Source of the DNA: Prevotella histicola JCM 15637 = DNF00424
GTDB taxonomy: Bacteria > Bacteroidota > Bacteroidia > Bacteroidales > Bacteroidaceae
DNA: 64,000 nucleotides
Direction: 5' to 3'
NCBI RefSeq assembly: GCF_000613925.1
Contig: NZ_BAJX01000001.1
Location: forward strand, 248,001 to 312,000
Shown: positions 1 to 64,000 of the stretch, one piece after another
How the letters are laid out: every line of letters starts with the position of its first letter
Position numbering within the stretch: position 1 is the first letter of the stretch
Notes under the pieces: model-generated
Database searches by the model: none
Told to the model about the DNA's origin: nothing
Seen by the model: the letters and a program-made list of their open reading frames with translations, nothing else
Translations under genes and position numbers: made by a program

Positions 1-1515
1 ATCATTAGGGTAGAAATCCTCTGCATTAAATTCATGCTCATCTGGTATAATCTCTGTACGACGGTCATCGCCATATTTTTCCTTAACTTCCTGCAATTCA
101 GCTTTCATCACCTCCTTACAACGCTCAGGGTTATTAAGAATCTCCTGCAAGTCCTTAATGGTTTGCATAAGTTCTTCAAACTCCTGATGCAACTGGTCAA
201 GACGTAAACCCGTCAACTGCGACAAACGCATATCGACGATAGCTTTGGATTGTAACTCATCAAAACCAAAGCGCTTCTCCAGATTTGTTTGAGCTTCTGA
301 AGGAGTTTTACTTGCACGAATAATATGAACAACCTCGTCGATATTATCACATGCCTTTATAAGAGCCTCTAAGATGTGAGCACGTTCTTGAGCCTTCTTT
401 AAATCAAACTTAGCACGACGAATCGTTACATCATGACGATGTTCTACAAAATATTGAATACACTCACGTAGACTCAACAGACGTGGACGACCAGCAACCA
501 ATGCTATACAGTTCACAGAAAATGAACTTTGCAAAGCTGTCATCTTGAAAAGTTTATTCAAAATAACATTGGCATTAGCATCTCGTTTTACGTCCACAAC
601 AATACGCATACCCTGTCTACCCGTTTCGTCATTTACGTTTGAGATGCCTTCAAGCTTACCCTCCTTTACCAAGTCAGCTATATATTCAATGAGCTGCTGC
701 TTATTAACACCATAAGGGATTTCTGTTACGACAATTTTGTCATGTTGCTCGCCACTCTCTATTTCAGCTTTTGCACGCATAACAATACGTCCACGACCTG
801 TTTCATAGGCATCTTTTACACCTTGAAGACCGTATATATAAGCACCAGTTGGGAAATCTGGGGCAGGAATAAATCCCATCAATCCATCTGTAGTGATATC
901 AGGATTATCTATATAGGCACAACACCCATCAATTACCTCGCTTAGATTATGGGTTGGAATATTTGTTGCCATACCAACAGCAATACCGTTCCCACCGTTT
1001 ACAAGCAGATTAGGAATTTTTGTAGGCATTACAGCAGGCTCACGTAGCGTATCGTCGAAGTTGTTGACCATATCAACTGTATCCTTCTCGATATCATCCA
1101 TAATATGCTCACCCATCTTTGATAGACGGCACTCCGTATATCGCATAGCAGCTGCAGAGTCACCATCGACAGAGCCGAAGTTACCTTGCCCATCAACTAG
1201 CTTATAACGCATATTCCATTCTTGCCCCATTCGAACAAGAGCACCATATACCGAAGAGTCGCCATGTGGATGATACTTACCAAGCACTTCACCTACGACA
1301 CGAGCACATTTTTTATAAGGCTGGTTACTAAAATTACCTATACCTCGCATGCCAAATAGAATACGACGGTGTACTGGTTTAAAGCCGTCACGAACATCTG
1401 GGAGGGCACGAGCCACAATTACCGACATAGAATAATCGATATAGGAGCTCTTCATCTCCTCCTCGATGTTGATCTTCATAATTCTGTCCTGATCAATTGT
1501 CTGATTTTCGTCCAT
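1..1515 (-). CDS. gyrA: DNA gyrase subunit A (5' part, runs off the window)
   Basis: This is the breakage-reunion subunit of DNA gyrase, which introduces negative supercoils. The first 505 residues are present. The N-terminus carries the family signature of a YIDYSMSVIVARALPD stretch followed by RDGFKPVHRRIL. The catalytic tyrosine lies in AAMRYTE (about Tyr126), and the quinolone-determining region reads HPHGDSSVYG. The Ser83 equivalent is Ser, while the Asp87 equivalent is Gly. The ATG at 1513-1515 is the natural start. The 3' half lies to the left of the window. ParC is the alternative, but the start region is typical of Bacteroidetes GyrA. Confidence 0.96.
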   Translation of the reverse strand, partial: MDENQTIDQDRIMKINIEEEMKSSYIDYSMSVIVARALPDVRDGFKPVHRRILFGMRGIGNFSNQPYKKCARVVGEVLGKYHPHGDSSVYGALVRMGQEWNMRYKLVDGQGNFGSVDGDSAAAMRYTECRLSKMGEHIMDDIEKDTVDMVNNFDDTLREPAVMPTKIPNLLVNGGNGIAVGMATNIPTHNLSEVIDGCCAYIDNPDITTDGLMGFIPAPDFPTGAYIYGLQGVKDAYETGRGRIVMRAKAEIESGEQHDKIVVTEIPYGVNKQQLIEYIADLVKEGKLEGISNVNDETGRQGMRIVVDVKRDANANVILNKLFKMTALQSSFSVNCIALVAGRPRLLSLRECIQYFVEHRHDVTIRRAKFDLKKAQERAHILEALIKACDNIDEVVHIIRASKTPSEAQTNLEKRFGFDELQSKAIVDMRLSQLTGLRLDQLHQEFEELMQTIKDLQEILNNPERCKEVMKAELQEVKEKYGDDRRTEIIPDEHEFNAEDFYPND

Positions 1516-1636
1516 TATCTTTATTACTTGTGAATCTTCTAATCTTTACATTATGTTAGCTCATACTTAAAAAGACAAAATTGCCTACAATAGCCTTTAT
1601 TTTCTTTCTGAGCCGTTTTACATATATTTCAAGGTG

Positions 1637-1667
1637 TAAAGATACAAAAAAAATATAGATTACCAAA
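1637..1667 (-). promoter_or_regulatory. gyrA promoter (-33/-7 type)
   Basis: Read on the minus strand, a -33 TTTG (1664-1667) is followed after 19 nt by TATCTTTA (1637-1644), one base off the Bacteroidetes TAnnTTTG -7 element. It would give a leader of roughly 115 nt before gyrA. Confidence 0.5.
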
Positions 1668-1816
1668 TGCTTAAAACGAAAAAAATGTTATTATAGGCCT
1701 AAACGATAATATATTATAAAACCCAATAATATTAACTAAACTTTATCTTAACTATAAAACCTTGTTATGATACGAAGAGGGTCTAAGGTTACAGAGTTGA
1801 CTATAGCACAATAAGA

Positions 1817-1882
1817 GATGACGGCCAACACAGATTGAGATGATAGCTAACACAAATGGAGCTAAGGGTGAACACAAAGCTG
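1817..1882. repeat. 22-bp tandem array, 3 degenerate units
   Basis: Three consecutive 22-bp units (1817-1838, 1839-1860, 1861-1882) share a core like GCTAACACAAA at the same phase. They lie in the 410-bp space between the end of the secreted protein gene and the gyrA promoter. Copies are about 55-70% alike. The core resembles that of the array near 57.1 kb (GGCTAACAC). Nothing else was recognised in this gap apart from the gyrA promoter. Confidence 0.6.
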
Positions 1883-1925
1883 ACTCTAGGCTTGATAGTA
1901 TTTATAAAGTACGATAAAATGATCA

Positions 1926-2450
1926 TTATAACTGAAATAAGTCCAAGACATACATATCTGCCCACACTGTAATATCAATAACTACAGATATCCCCATACG
2001 TTGAAAACGGAGAACATTGTTTGCTGGTTTCTTTGCTTGCAACTGGTAACCATACTGTTGCATGTCTCGTGAAAATATACGATAATAAGCTTTATCCCAA
2101 AAAATTATCTGTAAATGACCGTCTTTATCATCTACAATCGCTATACTAGAATCATCCTTCTTCTCAAAAAGTCTATAAAGAGGTTGTTGAAGCGAGTTAA
2201 AATTTGGATTAGGCCCAACATGCCATCCCCAAAGCTGGCGAGTATCCGTTGAACCAACAACCAGTTCTGTTCGAATCTGCTGAAACCCATACTTACTAAA
2301 AAAACTAGATGGGATTGTGCGTTTTATCTTTTGCGCCTGATATTGTAAAAGATCTGAAATTTGAATTTGAACTAAAGGGAAATTCCCCTGTGCCGTTAGG
2401 CATAGAGGAAACATTACCCACATAAAGATTAATAATATTCTCTGTTTCAT
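1926..2450 (-). CDS. secreted protein of unknown function
   Basis: A 174-residue protein with a clear signal peptide (hydrophobic LLIFMWVMFPLCL, likely cleaved after TAQ). The mature part is mixed alpha/beta with no motif I recognise; it ends in a hydrophobic VVIDITVWADMYVLDLF stretch. Its start overlaps the nadE stop by 4 bp (ATGA), so it is translationally coupled to nadE. It probably acts in the periplasm or at the outer membrane. The function is not known, and the coupling to NAD synthesis may be incidental. Confidence 0.75.
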   Translation of the reverse strand: MKQRILLIFMWVMFPLCLTAQGNFPLVQIQISDLLQYQAQKIKRTIPSSFFSKYGFQQIRTELVVGSTDTRQLWGWHVGPNPNFNSLQQPLYRLFEKKDDSSIAIVDDKDGHLQIIFWDKAYYRIFSRDMQQYGYQLQAKKPANNVLRFQRMGISVVIDITVWADMYVLDLFQL

Positions 2451-4414
2451 GACAATCCTTCAAGTTCATTAAGCCAATCTGTGGACATAGCGTCAGAAGG
2501 CATACGCCAATCTCCGCGTGGAGACAAGCTGACACTACCGACCTTGGGGCCATCTGGCAAACAAGAACGTTTAAATTGTTGTGAGAAGAAACGACGGAAG
2601 AAGATGCGCAACCAATGCAGAATAACTCCATCTGCATATACATTATAAAAAGCCTTTTGGGCCATCCAATAGACCTTAGAAGGGCGAAAACCACAACGAA
2701 GGACGTAATAAAGGAAGAAATCATGTAACTCATAAGGACCTACAAGGTCCTCTGTCTTTTGCGCTATATTACCTCTATCGTCAGCTGGCGTCAACTCTGG
2801 AGATATCGGAGTCTCAACGATATCATTTAGTGTCTGGCGTGAAGTCTCATCTACTCCACTCTCTGCTACATAACGTACAAGATACTGCGTAAGTGTTTTT
2901 GGAATACCAACATTCACAGCATACATACTCATATGATCTCCATTATAAGTACACCATCCAAGTGCCAACTCACTAAGGTCACCTGTACCGATTACTAATC
3001 CGCCCAACTGATTGCTTAGATCCATCAATATTTGTGTTCTCTCGCGAGCTTGAGAATTTTCATAGGTAACATCATGTACTACGGGATCATGGCCAATATC
3101 TTTAAAATGCTGTAATACAGAAGTAGCAATGCTTATCTCACGGATTGTGATACCAAGGCTTTCCATAAGTACCATTGCATTATTATATGTACGATCCGTT
3201 GTGCCAAACCCCGGCATAGTTACACCAATAATCCCTTTACGGTTAAATCCCAATTTATCAAAGGTTTTCACTGCCACAAGTAAAGCTAGTGTAGAATCTA
3301 AGCCTCCACTAATACCAATTATGACGGTTTTACAATTAGTATGAACCAATCGTTTGGCCAGTCCACTAATTTGAATATTAAAAATCTCATCACATATAGC
3401 CTGCATATTCTCACTTCTCGGAATAAACGGATGCTTATCAATTTGACGGGTAAGAGTAAACTCACGCATTGGATTTAAATAAGGTAGGCATTCTATACGC
3501 AATGCTAACTCTCCAATCTGTCTTGTTATCCCATTCAACCCAGCTACAGGGCGCTGCGCATTAACAAACGTACTATTAGTTCTGCGCTCACTACGGAGTC
3601 GTTCTACATCAATTTCTGATATCACCAACTGAGATTCTAGTTGAAATCGTTCAGACTGCTCCAAGAGACTTCCATTTTCAAAGATAAATGCATTACCCCC
3701 ATAAACAACATCTTGTGTACTTTCACCAAACCCACAACCGCTATATACATAACCACTAATAGTACGTGCACTCTGCTGAGCAAGTAGTGACATAAGATAA
3801 GCATGCTTTCCTATAAGCTCGTCACTGGCTGATAGATTAAAAATAATTTCTGCACCTGCCAAAGTAAGATGATTACTTGGTGGAGTTGGAGCCCAAACAT
3901 CTTCACATATTTCTATTCCAAACTTAGCACCTTGGGCTGTTCGGAATATCTGCATATCAGGAGTAACAAGAATATGATGACCTGCAAAATGAATAGACTG
4001 TGGACGCAAATCTTGTGAAGAGGCGAACCAACGCTTTTCATAAAACTCACTATAATTTGGCAGATAAGTCTTTGCCACGATTCCTAAGAGTTTTCCTTGC
4101 TGAATAACTAAGGCACAATTCAGCAACAATGGACCTGCAGCTACAGGGGCACCAACAATTACAGTTATATCCAATTGTCTGGTAAAATCAAGTAAAGACA
4201 ACGTGGCCTGTTCCGCATTATCTAAGAGTAGCTGTTGGTGAAAGAGATCTTGACAAGAATATCCCGTCAAAGATAGTTCTGGGAAACATATTATCTCAAC
4301 TCCCTTACCTTCTGCAATTGCTATCTGATTTTCAATCTCGGAGAGATTATACTTTGTGTCAGCAACTTTAACTGCAGGGATAGCTGCTGCAACTTTGATA
4401 AGTCCATATTTCAT
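2447..4414 (-). CDS. nadE: glutamine-dependent NAD+ synthetase
   Basis: Makes NAD+ from nicotinic acid adenine dinucleotide, ATP and glutamine. The 655 residues match the two-domain form. The N-terminal nitrilase-type glutaminase has the Glu-Lys-Cys triad visible at E46 (FPELSLTGYS), K115 (AKTYLPNYSEFYEKRWF) and C170 (GIEICEDVW). The C-terminal synthetase has the PP-loop SGGLDS at 369-374. Length and domain order are normal. It is followed by the secreted unknown with a 4-bp overlap, and the upstream Smr gene ends 10 bp away, so these form one operon. Confidence 0.97.
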   Translation of the reverse strand: MKYGLIKVAAAIPAVKVADTKYNLSEIENQIAIAEGKGVEIICFPELSLTGYSCQDLFHQQLLLDNAEQATLSLLDFTRQLDITVIVGAPVAAGPLLLNCALVIQQGKLLGIVAKTYLPNYSEFYEKRWFASSQDLRPQSIHFAGHHILVTPDMQIFRTAQGAKFGIEICEDVWAPTPPSNHLTLAGAEIIFNLSASDELIGKHAYLMSLLAQQSARTISGYVYSGCGFGESTQDVVYGGNAFIFENGSLLEQSERFQLESQLVISEIDVERLRSERRTNSTFVNAQRPVAGLNGITRQIGELALRIECLPYLNPMREFTLTRQIDKHPFIPRSENMQAICDEIFNIQISGLAKRLVHTNCKTVIIGISGGLDSTLALLVAVKTFDKLGFNRKGIIGVTMPGFGTTDRTYNNAMVLMESLGITIREISIATSVLQHFKDIGHDPVVHDVTYENSQARERTQILMDLSNQLGGLVIGTGDLSELALGWCTYNGDHMSMYAVNVGIPKTLTQYLVRYVAESGVDETSRQTLNDIVETPISPELTPADDRGNIAQKTEDLVGPYELHDFFLYYVLRCGFRPSKVYWMAQKAFYNVYADGVILHWLRIFFRRFFSQQFKRSCLPDGPKVGSVSLSPRGDWRMPSDAMSTDWLNELEGLS

Positions 4415-4424
4415 ACGCTCAGGA

Positions 4425-5642
4425 TTATTTGATTGTTATTTGTGTTGCTCCATAGCCATATTCACGGAAGGAGGCATCTTGGTAAGAGTAATGTTTATAT
4501 TTATAATTTAATTCATGGATAATGGCATGACGTAACACTCCTTCACCTTTCCCATGAATGAAAATGATCTTCTTTCCACGCTGCGCTTTATACTGTTCAA
4601 GTGTACGCCGGAAAACATCAAGTTGATATTCTAGAATATCAGCAGAAGACATACCTGCAGTCGTATCAAGGAGCTCTTCCGAATGCAAATCAACTATAAT
4701 CTTGTCATTATTCAGTATCTGCTTTGCAGGCTTTTTGTATTCTACCTTGTAGCGTTTAGCAAGTTCGTCCGTCCCTTTCTGTACAGCATCATCTACATGA
4801 CAGTCTAAAGTGACATATCCAGTCTTTAACTTCTCTACTGCCTTATCTCCCGTCTTCTTTATTAGAGGCTCAAACATTGGGCGCAGAGCTAGTTTATCCT
4901 TTTCTACTAATGTATAAATCAATGCTGGTTGCTCAAAGAATACATTCTCATGAAAAGTATTCAACTTGTAGAACTTCACAGCATCAATATTCACTTGAAT
5001 ATCACAAGTAGGCTTAAGTTTAAAAGGCTTATTCTTGTAAGCATGAAATTGCACGCATCCATGAAGCATATCATTAAGGTCTGCAATCGTGAAATCTTCT
5101 ATTAGTAATTTCATGTTCGGTTCTAATTCTCCAACAGCTCTAAGACTCCAATTCTCCCCGTCCTTTACTGCATAAGAGAAATGAATATAGTAATTAGAGT
5201 CATTCACTAAATAAGATTTAAAATGAGTTGTTGATAGATTCTTAATATCAGTAGGTGTGAATGCTAAATAGATTGAAAGTTCATCACCACCTATACGCTC
5301 TTTCACAGGAGCTTCAAAATCAATAGAAGGATCATCATTCAAATCAATTCCAGCATCAACATCACGCCATGCAACATTAATGGGTTCATCATCTACACTT
5401 GCTGAAGTCAGTCGTTGTTTGATACTACGCTTATCTTCACCTTCATCTACTTTCCTCTGCTGCTGATCGATGCGTAGTTTTGCGCGGTCAACAGCTGCAT
5501 CCTCAACAACAACAATTTCATTAGCTGGTGTAGGAATCTGAAAGCCATCCTCATCCTCAACTAACACGATTTTTCCTTTAAAACCAGCAATAACTCCACC
5601 ACCGGTATCACTTAAAAATCTAACTTTATCTCCTATCTTCAT
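4425..5642 (-). CDS. DUF2027 / Smr-domain protein
   Basis: A 405-residue cytosolic protein. The N-terminal 60 residues (KIGDKVRFLSDTGGGVIAGF) look like a small beta-barrel. The middle is the Bacteroidetes-specific DUF2027 region. The C-terminus is a Small MutS-related domain with the DLH motif (IIVDLHSEELLD) and the HGxG loop (FIHGKGEGVLRHAI). Smr domains are nucleases acting on DNA or on stalled-ribosome mRNA; which applies here cannot be told from the sequence. It precedes nadE by 10 bp. Full-length MutS2 is excluded because no ATPase domain is present. Confidence 0.88.
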   Translation of the reverse strand: MKIGDKVRFLSDTGGGVIAGFKGKIVLVEDEDGFQIPTPANEIVVVEDAAVDRAKLRIDQQQRKVDEGEDKRSIKQRLTSASVDDEPINVAWRDVDAGIDLNDDPSIDFEAPVKERIGGDELSIYLAFTPTDIKNLSTTHFKSYLVNDSNYYIHFSYAVKDGENWSLRAVGELEPNMKLLIEDFTIADLNDMLHGCVQFHAYKNKPFKLKPTCDIQVNIDAVKFYKLNTFHENVFFEQPALIYTLVEKDKLALRPMFEPLIKKTGDKAVEKLKTGYVTLDCHVDDAVQKGTDELAKRYKVEYKKPAKQILNNDKIIVDLHSEELLDTTAGMSSADILEYQLDVFRRTLEQYKAQRGKKIIFIHGKGEGVLRHAIIHELNYKYKHYSYQDASFREYGYGATQITIK

Positions 5643-5682
5643 TCTTCAATACATTTCAATAAATTAGTTCTATTCTTTACTA

Positions 5683-5770
5683 TTGGACACATTTGTCCAA
5701 AGAATTAGACAAACGTGTCCAATCAGTTAGACAGATTGATCCAAGCAGTTGGACAAGTCTGTCCAAAGAC
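5683..5770. repeat. 22-bp tandem array, 4 dyad units
   Basis: Four exact-phase 22-bp units (5683, 5705, 5727, 5749). Each carries the dyad TTRGAC-N6-RTCCAA. The first and last units have perfect 6-bp arms (TTGGAC/GTCCAA); the middle two differ by one or two bases. The array fills the gap between the queA stop and the Smr gene start. Confidence 0.85.
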
Positions 5771-5789
5771 CATTTCCTTACAGCTACAA

Positions 5790-7061
5790 TCAAGGTATTA
5801 ATAAAGAGGAGTCACCATAACTTAAGAAACGGAAATCATGACCAATTGCATAATCGTAAATCTTCCGCCAATCACCTTTAACAAAAGCACTCACAAGGAG
5901 TAGTAATGTCGACTGTGGTTGATGGAAATTTGTTACTAACGCTTTTACTATCTTATAAGTATAGCCAGGAGCAATTATAATCTGCGTACTTGAATGTAGG
6001 CTCATCAAATCTTCTCTTTCTAAATAATCAAGTAATCGGCGAATAGAATCTTCGACAGTAATAACATTACCATCTACTTCCACTAATCCGTCCTGATTAT
6101 GCGGTAAGTCGTACGGTTCCCACTGATTTACATGGAGTTCATTCTCCGAAGAATCAGGGTTTGTCACGAGTTTTACCCCCATGTAATAGAGACTTTCCAA
6201 GGTCCTGACACTGGTTGTCCCTATAGCTATTGCTTTACAATTATGCTTGAGCAATTTCTCTAAGGTCTGACGCCTTACAACAATAAACTCCGTATGCATA
6301 TTATGTCCCTCAATCTCATGACTCTTAACAGGCTTGAAGGTACCTGCACCCACATGAAGCGTCAATTCTTCACGATCAACACCATGTGCATCCAATGCAC
6401 TTAAAACCTTTTCTGTAAAATGTAACCCGGCTGTAGGTGCGGCAACAGAGCCTTTAATCTTAGAGTATACTGTCTGATAGGTTTCTTTATCACTTTCTTC
6501 TGTTGCCCGATTAAGATAAGGCGGTATTGGCAACTCCCCTACAACCTCCAGGATTTCTGCAAAAGAGATATTCTCATTATCCCAAACAAAGGTTATCCAA
6601 TGATTAGTCCCTCCTCCATGTTCTTGAGACCTTACCCGATCCAGAGTTGCCGTAAGAGTAAGTCTATATCCTTTAATCTCAAATTCACGCTGCAGAGAAC
6701 CTTCTTTCCATTTCTTCAGATTCCCTACCATACAAAACCATGCGCATTGATGGTTCGTCTGAAACATGAGTTCATAATCCGTTGGCTGGGCAGGTTCCAT
6801 AAGAAATACTTCTATTAAAGCTCCTGTATCCTTACGGAAATGTATACGTGCTTGTATTACTTTCGTATTATTAAAGACCATCAGAGCTTCTTTTGGCAGA
6901 TAATTTGGAAGATTATAAAAAACATCTTCTGTGATAACGCCATGCTTGTATAACAACAATTTACTGTGATCACGCTCTGCCAATGGAAACTTTGCTATAC
7001 GCTCATCAGGTAGCGGATAGTTATAATCAGAAATGCAAATATGTTTTGTATCTTCAGACAT
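5790..7061 (-). CDS. queA: S-adenosylmethionine:tRNA ribosyltransferase-isomerase
   Basis: Transfers and isomerises the ribose of SAM onto 7-aminomethyl-7-deazaguanine in tRNA to give epoxyqueuosine. The 423 residues include the N-terminal family start (DYNYPLPDERIAKFPLAERD) and the strongly conserved LHVGAGTFKPVKSHEIEGH segment with downstream TTSVRTLES and VTNFHQPQSTLLLLVSAF. It is longer than the roughly 350 residues of E. coli QueA, as is usual in Bacteroidetes. The upstream PAP2 gene ends 7 bp away. Confidence 0.96.
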   Translation of the reverse strand: MSEDTKHICISDYNYPLPDERIAKFPLAERDHSKLLLYKHGVITEDVFYNLPNYLPKEALMVFNNTKVIQARIHFRKDTGALIEVFLMEPAQPTDYELMFQTNHQCAWFCMVGNLKKWKEGSLQREFEIKGYRLTLTATLDRVRSQEHGGGTNHWITFVWDNENISFAEILEVVGELPIPPYLNRATEESDKETYQTVYSKIKGSVAAPTAGLHFTEKVLSALDAHGVDREELTLHVGAGTFKPVKSHEIEGHNMHTEFIVVRRQTLEKLLKHNCKAIAIGTTSVRTLESLYYMGVKLVTNPDSSENELHVNQWEPYDLPHNQDGLVEVDGNVITVEDSIRRLLDYLEREDLMSLHSSTQIIIAPGYTYKIVKALVTNFHQPQSTLLLLVSAFVKGDWRKIYDYAIGHDFRFLSYGDSSLLIP

Positions 7062-7068
7062 AATTTAT

Positions 7069-7764
7069 TTATATAGATAAAACAGCACGAAAAGCTGCAT
7101 AGATAAAAGTCAATATAAGAATGCTAATAACCACATCTATGTCTGCAAAGCTATAGCCCGTTCGAGTATACTTTGTAGATATATAATGTAATTTATCACT
7201 ACACCGAATATAAATACGAAGGTATAAAAAATAAACGAGAACAGCTATTGATGACCCAAAAATGATACCAACAACAACATCAGAAGGATAATGAACCCCT
7301 AAATATATTCGAGTAAGCGAAACAACAGAACACCAAACAAGCATACATGTCGTAAAGACCTTATCTCGAATCAACAAACTAAAGAAGACAGCCAAGACAA
7401 AAGCATTCGAGGTATGTGAGGAGAAGAAACTATAGCCAGATGCAGAATAGTTATTTGTTGCGGAGATAATCCCTCGTAAAGAGGGCTCTTCTAAAGGACG
7501 AAGACGCGCAACAAGAGGTTTAACAAGTCCTAAATTTATGGTATTACTCAGTAACAGACATATTGCTACTGCACCTATCACTAACAATATCTTTTGCCAG
7601 TTCTCATTATTCTTAATAACCAAATAAAGTAAAGAAAAATATAGAGGTATCCAGGTATAAGCAGAGGTCAGAACCACTACGAAGTTATCCAAGAACAAAT
7701 TCTCACTTCCATTAAAAGCAAGAAGAATCAACCTATCTATTCCTTGTATTACCCCTATATCCAT
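7069..7764 (-). CDS. PAP2-family membrane phosphatase
   Basis: A 231-residue polytopic membrane protein with the three phosphatase motifs. These are K82...RP90 (KPLVARLRP), SSHTSN around H117, and TR-x5-H-x3-D (R152, H158, D162). Likely substrates are undecaprenyl pyrophosphate, phosphatidylglycerophosphate or another lipid phosphate such as on lipid A; the sequence does not decide. Motif 3 begins with Thr instead of the usual Ser. It is cotranscribed with queA. Confidence 0.85.
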   Translation of the reverse strand: MDIGVIQGIDRLILLAFNGSENLFLDNFVVVLTSAYTWIPLYFSLLYLVIKNNENWQKILLVIGAVAICLLLSNTINLGLVKPLVARLRPLEEPSLRGIISATNNYSASGYSFFSSHTSNAFVLAVFFSLLIRDKVFTTCMLVWCSVVSLTRIYLGVHYPSDVVVGIIFGSSIAVLVYFLYLRIYIRCSDKLHYISTKYTRTGYSFADIDVVISILILTFIYAAFRAVLSI

Positions 7765-7795
7765 TATTAGAATCCTTGCAAATCAAAAAGTCTTT

Positions 7796-10357
7796 CTAGA
7801 TTGCCTCTATACGACTTGATTGTATCCACCCTCTACGTCCATCATTAAGCTCTATCTCTGTCCATTTCCCCATGCTATCATCTGTAATTTTAACCTTTGA
7901 TCCCTCATGGAGAATAAACACCTCTGCAGAATTCTGGTCAGGCGTTTTCCTTGCCACAGCAGATGAAGACATGATAACACCTCTATCATGAGAATTAAGA
8001 AACAAACTTTGCTGTATTGCAAGCGTTGTTCCCAACAAAAAACAAATAAAAAATAAAGGTAAAACCATCCTTAGAATCCGACGGACGATATCACTTTCTA
8101 TAAACAAATAGAGGATAAGGCCTAACAAGCATATTAACAAACAGATAAGGCTCAGATAAGCCCATACGTCTATACTAACAATACTAACAAAAGATTTATA
8201 CCAAGTAACAAAGAACATCTCTGGTTCTGGCGTTAAATTATCTATTGTTTTTGATTGAGCCAGTTGGAGATTAAAACGTATATCATCGTTACTCGGCGCA
8301 AGCCTTTGCGCACGCTCATAAGCAAGTACAGCGTGAGGAATATCATCTAAACGATAATATGCATTACCTAGATTATAAAACAAAGCAGCAGATTCCTTTT
8401 CCTTCAATAAATTTTCGTAGCCTTTAACAGCTTGCTTATAATTACCTTTCTGATACATCTGATCAACCTCTCTCTTGCTTTGTGCAGATATGTGCAAAGA
8501 GAATATACTGAACACAAATAACAATACCACGAAAATAAACGATTTACTAATAGAAGGAGCTGCTTTCTTTATGGACTCTTCGATACCCGCTATAGCTTGC
8601 ATTGCACTATCAAAAGTTTTTTTCATATTACCTTTTTCATCACCTGGTGCATAACGTTCATATTCACATTCATCAATGGCAATAATAAACTTCTCTGCGA
8701 TTTCATTAGATACACCAATCTTAGATAATTGTTCAATTATATTTTCGCGTGATAACTGCTCAATAGGTAGACTCAATTTATCACTTGCATATCCCCATAA
8801 AGCCTGTAGAATCTCATCATAAAAGTCAAGATTATTCCCTTTAAGCATAAAAGAGTTGGCATTATGAAGCCGAATAGCTGCTGTTCGATTAGCATTTTTA
8901 CCGCGCTTAAGTACCATGTCTACATGATGTGCAAACCGACGACGAAAACAGAAAGAAAGGATGCCACATGCTGCCAGTAAAAGGCCAAGAGTTAGGAAAT
9001 AAGCTACCGAACCAAAGAAAGAATCATCTACTACACTCAGTGACGAGTTGCCCAACTTTAACGGTAGAATATCCTCTTTAGGCAAATTAACTTCCATTGC
9101 ATCACTAACTGAGCCATTTCCTTTCAAAACCCGTATATCAATAGGAGTTGTCTGAAGTGTAATAAACTTCCTTTGCAATAAATCATAATAGCAGAACTTA
9201 GCTGAAGGTATAGAGAATACTCCTTCTTTATGTGGCACAACAACTTGGTCATATATCATATTACCTTCATTTCCCTTTGTTGTGAGCTGAGTTTTATCAG
9301 TCACTTTAACATCATAAGCTTCAAATCCATTAGGAAGTTTTATAATTGGTTGCTTTATAAGCTTCAAATTACCAGACCCACTAACAACCACACGGATAGT
9401 AAAAGGATCTCCAACTCTAACTTCTTTTTTATTCAATTGTGCGGAAAGATTAAAATGCCCAACTCCACCTGAAAACTCTGTTGGACGAGTAGGCAAAGGA
9501 AGAACACGAATAGAAAGCCCTGGTGCAACAACATCTTTCTTTATACTAGTGGAACCACCGTCGATTCCAAAGTCTTCAAAAGGATTAAAAGCATCATTTA
9601 CTTGAATTATACCATGAAAGGTTAATGGAGGAACACGCAATGTACCTGTCACCTGCGGATACATAACATATTCACTCCAAGTAACACAATTATAAATACG
9701 TTTACCAACACGTTCTTTATGGAAAGTTTTTTGTTGGGGAAGATCAATTTCCTGAACATGAAAGCCTGATAAATCAGGCATTTTTCCAACTAGCTGACGA
9801 AGATTCTTTGTAGTATATACCTTATATGTCAAAAGAACAGGCTCCTGTTCGTAAACAGTACTCTTATTGGCTCTAACTTTTATAAACAGGTCATTAGGGC
9901 CAATCTTTGAATTTGAAAGGCGAGATCTTTCTCTAGTATCATAATAACTACCCGAATTTGAGGCATGGGAGTTGTTTGCAATATTTGATGCAATTATCTT
10001 TACAGGGGTTGAAGCTAGATCTTGTCCATTAACAAAAATTTTTGCAGGACCGATACTCAACCCACCTCTCTTTGTGGCAATAAAAACATAAGTAAATGAA
10101 ACTGACGACGAACTACTAGCATGTCCATCGATAAATTGGAAATTGGATTGAGAAGACGTAGCTGGACCAAAAACCTTCTCTAACCCAGCAGACAATTTGC
10201 CTAATTGAAATCTACGAACATCTTGTGTATATATCGTATACTCAATTTGAAATTCCTCTCCAACTGCTACATGCTTAGGCGCTGTAACACGGATGTGTTG
10301 TGCACTCATAATAAGAGTACTCAACAAGGTTAAGAAAAACATCATATATCGTTTCAT
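7796..10357 (-). CDS. batD: BatD-BatE fusion, aerotolerance operon
   Basis: The N-terminal signal peptide (RYMMFFLTLLSTLIMSAQ) is followed by repeated beta-rich BatD domains and a membrane segment (about 450-475), then a cytosolic linker. A second signal-like hydrophobic segment ending in HISAQ leads into TPR repeats (YQKGNYKQAVKGYENLL...), two further membrane helices and a C-terminal SH3-like domain. The second half corresponds to BatE, normally a separate gene, so this is a fusion. An ATG at 10381 is possible, but it would overlap batC and lengthen the n-region; the ATG at 10357 gives a typical signal peptide. Bat proteins support oxygen and oxidant tolerance in Bacteroides. Confidence 0.88.
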   Translation of the reverse strand: MKRYMMFFLTLLSTLIMSAQHIRVTAPKHVAVGEEFQIEYTIYTQDVRRFQLGKLSAGLEKVFGPATSSQSNFQFIDGHASSSSSVSFTYVFIATKRGGLSIGPAKIFVNGQDLASTPVKIIASNIANNSHASNSGSYYDTRERSRLSNSKIGPNDLFIKVRANKSTVYEQEPVLLTYKVYTTKNLRQLVGKMPDLSGFHVQEIDLPQQKTFHKERVGKRIYNCVTWSEYVMYPQVTGTLRVPPLTFHGIIQVNDAFNPFEDFGIDGGSTSIKKDVVAPGLSIRVLPLPTRPTEFSGGVGHFNLSAQLNKKEVRVGDPFTIRVVVSGSGNLKLIKQPIIKLPNGFEAYDVKVTDKTQLTTKGNEGNMIYDQVVVPHKEGVFSIPSAKFCYYDLLQRKFITLQTTPIDIRVLKGNGSVSDAMEVNLPKEDILPLKLGNSSLSVVDDSFFGSVAYFLTLGLLLAACGILSFCFRRRFAHHVDMVLKRGKNANRTAAIRLHNANSFMLKGNNLDFYDEILQALWGYASDKLSLPIEQLSRENIIEQLSKIGVSNEIAEKFIIAIDECEYERYAPGDEKGNMKKTFDSAMQAIAGIEESIKKAAPSISKSFIFVVLLFVFSIFSLHISAQSKREVDQMYQKGNYKQAVKGYENLLKEKESAALFYNLGNAYYRLDDIPHAVLAYERAQRLAPSNDDIRFNLQLAQSKTIDNLTPEPEMFFVTWYKSFVSIVSIDVWAYLSLICLLICLLGLILYLFIESDIVRRILRMVLPLFFICFLLGTTLAIQQSLFLNSHDRGVIMSSSAVARKTPDQNSAEVFILHEGSKVKITDDSMGKWTEIELNDGRRGWIQSSRIEAI

Positions 10358-10364
10358 ATTTAAT

Positions 10365-11033
10365 TTACCAATTTTTATCAAGTTTTCGATCCGACGGTTG
10401 CTTCATTGCTTTAGATAAACGTTCTTGTGTTTCTTTTTCTTGCTGCATTGCTGCATTTAGAAGCTGTTGGGCATTGTCTCTACTCATACTATTACGATTC
10501 TTTGCCTGATTCGATTCTCCATTTTTATTGTCACCATTCCTTTTCTGATTTTTCTTTTGATTATTATTAGATTTATTCCGCCCACCAGCAGAATGCTTCT
10601 TTTTTTGTTGTTGCTGTTTTTTGCACAGTTCCAAATTATAACGTGCTTTGTTATGATTAGGATCTATACGTAATACTTTTTTATAAGTTTCTATAGCTTC
10701 GCCATAGTTTTTCTCTTTTTGCAATAGAGTCCCTAAATTATAATAACTACTAACCCGAGCAGAAGAAGCATCCTTTAACTTTATGACTTTTTCATATAAA
10801 ATCTTTGCTTCAGAGTCCTTATTTTGAGCTTGTAAAGTCCTAGCAAGGTTATAACAAGCTACTATATTATTATTATCTTTATTCAAAACTTTCCGGTAAG
10901 ATATTTCTGCATGCACATAATCTTTTTGGGAATATTGCTTGTTCCCTACTCTAATTAATTGATTAACAGTCTGACTGTTAATCGTTAAAAAGAACATAAG
11001 CAAACATAGTATGACATAACACCTTCTTATCAT
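10365..11033 (-). CDS. batC: BatC-like TPR protein
   Basis: A 222-residue protein with signal peptide (RRCYVILCLLMFFLTINSQ) and about three tetratricopeptide repeats (residues 30-130). The tail is rich in Lys, Asn, Gln and Ser and likely disordered. It lies between batB and batD as in other Bacteroidetes Bat operons and probably scaffolds the VWA proteins in the periplasm. Confidence 0.85.
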   Translation of the reverse strand: MIRRCYVILCLLMFFLTINSQTVNQLIRVGNKQYSQKDYVHAEISYRKVLNKDNNNIVACYNLARTLQAQNKDSEAKILYEKVIKLKDASSARVSSYYNLGTLLQKEKNYGEAIETYKKVLRIDPNHNKARYNLELCKKQQQQKKKHSAGGRNKSNNNQKKNQKRNGDNKNGESNQAKNRNSMSRDNAQQLLNAAMQQEKETQERLSKAMKQPSDRKLDKNW

Positions 11034-11054
11034 AAATCTAAGTATAAAAGCAAT

Positions 11055-12044
11055 TTATTTTTTCCTTTCAAGAATCAAAGATTCTAAAATTAAGAGTAGA
11101 ATTACTATAAGAGCTATACCTTGAAACTGCTCATCGAAATCACTATAGATAACATTATTAATTTCTCCTCTCTGCAATTTACTCAGCTCACGATTTAATA
11201 TAACGTCCGCCAAGTCTGTATTATCAACATGTATATACACACCATGCCCTACTTCTGCGATCTTTTTACACATCTTCTCATTCAAACGCGTCTTTACAAT
11301 ATCACCACTAGGTGTTTTCAGGCTTTCTCCATTTGGCATTGGGATAGTTGTACCTTCCTTAGAACCGACACCTAAAATAAAGACCTTTATACCTTTCTTC
11401 TCAGCTTCATTAGCCATCTCCTCTGCACCACCTTCATTATCTTCACCATCAGTAATAACAATAATCGCTTTACCAATTTTAGAATTTGGTGTAAAACTAT
11501 GTATAGCAAGATTAAGCGCTTTACCAATATCTGTTCCCTGAGTACCTATCAGAGATGGACTAATATTATCTAAGAACATTTTCGCAGAAATATAGTCACT
11601 TGTAATAGGTAGCTGTACAAAAGCATCACCAGCAAAAACTATAAGCCCAATCTTATCCTCACTGAACTTAGTCATTAAATTCTCTACCATCAATTTACTT
11701 TTTTCCAATCGCGAAGGAGGAACGTCTTGTGCCAACATCGAATTACTGATATCTAAAGCAATGATAGTTTCTATCCCTTTCTTGTTTTTTTTGCTGGCTA
11801 TTCTATTCCCGACCTGAGGACGTGCAAGCATAATCACAAGCAAAGTTAAAATTACTTCTGACAGAATAAACTTAATTAATATTCTTTTATGACTTACTGT
11901 AGAAGAAAACCTCTTTATCAACTCTGGGGTTCCAAACTTCTTTATCCTTTTTTTATAATTACATAAAGACATATAGTAAACTGTTGCCAATAAAGGGATC
12001 AGCAACAGCAACCACAAATATATAGGGGATTCAAATCTAAACAT
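11055..12044 (-). CDS. batB: BatB, von Willebrand A-domain membrane protein
   Basis: 329 residues: two N-terminal membrane helices (about 8-25 and 57-75), a VWA domain with the metal-ion site DISNS at 98-102 plus TQGTDIG and TDGEDNEG loops, and a C-terminal helix. It is a paralogue of the adjacent BatA. The VWA domain faces the periplasm and likely binds partner proteins. Gene order and spacing (38 bp to batA) fit a single transcript. Confidence 0.92.
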   Translation of the reverse strand: MFRFESPIYLWLLLLIPLLATVYYMSLCNYKKRIKKFGTPELIKRFSSTVSHKRILIKFILSEVILTLLVIMLARPQVGNRIASKKNKKGIETIIALDISNSMLAQDVPPSRLEKSKLMVENLMTKFSEDKIGLIVFAGDAFVQLPITSDYISAKMFLDNISPSLIGTQGTDIGKALNLAIHSFTPNSKIGKAIIVITDGEDNEGGAEEMANEAEKKGIKVFILGVGSKEGTTIPMPNGESLKTPSGDIVKTRLNEKMCKKIAEVGHGVYIHVDNTDLADVILNRELSKLQRGEINNVIYSDFDEQFQGIALIVILLLILESLILERKK

Positions 12045-12082
12045 TCTTTATTTTATCTCGTAAGACCCGCAATAATAAGAAC

Positions 12083-13039
12083 TTATGGTAAACGTCTAAA
12101 AACTAGAAGACGCATGAATAGTTCTAAACTAAAAAATAATAAAGCTGCCCATGCAAAAGGCATATAGGCTTCATATAAATGGCTATATGATTTCATACTC
12201 AACTTCGTTTTCTCTAGTTGATCAATGTCTTGATAGATCCTAGATAATTCACTTTGACTTTGAGCACGATAAAACTCTCCATCAGTTGAAACTGCTATAT
12301 TTTGTAAAGTCTTATAATCAATAGCACCCATAGAATCACCTGTCTCTTTACCAAGCCCTATCGTATAAATTCTTATACCAAATTTCTTTGCTATAGTTGC
12401 AGCCGTCATGGGAGAAATAGACCCAACATTATTACTACCATCAGTCAATAAGATTACCACCTTGCTTTTAGCTTTAGAATCTTTAAGTCTACTAATTGCA
12501 TTGGCTAATCCCATTCCTATCGCAGTACCATCTTGTATCAACCCTTTCATAACTAAATCTGCTCTCACATTATGAAGTAGATTTAACAAAGCAGCATGAT
12601 CAACAGTCATTGGACATTGAGTAAATGCTTCACCAGCAAAAATGGTAAGACCTATATTATCATTCGGACGACCATTAATGAACTCTGATGCAACTTCTTT
12701 CGCGACTTCCATACGATTTGGAAAAACATCTTCCGTTAACATACTTGCAGAGACATCCATTACCAACATAATGTCTATTCCTTCCACATTTTCATTATTC
12801 CAAGAATTATAAGTTTGAGGGCGTGCTAAAACAATTACAACTAAAGTATAAACAAGGCAATGTAACACCAGTGGAAGATGTATCATTCTAGCTCTCCTAC
12901 TTTTAGGAACATTCTGATACGCAAATGTATCACTCATACGTATCATAGGTTCTTTTCCTTTTCCTCTCAAGAAAAACCATAATATATATGGTATCAATAA
13001 AAGTAACAAAAAAAGATAACCACTATTTGCAAATTCCAT
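12083..13039 (-). CDS. batA: BatA, von Willebrand A-domain membrane protein
   Basis: 318 residues, with N-terminal membrane helices, a VWA domain with intact MIDAS DVSAS (95-99) and TDGSNNVG, and a C-terminal membrane helix. The gene lies 11 bp downstream of the BatX-like gene. In Bacteroides the Bat proteins contribute to aerotolerance; the mechanism is unresolved. Confidence 0.93.
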   Translation of the reverse strand: MEFANSGYLFLLLLLIPYILWFFLRGKGKEPMIRMSDTFAYQNVPKSRRARMIHLPLVLHCLVYTLVVIVLARPQTYNSWNNENVEGIDIMLVMDVSASMLTEDVFPNRMEVAKEVASEFINGRPNDNIGLTIFAGEAFTQCPMTVDHAALLNLLHNVRADLVMKGLIQDGTAIGMGLANAISRLKDSKAKSKVVILLTDGSNNVGSISPMTAATIAKKFGIRIYTIGLGKETGDSMGAIDYKTLQNIAVSTDGEFYRAQSQSELSRIYQDIDQLEKTKLSMKSYSHLYEAYMPFAWAALLFFSLELFMRLLVFRRLP

Positions 13040-13050
13040 TTCTATACTAC

Positions 13051-14100
13051 TTAAAGATTCAGAAGAATATAACTCTCAGCCGCAACATAAATTAACAAAG
13101 CTACAGAGATACTAATCAATACTGCTATGCTTAACTTTACCAAAGAGCGAGGACTATCAATCTTTGTATGTTCTTGTTTTTTTTCTACGTTAGGCTCTAT
13201 GATTTGTGTTTTATGTACGAAATGAGTTATGTTATCAAGAAACAGAAGCTTATCATTTTCTCCTGTAGAAAACTTTGCAAACTTCACCAAATCAATCGTA
13301 TATAACAAATCTATTAGATCTCCAAGTGAATCTTCTTCACATCTAGATTTTAGTATCCCCATTATTTCCGTAGATGTCATTTCTAAACCATTAACTCCAA
13401 ATCGCCAAGATATATATTTTTTCAGGATATCAGTAAGTTCCGAATAATATGCTTTTTGATCTCTATAAGACTCTATGTTAGCTCTAATAGATCCAATATC
13501 ATGGAGAACCTTTTCATAAGGAGTAAGAGGCTTTTTAAAGTGGACAGAATTCCATATCTTATTTTTATTCCTCAATTGATTATAAAGATATAGTGAAATA
13601 CCAAGAAATGAAAACGCCAAAAGACTTAGAAAGAGTATAGGGATCCATTCACCCCACGCAAAAGGAAGTTGAAAAATGTCATCAGGAACTTTAGCAACAT
13701 TTCTTTTTACATCGATAGGAATTGCTCTCACATTAAGAACAAAACGATGTGTATAATGAATATTCCCTCCAATAAGAACTTTTTGTACAGGTATTAAGTA
13801 CTTTTTTTCATCCCACCCCGTTAACGTATATACCATCCTGACTTTCAGCCTATTACCATTAATCATTGTATCACGCTTAACGGAGAGGACCTCAAGACCA
13901 GGAATCATATCCTCACCATTTTTATACATTGGGAATGATACCGTTTCACCTTTTGGCACATTAACAACAATACTAAAATGTGCTCTTCCACCTATTAATA
14001 TATCTGTGGAATCCACCTGTGCTGTAACCTGTACTTGCGCATGACTAACTATTACAGCATTGATAAGCAATATTATTATTACAATATACTTTCTCATCAA
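13051..14100 (-). CDS. BatX-like exported membrane protein
   Basis: 349 residues: a signal peptide (VIIILLINAVIVSHAQ), a beta-rich periplasmic domain (residues 20-145), a membrane helix (WIPILFLSLLAFSFLGISLYL), a cytosolic helical region and a second membrane helix at the C-terminus. It overlaps the DUF58 gene by 4 bp. Position and topology match the variable gene between DUF58 and BatA in Bacteroidetes Bat operons. Confidence 0.8.
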   Translation of the reverse strand: MMRKYIVIIILLINAVIVSHAQVQVTAQVDSTDILIGGRAHFSIVVNVPKGETVSFPMYKNGEDMIPGLEVLSVKRDTMINGNRLKVRMVYTLTGWDEKKYLIPVQKVLIGGNIHYTHRFVLNVRAIPIDVKRNVAKVPDDIFQLPFAWGEWIPILFLSLLAFSFLGISLYLYNQLRNKNKIWNSVHFKKPLTPYEKVLHDIGSIRANIESYRDQKAYYSELTDILKKYISWRFGVNGLEMTSTEIMGILKSRCEEDSLGDLIDLLYTIDLVKFAKFSTGENDKLLFLDNITHFVHKTQIIEPNVEKKQEHTKIDSPRSLVKLSIAVLISISVALLIYVAAESYILLNL

Positions 14101-14966
14101 CTTCTCTTTGAAAATAAAGACATTAATTTCTTTACATAATCATCATCTGTCGCTATTGCCACACTATCAACATGACCCTGTTTCAAGATATCAGTCAATC
14201 GTTGTTCACGCTCTTCCCAATAGATATTATGCGCCTTACGTAAACGAGAATCATGTGTATCTATATACATTTGGTGCCCAGTCTCTGCATCAACTACTTT
14301 TACCAACCCAACATCAGGCATTTCTTTAGCACGGGGATCATACACCTGTATTGCTACGACATCATGCTTCCGATTGGCAATACGAAGCTCTTGTGAGAAG
14401 TCTTTGCGAGTATAAAAATCACTAATAATAAAAGCCGTACAATGTCGTTTCATGACTTTATTAAGATATTCTAGACCTGCCCCGACATTGGTTCTTCTAC
14501 TAACTGGTGTGAAAGTAAGCATTTCTCTAATAAGAAATAGAATATGCTTACGGCCCTTCTTAGGAGCAATATATTTTTCCACATGGTCAGAGAAAAAAAT
14601 CACCCCAATCTTATCATTGTTTTGAATAGCAGAGAAAGCTAATGTCGCTGCAATCTCTGTAGCACACTCACGTTTCAATTGATTTACAGTTCCAAAATCT
14701 AGAGAACCGCTGACATCTATGAGCAACATTACCGTTAACTCTCTTTCTTCTTCAAAAACCTTTATATACGGATGATGGAAACGCCCAGTAACATTCCAAT
14801 CAATGTCACGAATATCATCCCCATACTGATACTCACGCACCTCTGAAAAAGCCATACCACGTCCTTTAAAAGCAGAATGATACTGCCCTGCAAAGACTTC
14901 TCGGCTCAATCCTATAGCTTTTATCTCTATCTTTCGAACCTTTTTTAGCAACTCAGAGGTATTCAT
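14097..14966 (-). CDS. DUF58 protein of the MoxR-Bat system
   Basis: A 289-residue cytosolic protein. It has the DUF58 signature YGDDIRDIDWNVTGR (48-62), then a degenerate VWA fold with the metal site DVSGS at 84-88. DUF58 proteins are typical partners of MoxR ATPases, which may load or remodel the VWA proteins. The stop overlaps the next gene. Confidence 0.93.
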   Translation of the reverse strand: MNTSELLKKVRKIEIKAIGLSREVFAGQYHSAFKGRGMAFSEVREYQYGDDIRDIDWNVTGRFHHPYIKVFEEERELTVMLLIDVSGSLDFGTVNQLKRECATEIAATLAFSAIQNNDKIGVIFFSDHVEKYIAPKKGRKHILFLIREMLTFTPVSRRTNVGAGLEYLNKVMKRHCTAFIISDFYTRKDFSQELRIANRKHDVVAIQVYDPRAKEMPDVGLVKVVDAETGHQMYIDTHDSRLRKAHNIYWEEREQRLTDILKQGHVDSVAIATDDDYVKKLMSLFSKRS

Positions 14967-15019
14967 GTATTACAACATTTTTATCTTTAGAAATATGATC
15001 TGAACCTACTACAAATAAC

Positions 15020-16015
15020 TTACGGCACCTGCACTTTGTTAAGAACCTCTCTGACAACTTCTTCTGCTGTGAGATTAGTAGCTTCAGCTTCATATGAAAG
15101 ACCAATTCTATGGCGTAAAACGTCATAAGCTACGGCACGAACATCTTCTGGAACGACATATCCACGATGCTTTACAAAAGCATATGCACGACTTGCCTTT
15201 GCTAAATTTATACTAGCACGGGGACTACCTCCAAAAGTTATCATCTGCTTCAAGTCTGATAATTGATAACGCTCAGGATAACGTGTTGCAAAAACTACAT
15301 CAGCAATATATTGCAAGATTTTATCATCCAGATAAACTTCTTCTACAATTTTTCGAGCATCAAAGATATCATTAGCAGAAACAATAGAATTTACTTCTGG
15401 CATTTTATCTTGTAGATTCTCACGTACAATAAGTTTCTCATCCTCTATTGTTGGATAGTCTATAATAACTTTTAGCATAAAACGATCCACTTGGGCTTCA
15501 GGAAGCATATAAGTTCCTTCCTGTTCTACAGGATTCTGTGTCGCCATAACAAGGAATGGATCAGGAAGAGTAAAAGCTGTATCACCAATTGTCACTTGGT
15601 GTTCTTGCATAGCTTCCAACAAAGCACTCTGAACCTTTGCTGGCGCACGGTTAATCTCATCAGCAAGAACAAAATTTGCAAAAACCGGACCCTTCTTTAC
15701 ATGAAAAGATTCATCCTTTTGAGAATAAATCTGCGTACCAATAACATCAGCGGGCAATAGATCTGGTGTAAACTGAATACGATTATAACGAACGTCTATG
15801 AGTTGAGATAGCGTCTTAATAGCTAATGTCTTTGCTAAACCAGGTACGCCTTCAAGAAGAATATGACCACCGCTAAGTAAAGATATTAGTAACGAATCTA
15901 TAAGATGTCGTTGCCCGACAATAACCTGATTCATACCAACCGTAAGATCTGTAATGAAGGAACTTTGTTTCTCTATTCGTTGATTTAACTCTCTAATATC
16001 AATAGATTCTGCCAT
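15020..16015 (-). CDS. moxR: MoxR-family AAA+ ATPase
   Basis: 331 residues with Walker A GVPGLAKT (56-63), Walker B VLADEINRAP (116-125) and sensor 1 MATQNP. It is the first gene of the Bat operon and is preceded by a good promoter. MoxR ATPases act as chaperones for VWA-domain partners, here BatA and BatB. Confidence 0.95.
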   Translation of the reverse strand: MAESIDIRELNQRIEKQSSFITDLTVGMNQVIVGQRHLIDSLLISLLSGGHILLEGVPGLAKTLAIKTLSQLIDVRYNRIQFTPDLLPADVIGTQIYSQKDESFHVKKGPVFANFVLADEINRAPAKVQSALLEAMQEHQVTIGDTAFTLPDPFLVMATQNPVEQEGTYMLPEAQVDRFMLKVIIDYPTIEDEKLIVRENLQDKMPEVNSIVSANDIFDARKIVEEVYLDDKILQYIADVVFATRYPERYQLSDLKQMITFGGSPRASINLAKASRAYAFVKHRGYVVPEDVRAVAYDVLRHRIGLSYEAEATNLTAEEVVREVLNKVQVP

Positions 16016-16062
16016 TATAATGTCTCTTATATTATACTGTTTATTATAAACTCTATGAATTA

Positions 16063-16095
16063 CAAAAGTACAATATAAAAGCGATATGAAACAAG
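16063..16095 (-). promoter_or_regulatory. Bat operon promoter
   Basis: On the minus strand, TACTTTTG (16063-16070) matches the TAnnTTTG -7 element exactly. A weaker CTTG lies about 21 nt upstream (16092-16095). The predicted leader is about 40 nt. Confidence 0.5.
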
Positions 16096-16160
16096 AATAA
16101 GAGCCTAAATTATATTAAAAAAGTTCCTCAAATTCATTATTTAAGAAACTTTTTGTCATT

Positions 16161-17315
16161 TTATTTTTTTCTGTATTGGGGTCGTAATTCTACACGAGGT
16201 ACTTTCATTGTATCTCCTTCTGCCATTGTATTACGCCCATTAAGGACCTGAAAATAACCTATCATATCAGCCCCCAAGGTTTGACGGCTATATTTCGCCA
16301 TTGTCTGACCTTTTTTCAATACAACTATACGATCTATCCCTACAATATTATATGCACCATAGCGGATACGTGCATCATTATTCATATGCATAAAATATTC
16401 TACCTTCTTTACTCTTGAAGCAACATGCTTTAGAGTATCAGGCACTGAAGCTTTTGCAACTGACACTGTGGTATCCTTCTTTACAAGTTTTTTCTGTTGA
16501 AGGCTTAACTCCACTTTATTATTTTTTTCATTTCCCACCTTCATCCAAAAGAAGACTCCAAGAAAAACAATAATAATAGCAGCCAAAAATGCAATTACTC
16601 TCAGTATACTATTAGAAGAAGATTCTATATCGTCATCAGTGTCATCAATATCACTAAGAGCCTCTCCAGAAGTAGTTACATTAGGGGTATCAACATATTT
16701 ATCTTTAGTAGAACATAGAGTTTCTTGCGATTTTGAATAAATTGAAGAATCCGTTTCTACTACCTCTTTCTGACTAGTATTATTTTCCTGTGTTCTCTTA
16801 ACCCCATTAACGGACTGAGTATTAAACGTATTAGGAGAATCATTATCTTCATCTATAGAATTATCCATTGCTGCAGTAAAACTGTTTTCTACAACAGAGG
16901 ACTTTGATATAGTATCCTCAAAATCCTGATCAGCCTGCTCTACAGTATCTGACAATTCCTCCTCTGGAAGAGTCTCTAATTCTTCTACATTCACGTTATC
17001 ATTAATAACAACCGTTTCAAATTGAGAGAAAGGTTTATTAACGAGTTCTTTCATTGATGCATCAGGAGTAAAAGATATTTTATCATGCCCTTTTATCAAC
17101 ACACGCTCTCCTGTATTCACATTTACACTCTCACGTGGCTTTACTGTTTGAACCTTAAATGTTCCGAGTCCTTTAACTTTTACTTGATTGCCTCTCTTCA
17201 ACTCATCTCCTATAACCATGAAGAAAGCTTCTACGAAACTTGACGCATAAGCTATAGAAATATTATGTTTCTTTGCTATAGCTGTTGCTATTATTTGTAT
17301 AACACTTTTAGCCAT
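16161..17315 (-). CDS. membrane-anchored HU-like protein with LysM-like domain
   Basis: 384 residues. Residues 1-93 are an HU/IHF-type DNA-binding fold (KVKGLGTFKVQ). Residues 94-236 are acidic, Ser/Thr-rich and likely disordered. A single membrane helix spans 237-259, and residues about 331-378 resemble LysM (VLKKGQTMAKYSRQTLGADM... FQVLNGR). Predicted topology puts HU in the cytosol and LysM in the periplasm, so it could tie DNA to the envelope. It overlaps the upstream hup-like gene by 8 bp. Confidence 0.85.
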   Translation of the reverse strand: MAKSVIQIIATAIAKKHNISIAYASSFVEAFFMVIGDELKRGNQVKVKGLGTFKVQTVKPRESVNVNTGERVLIKGHDKISFTPDASMKELVNKPFSQFETVVINDNVNVEELETLPEEELSDTVEQADQDFEDTISKSSVVENSFTAAMDNSIDEDNDSPNTFNTQSVNGVKRTQENNTSQKEVVETDSSIYSKSQETLCSTKDKYVDTPNVTTSGEALSDIDDTDDDIESSSNSILRVIAFLAAIIIVFLGVFFWMKVGNEKNNKVELSLQQKKLVKKDTTVSVAKASVPDTLKHVASRVKKVEYFMHMNNDARIRYGAYNIVGIDRIVVLKKGQTMAKYSRQTLGADMIGYFQVLNGRNTMAEGDTMKVPRVELRPQYRKK

Positions 17316-17601
17316 TCTCCATTCCCCCTTTCTTCACTTGTACCTTTATCATTGTAGCAGGCTTAAAGTTAAGTACCAACTTGGGAGGAACCAACATTCG
17401 GAGGCCTGTTGCCGGATTTACCATTACACGCTCTAATCGTTTCTTAACTTCAAATGTGCCAAAGCCTGAAACTGCTACAGATTCACCTGACTCAAAGTAT
17501 TTACTCAGCTGTTCTATAACATCTTTCACCATCTGCTGACTCTCATCTTGAGTATATCCTGTCTTTAAAGCAATCGCGCCAATAAACTCTTTATTATTCA
17601 T
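17308..17601 (-). CDS. HU-family DNA-binding protein
   Basis: 97 residues with the full HU fold: helices at 1-40, then the beta arm (VSGFGTFEVKKRLERVMVNPATGLRM). It starts 12 bp after the reconstructed rimO stop and overlaps the HU-LysM gene, so the two HU-type proteins are co-expressed and may form heterodimers. HU versus IHF cannot be separated by eye. Confidence 0.93.
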   Translation of the reverse strand: MNNKEFIGAIALKTGYTQDESQQMVKDVIEQLSKYFESGESVAVSGFGTFEVKKRLERVMVNPATGLRMLVPPKLVLNFKPATMIKVQVKKGGMENG

Positions 17602-17613
17602 ATCTTTTAAAGT

Positions 17614-18924
17614 TTAATCGTCGTATGAAACTACCTCACCAAAAAGGTCAAACTCATCAGACTCTGTAATACGGACACTATAGAAATTACCTACACACAA
17701 CACTTTTTTTTCCGACTGGGATCAAAACCTCTGGATCAACTTCAGGAGAACAGTATTCTGTACGCCCAACATAATAATCTCCCTCTTTGCGGTCAATAAC
17801 CACCTTAAATATTTTTCCAACTTTTTTTGCTTCTAACTGTCTTGATATCTCTTGTTGAATTGCTAATAATTCATCCAATCTTTGCTGCTTTACTTCGTTA
17901 GAAACATCATCCTTATAGTGTGTTGCACTGTATGTTCCATCTTCTTCAGAATAAGCAAAAGCACCCATACGTTCAAAGCGAACTCTAGAGATGAATTCCT
18001 TCAATTCTTCAAAATCGTCATCTGTCTCACCAGGAAAACCGACCATCAAGGTCGTCCGAAGATGAATACCAGGTACTCTACGTCGAATTTTCTCTATAAG
18101 ATTCATTGTCTCACTCTTAGTAACATGACGATGCATACGCTTTAACATATGATCAGAAATATGTTGGAAAGCGATATCCAAGTACTTACATACATTAGGT
18201 TTCTCTGCTATTACATCAAGTAATTCAAGTGGGAACTGATTAGGATAGGCATAGTGAAGGCGAATCCATTGTACCCCTTCTATATCAGCCATACGAGAAA
18301 TAAGTTCAGCTATATGGTGCTTCCCATCAATATCTACTCCATAGTAAGTCAGCTCTTGCTCAATAATTTGAAACTCCTTTACACCTTGAGCAACAAGTTC
18401 TCTGACTTCTCCAAGGATATTCTCTATAGATCTTGAATGATGTTTACCAGTAATAAGGGGAATAGCACAATAGGCACAATGACGATCACATCCTTCAGCT
18501 ATCTTTACATAAGCATAATGGCGTGGTGTTGTGAGATGTCGTAATCCGTCACAAGAAGGAATTTCAGCCTTACCAAGATCAGACAGCAACTGTTTATAAT
18601 TAAACTTACCATAAAATTTATCAACCTCTGGGAGCTCTTTTTCTAATTCATCTTTATAGCGCTCCGAGAGACAGCCCATGACATACAATCTATTAAGCTG
18701 TCCATTCTTTTTTCTATTAACAAATTCCAGTATAGTATTAATACTTTCCTCCTTTGCTGCTTCAATAAAGCCACAGGTGTTTATTACAGCTATCTCCCCT
18801 TCTGGCACTCTGAATCATGAGTGCAATAATAGCCATTAACCTCAAACTGCTTCATGATAAGTTCGGAATCCACAAGGTTTTTTGAGCACCCCATGGTTAC
18901 AATATCAATCTGGTTCTTTTTCAT
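17614..18924 (-). pseudogene. rimO: ribosomal protein uS12 methylthiotransferase, two frameshifts
   Basis: RimO is a radical-SAM enzyme that methylthiolates uS12. The cluster CAYCAIP (CxxxCxxC context HCAYC) and the N-terminal NTCGFIEAAKEES are present. The N-terminus (ATG at 18922-18924, VTMGCSKNLVDSE) is out of frame with the body because one base is missing near 18804, where GGC should be GGGC on the plus strand. The C-terminus is cut by one extra base in the T8 run at 17704-17711; with T7 it would read on to ...FDLFGEVVSYDD and stop at 17614. With both corrected the product is 436 residues, the normal length. Both shifts are likely sequencing errors. Confidence 0.9.
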
Positions 18925-18927
18925 TTT

Positions 18928-19878
18928 TTACTTAAACAGACTATCAACAAACTGCGTTTTATCAAAGAGTTGTAGATCCTCCATCCCTTCACCCAAACCA
19001 ATATACTTAACAGGAACTTTCAGCTGGTCACTAATACCTATTACCACGCCACCTTTCGCTGTCCCATCAAGTTTTGTAATAGCAAGAGATGTTATGTGAG
19101 TAACTGCCGCGAACTGTCGAGCCTGTTCAAACGCATTTTGCCCAGTACTGCCATCAAGAACTAACAAGACTTCATGTGGAGCCTCTGGGACAACTTTTTT
19201 CATGACGTCTTTTATCTTTTTCAACTCATTCATTAAGCCAACCTTATTATGTAATCTACCTGCAGTATCGATAATAACAACGTCAGCTCCATTCGCTTTT
19301 GCACTTTGCAGTGTATCAAAAGCCACACTGGCAGGATCAGCACCCATTTGTTGCTTAATAACAGGAACACCCACGCGTTCACCCCATATCTGTATTTGTT
19401 CAACAGCAGCCGCCCGAAACGTATCAGCAGCACCAAGGTAAACCTTCTTACCAGCCTGCTTAAATTGATAGGCAAGCTTGCCAATGGTAGTTGTTTTACC
19501 CACTCCATTAACACCTACAACAAGAATAACATAAGGTCGCACATCCTGTGGCAGTTCCCACTCGCTATTATCACCTGTATTATTTTCAGTGAGAAGAGCT
19601 GTTATTTCACTTTTCAGGATTCCATTCAATTCATTTGTTGACACGTACTTATCACGAGCGACACGGTCTTCAATACGTCGAATAATCTTAATGGTTGTAT
19701 CAACTCCCACATCTGATGTAACAAGTATCTCTTCAAGTTCGTCTAAGACCTCATCGTCAACTCTTGACTTCCCTGCTACAACACGGGTTAACTTTGAAAA
19801 AACATTTTGTTTTGTTTTCTCTAATCCCTTATCAAGAGTATCTTTCTTACTTTTATTGAATAAACCAAATAATCCCAT
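18928..19878 (-). CDS. ftsY: signal recognition particle receptor FtsY
   Basis: 316 residues. SRP-type GTPase with an N domain (about 30-100) and a G domain: GVNGVGKT at 122-129, DTFRAAAVEQ, DTAGR at 204-208 and TKLD at 268-271. It targets ribosome-nascent chains to the Sec translocon. The acidic A domain is very short, as in many Bacteroidetes. rimO starts 3 bp downstream. Confidence 0.97.
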   Translation of the reverse strand: MGLFGLFNKSKKDTLDKGLEKTKQNVFSKLTRVVAGKSRVDDEVLDELEEILVTSDVGVDTTIKIIRRIEDRVARDKYVSTNELNGILKSEITALLTENNTGDNSEWELPQDVRPYVILVVGVNGVGKTTTIGKLAYQFKQAGKKVYLGAADTFRAAAVEQIQIWGERVGVPVIKQQMGADPASVAFDTLQSAKANGADVVIIDTAGRLHNKVGLMNELKKIKDVMKKVVPEAPHEVLLVLDGSTGQNAFEQARQFAAVTHITSLAITKLDGTAKGGVVIGISDQLKVPVKYIGLGEGMEDLQLFDKTQFVDSLFK

Positions 19879-19895
19879 AATTAGCTAATTTGATG

Positions 19896-19926
19896 CAAAG
19901 ATAATAAAAAAAAAGGAACAGACAAA
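19896..19926 (-). promoter_or_regulatory. ftsY-rimO-HU promoter
   Basis: Minus strand TTTG (19923-19926), 19-nt spacer, TATCTTTG (19896-19903): a full match to the Bacteroidetes consensus. The predicted leader is only about 10 nt. Confidence 0.7.
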
Positions 19927-19962
19927 ACTTATCAGATAGCCTTACATTCGGCTTTTATTGCT

Positions 19963-21137
19963 TTATCTATTCTTATGCTTTATATACCAACAATGAACAA
20001 AGCCGATGTAGAAGATAAGACTGACACATAGTACAAACAGACAAAACCATAATATGTAAGAATGTTCACCATGAAACAAGCCAAACGACACTGCCAACCC
20101 TATACCAACACCAGTCTCCCAAGCTAAAAGGAACGTGTTTTGACTCGTACCCCGTTGACAATGGCCAGAGAGTTTGATAAAGAAAAGTAAAAAACGACTA
20201 CCAAGTACCCCATAACCCAACCCAATGAGAATAGGAGAAATATATCCTACACTCGCTTGTCTACGTGTCAACATAAGTAAGACTGACATACCGATTACTA
20301 ACAATCCGGTAACACCTCACTACGAAGATCGGCATCAGCAAAAGCGAAACGTTCAGCTAACAATGCTACTAAGAAGCCCAACATTATCAAACTGTAAAAT
20401 AAAGGATTATGCTCTATAGACAACAAAGCACCCAAAATGGAAGTCACAAGAACTATATTAAGAAAAAGCCAATGGCTTCCCTTAAGTAAGAAACGATCTA
20501 AAGATAAATGGTTTAAATCTTCATTAGGAAGCCGAAAAGGGAAACGTACAAGTTCTACAAGTAGTAATGATAGAATTACACATACACAAGATAACAATAG
20601 AACTGTATTAAAATCAAAATGATGATAAACGACCAATCCTAATAATGGACCTAATGATATGGAGAAACGTCCAAACCATGTAGCTGCATGATTTGCCTCC
20701 GTCCTATGCACAGCTTCTACCGTATCAATAATAAGCGTACCAAGTAATACCATCTGTGAAAGCCCATAAAAGATTCCTTGTATAAATCTTAACAATGTTA
20801 AAAGAAGATAATTAGTAAATCCATCCTGCATTTTATACAGGTAATAAATTGTCATTGTTACAGCCAGAAGGAGAAGAGTCGAAACAACAAAAACAGACTT
20901 ACGCCGATATTGTTGTACCCAATAAGCAGAACATCCACCCAAAAAATACATTCCTAGGAAGAAAGAACAGAGTACAGCAGCAATCTGCCACCATGAAGAA
21001 CTGTCATTCATCATTCGCAAAGGAATAACGGGAATGAGCATGTATGACGACATGACAAGCAGGAGATTCGCTAATGCCAATGCCCAAAAGCGCTTGTTCC
21101 ACAAACGAACATGAATAGGTATATTTTGAGTATCCAT
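19963..21137 (-). pseudogene. MFS transporter, one frameshift
   Basis: About 12 hydrophobic segments. The first 277 residues (279-residue frame from 21137) and the last roughly 113 lie in different frames that meet near 20306. Adding one C to the CC there (plus strand) joins them into 391 residues, reading ...EVLPGLLVIGMSVLL. The substrate is unknown. The gene lies between panB and ftsY. The indel sits in a short C/G run and may be a sequencing error. Confidence 0.8.
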
Positions 21138-21146
21138 GATAATTAT

Positions 21147-21964
21147 CTAATATGATTCTGCTTCCGAAGGAAAGCTTTCACTTTTCACACACCTTATATA
21201 CTCCATAACTCCCTCCGTCATACACTTATTTACATTTGCAAAATGACGAAGAAACTTCGGCTTAAATCCCGATGTCATGCCAAGAGCATCCGCATACACA
21301 AGCACCTGCCATCTGTCCCATTACCAGCTCCGATTCCTATAGTAGCAGCTTTTACCATTGCTGTAACTTTATTTGCCACCGCAGCTGGAACCTTTTCAAG
21401 AGTAATTCCACTAACTCCTGCAGCATCAAGAGCCAATGCATCTTCTATGAGTTTTTCTACTTCCGTATCTTCCTTAGCCCGAAGTCCATAGCCTCCAAAT
21501 TTATGAATGCTCTGAGGAGTAAGTCCAAGATGCCCTATAACAGGGATTCCAGCATCAACAATTCCTTTAACAGTATCAGCTATCTCTTTCCCACCTTCCA
21601 TCTTAACTGCACCTGCCCCAGTCTCTTTTATAATTCGAATAGCATTTCGAATTCCATCTTCCCGACTTACTTGATAAGAGCCGAAAGGCATATCACAAAC
21701 CACTAAGCAATGGTGACATGCTCGTACAACAGCACGTGCATGATAAATCATCTGATCAACAGTAATTGGAGTAGTATCTTGATTACCTGCCATGACATTT
21801 GAAGCAGAATCACCCACAAGGATACTATCAATTCCAGCAGCATCAATAATACTAGCTGTAGTAAAATCGTAAGCTGTCATCTGGGTAATCTTCTCACCCG
21901 CAGCCTTCATTTCTAATAATGTTTTTGCTGTTATCTTTTTCTTATCCGTTGTTAGATATCCCAT
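21147..21964 (-). pseudogene. panB: 3-methyl-2-oxobutanoate hydroxymethyltransferase, one frameshift
   Basis: First committed step of pantothenate synthesis, adding a hydroxymethyl group from methylene-THF to ketoisovalerate. Recognisable segments are KITQMTAYDFTTASIIDAAG, ILVGDSASNVM, VKMEGGKE and GIGAGNGTDG. After GTDG the frame breaks near 21309, where one base is missing. With the base restored it continues as QVLVYADALGM... to a stop at 21147, giving 272 residues, the normal length. Probably an assembly error in an otherwise functional gene. Confidence 0.92.
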
Positions 21965-21999
21965 ATACTTTCCTTCTTTTTATTTCTCATATTGGGCTG

Positions 22000-22030
22000 C
22001 AAAGTTACTCTTTTTTAATCATTTAACAAA
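22000..22030 (-). promoter_or_regulatory. panB promoter
   Basis: Minus strand TTTG (22027-22030), 19 nt, TAACTTTG (22000-22007). Full consensus, overlapping the 3' end of the HAD gene. Confidence 0.68.
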
Positions 22031-22638
22031 CTAAAACCTTCATAATTGCTGATAATCTCTTTAGTATAAACTTGGATTTCAGCCACAGAATTGGTAGTAG
22101 CAAGTCCTACCACACGAGCGCCAGAAGCAACTCCAGAGCGCAAGCCATTGAAACTATCTTCAAAAACCACACAATCTTTTGGGGAAATATCAAAGTAAGC
22201 TGCAGCTTTAAGATAACAATCAGGAGAAGGTTTACTTTCATCAAAATCTTCTGAAGTAAATATAGCATCGAAATAACTTTTGAATTCTGGATGCTTTTTA
22301 TAAACATTATGCATCTTTTCAAGGTTAGAACTCGTAACAACAGATGACTTTAAACCTTTACTTCTTATATCTTTAATAAATCTTTCAAAACCAGAAACAT
22401 AGTTATAGTCCATGTCTTGCTCATACAAATCTAACAATCTTGTTATTTCCTTTTGTTTTTCATCGTGCCCTTTAAAATATTTATCATATATCTGTACCAA
22501 TGTTTGTCCTTTTATAACATATTCAAAGTTCGGTACATTGGGGCAGAACTGTTTACCTATCTCTTTCCAAAACAAAGTATACAAGGGCTCTGTGTCGAAC
22601 ACAACACCATCTAAATCAAATAAACACGCTTTTACCAT
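22015..22638 (-). CDS. HAD-family phosphatase (beta-phosphoglucomutase-like)
   Basis: 207 residues with motif I DLDGVVFDTEP (nucleophile Asp8), motif II VVTSSN and motif III/IV VVFEDSFNGLRSG. The helical cap follows motif I, as in the beta-phosphoglucomutase/phosphatase subclass. The substrate is not predictable. Transcribed from the leftward half of the palindromic promoter at 22.67 kb. Confidence 0.88.
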   Translation of the reverse strand: MVKACLFDLDGVVFDTEPLYTLFWKEIGKQFCPNVPNFEYVIKGQTLVQIYDKYFKGHDEKQKEITRLLDLYEQDMDYNYVSGFERFIKDIRSKGLKSSVVTSSNLEKMHNVYKKHPEFKSYFDAIFTSEDFDESKPSPDCYLKAAAYFDISPKDCVVFEDSFNGLRSGVASGARVVGLATTNSVAEIQVYTKEIISNYEGFSLLND

Positions 22639-22666
22639 TCTTCCTATTTATTATATATACTATAAT

Positions 22667-22698
22667 GCAAAGTTACAAAATCTTTTTTGTAACTTTGC
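22667..22698. promoter_or_regulatory. palindromic divergent promoter pair
   Basis: Perfect 14-bp inverted repeat: GCAAAGTTACAAAA (22667-22680) and its complement at 22685-22698, with a 4-nt centre. Each arm contains one -7 element: TAACTTTG leftward at 22668-22675 and rightward at 22690-22697. The two predicted transcripts (HAD and DUF3298 lipoprotein) start back to back. No clear TTTG -33 is seen for either. Confidence 0.7.
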
Positions 22699-22706
22699 CC
22701 CTATAT

Positions 22707-23474
22707 ATGGTAAAGAAAACATTACTCACTCTGGTTTCTCTTCTTTCACTTCTCCTTATTATGAGCTGTGAAGGAAAAACTAAAACTCCTAAAGTATTGC
22801 ATATACCAACAGCGATTGTAACTGTTGATACTTTGGCTCGTTTGTCAGATGACATGCAATGCCACGTACATGTAGATTTCACGTATCTTAAAGGAAAAAA
22901 ATACGAGGTTATCAATGATTCTCTTCTAAGAATGGGACTCTTACAACCTGATTATTTCTCCATCAGTCATAACAGACTAAAACCACAAATTACCATATCT
23001 TCATTTGTTAGACAATATGTAAAAGAGTATATGGAGATAGCTAGACTCATACGACAAAAGGAGAAGAAAAGAAGTCAATTGATAGGCGAATTAACCATTA
23101 AGACGGAACTAAAGGCGGCTGCAGATGATTATATTACCGCCATTTCCCATATAGCAATTAACAATGGTAATGGCAGATTAACACAGTATACCATTATTCG
23201 CAACTTCAATCCGAAGAATGGACATCTGGTGAATTTAGGAGAAGTGTGTGGAAAAGAATACAAAGAAGAGCTAACAAAAAAAATTATTGGGCAGTTAGCC
23301 GAACAAGAAGGACTTGATGATGATGACCTTATAGGCCTACAAAGAAAAGGCTATTTCATAGGAATCGACCCCTATCCGACAGAAAACTTTATCCTTACAG
23401 ATGACTCTCTCATTTTTATCTATACGCCTGGAGAGATTAACCAACATGAGGTTAGAGTGGCTATTGAAAGATGA
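22707..23474 (+). CDS. DUF3298 lipoprotein
   Basis: 255 residues from the ATG at 22707. A lipobox (SLLSLLLIMSC) predicts an acylated lipoprotein. The C-terminal half resembles DUF3298/RsiV-type domains (FILTDDSLIFIYTPGEI). A longer frame from 22665 is excluded because the -7 element lies at 22690-22697, so the transcript would begin just before 22707, nearly leaderless. The function is unknown; related domains occur in anti-sigma factors and lysozyme-binding proteins. Confidence 0.83.
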   Translation: MVKKTLLTLVSLLSLLLIMSCEGKTKTPKVLHIPTAIVTVDTLARLSDDMQCHVHVDFTYLKGKKYEVINDSLLRMGLLQPDYFSISHNRLKPQITISSFVRQYVKEYMEIARLIRQKEKKRSQLIGELTIKTELKAAADDYITAISHIAINNGNGRLTQYTIIRNFNPKNGHLVNLGEVCGKEYKEELTKKIIGQLAEQEGLDDDDLIGLQRKGYFIGIDPYPTENFILTDDSLIFIYTPGEINQHEVRVAIER

Positions 23475-23527
23475 TAATAATTAAAACAGATTGATATATA
23501 GCAGCCTTCATATAACAAAAAAAGAAT

Positions 23528-24151
23528 ATGATAGAAATTATAAAGAAATATTTCCCTAAACTTTCTGCTAAACAAATAGAACAGTTCACTGCGCTCAATG
23601 CACTCTATCATGAATGGAATGCAAAGATTAATGTTATATCACGCAAAGATATTGACAATCTATATGAGCACCATGTGCTTCACTCACTAGCCATTGCCAA
23701 AAGGATAAACTTCCGTGAAGGAACGAATATACTCGACTTTGGTACTGGAGGTGGATTCCCTGGTATTCCCCTCGCTATCTTTTTCCCAGAAGCTAACTTC
23801 AAACTTATTGATGGAACAGGAAAGAAAGTACGTGTAGCACAGGAAGTAGCAAATGCCATTGGGCTTGAGAATGTCCTACCAGCACACCTGCGTGGAGAGG
23901 AGGAAAAAGGGAAGTTCGACTTTATTGTATCACGTGCTGTCATGCCCCTACCCGACTTGATAAAGATCGTCAAGAAGAATATTGCATGTGATCAACATAA
24001 CGTTCTGCCCAATGGTGTCATTGCTCTTAAAGGTGGGAATCTCGAAGGAGAACTTATGCCATACAAGAGAATTGCAGAAAAGACAGAACTTTCACAATGG
24101 TTTGAGGAGGATTGGTTCAAAGAGAAGTATCTTATCTATGTTCCAAGTTAA
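23528..24151 (+). CDS. rsmG: 16S rRNA (guanine-527 N7) methyltransferase
   Basis: 207 residues with the SAM-binding motif ILDFGTGGGFPGIPLAIFFP, typical of RsmG (GidB), and the N-terminal segment ALYHEWNAKINVISRKD. Methylates G527 of 16S rRNA. Length is normal. It begins 54 bp after the lipoprotein gene. Confidence 0.97.
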   Translation: MIEIIKKYFPKLSAKQIEQFTALNALYHEWNAKINVISRKDIDNLYEHHVLHSLAIAKRINFREGTNILDFGTGGGFPGIPLAIFFPEANFKLIDGTGKKVRVAQEVANAIGLENVLPAHLRGEEEKGKFDFIVSRAVMPLPDLIKIVKKNIACDQHNVLPNGVIALKGGNLEGELMPYKRIAEKTELSQWFEEDWFKEKYLIYVPS

Positions 24152-24218
24152 GCTTATTAAAACTACATAGTATACCTCTCATTTATTTATAAAAGACTTT
24201 ATCAAGATTCTATACAAG

Positions 24219-24863
24219 ATGATTAAGATAGAAACATTTGTTGTAAATCCTATACAAGAGAATTGCTACGTTATCAGTGATGAGACGAAAGAATGTGTCA
24301 TTATCGACTGTGGAGCACTCTCAGAAAGTGAACAAAAGGCAATTATTACATATATAAAAGAGGAAAAGCTGAGACCTGTACATAACCTCGGAACGCATGG
24401 GCATCTTGATCATCACTTTGGTGATGCAGTTATCGAAAAGGTTTTCAAGTTAAAACCAGAAGTTGAGAAAGGTGATGCAGTCTTAATGCAATCACCAAAA
24501 GAGGCCGCAAGACATATGTTTGGGATGGAACTACCTGAAGATCTGCCTGCAGGCAACTTGTCACTAACAGCTGAAGGAGACATCAACTTCGGCTCTCATG
24601 TTTTCCAAGTCATCCCTACCCCAGGACATTCTCAAGGTTCTGTATCCTTCTACTGTGCTAAAGAGAATATTGTTTTTACTGGTGACACACTCTTCAAGGG
24701 AAGTATTGGTAGGACAGACTTCCCTGGCGGCAATAGATTTCAGATTATAAGTAGCTTGCGCAGGCTTGCCCAACTACCTGATGCAACAGTCGTTTATCCT
24801 GGTCATGGTCCACAAACGACTATTGGATACGAGCTTGCTCACAATCCCTACATGGATCGATAA
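24219..24863 (+). CDS. MBL-fold metallo-hydrolase (glyoxalase II-like)
   Basis: 214 residues with the zinc-binding THGHLDHH motif, downstream histidine TPGHSQGS, Asp in FTGDTLFKGS, and PGHGPQTT. This is the YcbL/glyoxalase II-like group. The substrate is probably a thioester such as S-lactoylglutathione or a bacillithiol analogue, but it is not fixed by sequence. Confidence 0.9.
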   Translation: MIKIETFVVNPIQENCYVISDETKECVIIDCGALSESEQKAIITYIKEEKLRPVHNLGTHGHLDHHFGDAVIEKVFKLKPEVEKGDAVLMQSPKEAARHMFGMELPEDLPAGNLSLTAEGDINFGSHVFQVIPTPGHSQGSVSFYCAKENIVFTGDTLFKGSIGRTDFPGGNRFQIISSLRRLAQLPDATVVYPGHGPQTTIGYELAHNPYMDR

Positions 24864-24877
24864 CAACGTAGAATTAC

Positions 24878-25453
24878 ATGCAAGCAAAGACTGCACAGCC
24901 CGAAAGGATTCTATTAGGTATTGACCCTGGCACAAATGTCATGGGATATGGCATATTACGCGTGCGAGGAAATAAGACTGAACTTGTTGTCATGGGAGTG
25001 ATTGATATGCGAAAAGAGAAGGATGTTTACCTGCGATTAGGAAAGATCTTTGATCGTGTAACAGGAATCATTGATGAATATCTCCCTGATGAACTTGCCA
25101 TTGAGGCCCCTTTCTTTGGGAAAAATGTACAGTCCATGTTGAAGCTTGGAAGAGCACAAGGAGTAGCCATTGCTGCTGCAATTCACCATAATGTACCTAT
25201 AAATGAGTATGCACCTTTGAAGATTAAAATGGCAATTACAGGAAATGGCTCAGCATCAAAAGAGCAAGTTGCAGGGATGCTACAGAAACTTCTTCATCTA
25301 AGAGATGACCAAATGCCACACTTCATGGATGCTACGGATGCCGTTGCCGCAGCCTATTGTCACTTCCTCCAGATGAGTAAACCGACAACAGATACAAAGC
25401 ATTACAACTCTTGGAAAGATTTTGCTCGGAAGAATATTGAGAGGATAAGATAG
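24878..25453 (+). CDS. ruvC: Holliday junction resolvase RuvC
   Basis: 191 residues. The four acidic catalytic residues are visible: D16 (LLGIDPGT), E76 ([10 protein letters not shown]), and D151/D154 ([13 protein letters not shown]). It cuts four-way junctions with RuvAB. It starts 14 bp after the hydrolase. Confidence 0.97.
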
Positions 25454-25568
25454 GCTATTAAAAGTATAAGAAAACAAACTTTACATGTCTACAAGTAAAA
25501 ACAAGGGCATCAGTTCCAAACCAATAAAACAACAGAAAGTCAAAAAATAAAACTAAAAGAACAGAAAT

Positions 25569-26081
25569 ATGAAAAATAAGATTATTGCAATCACATTATT
25601 ATTAACATCAGTCCTTTCTGGCAATGCACAAGAACGCGTTTCAAAACAGATATACTCAAGTGCATATAAGGTTGCAACAGACAAGACTGAAGATGTAAAC
25701 GTACGGAAAGCTGCATCCTTTAAAGTGGATGCAATTACCTATCTGAACACTCGTACACTGTCTGCAATCGTAGATACAACACGACATCTATCCAACAAAG
25801 ACATTGCCCATCTTAATGCACAACTTGATTCTATGGCATTTTACATGCACGAATATATAAATCTATTTACGAAAGAATATGCACGTGCTGGTAGTCAACG
25901 AGAGAAGACTCGCATACTGAAGATCTTCCGTGATGCAAGTATAAATCATCCACTTTACAATGACCCAGATAAGGATATTGTATTAGCATACTACAATCGT
26001 GAGGATTACCTCACACAGTTTTCACTTGACACCAACTGGGTGGCAGCTCTGGCCGACGTCAAGAAGAAGCTAGCCGCATAA
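25569..26081 (+). CDS. secreted helical protein of unknown function
   Basis: 170 residues with a signal peptide (IIAITLLLTSVLSGNAQ) and a mostly helical mature domain without cysteine or known motif. The ATG at 25569 follows an AT-rich 115-bp gap after ruvC. I do not recognise the family. Confidence 0.75.
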   Translation: MKNKIIAITLLLTSVLSGNAQERVSKQIYSSAYKVATDKTEDVNVRKAASFKVDAITYLNTRTLSAIVDTTRHLSNKDIAHLNAQLDSMAFYMHEYINLFTKEYARAGSQREKTRILKIFRDASINHPLYNDPDKDIVLAYYNREDYLTQFSLDTNWVAALADVKKKLAA

Positions 26082-26236
26082 CGAAGCTTCTTGTATACGC
26101 AGAGAAAATATAGGTACCCCTGTTAGTAGATATATCTTTACAAATTGTGCACCTACAAAGTATAGATATCCAAGTAGACTTACTTATTTTTAGATTTGTA
26201 ACCCACAGATTATCAGGTTATTATAAATTCTATTTC
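26082..26236. other. intergenic space, nothing recognised
   Basis: AT-rich sequence between the secreted unknown and the 22-bp array; no gene, RNA or clear signal was seen. The stretch from 26347 to 26517 on the other side of the array is likewise empty. Confidence 0.5.
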
Positions 26237-26346
26237 AAAAGGTGCTCTTTTGCCATGTAAAAGGGCACCTTTTACACCTCAAAAGGGCATCTTTTACCAT
26301 GCAATATATGCCCTTTTACATAGCAAAAGAGTATCTATTAAAATTC
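26237..26346. repeat. 22-bp tandem array, 5 dyad units
   Basis: Five units in exact 22-bp phase (26237, 26259, 26281, 26303, 26325). The first three carry the dyad AAAAG-N5-CTTTT, with unit 2 extended to AAAAGG/CCTTTT. Unit 4 reads as a partially inverted form and unit 5 is decayed. It sits in a convergent intergenic space. Confidence 0.88.
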
Positions 26347-26517
26347 AAAAACGAATTATCCTAACAAAAGAGGAAGTTGAAAATAAACCGTACTCACAAA
26401 CAAATAGTACGCTATACACATAGTCATAAAGAAAGACTGTACAGTACACGAAGTTCTGTATTAAATGCTTTAAAATAATTAGACTATTTGGAAGAAACCA
26501 AAAATTAAAGAATCAAG

Positions 26518-26555
26518 AAAGAGGGGTACGCAGTCTAAGTGGCGTACCCCTCTTT
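26518..26555 (-). terminator. strong hairpin terminator of the beta-barrel gene
   Basis: Perfect 14-bp stem (AAAGAGGGGTACGC and complement) with a 10-nt loop, 30 bp past the stop of the minus-strand beta-barrel gene. A moderate T-rich stretch follows on the minus strand. Confidence 0.85.
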
Positions 26556-26585
26556 ATAAATATTAAATATGTTCAGAACAGTTCT

Positions 26586-27140
26586 TTAGAAGTTGTAGTA
26601 AACACCGAATGTAACGTTGTTACCATCGAGGTCTACACCCCATACGTGGCTGTCATCATTTGCGCCCTCAGCCTTAACAGACTTCCAACCAGCGAAACCA
26701 ACGTGAGCTACGAAGCTAAGCTTTTGGTTCAAGTTAACAGCAACACCTGGCTTCAAACCTACTGACCACTCGTTTACTGAAGGAGTACCCCAAGCCTGGT
26801 GAGCGTGATTGTAGTGTGTATAACCGAAACCACCATCAACGAATACGTTTACATACTTGCTGTGAACGAATGTGTAACGAGCGTATGGCTGTACTGTAAA
26901 ATAGTTACGAGACTCACCCTCAATGTTTACAGGAGTACCTTTACCCCAACCGAGAGTTGTACCAACTGCCCAGTCTTTGTTAATGTTGTAACCAACTTCT
27001 GGAAGAACCTTGTAAGTTGTTACGTTGTCACCATTACCGATCTTTGAAGAAGCGATACCAACGTTACCACCAACATAAACCTGTGCATTAGCAGCTACAG
27101 CTACAAAAGCCACTGCAAGTGTCATTAAAACCTTTTTCAT
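26586..27140 (-). CDS. small outer-membrane beta-barrel protein
   Basis: 184 residues. Signal peptide VLMTLAVAFVAVAANA, then about eight amphipathic strands ending with a C-terminal aromatic (FGVYYNF), typical of BamA-inserted barrels of the OmpX/OmpW size class. Codon use is strongly biased (ACC, GTT, CGT, AAC), suggesting high expression. It stands as its own transcript with promoter, structured leader and strong terminator. Confidence 0.88.
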   Translation of the reverse strand: MKKVLMTLAVAFVAVAANAQVYVGGNVGIASSKIGNGDNVTTYKVLPEVGYNINKDWAVGTTLGWGKGTPVNIEGESRNYFTVQPYARYTFVHSKYVNVFVDGGFGYTHYNHAHQAWGTPSVNEWSVGLKPGVAVNLNQKLSFVAHVGFAGWKSVKAEGANDDSHVWGVDLDGNNVTFGVYYNF

Positions 27141-27190
27141 AATAGAAAACTTTTTAATTGTTAATACTGAATATACATTTTCTTTTTACC

Positions 27191-27220
27191 AACTCCCTAA
27201 CACTTAAAAGTATAGGGAGT
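27191..27220 (-). promoter_or_regulatory. 5'-leader stem-loop of the beta-barrel gene
   Basis: ACTCCCTA and TAGGGAGT arms enclose a loop whose ACTT/AAGT can extend the stem. It lies inside the predicted roughly 90-nt leader and may stabilise the mRNA or bind an sRNA. Confidence 0.5.
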
Positions 27221-27236
27221 ATTATTAATTTGGGTG

Positions 27237-27268
27237 CAAAGTAAAAGCTTTTAAACCATTCTGCCAAA
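27237..27268 (-). promoter_or_regulatory. beta-barrel gene promoter
   Basis: Minus strand TTTG (27265-27268), 20 nt, TTACTTTG (27237-27244), one base off the -7 consensus. Confidence 0.6.
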
Positions 27269-27314
27269 TTTTAAAGATAAGTTTTTCAAAAGTGATGTGA
27301 ATGAAAGTTAAACT

Positions 27315-27346
27315 CTTGTGTTTTCACCTTATTATATATACCTTTG
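27315..27346 (+). promoter_or_regulatory. kdsA-kdsD promoter
   Basis: CTTG (27315-27318), 20-nt spacer, TACCTTTG (27339-27346), a perfect -7 element, about 60 bp before kdsA. Confidence 0.65.
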
Positions 27347-27406
27347 TAAAACTCTTGAAGATTTAAAGCTTAAAAATAATTTGATCAGGGGTAATCAGAT
27401 AATAGT

Positions 27407-28165
27407 ATGACAAATAAACCAATATTCGTAGCAGGGCCATGCGTCATTGAAAGCCCAGAACTTCTGAACACTGTAGCAGAAGAATTAGTAAGACTGAATG
27501 AGAAATACGATATAGACATTATTTTCAAAGCCAGCTTTGATAAGGCAAACCGTACAAGTATCCACTCTTTTCGCGGTCCTGGACTTTACAAAGGCTTATC
27601 AATGCTACTGAATATTAAACAAAGGTTTGGCTTACGCATATTGACAGACATCCATGAAAGTAATCAAGCAGGACCTGTAGGAGAAGTGGTGGATGTAATA
27701 CAGATACCTGCTTTTCTGTGCCGGCAAACCGACTTACTGGTTGCTGCTGCTAAGACAGGAAAAGTGGTCAATATAAAAAAAGCTCAATTCCTTAGTGGAA
27801 GAGATATGCGATATCCTGTACAAAAATGTCTTGAAAGTGGGGCGAATGAAGTTTGGTTGACAGAACGTGGGAACAGCTTCGGCTATAACAACCTTGTTGT
27901 TGACTTCAGAAATATCCCTGATATGAAAGAAATTGTTCCAAACGTGATCATGGATTGTACACATAGTGTACAACGTCCAAGTGCAGGAGAAGGGAAGACT
28001 GTAGGCGATCGTAAATTCGTACCATCAATGGCATTAGCAGCAAAAGCATTCGGTGCGACTGGCTACTTCTTTGAAATCCATCCGAATCCTGATGCTGGTC
28101 TATCAGATGCAGCCAACATGTTAGAGCTTAACAAACTGGACGAACTAATAGGGAAATTGTTATGA
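27407..28165 (+). CDS. kdsA: 3-deoxy-8-phosphooctulonate synthase
   Basis: 252 residues. Condenses PEP with arabinose-5-phosphate to Kdo-8-phosphate for LPS. Visible are VAGPCVIESPE, KASFDKANRTS, LTDIHE, IPAFLCRQTDLL and VIMDCTHSVQ. It overlaps kdsD by 4 bp, pairing the synthase with the enzyme that makes its substrate. Related DAHP synthases lack the KANRTS context. Confidence 0.96.
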   Translation: MTNKPIFVAGPCVIESPELLNTVAEELVRLNEKYDIDIIFKASFDKANRTSIHSFRGPGLYKGLSMLLNIKQRFGLRILTDIHESNQAGPVGEVVDVIQIPAFLCRQTDLLVAAAKTGKVVNIKKAQFLSGRDMRYPVQKCLESGANEVWLTERGNSFGYNNLVVDFRNIPDMKEIVPNVIMDCTHSVQRPSAGEGKTVGDRKFVPSMALAAKAFGATGYFFEIHPNPDAGLSDAANMLELNKLDELIGKLL

Positions 28166-29133
28166 TTGGGGCAGAACAAAGACTAAAGAAAGTCAAAGAA
28201 TACGCTATACAATGTATTAAAGAAGAGACTGATGCTACTCTAAACCTTATCAACCAGCTAGATGAGAACTTTGATAAGGCTGTCGAATTGATGTACCATT
28301 GCACCGGAAAGGTGATAGTTACGGGTGTTGGCAAAAGCGGGAATATTGGCGCTAAGATAGCTGCTACCCTATCATCTACAGGGACACCAGCTTTCTTTGT
28401 TAATCCACTTGATGTTTATCATGGAGATTTAGGAGTCATGACAAAGGAAGATGTCGTTCTTGCACTCTCCAATTCGGGTCAAACTGATGAGCTTTTAAGA
28501 TTTATCCCTATGGTTTTGCACATGAATATCCCAATTATTGGCATGAGTGCTAACCCAGATTCATTGTTAGCAAAATATTCTACAGCGCACTTAAAGGTTT
28601 GGGTTGAGAAAGAAGCATGCCCGCTCAATCTTGCCCCAACAAGTTCAACCACGGCAGCACTTGTTATGGGGGATGCCCTGGCTGTTGCTCTCATGCGTGT
28701 AAGAGACTTCAAACCACAAGACTTTGCACAGTTTCATCCTGGAGGAGAATTGGGGAAACGATTACTAACTACCGCACAGGATGTGATGAGGTCTGACGAA
28801 TTACCTATCATACCAAAGGATATGCATCTAGGCGAGGCTATTATCCACGTTAGCAAAGGAAAATTAGGCTTAGGAGTCTCACTTGATAATGGGAAAATAA
28901 TAGGGCTCATTACCGATGGGGACATACGTAGAGCAATGGAGCGGTGGCAAGCAAAATTCTTTGACCACACAGTCAGCGACATCATGACTAAGGAGCCTAA
29001 AATCGTCTTACCCACAACGAAGATTACAGAAATACAGCAGATCATGCACCACAATAAGATACATACTGTATTAGTATGTGACAAGGAAAAACATTTATTG
29101 GGTGTTGTTGACCATTATAGCTGCATGTTATAA
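28162..29133 (+). CDS. kdsD: arabinose-5-phosphate isomerase (KpsF/GutQ family)
   Basis: 323 residues. N-terminal SIS sugar-isomerase domain (VTGVGKSGNIGAKIAATLSS, ALSNSGQTDE, NLAPTSSTTAAL) followed by two CBS repeats (about 210-323). Converts ribulose-5-phosphate to arabinose-5-phosphate. The ATGA overlap with kdsA supports coupling. Confidence 0.95.
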   Translation: MIGAEQRLKKVKEYAIQCIKEETDATLNLINQLDENFDKAVELMYHCTGKVIVTGVGKSGNIGAKIAATLSSTGTPAFFVNPLDVYHGDLGVMTKEDVVLALSNSGQTDELLRFIPMVLHMNIPIIGMSANPDSLLAKYSTAHLKVWVEKEACPLNLAPTSSTTAALVMGDALAVALMRVRDFKPQDFAQFHPGGELGKRLLTTAQDVMRSDELPIIPKDMHLGEAIIHVSKGKLGLGVSLDNGKIIGLITDGDIRRAMERWQAKFFDHTVSDIMTKEPKIVLPTTKITEIQQIMHHNKIHTVLVCDKEKHLLGVVDHYSCML

Positions 29134-29270
29134 CCGTTAATTTAAGACTTTTATCGTGGCATTAATACTTTGCTAATATTAGCTTCTTATATTTAAAAGG
29201 CTACTATTTCCCCTCAACGGAAGATGAAAAAGGTAATAGAAAATAAACAAATTAAAAACGCATCACAATT

Positions 29271-30572
29271 GTGATGGCGTTATACTGTGTCTTATCACCG
29301 ATTAAAACTTTTGCAGAAAACAATAGGAAGATAGGATATTTAATAGGACCAGCTGATACTATAATATATAGAGCAGATTCGCTAATCGTTAAACAATTGA
29401 GAAAGAAGGGAGTAAGGTTCTCACATAACAACTCTGTTACGCTTCTTACAACAGGTCAGGAGAAATTTGATGATTTATTCAAAGCTATTGATCAGGCCAA
29501 ATCAAGTATCCACCTTGAATATTTTAATTTTCGCAATGATTCTATCAATAACGAGCTGATACACCATTTAGCAGCAAAAGCAAAGGAGGGTGTAGAAGTA
29601 AGGGCTGTTTTTGATGGTTTTGGCAATGCCAGCAATAACCGTCCTATGAAGAAACATAAAATAGAGGCTATACGTAAGCAAGGCATAGAGATATATGAAT
29701 TCAAACCAATGGAATTTCCATGGCTGCAAGACATCTTTAACCGAGACCACCGCAAGATAGTTATCATCGATGGAAAGATTGCATACACCGGAGGGATGAA
29801 TGTTGCAGACTATTATATTAAAGGGACTGAGATTGTAGGTTCCTGGCATGATATGCACTGTAGAATAGAAGGTGATGAAGTTAATACTTTGCAGAAGATC
29901 TTCTTACGTATGTGGTTTTTAGTTTCTGGACAAAAGGTTCATGGGGCAAAATATTATCGAGGAATCACTAATGCAGATTACATAAATGATCTAAAGAAAG
30001 ACACTTGTCGAAGTGCTGGAAACAAAATGGTCGGTATTATTAACCGTGAACCACATGTAACAAAAGACATTATCAGATATTTTTATGTCAATGCTATCAA
30101 CGATGCAAAAGATAGCATTAAGCTCATAAATCCTTACTTCACACTATCTCATTCACTGAAGAAAGCTTTTAGAAATGCTATAAAGAGAGGAGTAAAAGTA
30201 GAGATCCTGTTAAGTGTCAAGAGCGACATCCCGTTAACACCAGATTGTGGATTTTTTAATGCACATCAACTAATGAAAGCTGGCTGCCAAATCTGGCTAT
30301 ACAAGCCAGGCTTTCATCATACAAAGATCATAATGGTTGATGGGCAATTCTGTACAGTTGGATCAGCAAATTTAAATGCAAGAAGCCTCAGATGGGACCG
30401 CGAAGAAAATGCAGTAATAATAGATGCTTGTACAACACACGAACTTAATCAAATTTTTGAGCAGCAGAAAAAAGATAGTTTCTTGCTTACAGAGGAGAAA
30501 TGGAAACAATGGCGAACACCATGGCAACGATTCCGAGGCTGGTTTGCACACCTTCTATCACCTTTTTTGTAA
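29271..30572 (+). CDS. phospholipase D / cardiolipin synthase-like protein
   Basis: 433 residues with two HKD motifs: HRKIVIIDGKIAYTGGMN and HHTKIIMVDGQFCTVGSAN. The usual two N-terminal membrane helices of cardiolipin synthase are missing. The GTG start at 29271 gives a truncated-looking hydrophobic N-terminus. An ATG at 29224 (MKKVIENKQ...) would give a full signal peptide if one G were restored at about 29271, so the 5' end may be frameshifted. It probably makes cardiolipin by transesterifying phosphatidylglycerol; other phosphatidyl transfer is possible. Confidence 0.82.
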   Translation: MMALYCVLSPIKTFAENNRKIGYLIGPADTIIYRADSLIVKQLRKKGVRFSHNNSVTLLTTGQEKFDDLFKAIDQAKSSIHLEYFNFRNDSINNELIHHLAAKAKEGVEVRAVFDGFGNASNNRPMKKHKIEAIRKQGIEIYEFKPMEFPWLQDIFNRDHRKIVIIDGKIAYTGGMNVADYYIKGTEIVGSWHDMHCRIEGDEVNTLQKIFLRMWFLVSGQKVHGAKYYRGITNADYINDLKKDTCRSAGNKMVGIINREPHVTKDIIRYFYVNAINDAKDSIKLINPYFTLSHSLKKAFRNAIKRGVKVEILLSVKSDIPLTPDCGFFNAHQLMKAGCQIWLYKPGFHHTKIIMVDGQFCTVGSANLNARSLRWDREENAVIIDACTTHELNQIFEQQKKDSFLLTEEKWKQWRTPWQRFRGWFAHLLSPFL

Positions 30573-30590
30573 TAGGGGAAAGGATTTTAA

Positions 30591-31205
30591 CTAAATCTTA
30601 TTTATATCTATATAACCGTGCATAACGGCATAAATAGTCAGGGCTGAAACACTTTTCATCCCTAATTTCTCCATAATATTCTTACGATGTGTTATAACTG
30701 TCGTAAGACTAATACTCAATTTTTCTGCGATTTCTTTATTTATCAGTCCCTGCACGATCAGAGACAATACCTCTATCTCACGGTTACTAAGTATTTTATT
30801 CTTTAGGACCTGGGGCATTTCTGGTAAATTTTTGCCACCAGAATGCCCATACTGTTCAATCTTAAGAATAGCTTTTACCAGCTCTTCTTCGGGGACATTA
30901 ATACAAAAACTATGGAAACCGGACAGTTGAGAATTGGGATCTTTGGTTATCGTAAGAACGATGGTCTTATGGATTTGCTGAGAAAAGAATTGTCTATTCT
31001 CTAAAACAACAACCTGCGCTACAAAATAATGATAAAAAGTGTCAGGCCCAGCATCACTAAATTCTTGGAATGTAGAGAAAGTCTCTACAACCATAATAGG
31101 CATCACATTCTGCAATATCTGCTTTAGACCTAAGACAGCAAGCGTATTAGGATCGACTATAGCCATTTTAGGACGGCCTCTCTTCTTCATTTCAATATCT
31201 TCCAT
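30591..31205 (-). CDS. LuxR-type regulator with degenerate receiver domain
   Basis: About 204 residues from the ATG at 31203-31205; a TTG at 31217 would place the start inside the -7 element. An AT-hook-like KKRGRPK at the N-terminus precedes a receiver-like fold. It keeps a single acid (IVDPN) and has Glu where the phospho-accepting Asp is expected (VVVLEN). The C-terminal LuxR helix-turn-helix (LSNREIEVLSLIVQGLINK) is closely related to that of the next gene, sharing ITHR-x-NI and LTIYA. Likely a phosphorylation-independent DNA-binding regulator. The target is unknown. Confidence 0.82.
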   Translation of the reverse strand: MEDIEMKKRGRPKMAIVDPNTLAVLGLKQILQNVMPIMVVETFSTFQEFSDAGPDTFYHYFVAQVVVLENRQFFSQQIHKTIVLTITKDPNSQLSGFHSFCINVPEEELVKAILKIEQYGHSGGKNLPEMPQVLKNKILSNREIEVLSLIVQGLINKEIAEKLSISLTTVITHRKNIMEKLGMKSVSALTIYAVMHGYIDINKI

Positions 31206-31214
31206 ATTCGTAGA

Positions 31215-31222
31215 CAAAGGTA
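31215..31222 (-). promoter_or_regulatory. -7 element of the degenerate-receiver regulator
   Basis: TACCTTTG on the minus strand, 10 bp before the ATG. The transcript would be almost leaderless. The -33 region is weak. Confidence 0.45.
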
Positions 31223-31284
31223 TAAATTATTATCAAGAAAGGCAAGCGAATTGATGCACTAAATTATATTAACCATCTTTATTA

Positions 31285-32271
31285 TTACAGTTTTACGCTA
31301 CTAATATCTACTAAATTATTAACAATAGCATAGATAGTAAGTCCTGCAGGAGAATGTATCTGTAACTTACGAGCTATATTGCGACGATGAGTTATAACAG
31401 TGTTCGTAGAAATACATAAATGATTAGCAATCTCCTTATTTGTCATACCTTGTGCAACAGATACAATAACATCCTTCTCACGATCACTAAGAACTTCATT
31501 TGACTCTGGATTCTGAGTAATCATATTGGATATCTTGACACTTACATCATTCTGTTTACTCTTCTGTTCCAATCGGCGAATAACGGGTATGAAGATCTCG
31601 TCCTCAACTTGCGCATGCTGAGCAAGCCACTCTTCACAATTATAAATATCATATAAAGTAGCAGTAAGACGATTATTATGATGTGAATCCGAAGGTAAAT
31701 ATTTAATAATAATACTTTTCAATTCTCTAAGTTTCACATCAGTCTGCCCGTGATGCTTAGAATATGTTTCTACATCATACGTATCATTAGTCTCACCCTT
31801 TAATAATAAATCTACATACGGGAATACATTTTTCTCTTCATATTGCATATGATTACGAATAGAATGAGAATATTCATCATAAAGACGAAGTATCAAGCGT
31901 GCTAGATTGTCATTCTCATCCAAAGCTGCAGTAAGTTCTCTTCGAATAAAAGGGAGTGCATAATCAAGATAATAAGAATGACTAGCCCTAAGATACTGCA
32001 TAAGTGTTGAAATAGATAAACGGTCAACTTCATCAAACCCCTTGTACCCATTTATAGTAAAATTGACAACTGCCAAAAATGTGTAAGTATCTACATTCTG
32101 CTCGTCGCAGACCTCCCGTACAGTCTTATCACCAAAGCCTAAACTGATTCCAAAACATCCCAAACTTTGCAATAAACCGTAATTATCTCTGATAAGATAA
32201 ATCATCTTATCATCTGGTTCATACATCTTTTGATTCTTCATCTTGTCCTTCTGTAATGATATTGTATGCAA
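31285..32271 (-). CDS. hemerythrin/RIC-domain LuxR-type regulator
   Basis: 328 residues. Residues about 20-70 resemble the N-terminal domain of RIC/ScdA proteins. Residues about 85-245 form a hemerythrin four-helix bundle with His and HxxxE ligands (HMQYE, KHHGQTD, QHAQVEDE) for a di-iron site. The C-terminus is a LuxR helix-turn-helix (LSDREKDVIVSVAQGMTNK). RIC proteins respond to NO and oxidants and repair iron centres; fusion to a DNA-binding domain suggests a redox, O2 or NO sensor. The start could also be Met11 or Met16. It faces the OMP-imelysin operon. Confidence 0.88.
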   Translation of the reverse strand: MHTISLQKDKMKNQKMYEPDDKMIYLIRDNYGLLQSLGCFGISLGFGDKTVREVCDEQNVDTYTFLAVVNFTINGYKGFDEVDRLSISTLMQYLRASHSYYLDYALPFIRRELTAALDENDNLARLILRLYDEYSHSIRNHMQYEEKNVFPYVDLLLKGETNDTYDVETYSKHHGQTDVKLRELKSIIIKYLPSDSHHNNRLTATLYDIYNCEEWLAQHAQVEDEIFIPVIRRLEQKSKQNDVSVKISNMITQNPESNEVLSDREKDVIVSVAQGMTNKEIANHLCISTNTVITHRRNIARKLQIHSPAGLTIYAIVNNLVDISSVKL

Positions 32272-32400
32272 AATAACAAAAAAAAAATCAACGATGCAAT
32301 AACAATAATTAGGTATTTAAAGAAATTATCATCATTTATTAGTAAAGGACATAAAAGATAACTAGTAAATATTGACAACTTCAGTTCTATAAGATTAAAT

Positions 32401-32570
32401 AGTAGGTATGAAGTATATATGAAAGAAAAATAAATGGGCAAAAGTTATTTTCTTACTATAGTTATTTAACAAAGACTTCTCAGAGTATACCTACTTATGA
32501 TGATGTTTTATGGTACCAAAAGTCCAAAATGCATATCATAACATTGTCAAAATTCAACAAAAGTAGGTAT
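32401..32570. promoter_or_regulatory. three AGTAGGTAT sites in the divergent regulator-OMP region
   Basis: AGTAGGTAT occurs at 32401-32409, inverted at 32487-32495, and at 32562-32570; the latter two share AAGTAGGTAT. Centres are 86 and 74 bp apart. The last copy touches the -33 region of the outer-membrane protein promoter. They are candidate operators for one or both neighbouring LuxR-type regulators. Confidence 0.6.
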
Positions 32571-32600
32571 TGTTAGATTATACAATTCACTCTACCTTTG
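32569..32600 (+). promoter_or_regulatory. promoter of the OMP-imelysin operon
   Basis: ATTG (32569-32572), 20 nt, TACCTTTG (32593-32600), a perfect -7 element about 40 bp before the ATG. The -33 overlaps the last AAGTAGGTAT copy. Confidence 0.65.
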
Positions 32601-32639
32601 CATGCGGAAAATAATTAAATATTTAATATAAGATTCTCA

Positions 32640-33950
32640 ATGAATAATTTTACACTTGGAATTATTTTTGCAACAGCCTCTCTATCAGTTAACACAACTA
32701 CAGCCATGGCACAAGTTAGTGCTGCGGACTCTGTGATGAACCATGCTAAAGGAAACAAACTTAGTGTCGGTGGCTATGGCGAAGCAGCTTATTCTCGTAA
32801 TTTTTATAGCGATAATGGCAATCGCTATACTACACCAAGTCTCTATAAGAAAGACCCAAGCCATGGAAGATTTGATATTCCCCATGCTGTTATTTACCTT
32901 GGTTATGACTTTGGAAAGGGTTGGACAATGGGAACAGAAATAGAATTCGAACATGGAGGCTCTGGATCTGCTATAGAATATGAAGCTGATGAAGCTATTG
33001 AATTTGAGCATGAGACAGAAAAAGGTGGTGAAGTTGAACTTGAACAATTTTGGCTTCAAAAATCATTCAGTAAGGCTTTTAACATAAAGGCTGGTCATAT
33101 TGTAGTACCATTTGGCCTCACTAATGCACATCACGAACCTCTGAACTTCTTTACAGTATATAGACCTGAAGGTGAAAATACTATTTTACCTTGTACCTGG
33201 CATCAAACAGGAATCTCTTTTTGGGGACGTACTGGCGACTTCCGCTATGAAGCACAAATGATTGCGGGTTTAGATGCATATCACTTCAGTCGTGCGAACT
33301 GGATTCAGGGCGGAACTTCAAGCCCTTTTGAATTTGAGGTAGCAAATAAATACGGTTTCTTGGCCCGTGTAGACAACTATACTATCCCAGGTTTGCGCAT
33401 TGGTGTCAGCACTTACGCAGGACAGGCAATGCATAACAATGTCCCACATGACAGTGAGAAGGGAGAGAAGAAAAAGATTAAGGGTAATGTATATCTTGGT
33501 AGTTTAGACTTCACTTACAATAAATATAACTGGATTGCAAGAGGAAACATCGACTATGGTTATGTGAGCAATGCAAAAGAGATTGCTCAGCTTTCATATC
33601 CTAATGTTCAATACGTAAAACCATACGAATCAGGTAATGGTAAATACTTTGGAAGTCATGCTATGGCAATGATGCTAGAGGTTGGCTATGATATTTTTTC
33701 CCAGATTCACAAGTTACGTGAAGACAATCAGAGGCTTTATGTCTTTGGACATATCGAGCACTATGATTCTTACATCCACGCTACAACCAAACAGTGGACC
33801 AACAGAACCATTCTCGCAACAGGTATCAACTACTATCCTATCCCGCAAATTGCTATCAAGGCAGAATACAATTATCGTAATCTGAAGAAGGGGTACAATG
33901 ATGAGCCCTCAATCAATATAGGTATTGCATACGAAGGTTTCTTCCTATAA
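32640..33950 (+). CDS. outer-membrane beta-barrel protein of the iron/haem island
   Basis: 436 residues with a signal peptide ending in TTTAMAQ and long alternating beta strands, ending in EGFFL. This resembles the OprO/OprP-type porin fold seen in Bacteroidetes. Residues about 100-140 form a loop very rich in Glu and Asp with interspersed His (EFEHGG, FEHETEKGG), a possible cation-binding site. It is the first gene before imelysin and the di-haem protein, so a role in iron or haem entry is inferred. Confidence 0.8.
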   Translation: MNNFTLGIIFATASLSVNTTTAMAQVSAADSVMNHAKGNKLSVGGYGEAAYSRNFYSDNGNRYTTPSLYKKDPSHGRFDIPHAVIYLGYDFGKGWTMGTEIEFEHGGSGSAIEYEADEAIEFEHETEKGGEVELEQFWLQKSFSKAFNIKAGHIVVPFGLTNAHHEPLNFFTVYRPEGENTILPCTWHQTGISFWGRTGDFRYEAQMIAGLDAYHFSRANWIQGGTSSPFEFEVANKYGFLARVDNYTIPGLRIGVSTYAGQAMHNNVPHDSEKGEKKKIKGNVYLGSLDFTYNKYNWIARGNIDYGYVSNAKEIAQLSYPNVQYVKPYESGNGKYFGSHAMAMMLEVGYDIFSQIHKLREDNQRLYVFGHIEHYDSYIHATTKQWTNRTILATGINYYPIPQIAIKAEYNYRNLKKGYNDEPSINIGIAYEGFFL

Positions 33951-34003
33951 AAAAGGAGTATAAAGATTGAAAGATTGTATAACTATCATTAAATAAAATC
34001 ATA

Positions 34004-35365
34004 ATGAAAAAAGTAACAAAACTAGCAATGTTTCTTCTTGCAGGAACATTAGCTACAGGTTTCACATCGTGCAGTAGTGATGATGATGAAGTTATTAACA
34101 CAACGATTCTTACACCAGAACAGCAGGCAGAACTAAACAAGGCTGCAAGCGAAAGTAGCGCAAATGCTAACAAGACTGAGATGGGCAAGGTTGTTGCCAA
34201 TTACCTTGAGGCTGTTGTTAAACCGACATACTTAGATTTAGCACAGAAGTCTGACGAGCTTTATAAAGCTTGCCAAAATCTTTATCAGAAGCGTAAGGCT
34301 GGTACTTTGACTCAGAGTGATATTGATGCAGCTTGTGAGGCTTTCAAGGCGGCACGTAAAGATTGGGAACAAAGTGAATCCTTCCTTTATGGTGCAGCTT
34401 CAGACAATGAGATTGACCCACATATCGATTCATGGCCACTCGACCATGACCAGTTGACAAGAGCATTGAACGATGCTTCCGTTATAGCAGGTATCAATGG
34501 CGAGAATCCAACTAAATATGTTTATGACAACAATGGTAACTTCGACTCTGTATTAGGTTTCCATGGTTTAGAGTTCGTTCTCTTCCGCAATGGCAAAAAC
34601 CGTACAGTTGCAGACTTCAATGCAGAAAAAGAAACTGAGGCAGGTCTTACAAGTGTAAGTACTGTAAATGAAGCAGCATTCGCAGCAGCTGTCGCAGGTG
34701 ACCTTCGTAACATGACTTATCTCTTGGAATATGGCTGGTTAGGCACAAGTATCCCTGCAACTCATCAAGCTCAACTTGCTAATGCAATCTGGGTAATCAA
34801 TGGAACACGTCACCAAGGTCTATCACCAAAGTTGATTCCTTATCGTGACTATTCACAGTTTGCGACAAAAGAAAATGGCATGTTTGCTTCATGGCATGAG
34901 ACTCTGAACAACATCTTTATTGGCGGATGCTCTGGTATCTGCGAAGAAGTTGCTTCACAAAAACTTGGTCAGGCTTATCGTAAGGCTACAGGTACTGGCA
35001 CGACAGACGATGCAGCTAACTACATCGAGTCACCATACAGTAAGCGTTCATTCCAAGACTATCAGGACAACATTTATTCTATCAAGAATTCACTCTATGG
35101 CGTACGTGGTACAGAGAACATATCTACTCCTACTCAGTACTCTATAATGAACTTCTTGAAGAATAACAATTATCCTAAGTACAATGAGTTGAACAACGCT
35201 CTTAACGAGGCAATCGCAGCCTTGGAGACAGCTAAGAAGAGTGGTATTGCTTTCATCGATGATCCAGGTAATGCACAGGTTAAGAATTGTATTGAAAAGG
35301 TTGATGCCTTAAATGAGGCACTTAACACAGCTGGCACATGGATTAATCAGCAGACAGACAAATAA
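34004..35365 (+). CDS. imelysin-family lipoprotein (peptidase M75-like)
   Basis: 453 residues with lipobox GFTSCSS and an Asp-rich linker. The body is helical, with the imelysin signature GxHxxE seen as GFHGLE (about residue 184) and a C-terminal repeat helical bundle. Imelysins are iron-regulated and implicated in iron uptake; protease activity is not established. They commonly sit beside DUF1111 di-haem proteins, as here. Confidence 0.92.
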   Translation: MKKVTKLAMFLLAGTLATGFTSCSSDDDEVINTTILTPEQQAELNKAASESSANANKTEMGKVVANYLEAVVKPTYLDLAQKSDELYKACQNLYQKRKAGTLTQSDIDAACEAFKAARKDWEQSESFLYGAASDNEIDPHIDSWPLDHDQLTRALNDASVIAGINGENPTKYVYDNNGNFDSVLGFHGLEFVLFRNGKNRTVADFNAEKETEAGLTSVSTVNEAAFAAAVAGDLRNMTYLLEYGWLGTSIPATHQAQLANAIWVINGTRHQGLSPKLIPYRDYSQFATKENGMFASWHETLNNIFIGGCSGICEEVASQKLGQAYRKATGTGTTDDAANYIESPYSKRSFQDYQDNIYSIKNSLYGVRGTENISTPTQYSIMNFLKNNNYPKYNELNNALNEAIAALETAKKSGIAFIDDPGNAQVKNCIEKVDALNEALNTAGTWINQQTDK

Positions 35366-35402
35366 TTCTTATTTGCAAATCTGAAAATCAAAAAATAATT
35401 AA

Positions 35403-35439
35403 AAACGTAGTTTTGTCTTCTTCAGGCAAGGCTACGTTT
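35403..35439. promoter_or_regulatory. intercistronic stem-loop, imelysin / di-haem gene
   Basis: AAACGTAG (35403-35410) pairs with CTACGTTT (35432-35439). No U-run follows, so it is more likely an mRNA processing or stability element than a terminator. Confidence 0.45.
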
Positions 35440-35466
35440 CAAACGTAAATTTAACTATAAAACATT

Positions 35467-37164
35467 ATGAGACACAACAGCTATAGCAAATACTTACTTG
35501 CTGGAGCACTCTTATGTGCATTTGCTGCATGTTCTGACGACAATGTTTCGCCAGACAATCCACAGCAACCATCAGAACCTGAGACAAAGTACATTGGTCA
35601 GGCAGTAGGTAATTTCTCTGCAGACGAATGGTACCCAGGCGGTAAACTCGGGACAACGGAGAATACTGCTGCCGGTGGCTATGAGGATAATACACCTGCT
35701 ATCGACGAACAAGGACTAACCGATCTCTTCAACCAAGGTGATATGATGGCAAGTGCCAAGTACACCCTCAGCACCGAACCATACAAAGGTTGGGGACCTG
35801 TTGCTTCACGCCGTTCATGTGAGTACTGCCACTCTGGTGGTTATGCTCACGGGCATAGTCGCAATGACATGGAGCCAGTAAAGGGTAATGGTTACATTGT
35901 TTCTGTCTATACCCCAGACGCTCCAGGCAGCAACAATGGAACTCCTATTGATCAGCTTACAACCTTTACAATGTTACAAGCTGTCGAACCATTCTTGCCC
36001 CCTGTTGATCCAAAACAGATACACATTACCTGGCATGATGTAACTTCTATGCCAAGTGGGCTACCAATGCAGTTCCCTGATGGTGAGAAGTATAATCTAC
36101 GTTATCCATCTGTATCTATTCCGCAGTCAGCATTCAACACAGATCCAGTACCAAGTAACTATGAAGTACGCTTGATAGCATCATGTAACTTCCAGGGTCT
36201 TGGTTTGATAGACGCTATCTCTAACGAAGACCTGGAGAAGCAATACAAAGCAGAAGGGCAGCACGTAGAGTTAAACCCAGAGTTCTTCGATAATACAACA
36301 AAGCAGTTGAAGCCTGAGGCTTGGTCAGAAGATGCTTTTGGCAATAAGTTCGTAAAGCGTTTCAACTATGACCTACTCGATGGTTGTCTTGAGAACGACG
36401 TTGCTCTTTGGGACGAGTTGAATATTCTTCGTTCAGATATCAAGCACATTTGTTCTACAGAGCCATGGGCTAAAGCAATGTCAGAGAACGAGAACGTAAT
36501 TAGTTACATCCAACAGCATGGTAGTGATCCTAACTCTTACGTACATCCATATTACAACGATGGAACACGTGAAGGTATCAAGAAGGCTGTTCGTTACTTG
36601 CTTTCACCAAGCAATAACGTAAACCTCTATAACAATCCTTACTTCAACTTCAAGCCAGAAATGAGCGATGATGCATATCACGCATTCATGGTTTGGCACA
36701 GAGGTATTGCTGTTCCGCGTGCAAGAAATTTAAATGCCAAGGACGTACAGCGTGGTAAGGAACTCTTCACAGGAGAGTTAGGTTGTGCACACTGTCACAA
36801 AGCATCTTGGACAACGGGTGCTGACAACCATGGTTCTTCTGTAATCCTTGGCAACAAGCAGCTACCTAAGTATGCTAATCAGAAGATTTATCCATACTCT
36901 GACTTCATCCAGCACAAGCTCGACATGAAGAATGATATCCATGGATCTTGGTGTCGTACTACTCCTCTGTGGGGTAGAGGTCTTTCACTGATTAACTCTG
37001 GTGTAGAAGACCGCCTACACGATGCTCGTGCTCGTAATGAGATTGAAGCTATCATGTGGCATGCATATAGCAAGAACAGCCAGGCTTATAATGCAGCTGT
37101 TAAGTTCTATAACTTGCCTAAGAAAGATAGAGACGCTGTCGTTAAGTTCATACGTTCTATCTAA
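35467..37164 (+). CDS. di-haem oxidoreductase lipoprotein (DUF1111 family)
   Basis: 565 residues. Lipobox CAFAACS, then two CxxCH haem-attachment sites: C118-C121-H122 (CEYCH) and C440-C443-H444 (CAHCH). Family members are called di-haem oxidoreductases or thiol oxidoreductases and resemble cytochrome c peroxidases. It needs covalent haem attachment, which the following ResB-CcsA fusion would supply. Codon use suggests good expression. Confidence 0.92.
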   Translation: MRHNSYSKYLLAGALLCAFAACSDDNVSPDNPQQPSEPETKYIGQAVGNFSADEWYPGGKLGTTENTAAGGYEDNTPAIDEQGLTDLFNQGDMMASAKYTLSTEPYKGWGPVASRRSCEYCHSGGYAHGHSRNDMEPVKGNGYIVSVYTPDAPGSNNGTPIDQLTTFTMLQAVEPFLPPVDPKQIHITWHDVTSMPSGLPMQFPDGEKYNLRYPSVSIPQSAFNTDPVPSNYEVRLIASCNFQGLGLIDAISNEDLEKQYKAEGQHVELNPEFFDNTTKQLKPEAWSEDAFGNKFVKRFNYDLLDGCLENDVALWDELNILRSDIKHICSTEPWAKAMSENENVISYIQQHGSDPNSYVHPYYNDGTREGIKKAVRYLLSPSNNVNLYNNPYFNFKPEMSDDAYHAFMVWHRGIAVPRARNLNAKDVQRGKELFTGELGCAHCHKASWTTGADNHGSSVILGNKQLPKYANQKIYPYSDFIQHKLDMKNDIHGSWCRTTPLWGRGLSLINSGVEDRLHDARARNEIEAIMWHAYSKNSQAYNAAVKFYNLPKKDRDAVVKFIRSI

Positions 37165-37190
37165 TAAACAGCAATTATCAAAACATTTAT

Positions 37191-37230
37191 AAGAAGATGG
37201 AATTCGTGAGAGGATTCCGTCTTCTTTTAT
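37191..37230 (+). terminator. hairpin between the di-haem gene and ccsBA
   Basis: A 13-bp stem AAGAAGATGGAAT (37191-37203) with complement at 37214-37226, one G-T pair, followed by a short T-rich run. It may reduce transcription into the next gene. Confidence 0.6.
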
Positions 37231-37239
37231 CTTACAATA

Positions 37240-39417
37240 ATGCGAATAAAAAGATTACTTGAGATTGTGTATATTCTCATTGTTGCCATAATGGCGATTG
37301 GAACTATTGTTGGCAAATACACAAGTTTAGATTACGTATCGGATAACATCTTCGGCTCTTGGTGGTTCTGTTTATTATGGGCAATAGGAATTGCTCTAGG
37401 AATCATTTATTTTATTAAGCAGAAAATCCACCGACCCATTATTGTCTTATTACACTTGTCATTCGTCATCATTCTCCTTGGTGCGTTACTCACTCATCTA
37501 ACAGCACACAAAGGAATGATACATCTAAGACAAGGGAAGCCTGTAAGTACATATATAACAAAAGATGATAATAAGGTACAATTACCATTCTCGGTTGTTC
37601 TAAATAGATTCAATATTACATATCACGCAGGCAATATGGCTGCCATGGATTATGCTTCTGTGATTACTATAATAGAAGGTGAAAGGAAAGAAGAATTTCA
37701 GGTATCTATGAACAAGATATATTCAGGCTATGGCACACGTCTTTATCAAAGTAGTTTCGATGAAGATATGAAAGGCTCATACCTTTCCGTCAATTCTGAT
37801 CCCTATGGTATACCCGTCACATACACAGGCTATGCCCTACTCTTCTTTGGATTAATTGCCATGCTTATTGAGCCAAAAGGAAACTTTCGTCGACTGCTTC
37901 GTAGCAACAGCAGGAAATCCATTGTATTATTATTACTACTTCTGACATGTACATCACCTATCATCGCGCAGCCTTCATTAACCCGCGAAACAGCCAATGA
38001 GTTTGGAAAAATATTCGTTGTCTACAATGGTAGAATCTGTCCAATGCAGACTTACGCCATAGACTTCACAAAGAAACTCTACGGCAAAAAGAAATATAAA
38101 GACTTCACTCCCTGTCAAGTACTCACGGGTTTCATGTTCTGGGGTAAAGAATGGATGAAAGAACCAATCCTTAGAATAAAAGGCAATGAACTACGTGATA
38201 AGTTAGGTTTAAGTGAATATACATCCCCTATGAGCCTATTTGGACAACAAGGCTATATCCTTGGACCATATCTTCAAGATGCGCAGAATCAACCAAACGA
38301 TGCCGTGTCCAAACAACTGCTTGACATAGATGACAAGATGATGCTTCTCATGGATCTCATGCAAGGAAAAACACTCAAGATGTTTCCTTACACATCACTC
38401 CAAGGTACGACTGAATGGTTTGCACCCACTGATCGTATGCCCAAAGCTATGCCCAAGGCACAACAGCAGTATATTCGTACAATTCTCTCATTAGCAAGAC
38501 AACTGGCCAACCAAGGGAATACAGGCATGCTAAATGAACTTACACAGAAGTTACAAAAATATCAATATGCATACGGAGGTAATACAATACCTACACCAAC
38601 AGAGATAAGAGCTGAGAATATATATAACTCTTACTCCTTCACAACTTTTCTCTTCATCGGAAATCTAATCTTAGGACTACTGTCCATCTTATTCCTTAAC
38701 AAAAAGAAAGCTTATAGAATATTTACCTATCTCATGGGCTTATCATGGCTCATTCTCACTTTTACCTTAGCCTTAAGATGGATTATAAACGGAACAATCC
38801 CAATTGCAAATGGCTATGAAACAATGCTTCTACTCTCATGGCTCATTATGATTGTATCAATCCTCACAACCTATAAGATGCAACTGATGACTACCTTCGG
38901 TCTACTCATGAGTGGATTCATGCTACTCGTAAGCCATCTTGGCGAGATGGACCCAAGTATTACACCACGTATGCCTGTATTGAACAGTCCGCTACTAAGT
39001 ATACATGTCAGTATTATCATGATATCTTATGCCTTATTCTCTCTAACATTTATCTGTGCAATTGCATATTTCCTCACATATAGGAGCAAAAAGGCAAACA
39101 TCATTCAAACAAATAAGCAACTGACCACCCTCTCACAAATATTTCTCTATCCTGCTATAACCACTCTCGGATTAGGAATTTTTATAGGAGCAATATGGGC
39201 AAACATCAGTTGGGGTACTTATTGGGGATGGGATCCAAAGGAAACATGGGCACTTATAACGTTAATGGTATACGCTATAGTGCTCCATAAACAAAGCTTA
39301 CCAACTTTCCGTAAACCGCTTAATTATCATCTATATATGATTATAGCATTCCTCTCAATATTGATGACCTATTTCGGTGTAAATTATGTTCTTGGAGGAA
39401 TGCACTCCTATGCATAA
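37240..39417 (+). CDS. ccsBA: cytochrome c biogenesis ResB-CcsA fusion
   Basis: 725 residues, about 12 membrane helices. The N-terminal part is ResB/CcsB-like with a periplasmic domain. The C-terminal part is CcsA with the haem-handling WWD-type motif WGTYWGWDPKETWAL at about 657-671 and conserved His in flanking helices. System II maturation attaches haem to CxxCH apocytochromes; the di-haem lipoprotein just upstream is the obvious client. Confidence 0.92.
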   Translation: MRIKRLLEIVYILIVAIMAIGTIVGKYTSLDYVSDNIFGSWWFCLLWAIGIALGIIYFIKQKIHRPIIVLLHLSFVIILLGALLTHLTAHKGMIHLRQGKPVSTYITKDDNKVQLPFSVVLNRFNITYHAGNMAAMDYASVITIIEGERKEEFQVSMNKIYSGYGTRLYQSSFDEDMKGSYLSVNSDPYGIPVTYTGYALLFFGLIAMLIEPKGNFRRLLRSNSRKSIVLLLLLLTCTSPIIAQPSLTRETANEFGKIFVVYNGRICPMQTYAIDFTKKLYGKKKYKDFTPCQVLTGFMFWGKEWMKEPILRIKGNELRDKLGLSEYTSPMSLFGQQGYILGPYLQDAQNQPNDAVSKQLLDIDDKMMLLMDLMQGKTLKMFPYTSLQGTTEWFAPTDRMPKAMPKAQQQYIRTILSLARQLANQGNTGMLNELTQKLQKYQYAYGGNTIPTPTEIRAENIYNSYSFTTFLFIGNLILGLLSILFLNKKKAYRIFTYLMGLSWLILTFTLALRWIINGTIPIANGYETMLLLSWLIMIVSILTTYKMQLMTTFGLLMSGFMLLVSHLGEMDPSITPRMPVLNSPLLSIHVSIIMISYALFSLTFICAIAYFLTYRSKKANIIQTNKQLTTLSQIFLYPAITTLGLGIFIGAIWANISWGTYWGWDPKETWALITLMVYAIVLHKQSLPTFRKPLNYHLYMIIAFLSILMTYFGVNYVLGGMHSYA

Positions 39418-39451
39418 AGAATAAAAATAGATTAATACTTCAACTAAGGAT

Positions 39452-39506
39452 AAGCAGAGAAAACGAAATGTATATGTGTTGCATTTCACTTTCCCTGCTT
39501 TTCTTT
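39452..39506 (+). terminator. terminator after ccsBA
   Basis: A 19-bp stem with three mismatches (39452-39470 with 39482-39500), 11-nt loop, then TTCTTTTACTTTT. Confidence 0.7.
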
Positions 39507-39552
39507 TACTTTTCTACGGACTTTGTATTATCTTTGTGCGTATCTAATCGTA

Positions 39553-39636
39553 TTATCTAAGTGTGATAATTAATTATCTAAGCGTGATAATACTTTATCT
39601 AAGTCTGATAATACTTTATCACGCTTAGATAATATA
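39553..39636. repeat. 21-bp tandem array, 4 dyad units
   Basis: Units start at 39553, 39574, 39595 and 39616. Each holds a perfect dyad TTATC-N7-GATAA. The 7-nt centre is TAAGTGT, TAAGCGT and TAAGTCT in the first three. In the fourth it is ACGCTTA, the exact reverse complement of unit 2. The array ends about 80 bp before the HU-like gene. Confidence 0.88.
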
Positions 39637-39714
39637 AAAGATACGTATTCCGTGAATACAAAATACGCAGGGAAATATAACAAGAACCGTATAAACTTAA
39701 AACATAAACCGTAT

Positions 39715-40332
39715 ATGAGTGTAAAGTATAAGCTTCTAAAGTATCATGGACACTTCTCTACTCGTTCAGATTTCAGAGCAGTTACCATTGAAAATCAAGT
39801 CGTAGGAATTGAGCGCATGGGTAAGAATATCCAAAGTGCATCGTCACTTACACAGTCTGATGTCATAGCTGCTGTAGCAGCATTGAAGGAAGAAATATCC
39901 TTTCAACTGATGTCGGATAATGCCGTACATCTACCAGGAATAGGTTATTTCACGCTTTCTGTGAAGGGTAAACTATACCAAGATCCGCGTTCTGGCCATT
40001 ATCGATTGCGAGATCCTGAGGCACGGACTGTTAAGTTTCGCCCTGATACTGAGATGATGGAGGCACTCCTTCATACCGAGTTCGAGAATGTTACTTATCG
40101 GCAGGGCGTTTCCTCTATCCCAACCTATAAGGAGATTGATGAGGCTATCGAAAACTTAGGAACGGATAGACCTTTCTTCTCTGTGGACGACTTGCGTCTC
40201 AGCCTTAATCTTTCGCAGGCAAATGCTTATCGCATTGCGGCACGATTGATGGAAGAAGGAAAGATAAAGAATATAGGGAAAGGGAGAAACAAGTTGTATG
40301 TGTTGGAGATAGGTGCACAACAAAATAAATAG
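39715..40332 (+). CDS. HU-like DNA-binding protein with C-terminal winged-helix-like region
   Basis: 205 residues from the ATG at 39715 (MSVKYKLLKYHGH); the frame extends to a GTG at 39652, which is less likely. Residues about 1-125 follow the Bacteroidetes HU-like fold (LPGIGYFTLSVKGKLYQDP...). The C-terminus (PFFSVDDLRLSLNLSQANAY, RLMEEGKIKNIGKGRNKLY) looks like a winged helix. Probably a nucleoid-associated or regulatory protein. It lies directly after the 21-bp array. Confidence 0.8.
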   Translation: MSVKYKLLKYHGHFSTRSDFRAVTIENQVVGIERMGKNIQSASSLTQSDVIAAVAALKEEISFQLMSDNAVHLPGIGYFTLSVKGKLYQDPRSGHYRLRDPEARTVKFRPDTEMMEALLHTEFENVTYRQGVSSIPTYKEIDEAIENLGTDRPFFSVDDLRLSLNLSQANAYRIAARLMEEGKIKNIGKGRNKLYVLEIGAQQNK

Positions 40333-40338
40333 AAATAA

Positions 40339-40367
40339 AAATACGCCCCACAAAATGAGGCGTATTT
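40339..40367. terminator. bidirectional terminator between HU-like gene and rny
   Basis: AAATACGCC (40339-40347) pairs with GGCGTATTT (40359-40367), with A/T-rich flanks on both sides of a convergent gene pair. Confidence 0.75.
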
Positions 40368-40398
40368 CTTATATAAAGTTCTTTAAGAGATTAGAGAC

Positions 40399-41940
40399 CT
40401 ACTTCGCATAGGCCACAGAACGGATCTCGCGAATTACAGTGATCTTAACCTGACCAGGATAAGTCATCTCATTCTGAATCTTCTCTGCTATCTCTGAGCT
40501 TAGTTTTTCACTCTCTACATCGTCCATCTTATCAGCACCAACAATTACACGTAACTCACGTCCAGCCTGAATTGCATATGTTTTTGTTACACCTGGATAA
40601 CTCATTGCAATAGCTTCCAAATCATTCAAGCGCTTAATGTAAGCTTCAACAATCTCACGACGGGCACCTGGACGAGCACCAGAGATAGCATCACAAACCT
40701 GAACAATTGGTGCAAGAAGAGTTGTCATCTCCACCTCATCATGGTGTGCAGCAATAGCATTGCAAATATCGGGCTTCTCCTTATACTTCTCAGCAATCTT
40801 ACCACCGTAGATTGCGTGTGGCAGATCAGTCTCCTCATCTGGAACTTTACCAATATCATGCAATAGGCCAGCACGCTTTGCCTTCTTGGGGTTCAAACCT
40901 AATTCACTTGCCATAACAGCACAAAGGTTCGCTGTTTCACGAGCATGTTGAAGAAGATTCTGCCCATAAGAAGAACGATATTTCATCTTACCAACAATAC
41001 GAATCAACTCTGGGTGTAAACCGTGAATACCAAGATCGATTGCCGTACGCTTGCCAGTCTCAATTATCTCATTATCAAGCTGCTTTTTGACTTTTGCAAC
41101 AACTTCTTCAATACGTGCAGGGTGAATACGTCCATCTGCAACTAGCTGATGAAGTGCCAAGCGGCAAACCTCACGACGAACTGGGTCGAAAGCTGAAATT
41201 ACAATTGCTTCTGGCGTATCATCAACAACGATTTCTACACCTGTAGCAGCTTCCAAAGCACGAATATTACGACCTTCACGACCAATGATGCGACCCTTTA
41301 CCTCATCGCTATCAATATGGAAAACACTTACAGAATTTTCTATAGCTGTTTCTGTTGCTACTCGTTGTATAGTCTGTATAACTATCTTCTTTGCTTGTTG
41401 ATTCGCATTAAGTTTGGCTTCATCAACAATCTCATTGATATAAGAAGCTGCATCCAACTTCGCTTGATCTTTCAAGCTCTCTATTAAACGTTCTTTCGCT
41501 TCCTCGGAGCTAAGCCCTGAAAGTTCCTCAAGCTTAATACGCTCCTTCTCCTGCATCTTTTCAAGATCTTGTTGTTTAACCTGTAACAACTTCTTTTCAT
41601 TGTCAACACGCTGTTGCTGCTGATCAACATCCTGTTTACGACGATTGACCTCTTCTTGTCTTTGATTCAAAGCACCCTCACGCTGCTTCAGTCTGTTTTC
41701 TCCTTGCTGTATCTTGAGCGTGCGTTGTTGGACCTCCTTTTCCAGTTCGCTCTTCTTATTTAGGAACTTTTCCTTTACTTCAAGAAGCTTTTTTTCTTTC
41801 AATACTTCTGCAGCTTTTTCTGCCTTTTCCATTGTATCTTTATATTTTCCTGTCAAGATATAGCGGAAAAGAGCAAAGCCACCAGCACATCCTGCAGCCA
41901 AACAGACTGCAGCAATTATAACTGTTACAATTGGACTCAT
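40399..41940 (-). CDS. rny: ribonuclease Y
   Basis: 513 residues: an N-terminal membrane helix ([21 protein letters not shown]), a long coiled coil (about 35-165, rich in Glu, Gln and Lys), a KH domain ([20 protein letters not shown]) and an HD domain ([14 protein letters not shown]). A membrane-bound endoribonuclease that starts mRNA decay. zapA lies upstream in the same transcript. Confidence 0.97.
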
Positions 41941-41974
41941 TTATTTTATCTTATGATTTTAGTTAATATTCTCG

Positions 41975-42268
41975 TTACTTCTTTAATGCATCTTCAATCT
42001 CAGAAGTGAGTTTGCCGAGAATATCATTGAAAGGAGCAGTATCATTACGCATACCCTCTTTCTTATATCGTAATGCAATATCTAACATTGCCATATATGC
42101 GATATCCTTATCACTCTTTTTCCCCTTAAAAAGAGTAGCATAAGTATTAACAGTATCTGTAATGAGTTTTGCTGCCGAACGATAAAACTCTTCGTCTTCT
42201 CTTGGAACGTTTACAGAGAGTTCTGCATCATAAACATGCAATCTAATATGTAGTTTATCGTCTGCCAT
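41975..42268 (-). CDS. zapA: cell division protein ZapA
   Basis: 97 residues with the ZapA N-terminal strand pair (DKLHIRLHVYDAELSVNVPREDEEFYRSAAKLI trimmed here to its pattern of strands then helix) and a C-terminal coiled coil. Binds and bundles FtsZ. It lies between a coiled-coil protein gene and rny. Confidence 0.88.
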   Translation of the reverse strand: MADDKLHIRLHVYDAELSVNVPREDEEFYRSAAKLITDTVNTYATLFKGKKSDKDIAYMAMLDIALRYKKEGMRNDTAPFNDILGKLTSEIEDALKK

Positions 42269-42279
42269 TATATTCTAGA

Positions 42280-42573
42280 TTATTTCTCACTTAAAAGAGT
42301 GATGCACTTATTGACATCACGAATGAGTTTTGTAACGCGTTTCTTAGCTACTTCCATATCACCATCCGTGACCTCAAGCATCTTTGCCATTTTCAACGTA
42401 CGGTAGTTTTCCTGCTCCTGCCGCAACTGCGACTGAAGATCTTTTATTTCTTCTTCATGCTGAGCTACTAGTGCGTAGAGATCACTATTCTCTTTCTTCA
42501 ACTCTTCATACTGAAGAATCATCTGCCGTACACGAGTCGCAAACGTATTCAGAGTTTTCTCATTCGCATTCAT
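42280..42573 (-). CDS. small coiled-coil protein, possibly ZapB-like
   Basis: 97 residues, a single coiled coil over residues 15-70 (heptads of Leu, Glu and Gln), then a short basic tail. The pairing with zapA, 11 bp away, suggests a ZapB-type partner, but this is context only. Confidence 0.78.
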   Translation of the reverse strand: MNANEKTLNTFATRVRQMILQYEELKKENSDLYALVAQHEEEIKDLQSQLRQEQENYRTLKMAKMLEVTDGDMEVAKKRVTKLIRDVNKCITLLSEK

Positions 42574-42596
42574 AACTAACCTTATTGTTTTGGCTA

Positions 42597-42628
42597 CAAA
42601 GTTACATTAAAGTTTTTATTTAAGCAAA
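42597..42628 (-). promoter_or_regulatory. promoter of the coiled-coil/zapA/rny operon
   Basis: Minus strand TTTG (42625-42628), 20 nt, TAACTTTG (42597-42604). Exact consensus. Confidence 0.72.
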
Positions 42629-42640
42629 TATATACTTGAA

Positions 42641-43273
42641 TTATTTTGATTGTGTCTCTTCCGCCCCTTTGGGCTCTTTTTTAGCCAGCATAACGATCTG
42701 ATAGACAAAGTCTGTAACCCATTTACGACTAAATCTAAGTCGTTGGTCATACTGACGGATGGACATAACAGCTTTTATAACTCCAGGATCCGTAAAGTCA
42801 TTTTTATCAAAGATATCATTTACTGTTTTCTCTGTCATTGTATAGATGACTTTCTTAAAAATACCGGGAACACGTAGTTTAAATTTCATAAGATTACCAA
42901 CCAACATCATCAAATCCTGTGTAAATCCCTGAAATTGGTACAAATAAGGTTGCACATCCTGCATCTTTTTACAGTTCTTCTTTATACTTGCATCTATTTC
43001 ATCAAAGAAACTATCGTCTACTTTATAAATATTTTTCATCGTTTTCCTAACACTAACTTTCTCGCCAAGTCCTAACTTGTTATTAAGCGTAGGAACACGG
43101 AACGTCTGTTTATAAGTCCGCAGGTCCGGCAACATCGCTAAATTATTGATACCCAACCTAGATGCAAGTACAGACTGAAAATAGACTCGAACTAACATCA
43201 TATAGTCTTCCATTCCTCCAGACTTTACTTGTTCTTTTTCCCCTCGGTTGAAAATCGATGATATTATTCCCAT
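42641..43273 (-). CDS. cytosolic protein of unknown function
   Basis: 210 residues, mostly helical and basic at both ends, no signal peptide or membrane helix. Segments such as TFRVPTLNNKLGLGEK and PGIFKKVIYTMTEKTVND look conserved-domain-like but I cannot name the family. A -7 element TAACTTTG lies at 43328-43335 on the minus strand. Confidence 0.72.
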   Translation of the reverse strand: MGIISSIFNRGEKEQVKSGGMEDYMMLVRVYFQSVLASRLGINNLAMLPDLRTYKQTFRVPTLNNKLGLGEKVSVRKTMKNIYKVDDSFFDEIDASIKKNCKKMQDVQPYLYQFQGFTQDLMMLVGNLMKFKLRVPGIFKKVIYTMTEKTVNDIFDKNDFTDPGVIKAVMSIRQYDQRLRFSRKWVTDFVYQIVMLAKKEPKGAEETQSK

Positions 43274-43410
43274 ATTTGTTTATATAATTAATTTTATTAC
43301 ACAATCGAAATTACTATATTTTGATTGCAAAGTTAATTAAAAAAACAAGAAAAACACGTATTCACGATATGTTTTTCATTTTCATTCTTTTTAATTTAAA
43401 TTAAAATTCT

Positions 43411-43418
43411 TATCTTTG
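43411..43418 (+). promoter_or_regulatory. promoter -7 element of the rfbA transcript
   Basis: TATCTTTG, with TTTT 19 nt upstream (43388-43391). It would start a leader of about 380 nt before rfbA. Confidence 0.5.
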
Positions 43419-43803
43419 CAGACAGTATATTAGCATTGTTAAATGAGAACAAACGGAATAGCAATGATTTCATAAAATGGATTATTGTCCTCAACGATTT
43501 CATTAGCTTGAATATAAATATAAATGGGTCTTTTAAAGCTTATTTCTGCCAAAATGCTCTTATCGTATTAGGTTACAGGAGAATATTAATAACTGACCAC
43601 ACATAAGTAAATTAAGAAGTATCTTTAAAGATCCGAATTCATAAAAAGAGAACCAAGTATGATATGGTACATGAGAATTGAACTCTTCTAATTTGACATA
43701 AAGAACATCTTTATGACAACATGAAGCATCATCTGTACAGTTAAGCATACTTATTCAAAGTTGAAACTACTAATTTATAAAACAAATATTAAGATTGATC
43801 ATT
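43419..43803 (+). other. long untranslated leader ahead of the exopolysaccharide genes
   Basis: About 385 bases with stops in all frames and no gene I can support. A 62-codon minus-strand frame (43560-43748) has no recognisable features. Long leaders before polysaccharide genes often carry antitermination or sRNA control; no known motif was identified. Confidence 0.4.
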
Positions 43804-44682
43804 ATGAAAGGTATAGTTCTTGCAGGGGGTTCGGGCACACGCCTTTATCCAATAACTAAGGGTATAAGTAAACAACTAATACCGATCTTTGATAAACCGA
43901 TGATATATTATCCAGTATCAGTATTAATGCTGGCAGGTATACGAGAGATTCTAATAATCTCAACCCCTCATGACCTCCCTGGCTTCAAAAGACTTCTTGG
44001 GGATGGTAGCAGTTTTGGCGTACACTTTGAATATGCGGAACAACCTTCTCCAGATGGACTAGCGCAAGCATTCATAATTGGAGAAAACTTCATAGGGAAA
44101 GATTCTGTTTGTCTTGTATTAGGTGATAATATATTCTATGGTGCAGGATTCAGTGGGCTCTTGAGAGACAGTGTACACATGGCAGAGAATGAGAACAAAG
44201 CAACGGTCTTTGGATATTATGTTAATGATCCCCAACGATATGGAGTGGCAGAGTTTGATAAAAACGGGAAATGCTTGAGCATCGAAGAGAAACCTGCAAA
44301 TCCAAAAAGCAATTACGCTGTAGTAGGGTTATATTTCTATCCTAACAGTGTTGTTGAAATTGCCAAGAACATAAAGCCATCCCCTCGTGGAGAACTGGAG
44401 ATAACAACAGTAAACCAAGAATACCTCAGAAAAGAGCAGCTCATGGTTCAAACCTTACAACGTGGCTTTGCTTGGCTAGACACTGGAACTCATGATAGTT
44501 TATCTGAGGCAAGCACTTTCATAGAATGCATAGAAAAAAGACAAGGATTAAAGATTGCATGCCTTGAAGAGATTGCTTTCAAAAAAGGATGGATTTCAAA
44601 AGAAAGATTGGTAAAAGAAGCACAACCCATGGCTAAAAATAACTATGGTAAATATCTACTCCAATTAGTCGGTGACAGATAA
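43804..44682 (+). CDS. rfbA: glucose-1-phosphate thymidylyltransferase
   Basis: 292 residues from the ATG at 43804; a TTG nine bases earlier is in frame but unlikely. The signature [18 protein letters not shown] and [10 protein letters not shown] are clear. Makes dTDP-glucose, the first step toward dTDP-rhamnose. The rfbBCD genes are not in this window. Confidence 0.96.
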
Positions 44683-44727
44683 ATTTATATTCTTGACCAC
44701 TAAATTAAGAAACAAATAATAACAGAT

Positions 44728-47232
44728 ATGGAAGAAAAAACAAAATTAGACCAGGAAAAAGAGCAGCACATCCAGGATGGATTATCATCTTTTGATTTTA
44801 GTGCACTCTATAGGACAATTATATTGAATTGGTACTGGTTCATTTTATCATTAGTAATCTTTGGTGGCATTGGAGCTATTTATCTACGATATGCAACTCC
44901 AATGTATCAAGCAACAGCTAAACTACTCATTAAAGATGAGCCGACAAATAATAGCAGAAGCCAATCTCCACTGAATATCTCAAACCTTGGTACTATATCT
45001 AATTCCACAGGTATAGACAATGAAATGGAGATATTAACTTCACATTCAATTGCGGAAGATGCAATTCGAGATCTAAAACTATACGTCAACTATGCAGTTC
45101 AAGGAAGAGTAAAGGACATCATGATGTACCGTAATCAGCCTCTTAACGTAGATATTGATCCTACCCATCTGACAAAATTAAACATGCCAATGGACCTAAT
45201 CATTACAAAAGAGGGTAATACTTACAATGTCAATGGTACATATTACGTATCTAAGGATGAATTCTCCAATGAAGGTCCATTCTCTTTAAACAGGAAGTTT
45301 ACTTCTTTACCTATATCGATCCCAACGAGAGCTGGTATTATTACTATTAGCTCAAACAATGGAAGGATATTACATGATGGACAGGTACTTAAAGTAAACA
45401 TACTATCACCTAAGATGGCATCTAACAAGTATGTTAGTGAACTACAAGTTGCACAATTATCAAAAGCAACATCAATAGCCCAACTACAATTGAACGATGA
45501 GATTCCAGAACGCGCACTTGATTATTTAAAGCAACTTTCTATCGTTTATAATCGTCAAGCTAATGAGGATAAAAACATAGTAGCCCTCCGTACAGAGAAG
45601 TTTATAAATAGCCGTCTAGAGAAGATCAATGCAGAGCTTGGTAAGACAGAAGGAGAATTACAAAACTACAAGCAACGCAATGGAATGGTTGAGCTAAAAA
45701 TGAATGCAGGTAATTCTGTTGCAAACCAAAATTCTGCAGAACTAAAACTTGCAGACACAGAAACACAGATTGAACTTTTCAATACCATTGCAAAAGAAGT
45801 TGAGAGTTCTTCACGTAACCTTTCACAAGTAATTCCTTCAAATGTTGGATTAGACGACCAAAGTTCTACTACATTAATTAATCGCTACAATGAATTAGTA
45901 CTCGAGCGTAATCGCTTACTTCGAAGTGCTTCGGAAAGCTCTCCTGTCGTAGAGCCTCTTACAGCACAGATCCGTGAGCTGAATGTAAACATAAGACGTG
46001 CAATAGCGGCAGCACGTCAGAATTTACAGATACAACGTGATGCTGTTCTAGCGCAAGTAAATAAGTTTGACGAACAAGTAGCAGAAACCCCACAACAAGA
46101 GCGTATACTAACACAAATTGGAAGACAGCAAGAGGTTAAATCAGGATTGTACCTGATGTTGCTCCAGAAACGTGAGGAAAATAGTATCTCTTTGGCAGCC
46201 ACAGCAGATAAAGGTAGGCTAATTGATGCACCACAACTTATTGGAAAAATTAGTCCGAAGTCAAGCTACATCATGTTAATAGCTCTTCTTATCGGCTTGG
46301 CAATTCCTGTTGGTGTTATCCTCATCCTACAATTCTTCCGTTATAAGATTGAAGGTCACGACGATGTAGCACGACTGACAAAACTTCCGATTATTGCAGA
46401 TGTTGCTATTGCTAGCAATTCAGCCAAAGGAAAAGCTGACATTGTTGTACACGAGAATCAAAACAACCAAATGGAGGAAATTTTCCGTTCTCTTCGCACC
46501 AATCTGCAATTTATGTTGCATGAAGGACAAAAGGTCGTTTTGTTTACCTCCTCTACATCAGGCGAAGGTAAAACATTCACAGCTGCTAATCTATCAGTAA
46601 GTTTCGGCCTTTTAGGGAAAAAAATTATTCTTGTTGGTCTTGATATCCGCCGTCCACGTCTTGCAGAACTATTCGGAATCAACGACCACAAACATGGTAT
46701 CACAAACTTACTTGTAAAAGAAGATCCCACAGCAGAAGAATTACAAGAACAAATACTCCCTTCAGGTGTCAATAAGAATCTTGATCTTCTCATGGCTGGC
46801 CCAATTCCACCGAATCCAGCAGAATTAATTGCACGTAAATCATTAGAGACTATTGTCAATCTTTTAAAAGATAAGTATGATTACATCATGATTGATACAG
46901 CCCCTGTTGGTTTGGTCACTGATACATTACAGATAGCACGTATTGCGGATGCTTCTGTATACATGTGCCGTGCAGATTATACTCCTAAATCAAGCTTTAA
47001 CTTGATTAATGACTTAGCAAAAGAAGACAAATTACCTAACATGGCAGTCGTACTGAATGGCATTGATATGTCTAAGAAGAAATATAGCTATTATTATGGC
47101 TATGGTCGCTATGGGAAGTACGGAAGATATGGAAAAGCAGGCTATGGAGCAGGCTATGGACAATATAGTACATATGGTAACTACAGTAAGAGCCATTATG
47201 GAAACAAGGATGATCATTCTATAAAGAGATAA
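44728..47232 (+). CDS. Wzc-type polysaccharide co-polymerase and tyrosine kinase
   Basis: 834 residues: a cytosolic N-terminus, TM1 at about 35-55, a periplasmic Wzz and coiled-coil region, TM2 at about 512-535, then a BY-kinase with Walker A SGEGKT (about 610-615), Walker A' VGLDIRRP and Walker B IMIDTAP. The C-terminal tail (about 786-834) holds 14 tyrosines, the autophosphorylation cluster. It controls capsule or exopolysaccharide chain assembly. No wza export gene is adjacent. Confidence 0.95.
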   Translation: MEEKTKLDQEKEQHIQDGLSSFDFSALYRTIILNWYWFILSLVIFGGIGAIYLRYATPMYQATAKLLIKDEPTNNSRSQSPLNISNLGTISNSTGIDNEMEILTSHSIAEDAIRDLKLYVNYAVQGRVKDIMMYRNQPLNVDIDPTHLTKLNMPMDLIITKEGNTYNVNGTYYVSKDEFSNEGPFSLNRKFTSLPISIPTRAGIITISSNNGRILHDGQVLKVNILSPKMASNKYVSELQVAQLSKATSIAQLQLNDEIPERALDYLKQLSIVYNRQANEDKNIVALRTEKFINSRLEKINAELGKTEGELQNYKQRNGMVELKMNAGNSVANQNSAELKLADTETQIELFNTIAKEVESSSRNLSQVIPSNVGLDDQSSTTLINRYNELVLERNRLLRSASESSPVVEPLTAQIRELNVNIRRAIAAARQNLQIQRDAVLAQVNKFDEQVAETPQQERILTQIGRQQEVKSGLYLMLLQKREENSISLAATADKGRLIDAPQLIGKISPKSSYIMLIALLIGLAIPVGVILILQFFRYKIEGHDDVARLTKLPIIADVAIASNSAKGKADIVVHENQNNQMEEIFRSLRTNLQFMLHEGQKVVLFTSSTSGEGKTFTAANLSVSFGLLGKKIILVGLDIRRPRLAELFGINDHKHGITNLLVKEDPTAEELQEQILPSGVNKNLDLLMAGPIPPNPAELIARKSLETIVNLLKDKYDYIMIDTAPVGLVTDTLQIARIADASVYMCRADYTPKSSFNLINDLAKEDKLPNMAVVLNGIDMSKKKYSYYYGYGRYGKYGRYGKAGYGAGYGQYSTYGNYSKSHYGNKDDHSIKR

Positions 47233-47257
47233 TTCTTAATTTTTTTATAAATAGGAA

Positions 47258-47682
47258 ATGACAATTGCAATAGATTTCGACGGGACCATCGTCGAGCACA
47301 AATATCCTAAAATCGTAGCGAAATTCCTTTCGCTACCGATACTCTTAAGATGCTAATAAAAGATGGACATCGCCTCATCTTGTGGAGTGTTAGAGAAGGC
47401 GAACTACTCCAAGAGGCTGTTGAGTGGTGTCATACAAAAGGCGTAGACTTTTGGGCTGTAAACAAAGACTATCCAGAAGAAGAAAGAAACAAGAACAATC
47501 ATTTTTCACGTAAGCTCAAAGTGGATATGTTTATAGATGATCGCAATCTTGGAGGACTACCCGATTGGGGAACAATCTATCAAATGATAACGAACCATGA
47601 GACATGGGAGACTCTAAACTATCGACATCTATCCTTAGAGGAGCATAAGGCACCTAAAAAGAAACACTGGTGGAGTTTTTAA
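47258..47682 (+). pseudogene. small HAD-superfamily protein, one frameshift
   Basis: The ATG at 47258 starts TIAIDFDGTIVEHKYPKI, carrying HAD motif I (DFDGT). The frame is lost near 47315, where one G is missing. With it the product continues GSEIPFATDTLKMLI and runs to 47682, giving 141 residues with a downstream DMFIDDRN motif. Conserved next to Wzc; possibly a phosphatase. Likely a sequencing error. Confidence 0.82.
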
Positions 47683-47698
47683 TGGACTGAATATTAAG

Positions 47699-47726
47699 GA
47701 GAGTGCTCAAACACTCTCTTTTTTTA
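47699..47726 (+). terminator. terminator after the HAD gene
   Basis: GAGAGTG (47699-47705), 6-nt loop, CACTCTC (47712-47718) and eight T. A classical intrinsic terminator. Confidence 0.88.
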
Positions 47727-47979
47727 TTCACGAATAACCAGCTTATGGTAGCAAGAACATAAACTCTCTATTTTTCAAATAACCTTTGGTCTACCTACAT
47801 CTTTCTGACTATAGTTCGTTTTCACATTCAGAACGCATCATAAGGTACTACCATAACAGCTCTATAGGTAACAAACTGAAGCACACTGTAATGGGCATAA
47901 CATATAGTTTAAGAAAAGAAAAATATAGTATTTTCTATCACAGAATATACCAAGCAAACAAATATAATCATACCCCGCA
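47727..47979. other. intergenic space, nothing recognised
   Basis: A/T-rich, with a short 82-codon frame (47786-48034) that runs into the repeat array and has no supporting start signals. No gene was accepted. Confidence 0.5.
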
Positions 47980-47984
47980 AATAG

Positions 47985-48117
47985 GTCCTCTCGTACCCAG
48001 CTGCTGGGTACGAGAGGACTTGTTCGCTGGGTAGAACTCTACTCTATCGTTGGGTAGAATAGGGATTGCAGGCTGAGAGTTCCTCCACCTAACTGTTGGA
48101 TATAAAAAAAGAAAAGA
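47985..48117. repeat. 23-bp tandem array with a 35-bp palindrome
   Basis: Units in 23-bp phase begin at 48003, 48026, 48049, 48072 and 48095 (GCTGGGTA-like heads, decaying rightward). The first is mirrored by an inverted copy to its left: arms of 17 bp (47985-48001 and 48003-48019) separated by one T form an almost perfect palindrome around GTACCCAGC/GCTGGGTAC. Confidence 0.85.
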
Positions 48118-48138
48118 GAAATATATTCCCTTTCTCTT
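48104..48138 (-). terminator. terminator for the leftward polysaccharide genes
   Basis: AAGAGAAA (48114-48121) pairs with TTTCTCTT (48131-48138); the minus strand then has a run of seven T (48104-48110). It lies about 130 bp beyond the NTP_transf_5 gene. Confidence 0.65.
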
Positions 48139-48268
48139 ATTACCTACCTTCCCAAAGATAGAGAGAAGTGAAACGGATATACCTCTCTTGGGACATCAAT
48201 TAAAATTAAATGCAGAAAGACCTATCATTACCTATATGAATATTATAGCTATAATATTCCACATGTCT

Positions 48269-49384
48269 CTAATGCCGTAACTGATAACGTAAGTACGCTT
48301 TATAAAACATATGCCACCAACGAGAGATTGGACGACCTAAAATCGTTTCAGAAGGGAAGTCCAAAGCAAAGTGAAAATTTCTATACATCTCTATAAAATA
48401 CTGAGTATAAACAGACTTACCCGCGAAAGAATAACGCTCATCATAAAACCCAAAGTTACCACTTTGAAGGATTTCCGAAACAAGGAGCTTACCTATTCGA
48501 ACATTAGGTGGCATAAGTAAGGAATTCTCCGACAATCCAAGAACCTCTTTCATTATATACATAACACCTGCGGCAAACTTATACATACCAGTCTCTTTTA
48601 GTACACATACCGTTTCTTTTCTTTCTTCCTCCGTAAAATTACGACATAATAAGTAATAATAATCTATCATTTGCCGCAGCCCTATCCCTTCAAAGAAGAA
48701 GTGATGCATAATATGAGACATCTGAAACACACGATTAAATGAGTCTGTCAATGTATAAATCTTTCCAAGATTATCCGGCAAGACTGAGAACCTTTTAAAT
48801 TGATCAGCCTTACATTGATTGAAAAAACGACGCAACTTATATTCATGCCAGATATTACCCATAAAAGATGGAAAGAAATGAATCTCTACAGGAGTCTTCA
48901 AATAAGATAACTCTATATGATGATATCCAATTTCTCCATGCACATCAAGTTCCCGAGAAATACGAATAATATCTAAGGTTTTTGCGTCTGTCCACAAGTC
49001 AATATCTCCAGAAGTACGCATATAAGGATCTGGATACATCAGTGCATTCGTCTGTCCTTTCAAAACACAACCTTTAACACCATACTTATTATATAATAGT
49101 TCCGTTAAAGTTGAAGCATCCTTATAATTCTGTTTATTTGCCTTCTCAATACGAGAGTATCCACTATACCATTTAAGTATTTGAAGCCGATCAGGACGAA
49201 AGTTAGATTTAGAAAGTTTCATAAGACCACGATAGAGTACTCCAAGGATAGCTTGCCTATTACCAAAGTCATAGAGAGCATCCCAATCCATACTGTCTAA
49301 GCTAACTGGCTCAACAGCATCATCATGTATACAAAACCTTAGAAATTCAAAAAATATCGAAGATTCCTTGCTATTATATTTCAT
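48269..49384 (-). CDS. nucleotidyltransferase-fold protein (NTP_transf_5)
   Basis: 371 residues with KGQTNALMYPDPYMRTSGDI followed by DLW (catalytic-type GDIDLW at about 126-131), typical of the uncharacterised nucleotidyltransferase family seen in polysaccharide loci. It follows the CapD/PglF-like gene by 32 bp. The substrate is unknown. Confidence 0.85.
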   Translation of the reverse strand: MKYNSKESSIFFEFLRFCIHDDAVEPVSLDSMDWDALYDFGNRQAILGVLYRGLMKLSKSNFRPDRLQILKWYSGYSRIEKANKQNYKDASTLTELLYNKYGVKGCVLKGQTNALMYPDPYMRTSGDIDLWTDAKTLDIIRISRELDVHGEIGYHHIELSYLKTPVEIHFFPSFMGNIWHEYKLRRFFNQCKADQFKRFSVLPDNLGKIYTLTDSFNRVFQMSHIMHHFFFEGIGLRQMIDYYYLLCRNFTEEERKETVCVLKETGMYKFAAGVMYIMKEVLGLSENSLLMPPNVRIGKLLVSEILQSGNFGFYDERYSFAGKSVYTQYFIEMYRNFHFALDFPSETILGRPISRWWHMFYKAYLRYQLRH

Positions 49385-49416
49385 TATAGAGAAACTACCT
49401 AGTAGGCCTTACACCT

Positions 49417-51336
49417 TTATTTCTTATCAAGAACAGAATATTTACTATTATTGCTTACATACTCAGGAACTATTTCTTTCATCTTTTCTACAATGGCCAT
49501 ATCATCATACGTGTGGCTTAAGGCTATAAGTGAGTCTATCTGCTTACTAACCTCGCTATAGTCATATTCACGAACCTTAGCTATACGGATCTTTTCATGA
49601 AAACTTGGAAGAGTATTCTCTGTAGTACTCAACACCTCTTCATATAGCTTCTCACCAGCACGTAAACCAGTGTATTTAATTTCAATATCTTTAGCCCCTG
49701 ATAGTTTAATCATTCGTTTTGCTAAATCAGCAATCTTGACAGGTTTACCCATATCAAAAACAAAAATTTCCCCTCCACTTCCATGTGTACCAGCTTCAAG
49801 AACAAGCTTACAAGCTTCAGGAATAAGCATAAAGAATCTAATTATATTAGGATCTGTAACGGTGACAGGTCCCCCATTCTTAATTTGCTTTTCAAATAAA
49901 GGAATAACAGACCCATTGGAACCTAAAACATTACCAAAACGAGTTGTTACAAACTGTGTAACTGGTTTATCTCCCGCATGTTCATTAATCATTTTATTTA
50001 GGCTCTGGCAATATATCTCACAAATTCGTTTAGAGCACCCCATTACATTTGTAGGGTTAACTGCCTTGTCTGTGGATACCATCACAAACTTCTTAACACC
50101 ATACTTCACACTTAGGTCAGCAATAACTTTTGTGCCTAGGATATTGTTCTGTATACTCTCAGAAGGATTATTTTCCATCATTGGAACATGCTTATATGCA
50201 GCAGCATGGAACACATAATCAGGTCTATAAGTGTGAAATATCTTATCCATACGTTCCTCGTTGGAGATATTCGCAACTATAGTATGTGCTTTTATATTAG
50301 GCCACTCAAAATGCATCATTAACCGAATATTATGCTGTGGCGTCTCTGCTTGATCTATAAGAATCAGTTCTGTAGGATTATAAACAGCAATCTGTCGAAC
50401 CATCTCTGAACCGATACTACCAGCAGACCCTGTTATCATAATTTTCTTTCCTCGCAATAAATTTCCAATAGAATCCATATCTACATGGATTTGGTCACGA
50501 GGAAGAAGATCTTCAATACTAATCTCTTTTAATTGAACTTTTGTATAATCATCATTCTGATTCCACTCTTTTTCTCCCGAGCTCATAAAAATCCGAACTC
50601 CCAGATTCAATAATGTATCTTGAAGCTTCAAATCATTACGAAATTTATCATTCTGAAGAGGAGAAACTAATACTGCTTGAATTTTAAGGACCTTTATGTA
50701 CTTTGCTAGGTCCTCATCTGCCATATAAACTTTCTCGCCCATAAGAATGCGTCCTCCTAAAGTAGGATCATGTGCTATAAAACCTTTAAGTTGGAAATTA
50801 CTCTTTTGTTCGCTCCGAATTGTTTTTGCTAAACCGACACCACCATCTTTCACACCGTAAATAAGTGTCCTCAACCCTTTATCCGTATTAAAGACAACTT
50901 CATAAAGTGATTTCACTAGAATACGAAAGAGCATCATTCCTATAGTAGCAACAAGATACATTGCGGCTATCTGACGTCCCTCAAGTCGAACAAATTCTAG
51001 ATTCCAATGATAAATGACATAATGCATTACCTCTGCTATACTAAGAGACAACACCATTGCCAAAGCTACCCGTTGTAAATCGACGAAAGAAGAATAACGA
51101 ATAATACCAGAATAGGTACGGAATAGCCTAAAACCGATAAGATTAAAGACCATATACATAAATATAGTCTTTGTCAGTAGCACCATGTTTTCCCAAGCAA
51201 TGGCACCATGATAATACATCCAAAAAACAAAGATACCTGAAAGATAGCAGATGAAACTATCAACAACGAGAATAACCCAATAAGGTAGAGCGTTGATAGA
51301 AAGGTACCAATTAAGTAGCTTCTGTATTATTTTCAT
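49417..51336 (-). CDS. CapD/PglF-like nucleotide-sugar dehydratase
   Basis: 639 residues. Four N-terminal membrane helices, an NAD-binding-like middle domain, and an SDR domain with GSAGSIGSE (about 302-310), SADKA-type STDKAVNPTNVMG and K of CSK. The usual Tyr of YxxxK is Met here, as in the PglF/FlaA1 class, which forms UDP-4-keto-6-deoxy sugars. Likely starts synthesis of an unusual sugar for capsule or protein glycosylation. Confidence 0.93.
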   Translation of the reverse strand: MKIIQKLLNWYLSINALPYWVILVVDSFICYLSGIFVFWMYYHGAIAWENMVLLTKTIFMYMVFNLIGFRLFRTYSGIIRYSSFVDLQRVALAMVLSLSIAEVMHYVIYHWNLEFVRLEGRQIAAMYLVATIGMMLFRILVKSLYEVVFNTDKGLRTLIYGVKDGGVGLAKTIRSEQKSNFQLKGFIAHDPTLGGRILMGEKVYMADEDLAKYIKVLKIQAVLVSPLQNDKFRNDLKLQDTLLNLGVRIFMSSGEKEWNQNDDYTKVQLKEISIEDLLPRDQIHVDMDSIGNLLRGKKIMITGSAGSIGSEMVRQIAVYNPTELILIDQAETPQHNIRLMMHFEWPNIKAHTIVANISNEERMDKIFHTYRPDYVFHAAAYKHVPMMENNPSESIQNNILGTKVIADLSVKYGVKKFVMVSTDKAVNPTNVMGCSKRICEIYCQSLNKMINEHAGDKPVTQFVTTRFGNVLGSNGSVIPLFEKQIKNGGPVTVTDPNIIRFFMLIPEACKLVLEAGTHGSGGEIFVFDMGKPVKIADLAKRMIKLSGAKDIEIKYTGLRAGEKLYEEVLSTTENTLPSFHEKIRIAKVREYDYSEVSKQIDSLIALSHTYDDMAIVEKMKEIVPEYVSNNSKYSVLDKK

Positions 51337-51498
51337 ACCAGTTTCTATAGTGTTAAGGTATGTACAGCCTTTTTACTGTAGCTGTAACATCTTTTTCTTC
51401 TTTAATTTATTTATGTTGCAAAAATAAGTAAAATAAATCAAATGTCATAGTATTACGACATTATATTTCTAATGCCAACAGAAAAAAGTTTGTTAAAC

Positions 51499-52749
51499 CT
51501 ACCTAATATCCATTTGGATATGATACAGTCCCGCATATAAATTAGGATCAAAGGTAAAGGTCAAAACCACATCTCGTCCCATATTTTTATTCAATCCAGC
51601 ACTAGGTTCCAAGATAAAATTACCATTTTGCTCCTTATAGTCACCCCCTCCAAGTACTTTATAGCCATTAGAGACAGCCTCTTTCGCAAAAAGTAACATT
51701 TCATTTTCTGACCATGTAAACAGATTAATACGCTGAACCGTAAAACGATTATTGTCAAGATTACCCCAAAAGCCTATCTGACGAGGATTACTTCCCGTCA
51801 CTTTATCAAGACCACTATGTACATCATAATCCATACTATGATGATAAATTAACTCTTTCTGAGAGCCATAACCATTTATCATCTGAAAAACCTCCAAATG
51901 ATAATGAGCACTCAGAGTATCAAAGAAATGCATTTCCTGAGTAGAGTGATCTGAATTCGATAGCAGGTCATATAGATATGAAAAAGAAAATATGCCTTTA
52001 GGCAATTTAGTAGAAGCAACATCCTCCACAACAAGTTTCTTTGATTCTTTCTTTAGAGAAAAATGCTCTGAATGGATTTTGGGAGAATTTAGTTCACCAT
52101 TACTCTTGACATGAGCATTATTTACGCTACTTGAATGCGTATACTCAGTATCTTTTGAAATCTGTTCTATACGCTCTTTTTCCCCACCAAACTGTTCACA
52201 GAAAGCATCTTTCTTTGTATTAGAATCAATGTAATAATCTCTCCCCCCCTTTAATTCTTTAACTTTCAAACCATTCTTCCAAATAGTGGTATATTCAAGT
52301 TGGCCATTTTCATTAAATGTATAACAAGCTCCATCCAAAACCCCATGCCTATAAAACAACTTCATACCAACTTTACCATTAGGAAAGAATGAAACTGCGC
52401 GACCATTAGCCTTACCTCGGTCGTATAGCATGACACTCTCTACCCTTCCAGATTTATAAAAAGTTCTGCATACTCCTGTTAGTATTGTTTGATTAGCATT
52501 TGCTTTATTTAATGTTAAGTAATACTTTTCCGCACGTAATTCACCACTTATATAATAGTCATGAAATAACCTTTGTCCTTTCCTATCAACTGAAAGGACA
52601 CGATAATAGGTTGCTTTCTGGGGACTATTAACTCTCAATCCTTGCTCATTATATAATATTGCCCCACGTGGAATTCCCTGACTAACTGGCTGAGCAATAA
52701 CAAAAAGAGTAGCCTTCAATAAAAGGAATAAAAGGAATAAACGTTTCAT
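51499..52749 (-). CDS. secreted YwqK/MORN-repeat protein
   Basis: 416 residues, signal peptide (LFLLFLLLKATLFVIAQ), then repeated motifs of the type YxSGxxxxxxxY and YENGQLEYTT (residues 60-170), typical of MORN_2/YwqK repeats. The C-terminal half is unclassified. The function is unknown. A -7 element TAATTTTG lies at 52771-52778 on the minus strand. Confidence 0.8.
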   Translation of the reverse strand: MKRLFLLFLLLKATLFVIAQPVSQGIPRGAILYNEQGLRVNSPQKATYYRVLSVDRKGQRLFHDYYISGELRAEKYYLTLNKANANQTILTGVCRTFYKSGRVESVMLYDRGKANGRAVSFFPNGKVGMKLFYRHGVLDGACYTFNENGQLEYTTIWKNGLKVKELKGGRDYYIDSNTKKDAFCEQFGGEKERIEQISKDTEYTHSSSVNNAHVKSNGELNSPKIHSEHFSLKKESKKLVVEDVASTKLPKGIFSFSYLYDLLSNSDHSTQEMHFFDTLSAHYHLEVFQMINGYGSQKELIYHHSMDYDVHSGLDKVTGSNPRQIGFWGNLDNNRFTVQRINLFTWSENEMLLFAKEAVSNGYKVLGGGDYKEQNGNFILEPSAGLNKNMGRDVVLTFTFDPNLYAGLYHIQMDIR

Positions 52750-52831
52750 ATATAATCTCTAATTCTGCTACAAAATTACATCAACTTACATAAAAAAAAG
52801 AATTTTCAATCATTTTTCAACAAAATAGATA

Positions 52832-52861
52832 TACTATTTAAAAACAAAATAGTATCTTTGT
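52832..52861 (+). promoter_or_regulatory. ptb operon promoter with 9-bp inverted repeat
   Basis: ATACTATTT (52832-52840) and its complement AAATAGTAT (52848-52856), 7-nt centre. The -7 element TATCTTTG (52854-52861) overlaps the right arm. No TTTG -33 is present, so the dyad may bind a regulator in its place. Confidence 0.65.
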
Positions 52862-52897
52862 CTCATTAATAAACTACGACCCATAAATCAATTAACT

Positions 52898-53809
52898 ATG
52901 CCAGAAGAAGAAAAGACAATTAAAGACTTTGAACAGTTAACAGGACTCCTTAAAAAGAAGGAAATCTGTAAACGCACTGTTGTTGTATGGCCAGAGGAAG
53001 ATCACACACAAGAGGCAATACTACAAGCTACACATGAAGGTTTTATAAGTCCTATATTAGTTTGTTCTGAGAGGACTAAAAAAATATTTGCAGATAGAGA
53101 AGCCCTGCAAGCTGTCACTGCAGAGAACCCTGAAGAGGCCTCCCGAATAGCAGTAAAAATAATCCGCGAGCAAAAAGCAGACATCATAATGAAAGGATTT
53201 GTCAACACAGATGTTCTACTACGCGCCATACTTGACAAAGAACATGGTATATTACCAAGGGGAGCTGTCCTGACACATATTACGGTGACGAAGATTCCAG
53301 AATATCCGAAGCTACTTTTTTTTACTGATGCAGCTGTCATACCGTACCCGACCGAAGAACAACGTAAAGCACAAATAAAGTACGTCATTGATTTTTGTCA
53401 CGCGTTTAATATTGATTGCCCTAAGATATCTCTTATCCACTGTTCAGAGAAGGTTGACGTCAAACATTTCCCTTATACAGACTCTTATAATAAGATAAAA
53501 AAAGAGACAGAGTCTGGTTTATTTGGTAAATGTGTTGTTGACGGGCCATTGGATCTCAAAACTTCTTGTTCCACAGAGGCAATGAAAATTAAGAATATAT
53601 GCTCCCCTATCAATGGAGAGGCAGATGCTCTTATCTTCCCAGACATAGAAGCTGGTAACCTTTTCTATAAGACAATCACATTATTCAGCCATGCAGAAAC
53701 AGCAGCTGTTCTCCAAGGTACGTTAGCACCAGTTGTACTTTCAAGTCGTGGAGACACCATTAAATCTAAGTTTTATAGTCTTGCATTAGCAAGTTTAATT
53801 TCCAAATAA
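52898..53809 (+). CDS. ptb: phosphate butyryltransferase
   Basis: 303 residues of the phosphotransacetylase/butyryltransferase family (KADIIMKGFVNTDVLLRAIL, VLTHITVTKIPEYPKLLFFT, PDIEAGNLFYK). Converts acyl-CoA and phosphate to acyl-phosphate. Six bases upstream of buk. It could act on butyryl- or branched-chain acyl-CoA. Confidence 0.93.
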   Translation: MPEEEKTIKDFEQLTGLLKKKEICKRTVVVWPEEDHTQEAILQATHEGFISPILVCSERTKKIFADREALQAVTAENPEEASRIAVKIIREQKADIIMKGFVNTDVLLRAILDKEHGILPRGAVLTHITVTKIPEYPKLLFFTDAAVIPYPTEEQRKAQIKYVIDFCHAFNIDCPKISLIHCSEKVDVKHFPYTDSYNKIKKETESGLFGKCVVDGPLDLKTSCSTEAMKIKNICSPINGEADALIFPDIEAGNLFYKTITLFSHAETAAVLQGTLAPVVLSSRGDTIKSKFYSLALASLISK

Positions 53810-53814
53810 AAACT

Positions 53815-54879
53815 ATGGCATATAAGATTCTTGCTATAAATCCGGGCTCAACATCAACGAAAATATCCCTCGCAAATGATGATCAGCCAATATTTATGGC
53901 AGACATTACACATACGCAGGAGCAATTAAAACCCTTCAAACGTATATCTGACCAATATCACTTTCGAAAGCAAGTAGTTATAAATGAGCTAGAAAAAAGG
54001 AATATACCATTAGACTTTGATGCTGTCATTGGTCGTGGAGGATTAGCTAAGCCTGTCTCTAGTGGCGTCTTTACAATAACAGAGAAGATGATAATAGATC
54101 AGCAGCAAGCTATACATCAGCACGCATGTGACCTTGGTTGTATGATTGCTGATGAAATTGCAAGAGAGATTCCTGGATGTAGAAGTTTCATCGCTGACCC
54201 TGGTGTCGTCGATGAAATGGAGCCAGAAGCACATATTTCTGGTTCACCTCTCATGCCACGTATGTGTATCTGGCATGCACTCAATCAAAAGGCAATTGGT
54301 AGGAGATTTGCGAAAGACATGGGAACAAGCTACGAGAAGTTAAATCTTATCATCTGCCATCTAGGAGGTGGAATTTCTATTGCAGCACATGATCATGGAC
54401 GTGCTATTGATGCTAACAATGCACTGGACGGCGAAGGGCCTTTTTCTCCTGAACGAGCTGGGACCTTACCTGCAGCTGACTTAATTCATCTATGCTTTAG
54501 TGGTAAATACACAGAAGAACAATTATTAAAGAAGGTAAGCGGGCAAGCAGGGCTAATGGCTCATCTTGGAACTAATGACCTTAAAGAGGTCATGACTTGG
54601 ATAAAAGCAGGTGACAAACATGCTGAAGCCATTGTGTCAGCCATGATATGGCATATTGCAAAAAACATAGTGGCAGAAGGGGCTGTTTTATATGGAAAAG
54701 TGGATGCTATCCTCCTTACAGGTGGTATGGCTCGCTCAGAATATATCATTGATCGTCTGAAAAGACGTATAAGCTTTCTTGCTCCAGTATATGTTTATCC
54801 AGGTCAAGATGAAATGCAGGCACTGACAGAGAATGCCTTATCAGTATTACGCGGAGAACGATTAGCACAAGATTATTAG
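53815..54879 (+). CDS. buk: butyrate kinase
   Basis: 354 residues, ASKHA family: AINPGSTSTKISL, VIGRGGLAKPVSSGVFTI, CHLGGGISIAAH and LLTGGMARSE. Makes ATP from butyryl-phosphate or branched acyl-phosphates. The operon with ptb and succinyl-CoA synthetase points to energy-yielding acyl-CoA metabolism. Confidence 0.94.
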   Translation: MAYKILAINPGSTSTKISLANDDQPIFMADITHTQEQLKPFKRISDQYHFRKQVVINELEKRNIPLDFDAVIGRGGLAKPVSSGVFTITEKMIIDQQQAIHQHACDLGCMIADEIAREIPGCRSFIADPGVVDEMEPEAHISGSPLMPRMCIWHALNQKAIGRRFAKDMGTSYEKLNLIICHLGGGISIAAHDHGRAIDANNALDGEGPFSPERAGTLPAADLIHLCFSGKYTEEQLLKKVSGQAGLMAHLGTNDLKEVMTWIKAGDKHAEAIVSAMIWHIAKNIVAEGAVLYGKVDAILLTGGMARSEYIIDRLKRRISFLAPVYVYPGQDEMQALTENALSVLRGERLAQDY

Positions 54880-54916
54880 TATTTATCAAATATAATTTTA
54901 AATAAAACCAAATCTT

Positions 54917-56056
54917 ATGAAAGTACATGAATATCAGGCGAAGCAATTCTTTGCTAGTTATGGGCTCCCAGTCGACAGAAATATCATCTGTCGAACTCCC
55001 GATGAAGCAGTTGAAGCCTACAAGAAGTTAGGTTTAGAAAAAGCCGTTGTTAAGGCACAAGTACACACTGGTGGTAGAGGAAAAGCTGGTGGAGTCAAAT
55101 TAGGAAGTAATGAAACGGAAATTCGGCAACATGCAGAAGCCATTCTCGGTATGAATATTAAGGGGTTTACCGTTGATCGTGTATTAGTCAGTGAGGCCGT
55201 TGATATCGCTTCAGAATATTACATGAGTATCTTAGTTGATAGGAAATCAAAGTGCCCTATGCTTATGCTGAGTCGTGCTGGCGGTATGGACATAGAGCAA
55301 GTTGCAAAGGAAACGCCCGAGAAGATTGAAAAAATCATAATTGATCCTGTCATTGGAATGAGTGATTATCTTGCACGAGAAGCGGCATTCAAGCTATTTG
55401 ATGATATGGCTCAAGTAAAACAAGCAGTTCCTATCTTCAAGAATATCTATAAACTCTTTACGGAGAAAGATGCTTCTCTAGCTGAAATAAATCCATTGGT
55501 AATGCTAAAAGATGGCTCATTAAAGGCTATTGATGCAAAAATGACATTTGACGACAATGCTCTTTATAGACATCCTGATGTTGCCGAACTTTTTGAACCA
55601 ACTCCAGAAGAGCGTAAGGAACGAGAAGCAAAAGACAAAGGTTTCAGCTATGTAAACCTTGGAGGAAGCATAGGCTGCATGGTAAATGGTGCAGGATTGG
55701 CTATGGCAACCATGGATATGATCAAGCTCTATGGTGGTGAACCAGCTAATTTCCTAGATATTGGCGGAAGCTCAAATCCTGAGAAAATTGTAGAAGCAAT
55801 GAGATTATTATTGGGTGACAAACACGTAAAGGTCGTACTTATTAATATTTTTGGTGGTATCACTCGATGCGATGATGTTGCTAAAGGATTAATTGAAGCT
55901 TTCAAGATACTCAAGACAGACATTCCTATAGTTATCCGTTTAACAGGAACCAACGAAGCTGAAGGCCGTTCCATACTTGAAGAAACCCAATTCACAGTAG
56001 GAACGAGTATGTCAGATGCAGGGCATAAAGCTGTCGAACTTAGTAAGAACCTTTAA
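54917..56056 (+). CDS. sucC: succinyl-CoA synthetase beta subunit
   Basis: 379 residues, ATP-grasp fold (KAQVHTGGRGKAGGVKL, EINPLVMLKDGS, NIFGGITRCDDVAKG). ADP-forming subunit that pairs with SucD 12 bp downstream. Confidence 0.97.
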   Translation: MKVHEYQAKQFFASYGLPVDRNIICRTPDEAVEAYKKLGLEKAVVKAQVHTGGRGKAGGVKLGSNETEIRQHAEAILGMNIKGFTVDRVLVSEAVDIASEYYMSILVDRKSKCPMLMLSRAGGMDIEQVAKETPEKIEKIIIDPVIGMSDYLAREAAFKLFDDMAQVKQAVPIFKNIYKLFTEKDASLAEINPLVMLKDGSLKAIDAKMTFDDNALYRHPDVAELFEPTPEERKEREAKDKGFSYVNLGGSIGCMVNGAGLAMATMDMIKLYGGEPANFLDIGGSSNPEKIVEAMRLLLGDKHVKVVLINIFGGITRCDDVAKGLIEAFKILKTDIPIVIRLTGTNEAEGRSILEETQFTVGTSMSDAGHKAVELSKNL

Positions 56057-56068
56057 AAGATAATAGCT

Positions 56069-56940
56069 ATGAGTATTCTAATCAATAAAGATACAAAGTT
56101 AATTGTACAAGGAATCACAGGCCGTGATGGAAGTTTCCACGCCTCTAAGATGAAAGAATATGGTACTAATGTAGTTGGTGGTACATCACCAGGCAAAGCA
56201 GGGCAAGAAGTATGCGGCATTCCTGTTTTTAATACAGTCAAAGATGCTGTAGCAGCAACAGGCGCCAATACCTCTATAATATTTGTCCCAGCCCCATTTG
56301 CAAAAGATGCAATGCTTGAGGCGATAGATGGAGGTATCAAATTAGTTATCTGCATTACAGAAGGAGTACCTACACTTGATGCTGTCCTAGCACAACGATA
56401 TGCAAAAATAAAAGGAGTTCAAGTTATAGGCCCTAACTGTCCTGGACTAATTTCCCCAGAAGAAGTATGGCAGGAATCATGCCTACTAACATCTTCAAAA
56501 AGGGACACACAGGCGTGATCAGTAGAAGTGGAACTCTTACATACGAAGTCGTATATAATCTAACTCAAGCAGGATTGGGACAATCAACAGCTGTAGGTGT
56601 AGGTGGAGACCCCGTTGTAGGACTTTATTTTGAGGATCTTCTCCGTATGTTCCAAGACGATCCCGAAACTGATAGTATTGCACTTATTGGTGAGATTGGA
56701 GGTGATGCAGAGGAACGTGCAGCACAGTTTATCAAGAAAAATATCACAAAACCTGTAGCAGTATTCATCTCTGGACAACAGGCACCACAAGGTAAACAAA
56801 TGGGACATGCTGGTGCTATTATCTCCAGTGGCTCAGGCTCTGCAAGCGAGAAGATTGCAGCTTTTGAAGCTGTCGGAGTTCCTGTCGCAAAAGAAACAAG
56901 TGAGATTCCAGAACTTCTGAAAAGGCAATTGAAGAAATAA
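56069..56940 (+). pseudogene. sucD: succinyl-CoA synthetase alpha subunit, one frameshift
   Basis: Two overlapping frames (56069-56518 and 56467-56940) are parts of one SucD. The break is near 56463, where an A is missing from GAAGAAGTATG; with GAAGAAAGTATG the chain reads [18 protein letters not shown] and the product is 290 residues, the normal length. The CoA-binding GRDGS, the GPNCPG and the catalytic His in [16 protein letters not shown] are present. Likely a sequencing error. Confidence 0.94.
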
Positions 56941-56960
56941 TATACAAGAATTATAACAGA

Positions 56961-57006
56961 AAAAATCCCCAATAGCAAATTAAGATAAGCTATACTGGGG
57001 ATTTTT
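56961..57006 (+). terminator. terminator of the ptb-sucD operon
   Basis: AAAAATCCCC (56961-56970) pairs with GGGGATTTTT (56997-57006); TAGC/GCTA extends the stem. The right arm ends in five T. Confidence 0.85.
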
Positions 57007-57110
57007 ATTATATAAGGACTTTCCAAGTAACTAAGCTTTACAACTTATATTATTACCTTATTACAAGAAACATATAGTTACTCGTTAGATAAATATACAT
57101 AATAAATCTT

Positions 57111-57198
57111 GTGCTAATAGCAAGCACATCCAGTGTTAAGTATAAACACATAAAGAGTGGAGGGCAAACACATAATGTGCGAATGGCTAACACCAAAC
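57111..57198. repeat. 22-bp tandem array, 4 units, with compensatory dyads
   Basis: Units begin at 57111, 57133, 57155 and 57177. Unit 1 has GTGCT-N7-AGCAC and unit 2 has GTGTT-N7-AACAC, a paired change. Unit 4 keeps GTG/CAC; unit 3 is degenerate. It lies between the sucD terminator and the serB promoter. Confidence 0.85.
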
Positions 57199-57245
57199 TC
57201 TATCATGCAACTCGACATCTCATCGTATAATTTAAAGAATTATGA

Positions 57246-57277
57246 GTTGTCTACCTCAAAGAAAAGAATTACTTTTG
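57246..57277 (+). promoter_or_regulatory. serB promoter
   Basis: GTTG (57246-57249), 20 nt, TACTTTTG (57270-57277), about 40 bp before the ATG. Confidence 0.6.
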
Positions 57278-57317
57278 TGCCTACAATCATTCATTTATCA
57301 AAAAGAGAACAGAACTA

Positions 57318-58544
57318 ATGGAGGAACAGATTCTAATTAGAATAACAGGACAAGATAGACCAGGACTTATAGCTTCTGTCATGACGATTCTTGCAAAATA
57401 TAATGCACATATTTTTGATATTGGCCAGGCTGACATTCATTCAACTTTATCATTAGGAATATTAATACGAAGTAATGAACTGTCATCAGGACAAATTATG
57501 AAAGAACTACTATTTAAAGCCACGGAACTAGGGGTAAACATAGGCTTTACACCCGTATCTGACGAGGAATATGAAAGCTGGGTAAACAACCAAGGGAAGA
57601 ATAGATATATTTTGACAATCATTGGGCGCTCACTATCAGCAAAGAATATCGAGGCAATAACAAAGGTCATTGCTGCACAAGGCTTTAATATAGACTCTAT
57701 CCGTCGACTCACAGGCCGCCAGAGTATATACAAGCAGAACCAGCATGTCAGAGCCTGCATAGAGTTCTCCCTGCGTGGTACTCCCAACAATAATGAAGAG
57801 ATGCAAGCCGAATTAATGCTAATGAGTCATGAGCAAGGAATAGACTTTTCTTTCCAAGAAGATAATATGTACAGACGCATGCGAAGGTTAATCTGCTTTG
57901 ATATGGATTCAACTCTTATCCAAACTGAATGTATAAACGAACTAGCTAAACGAGCAGGAGTAGGAAAAGAAGTAGCAGAAATCACTGAACGTGCTATGCG
58001 TGGTGAGATTGATTTTAGAGAAAGTTTTATCAAACGTGTAGCACTACTAAAAGGGCTTGATGCGAGCGTCATGCAAGAAATTGCAGAGACAATGCCTATT
58101 ACAGAAGGTGTAGATCGATTGATGACTATATTAAAACAATGTGGCTATAAAATAGCTATCTTAAGTGGTGGATTTACTTATTTTGGTGAATATCTACAAC
58201 GTAAATATGATATTGATTATGTTTATGCTAATGAATTAGAGATTGATAGTAACAATAAACTTACTGGGCGATATCTTGGAGAGATTATAGACGGGAAAAG
58301 AAAGGCTGAGCTCCTTAAATTAATAGCGCAGGTTGAAAAAGTAAACCTAGCTCAAACAATTGCTGTTGGAGATGGGACAAATGACCTACCAATGATTACC
58401 GAATCAGGATTAGGTATTGCTTTCCATGCAAAACCACGAGTTCGAGCTACTGCTGAGCAGAATATTACAACTATTGGACTCGATGGTGTACTCTATTTTC
58501 TTGGCTTTAAAGATAGCTATCTAGGAGATGCAGGAAAACTATAG
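57318..58544 (+). CDS. serB: phosphoserine phosphatase with ACT domains
   Basis: 408 residues. Two ACT-type regulatory domains (1-75 and about 92-165), then the HAD domain with DMDSTL (about 195-200), ILSGGFTYFGEYL and GDGTNDLPMI. Final step of serine synthesis. Long N-terminal regulatory part is typical of Bacteroidetes SerB. Confidence 0.95.
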   Translation: MEEQILIRITGQDRPGLIASVMTILAKYNAHIFDIGQADIHSTLSLGILIRSNELSSGQIMKELLFKATELGVNIGFTPVSDEEYESWVNNQGKNRYILTIIGRSLSAKNIEAITKVIAAQGFNIDSIRRLTGRQSIYKQNQHVRACIEFSLRGTPNNNEEMQAELMLMSHEQGIDFSFQEDNMYRRMRRLICFDMDSTLIQTECINELAKRAGVGKEVAEITERAMRGEIDFRESFIKRVALLKGLDASVMQEIAETMPITEGVDRLMTILKQCGYKIAILSGGFTYFGEYLQRKYDIDYVYANELEIDSNNKLTGRYLGEIIDGKRKAELLKLIAQVEKVNLAQTIAVGDGTNDLPMITESGLGIAFHAKPRVRATAEQNITTIGLDGVLYFLGFKDSYLGDAGKL

Positions 58545-58571
58545 TAATACTTCTTCTAGCTACATATCGGT

Positions 58572-59273
58572 CTATACTAAGTCCTCATAAGCTTGGTTCA
58601 TCTCGTTCATAAGACTTTCGAAATTATCAGAATTTAAAGAGACTTTCCTGAACATCATTTCCAGATTATCACCAGAAAAGTTGACTGGAGTCTCATGTAA
58701 CAATGTCACCATACCAGAAAGCATCAAGCGATATATTGTAGTTTGACGCAGATTGTTAATCTCTGTTTGAGCTTGTGTTATCCCCAACGCATAGGCTTGC
58801 ATCTGAACTCGCACTATTGAACGAATAGCCAAAGGGACAGGTATACTATCATCAGCCAAAAGAGTTGGACAATCATCAAAAAAATCCTCAACAGATTGCA
58901 GATGTCCATTAAGTAGTTCATAAACCTGTTTCTGATATTCTGATGTCACGAATTCATACAACTCTTTAGTCTTGCAGGCATAACGTAACAATATCTTAGA
59001 AGGAGTTGCCTCCGAGAAATGTCGCCGTCTCATATCTTCAGTAACAGCATCTATATCAGAGTAATTCAAACGGACAAGGATGGGGAAAAGCACAGATACA
59101 AAATTAGTTGCCAATTTATCAAAGCTAGCAACCAACAGCTTTTTATAAACACACGCTTCTAAACGAGACTTCTGTGGGAAAATTGCATCAGCTTGACCCG
59201 AAAAAAAAGCATGAAAGTAGCCTCTGACCATAGCAGAGACTACCCTTGAACGATTTATATTTGAAATCTTCAT
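58572..59273 (-). CDS. protein of unknown function
   Basis: 233 residues, mostly helical, no signal peptide. A repeated pattern of alternating Leu and charged residues, no motif I recognise. It follows the Gly/Ser-rich lipoprotein gene by 6 bp, so the two are co-transcribed. Confidence 0.7.
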   Translation of the reverse strand: MKISNINRSRVVSAMVRGYFHAFFSGQADAIFPQKSRLEACVYKKLLVASFDKLATNFVSVLFPILVRLNYSDIDAVTEDMRRRHFSEATPSKILLRYACKTKELYEFVTSEYQKQVYELLNGHLQSVEDFFDDCPTLLADDSIPVPLAIRSIVRVQMQAYALGITQAQTEINNLRQTTIYRLMLSGMVTLLHETPVNFSGDNLEMMFRKVSLNSDNFESLMNEMNQAYEDLV

Positions 59274-59279
59274 TTACGA

Positions 59280-60233
59280 TTATCTATGTCCACCAAAACT
59301 ACTTCTGTTTACAGGTACATCAGTACGCGTGCTACTGGATTGTCCCGGAGTAGGCTGAAACGTCTCTGTTCTCTGACGTGCTCCACCAAAACTTTGGTTA
59401 TATGTCTGAGATGGAGAAGAGTAACTACCTCTCGACATATTTCCAAAAGAACTTTGACTGCCATTGGAAGGGCGAGGTGCAGGTACAGGATCTTGGCTAG
59501 ATGAACGAGGCGGAGTATTAAAATTACCACGACTCGCATTGCCAAAGCTGTTACGGCCCTGCTGATCATACGAAGGACTTCTCTTGGCTTCACTCCACGT
59601 ATGTCCATTCTGATAAGTTTCTTGATATCCACCTACACGGTCTACTACGATAGGCTGTCCTGAACGACGTCCAAATCTTCCAGCATAATAACTATCTGCC
59701 AGCCTGTTTCTCCCACCACGATATGTCATATAATCAACAGGACGAGGACGATAGAAGACATTTCTATCTGCATAACGGTTATAAACCCGATAAGCATAAC
59801 TATTGTCACGCCAATAAACAGGACGATAGAAATAGTCGTTGCCTACAAAATAATTATATTGACGGGCATCCAAAACATAGAATAAATCACTATTACGACG
59901 TGCCCAATAATTACCAAAAAGAGTATTTTCTCCTTGCATATTCAACAAATAATCCAGATTTATTTCATATACAGCTTCATACTGAGCATTAGTTAACCCA
60001 AGCTCATAAGCCATTTTATCTGAAAGAAATAATGCTTCTCTCCTTGCTTCATCATAAGCTATACGACCATAACGGCTTCCATAACCAAAACCATATCCAT
60101 CATCATAATACTCTGATCCAGAAGAAGCTATAGGTCCTCCAACCCCGGTTCCTACAGAAAACATAGTACCACAAGAAGTAAACGTAAAGCTTAACAAGCT
60201 CAAAAACAAAATATTTAAACGAATATACTTCAT
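59280..60233 (-). CDS. low-complexity lipoprotein, Gly/Tyr/Arg/Ser-rich
   Basis: 317 residues. Lipobox TFTSC, a Gly/Tyr-rich stretch (about 38-56), a Tyr/Arg-rich domain, and a Ser/Pro/Gln-rich tail with repeats of the type SFGNxSRG (about residues 225 and 265) and a final RSSFGGHR. Outer-membrane or surface exposure is likely; the function is unknown. A -7 element TACTTTTG lies at 60282-60289. Confidence 0.75.
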   Translation of the reverse strand: MKYIRLNILFLSLLSFTFTSCGTMFSVGTGVGGPIASSGSEYYDDGYGFGYGSRYGRIAYDEARREALFLSDKMAYELGLTNAQYEAVYEINLDYLLNMQGENTLFGNYWARRNSDLFYVLDARQYNYFVGNDYFYRPVYWRDNSYAYRVYNRYADRNVFYRPRPVDYMTYRGGRNRLADSYYAGRFGRRSGQPIVVDRVGGYQETYQNGHTWSEAKRSPSYDQQGRNSFGNASRGNFNTPPRSSSQDPVPAPRPSNGSQSSFGNMSRGSYSSPSQTYNQSFGGARQRTETFQPTPGQSSSTRTDVPVNRSSFGGHR

Positions 60234-60359
60234 ATCAGTTACTTTTTAAGAGATTCTTACTGTGATCTTATATTTATATTACAAAAGTAACTTACTAACA
60301 GCAAAAAGCCTATAGGCAATCTCCTATTTTACAAAGGGAAGTTCCTATTATACGCTACC

Positions 60360-61526
60360 CTATTGCACTTCCTCGACAACTGTATTAGGAATTTCTTTAG
60401 ATTTTAATAAATCATCAAGACTTTTGAATGTATACGCAGCCTTATCCTTCACAAATGAACTTGTGAAACGATCTCGTAAGCTCATCAATTTCTGCACAGC
60501 TTCTTGATAAGTCTCTGCAGTAATGCGATCAGCCATCTGCTGTGCATTAACAGGAGTGAAGTCGAAATACTGAACAAGATACTGCTGGAACTGACGACGC
60601 TGAGTTTGAGTCATTTCTTGCAATTGAACATTCATCTTGTCTTTTGTTCTATAGATAACAAATATAAGCTCATCAGGCTCACCTCCACGCTGCCCATGAT
60701 CGTACTTTTTATCATACTCAAAATAACAATCACAAAAACCTTTTTCAGAGAGTTCCTTCAGTTCTTGCATAGCAGGATCAAGTACACGACGGCAGAAATC
60801 TGAAAACTTTTTGTAATTATTCTCTAAACGTAACATCTTACGAAAATCAATGGTCTTAATTACAGTACGCCCTTTCTCAACCCATGATTCGATAAACATA
60901 TAGATACGCTGAGTATAACGATTCTTACAAGCAAAAACAATTTGTTTCCCTAGTCTGTGATATCCAAAATCCAAAGAGACTAATCTCTCCGCCACAGTAT
61001 GATCAAGTTTAAGAATAGCATACTTATTATAAGAACGATCTTCTGGAATATAAACATCACAAAGATTCGTAGCTTTAGTATACTTTCTTCCTTCTGCAGT
61101 CTTGTATGGGATTTCTACAGGGATAGAAGCTAGCATTTTTAAGGAATTACGTAACTGAGGATAATGATTAGGATCAACTCCCAATTCTTTAAAAGGCAAC
61201 TTTATAGGCATACGCCCATCCTCATCCAATTCATCCGTTTGGAATAAATCAAGCTGAAAACCACGTTTGTTATTCAGAATTCCATGCAAAATAGATTGTA
61301 GACTCTCAACAATTGATACTAAAATCCTGACTTGTATAAGAGAATAGTCATGACGCATCATCGTAACAGCTATAGGTTGCAATAGCCAAGTTTCTTCTTC
61401 AATAGGAATAAGATCATTAGATATTCCTCGTTTAACAGGAGCTTTCTGTGCCTTAGCTCCACGCTTACGGATGGTCTTCTTGGTGGTTGTTTTACCAGTC
61501 ATTTCTTTGTTATTAGCCTTTGCCAT
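60360..61526 (-). CDS. Rep_3-family replication initiator-like protein
   Basis: 388 residues. A basic, disordered N-terminus (KTTTKKTIRKRGAKAQKAP), then two winged-helix regions of the plasmid RepA/RepB type (SRV-like YSLIQVRILVSIVESLQ; FIESWVEKGRTVIKTIDFRKM). Such genes occur on Bacteroidetes plasmids and also on chromosomes. Whether it drives an origin here or has another role cannot be told. A -7 TATCTTTG at 61552-61559 precedes it. Confidence 0.8.
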   Translation of the reverse strand: MAKANNKEMTGKTTTKKTIRKRGAKAQKAPVKRGISNDLIPIEEETWLLQPIAVTMMRHDYSLIQVRILVSIVESLQSILHGILNNKRGFQLDLFQTDELDEDGRMPIKLPFKELGVDPNHYPQLRNSLKMLASIPVEIPYKTAEGRKYTKATNLCDVYIPEDRSYNKYAILKLDHTVAERLVSLDFGYHRLGKQIVFACKNRYTQRIYMFIESWVEKGRTVIKTIDFRKMLRLENNYKKFSDFCRRVLDPAMQELKELSEKGFCDCYFEYDKKYDHGQRGGEPDELIFVIYRTKDKMNVQLQEMTQTQRRQFQQYLVQYFDFTPVNAQQMADRITAETYQEAVQKLMSLRDRFTSSFVKDKAAYTFKSLDDLLKSKEIPNTVVEEVQ

Positions 61527-61551
61527 GTATTATTCTAATAGCTTTTAGCTA

Positions 61552-61559
61552 CAAAGATA
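61552..61559 (-). promoter_or_regulatory. -7 element of the rep-like gene
   Basis: TATCTTTG on the minus strand; the nearest TTTG (61583-61586) is 23 nt upstream, slightly long. Confidence 0.45.
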
Positions 61560-61653
61560 CACCTTTTTTCTGAACAATCTTGCAAATCCTTCAAAAATGA
61601 TATACACATAAACCAACAATAACTATAATTCCTGATAAAGAAAACAGTTATTA

Positions 61654-61697
61654 TAAAAAAAAAGAAGGAGCATACCTTCTTACATAAGACATGCTCC
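61654..61697 (-). terminator. terminator of the small peptide gene
   Basis: GGAGCAT and ATGCTCC arms (61667-61673, 61691-61697); the minus strand then has TTC and about nine T. An overlapping hairpin AAGAAGG/CCTTCTT is also possible. Confidence 0.8.
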
Positions 61698-61737
61698 CTC
61701 TAGATAATAAATGAAATAAGAATGTAAAATCTGATAA

Positions 61738-61851
61738 TTAATTATACCATATTTCACCTCCTAATAATTGCTCATCTGAATCATTCCCTTGATTACTTTG
61801 ATTTTCATACTCAAAGTCTTCAATAATCTCTAAGGTTTTAGTCTCTTTCAT
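61738..61851 (-). CDS. 37-residue peptide with Gly-Gly motif
   Basis: Acidic precursor-like peptide (MKETKTLEIIEDFEYENQ to start, ending DEQLLGGEIWYN). The leader is rich in Glu and Asp. LLGG is followed by only five residues, EIWYN. A GGAGG ribosome site lies 8 nt before the ATG, unusual in Bacteroidetes, where such sites are rare. It has its own promoter (61918-61949) and terminator. The double-Gly pattern resembles peptides cut by C39 peptidase transporters, but the leader lacks the classical hydrophobic spacing, and no transporter is in the window. The function is unknown. Confidence 0.75.
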   Translation of the reverse strand: MKETKTLEIIEDFEYENQSNQGNDSDEQLLGGEIWYN

Positions 61852-61917
61852 ATTAATAACCTCCAGTTAATTAGATTAAATTTTAAATAACAACTCTTGT
61901 TTGTTAAATGACTATGG

Positions 61918-61949
61918 CAAAGATAAAAAATAAATACAATAAAAGCAAG
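61918..61949 (-). promoter_or_regulatory. promoter of the small peptide gene
   Basis: Minus strand CTTG (61946-61949), 20 nt, TATCTTTG (61918-61925). Leader about 60 nt. Confidence 0.7.
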
Positions 61950-62099
61950 TTAAAAGTAAGAACCGGTGCAAAAATTAATCTTTTTTCATTAATGGCTATA
62001 TGATAATTAAGAATTAAACCAAGAAATAATAAATTAGGAATGAAATTAAATAGTATTAGAGTCTTATATACATTAAATTAACTATAGAAATTAAGGATG

Positions 62100-62612
62100 T
62101 TACCTCCAACAATAAGTCAACAAAAAATTGGTAGATTTTTTACGGACAAATTTAACAATGAGACCATGCTTCAAGACTTTTACTTTTCGTGCAAAAACAT
62201 CTACCTTCATATCATGGAAGCCTAAATGATCAGAAGAAAAGAGCTTATAGACTGCTTCTTTTGCACACCATGCTGTCAAGCAAGAGTCTATATCATTAAA
62301 AGGTTCATCGTCTCTTAAAAACCGAGAAGCTATCCTAAGAACACGATCAGCAGGATATTCTATATCAACACCAACCTCAAAAAAACGAGAAATAATAATT
62401 GCGACATAGCCTTTAGTGTGAGAAATACTAATATTGTATCCTTCAATAAAGGGCTTACCATCTGAATTATGAGATATAATAGGTGTATAGCCAAGCATTA
62501 AAGTAAGGAGTCTTAACTCTCCTTTCTTTTCAGCTTCCCTACCAGTTTCTATTGGAAGAACTCCAACCTTAATCTTCTCATCAATATCAGTTATTATCCG
62601 TTCCACAACCAA
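62100..62612 (-). CDS. 4'-phosphopantetheinyl transferase
   Basis: 170 residues. Sfp/AcpS-type motifs: ISISHTKGYVAI, GVDIEYP and WCAKEAVYKLF. Activates acyl-carrier domains with CoA. No ATG lies near the start; TTG (62612) or GTG (62606) must be used, overlapping the gldE stop. Small size fits the Bacteroidetes form. Confidence 0.9.
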   Translation of the reverse strand: MVVERIITDIDEKIKVGVLPIETGREAEKKGELRLLTLMLGYTPIISHNSDGKPFIEGYNISISHTKGYVAIIISRFFEVGVDIEYPADRVLRIASRFLRDDEPFNDIDSCLTAWCAKEAVYKLFSSDHLGFHDMKVDVFARKVKVLKHGLIVKFVRKKSTNFLLTYCWR

Positions 62613-63909
62613 TAGTAACTTTCACTTTACTAATTCTTCTCTCTTCTATTGCTAAAATCTCAAAGGTATAGTTCTTATACTTCAATATCTCATGAATAGC
62701 TGGGAAGTCTCCTTTAATCTCCAACAGTAAACCAGCTAATGAATCGGCATCACCTTCAACGAGATCAAACTCATCATCGGGAAGATTAAGAATTTTAGTA
62801 AAATCATTTAGGAGGGTCTTACCTTCGAAGATATACGTATTTGGAGCTAGTTTCGTATAATTATGATCCTCCTCATCATACTCATCATTTATCTCCCCGA
62901 CAATTTCCTCCAATATATCTTCTAAGGTCACAATTCCACTTGTACCACCAAATTCATCTACAACAATAGCAATATGCACCTTATTCTCCTGAAATTCACG
63001 TAAAAGATCATCTATCTTTTTCGTCTCTGGAACAAAATAAGGAGGCCTAATAAGACTTTGCCATCTAAAGTTTGCTGGTTTCGATAGATGGGGCAATAAA
63101 TCCTTAATATAAAGAACTCCTCGAATATTATCCTGGTTATCTTGGAATATTGGAATACGAGAATAGTTATTATCAACTATACATTTCAAAACATCTTCAT
63201 AGGGACAATGAATATCTAAATCTACGATGTCTTGTCGAGAAGTCATCACCTCTTTCGCTGTTTCATCACCAAAGCGTATAATTCCTTGAAGCATCTTCCT
63301 CTCATCCTTTATATCACTCTTATCTGTCAGCTGCAAGGCCTGCTCAAGATCATCAACGGAAAGTTGTCGATTTTCTTTCTGTACCACCTTTTCTGCAAAT
63401 GTTCCACTCTTTAATAAGATTGTTTCAATAGGCCAAAATAAGCGACGAAAAAATAAAACACCATTCGCGGCACGCCTACAAAATTGTAAAGGAGCTTTCC
63501 TACTATACACTTTCGGTGCTATTTCACCAAAAAGCAACAAAAGAAATGTCAACAGAATTGTTACACACAAGAACTGCAACCATTTTACGCCAAAAGTTAA
63601 AAGACTATCGAAAATATAATTGCAAAGCATAATAATAGCGACATTGACAAGGTTATTCGTTATCAGAATAGTAGCCAATGTTCGCTCATTATCATCTCTC
63701 AGTTCTTGAACCAGCTTATCTGAAGGACGTTTGTCAGGCTCTAATGCATCAACATCTACAGGGGACAAACTAAAAAAAGCTATCTCAGATGCACTCGCAA
63801 AAGCAGAAAGCAAAAGAAGAGCAATAGCAAAAAAGATTGCTATAGCAACATTAAGACTTATTGGATGTACACTTATATAAGAAGAAATGTCAAATAATGA
63901 TGAATTCAT
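62587..63909 (-). CDS. gldE: GldE-type CBS-domain membrane protein
   Basis: 440 residues from ATG 63907-63909. DUF21-type membrane domain, two CBS repeats (about 200-320) and a C-terminal CorC_HlyC domain (PNTYIFEGKTLLNDFTKIL). In Bacteroidetes this is annotated as gliding-motility-associated GldE although it is also in non-gliding species. Related to magnesium/cobalt efflux CorC. It overlaps ssb by one base. Confidence 0.9.
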   Translation of the reverse strand: MNSSLFDISSYISVHPISLNVAIAIFFAIALLLLSAFASASEIAFFSLSPVDVDALEPDKRPSDKLVQELRDDNERTLATILITNNLVNVAIIMLCNYIFDSLLTFGVKWLQFLCVTILLTFLLLLFGEIAPKVYSRKAPLQFCRRAANGVLFFRRLFWPIETILLKSGTFAEKVVQKENRQLSVDDLEQALQLTDKSDIKDERKMLQGIIRFGDETAKEVMTSRQDIVDLDIHCPYEDVLKCIVDNNYSRIPIFQDNQDNIRGVLYIKDLLPHLSKPANFRWQSLIRPPYFVPETKKIDDLLREFQENKVHIAIVVDEFGGTSGIVTLEDILEEIVGEINDEYDEEDHNYTKLAPNTYIFEGKTLLNDFTKILNLPDDEFDLVEGDADSLAGLLLEIKGDFPAIHEILKYKNYTFEILAIEERRISKVKVTIGCGTDNN

Positions 63910-64000
63910 CAAAACGGTAAATTTGAGTTATCTGAAGATGCTACACTATTACCTACACTACTTTCCTCACCAGTATTTTCTACCTTACGAGGAGTAGACA
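63909..64000 (-). CDS. ssb: single-stranded DNA-binding protein, C-terminal end
   Basis: The last 29 codons (STPRKVENTGEESS...) end in the SSB tail DNSNLPF, the equivalent of DDDIPF used to bind partners. The rest lies to the right of the window. Confidence 0.85.
   Translation of the reverse strand, partial: STPRKVENTGEESSVGNSVASSDNSNLPF

Follow-up and report, generated by a model that had tools for sequence, protein, structure and literature searches.

In PatS/PatX, Phr and arbitrium AimP, the active part is made up of the last five to six residues of a gene product of 15 to 45 residues, and Phr and AimP have, in addition, secretion signals and a linked receptor. Orphan RiPP precursors are acted on in trans. 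In radical-SAM precursors such as PqqA, MftA and those of the triceptides, the core is at the C terminus. Pup and UBact are small, acidic, disordered proteins with G-G-E near the C terminus, Pup ending at GGE or GGQ. In the leaders of peptides processed by C39 peptidases, the consensus places hydrophobic residues at P4, P7 and P12. Within the Bacteroidales, the double-glycine peptides of C39 peptidase-containing ABC transporters include the bacteroidetocins and other PCAT-linked peptides (PMC10352776).

Here we describe a 37-codon gene on the minus strand (positions 61654-61949 with its promoter and terminator) of a 64,000-nucleotide stretch of the Prevotella histicola JCM 15637 genome (contig NZ_BAJX01000001.1, positions 248,001 to 312,000), referred to as the window. 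It belongs to an apparently undescribed, stand-alone family of Prevotella-group peptides with the shared tail LGGE-x-WY-x. As in PatS/PatX, Phr and AimP, a short gene product has its candidate active part at the C-terminal end; unlike Phr and AimP, the family has neither a hydrophobic signal (no signal peptide was seen by eye) nor a linked receptor. With the RiPP and radical-SAM precursors it shares a length of 30 to 50 residues, a variable front and a short constant end, of which W-Y-N/Q resembles the aromatic-x-polar triceptide core, but there is no maturase nearby, the Tyr can be Phe or His, and 2 of 26 motif-bearing genomes have no match to the SPASM profile, which is not exhaustive. Like Pup and UBact, the peptides are small, acidic and probably disordered with G-G-E near the C terminus, whereas three more residues follow GGE than in Pup, and no Pup match was found in Pfam. 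The short leader, the Gly-Gly before a short end and the Bacteroidales host recall the C39-exported peptides of PMC10352776; unlike those, the family has no linked transporter and only five residues after GG, does not show the leader pattern, and occurs in genomes without C39 (6 of 25). The elements of the transcript in the window are as follows.

61946..61948, minus strand: -33-like TTG of the promoter, read from the sequence, with 20 nt between TTG and the -7 element
61918..61925, minus strand: -7 element TATCTTTG, Bacteroidetes type, read from the sequence
61867..61880, minus strand: 5'-untranslated TTTAATCTAATTAA, a near-palindromic stretch common to the close group of relatives, from alignment
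61860..61864, minus strand: GGAGG ribosome-binding site, 8 nt before the ATG, present in 8/8 of the close group
61738..61851, minus strand: 37-codon frame MKETKTLEIIEDFEYENQSNQGNDSDEQLLGGEIWYN plus TAA, from translation, relatives and selection
61741..61764, minus strand: codons of the shared eight-residue tail LGGEIWYN, from pattern scans
61655..61701, minus strand: intrinsic terminator, a 16-pair hairpin and nine T, from a sequence scan and reading

A preliminary description of this DNA had proposed a separately transcribed, easily missed peptide gene, and its promoter, GGAGG at 8-nt spacing and hairpin with nine T are indeed at the places claimed on the minus strand. TATCTTTG is a -7 element of the Bacteroidetes type; in the eight aligned close-group genes this position reads TATCTTTG, TATATTTG or ACATTTG. 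The CTTG/TTG stretch of the -33 region is found in most of these genes, and the untranslated near-palindrome, in the form TTA(A/G)TCTAATT, in all eight. The terminator hairpin (61701-61663) has 16 pairs and a 7-nt loop and is followed by the nine T. Between positions 59000 and 64000, 21 promoter sites were found (18.6 expected) and five terminator-like sites (2.5 expected); by themselves, such elements are therefore weak evidence, and the case rests on conservation. The window had no Rfam family at the gathering threshold, and a tRNA search of it returned none. The peptide has a net charge of -8 and ends, as described earlier, in LLGGEIWYN, the Gly-Gly and aromatic end being the part common to relatives. 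A single-sequence AlphaFold model was of low confidence (mean pLDDT 62.9, pTM 0.18). The GGAGG conserved throughout the close group contrasts with the natural lack of Shine-Dalgarno sequences in Bacteroidetes reported in PMC6847099.

When protein searches were run against 299 genomes of the genus, five relatives of the same length (L002-L006) were retrieved, 51-62% identical to the window peptide and ending in LGGEIWYN. Two further ones came from tail-pattern matches, giving a close group of eight genes including that of the window, each of exactly 37 codons. Of the variable columns, 14/15/32 fall on codon positions 1, 2 and 3 in the entire frame and 1/0/7 in the last eight codons. The pN/pS summed over pairs was 0.22 for the entire frame, 0.02 for its last eight codons and 0.27 for the other codons, ratios that are rough since synonymous sites are near saturation and the pairs are not independent. 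Two other peptide groups gave 0.30 and 0.55 overall and 0.11 and 0.28 in the tail, and one pair of Segatella copri-type sequences gave 0.09. The search for similar small frames in Prevotella genomes suggested in the preliminary description thus returned relatives in which the frame is kept, with synonymous changes favored over non-synonymous ones. We conclude that the 37-codon frame is a real, protein-coding gene under purifying selection across its whole length and, given its own promoter and terminator, that the proposal of a genuine stand-alone gene is well founded.

Weaker matches of the protein search had unrelated-looking fronts and the same C-terminal end. A strict tail pattern (GGE-[I/V/M and similar]-W-Y-[N/Q/K/H]-stop) occurred in 16 of the 299 genus genomes, once in each, and its backward control in none. 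A slightly looser pattern applied to 301 genomes of the family matched six, all among the 22 of the same genus, and none of the 279 genomes from 29 other genera. In a collection of 84,980 species genomes, 31 stretches matched, which by their titles were 23 Prevotella, Segatella or Hallella, two "uncultured Bacteroidales" and six others. Among the culturable species with the motif are P. jejuni, P. veroralis and S. baroniae. The planctomycete and Gemmatimonadetes matches were discarded as distant members, since all five lie antisense to a large open frame; they had no Rfam match. The sixth, in a Rhodobacteraceae MAG (L083:1444-1469), is the only outside match free of such an explanation. A phage, plasmid or viral origin was also rejected, with no tail-pattern match in viral contigs or in plasmid and phage records. 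A profile built from 27 members matched 33 of the 299 genus genomes at E ≤ 1e-3, with 34 matches. Three of these are broken or incomplete: the tail in G099 has an in-frame insertion, the frame in G103 has an internal stop, and G221:C6 holds only a contig-end piece. Four weaker matches (G076, G030, G017 and G084) also have the tail. This patchy presence and the broken copies fit an accessory, signal-like trait. Judged from these scans, the family is restricted to Prevotella-group genomes and defined by its tail.

Counted by distinct sequences of the last 20 residues, the family has 45 intact members, whose N-terminal parts differ widely and whose tail is [LIMV]GGE-hydrophobic-W-[YFH]-x-stop; the constancy of this tail is partly built in, because members were collected with the expression [LMIV]GGE.W[YFH].-stop. 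The fourth-last residue is I in 20 members, V in 11, L in 10, Y in two, and F and A in one each; the second-last is Y in 40, F in four and H in one; the last is N in 25, Q in eight, E in six, D in three, T in two and L in one. The N-terminal parts can hardly be aligned between peptide groups although the tail is common. A loose expression for a candidate aromatic-acidic motif (e.g., IY-x-DY) matched the front part of 41/45, and the window peptide matches it only at EYEN. Comparison of 27 members with reference databases gave nothing convincing in NCBIfam (best E 0.023), Pfam (0.093) or PHROGs (0.053) and no match in PADLOC; a search with solved-structure profiles matched one chain over 13 positions (E 0.0076), which we took as chance. 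A literature text search for the tail strings returned unrelated clinical titles and no relevant paper, and we found none on such a Prevotella peptide system, which is not proof of its absence from print.

Every member locus that was read has its own promoter and terminator, and the neighbors are ordinary-looking genes (named by eye) that change between lineages. Among the 42 loci with at least 6 kb of sequence, compared for families within 4 kb, no transporter or maturase family recurred (identities by eye), and few neighbor families spanned more than one peptide group. Two of these are common to S. copri-type and S. baroniae peptide loci, a serB-like gene is near both close-group and RUG143 loci, one LAG-group neighbor has a single further occurrence elsewhere, and the rest are six pairs of single loci. 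Because of the two shared families and the serB-like gene, we suggest that the S. copri-type and S. baroniae peptides, and likewise those of the close group and RUG143, are positional orthologs in which the front was rewritten and the tail kept. Regulatory sequences differed among groups. The close group shares the upstream element GTAAAAAATGTTTAAATAATT, which, allowing up to two mismatches, occurs once per genome, at the peptide, in six of eight genomes, and is found neither in the genome of the window nor in G026. The QYK group has the promoter dyad GAAATRCC-N8-GGTATTTC, present with one mismatch in 9 of 11 genomes; three further sites were detected. Two of these, in G269 and G292 (L237 and L238, near 1501-1524), precede a gene that by eye resembles a cation:amino-acid symporter. 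Since the backward control also matched in 3 of 11 genomes, this dyad is only a lead.

That so short a frame might have arisen by chance is virtually excluded: short frames abound, with 64 of 25 codons or more in the final 7 kb of the window, but conservation is codon-structured, the tail is taxon-restricted, and the selection test rules chance out for the close group. We give little credence, too, to a leader peptide or attenuator acting in cis, or to a small RNA in which the frame is incidental. The short length, the hairpin terminator and the untranslated stretches conserved within groups would suit such an element; against it, the gene that follows is often on the opposite strand and is not the same in all lineages, the codon structure of the conservation is that of a protein, and the window lacks an Rfam match at the gathering threshold. 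An RNA signal confined to the tail is unlikely, since third codon positions vary freely, with all third bases (GGA, GGT, GGC and GGG) used in the tail Gly codons across the 45 members. The classical double-glycine route, in which the peptide would be cut and exported in trans by the C39 ABC transporters of the genome, also seems improbable. GG is present in all 45 members, as it must be by their selection, and LLGG-EIWYN in the window peptide had led the preliminary description to propose a cut after Gly-Gly and a look for C39 transporters elsewhere, which located two intact transporter frames, each beside its own GG peptide, among three C39 matches in this genome. C39 (PF03412, E ≤ 1e-3) is, moreover, commoner in motif-bearing genomes, 19/25 versus 12/26 in a comparison set chosen by hand and not random (Fisher p 0.045). 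Despite this mild enrichment, a C39 transporter was discarded as the general partner: PF03412 matches nothing at that threshold in six of the 25 motif-bearing genomes (G045, in one contig; G132, in two contigs; G218; G221; G231; G572), and in a seventh (G146) the match is limited to a 136-codon frame. No peptide group lies beside a transporter, and the C39 leader pattern is missing, with P4, P7 and P12 hydrophobic in 30, 14 and 2 of 45. If the six C39-less genomes express the peptide, C39 as the sole mechanism is refuted. C39 processing may occur in some species and is not required in all. The proposed release of a five-residue peptide may be the work of another protease; C39 as its general agent does not hold.

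The tail is probably recognized by some protein encoded elsewhere in the cell. The reading we lean toward, tentatively and at somewhat short of an even chance, is a trans-acting precursor with an unlinked partner, other than C39, that recognizes and probably processes its tail. The gene would be transcribed alone, with the acidic and probably unstructured N-terminal part acting as a leader or docking arm and [LIMV]GGE-hydrophobic-W-[YFH]-x as the working part that a protein encoded elsewhere would recognize. In its likeliest version, a non-C39 enzyme would modify and/or release either the tail or just the five residues behind GG, and the product would be a small signal or modified peptide, which might be exported. 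It counts against this reading that no neighbor family is common to the peptide groups apart from the positional cases. Nearly as likely is an intracellular small regulatory protein that stays uncut; its tail would bind a housekeeping or genus-specific protein as a short linear motif, and its acidic front would be a tether. The lack of a linked exporter, protease or maturase, the dispensability of C39 and the lack of a signal peptide (by eye) are in keeping with an uncut ligand, as are the hydrophobic residue directly before GG and the fixed distance from W to the C terminus, both partly set by the search expression; patchy presence (33/299 genus genomes, E ≤ 1e-3) and broken copies would be odd for a core regulator, and a compact aromatic end preceded by Gly-Gly is rather what precursors typically have. 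A more specific version of the trans-acting precursor, which we regard as unlikely, is a genus-specific Prevotella signal or ribosomal cofactor-like molecule, in which E-x-W-[Y/F]-x would be modified or released by the unlinked non-C39 enzyme, with IWYN, VWYQ, LWFD and IWYT as lineage-specific tail variants, and would serve the cell itself or be sensed by the population. Should the tail prove to be a signal or a modified peptide, a genus dominant in the mouth, gut and rumen would have a peptide messenger; should it act inside the cell, its constancy beside a rewritten front would still make it a direct bait for the partner. Precursor mining based on clusters would miss genes that, as here, have no cluster.

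A SPASM maturase appears not to be universal as a partner: PF13186 matched in 24/26 motif-bearing (all except G000 and G211) versus 21/26 other genomes with a profile that is not exhaustive, and no SPASM maturase was linked at the peptide loci (identities by eye). Since the profile missed a radical-SAM-like frame in the genome of the window (L076:6009-7367, by eye), its counts are not decisive. For the 27 members, the Pfam matches, taken up to E 10, included no Pup model. A microcin C-like scheme, with an E1-like ThiF that would act on the C-terminal Asn, was rejected because the phylogenetic profile of the enzyme does not fit; the ThiF of this genome was found at ≥50% identity in 7/26 motif-bearing versus 5/26 other genomes, and other ThiF relatives were not separated.

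This ThiF-type enzyme is side by side with a PAS/LuxR-like regulator and a GNAT-like gene (L076:866-3200), and its 95-100% identity in G029 and G163 suggests that it may be mobile. The C39 matches of the same genome lie on three contigs. On C55 (121715-121891; L078:4784-9880) the frame is broken and an RGG peptide is about 5 kb away, and on C41 (L077:5644-12242) a 63-residue VVGG peptide adjoins an intact ABC transporter frame. The other intact C39 ABC transporter is on C45 (L076:5756-13104), together with a YGG peptide, the radical-SAM-like frame and two similar large frames; this region, between integrase-like genes, looks by eye like a RiPP cluster.
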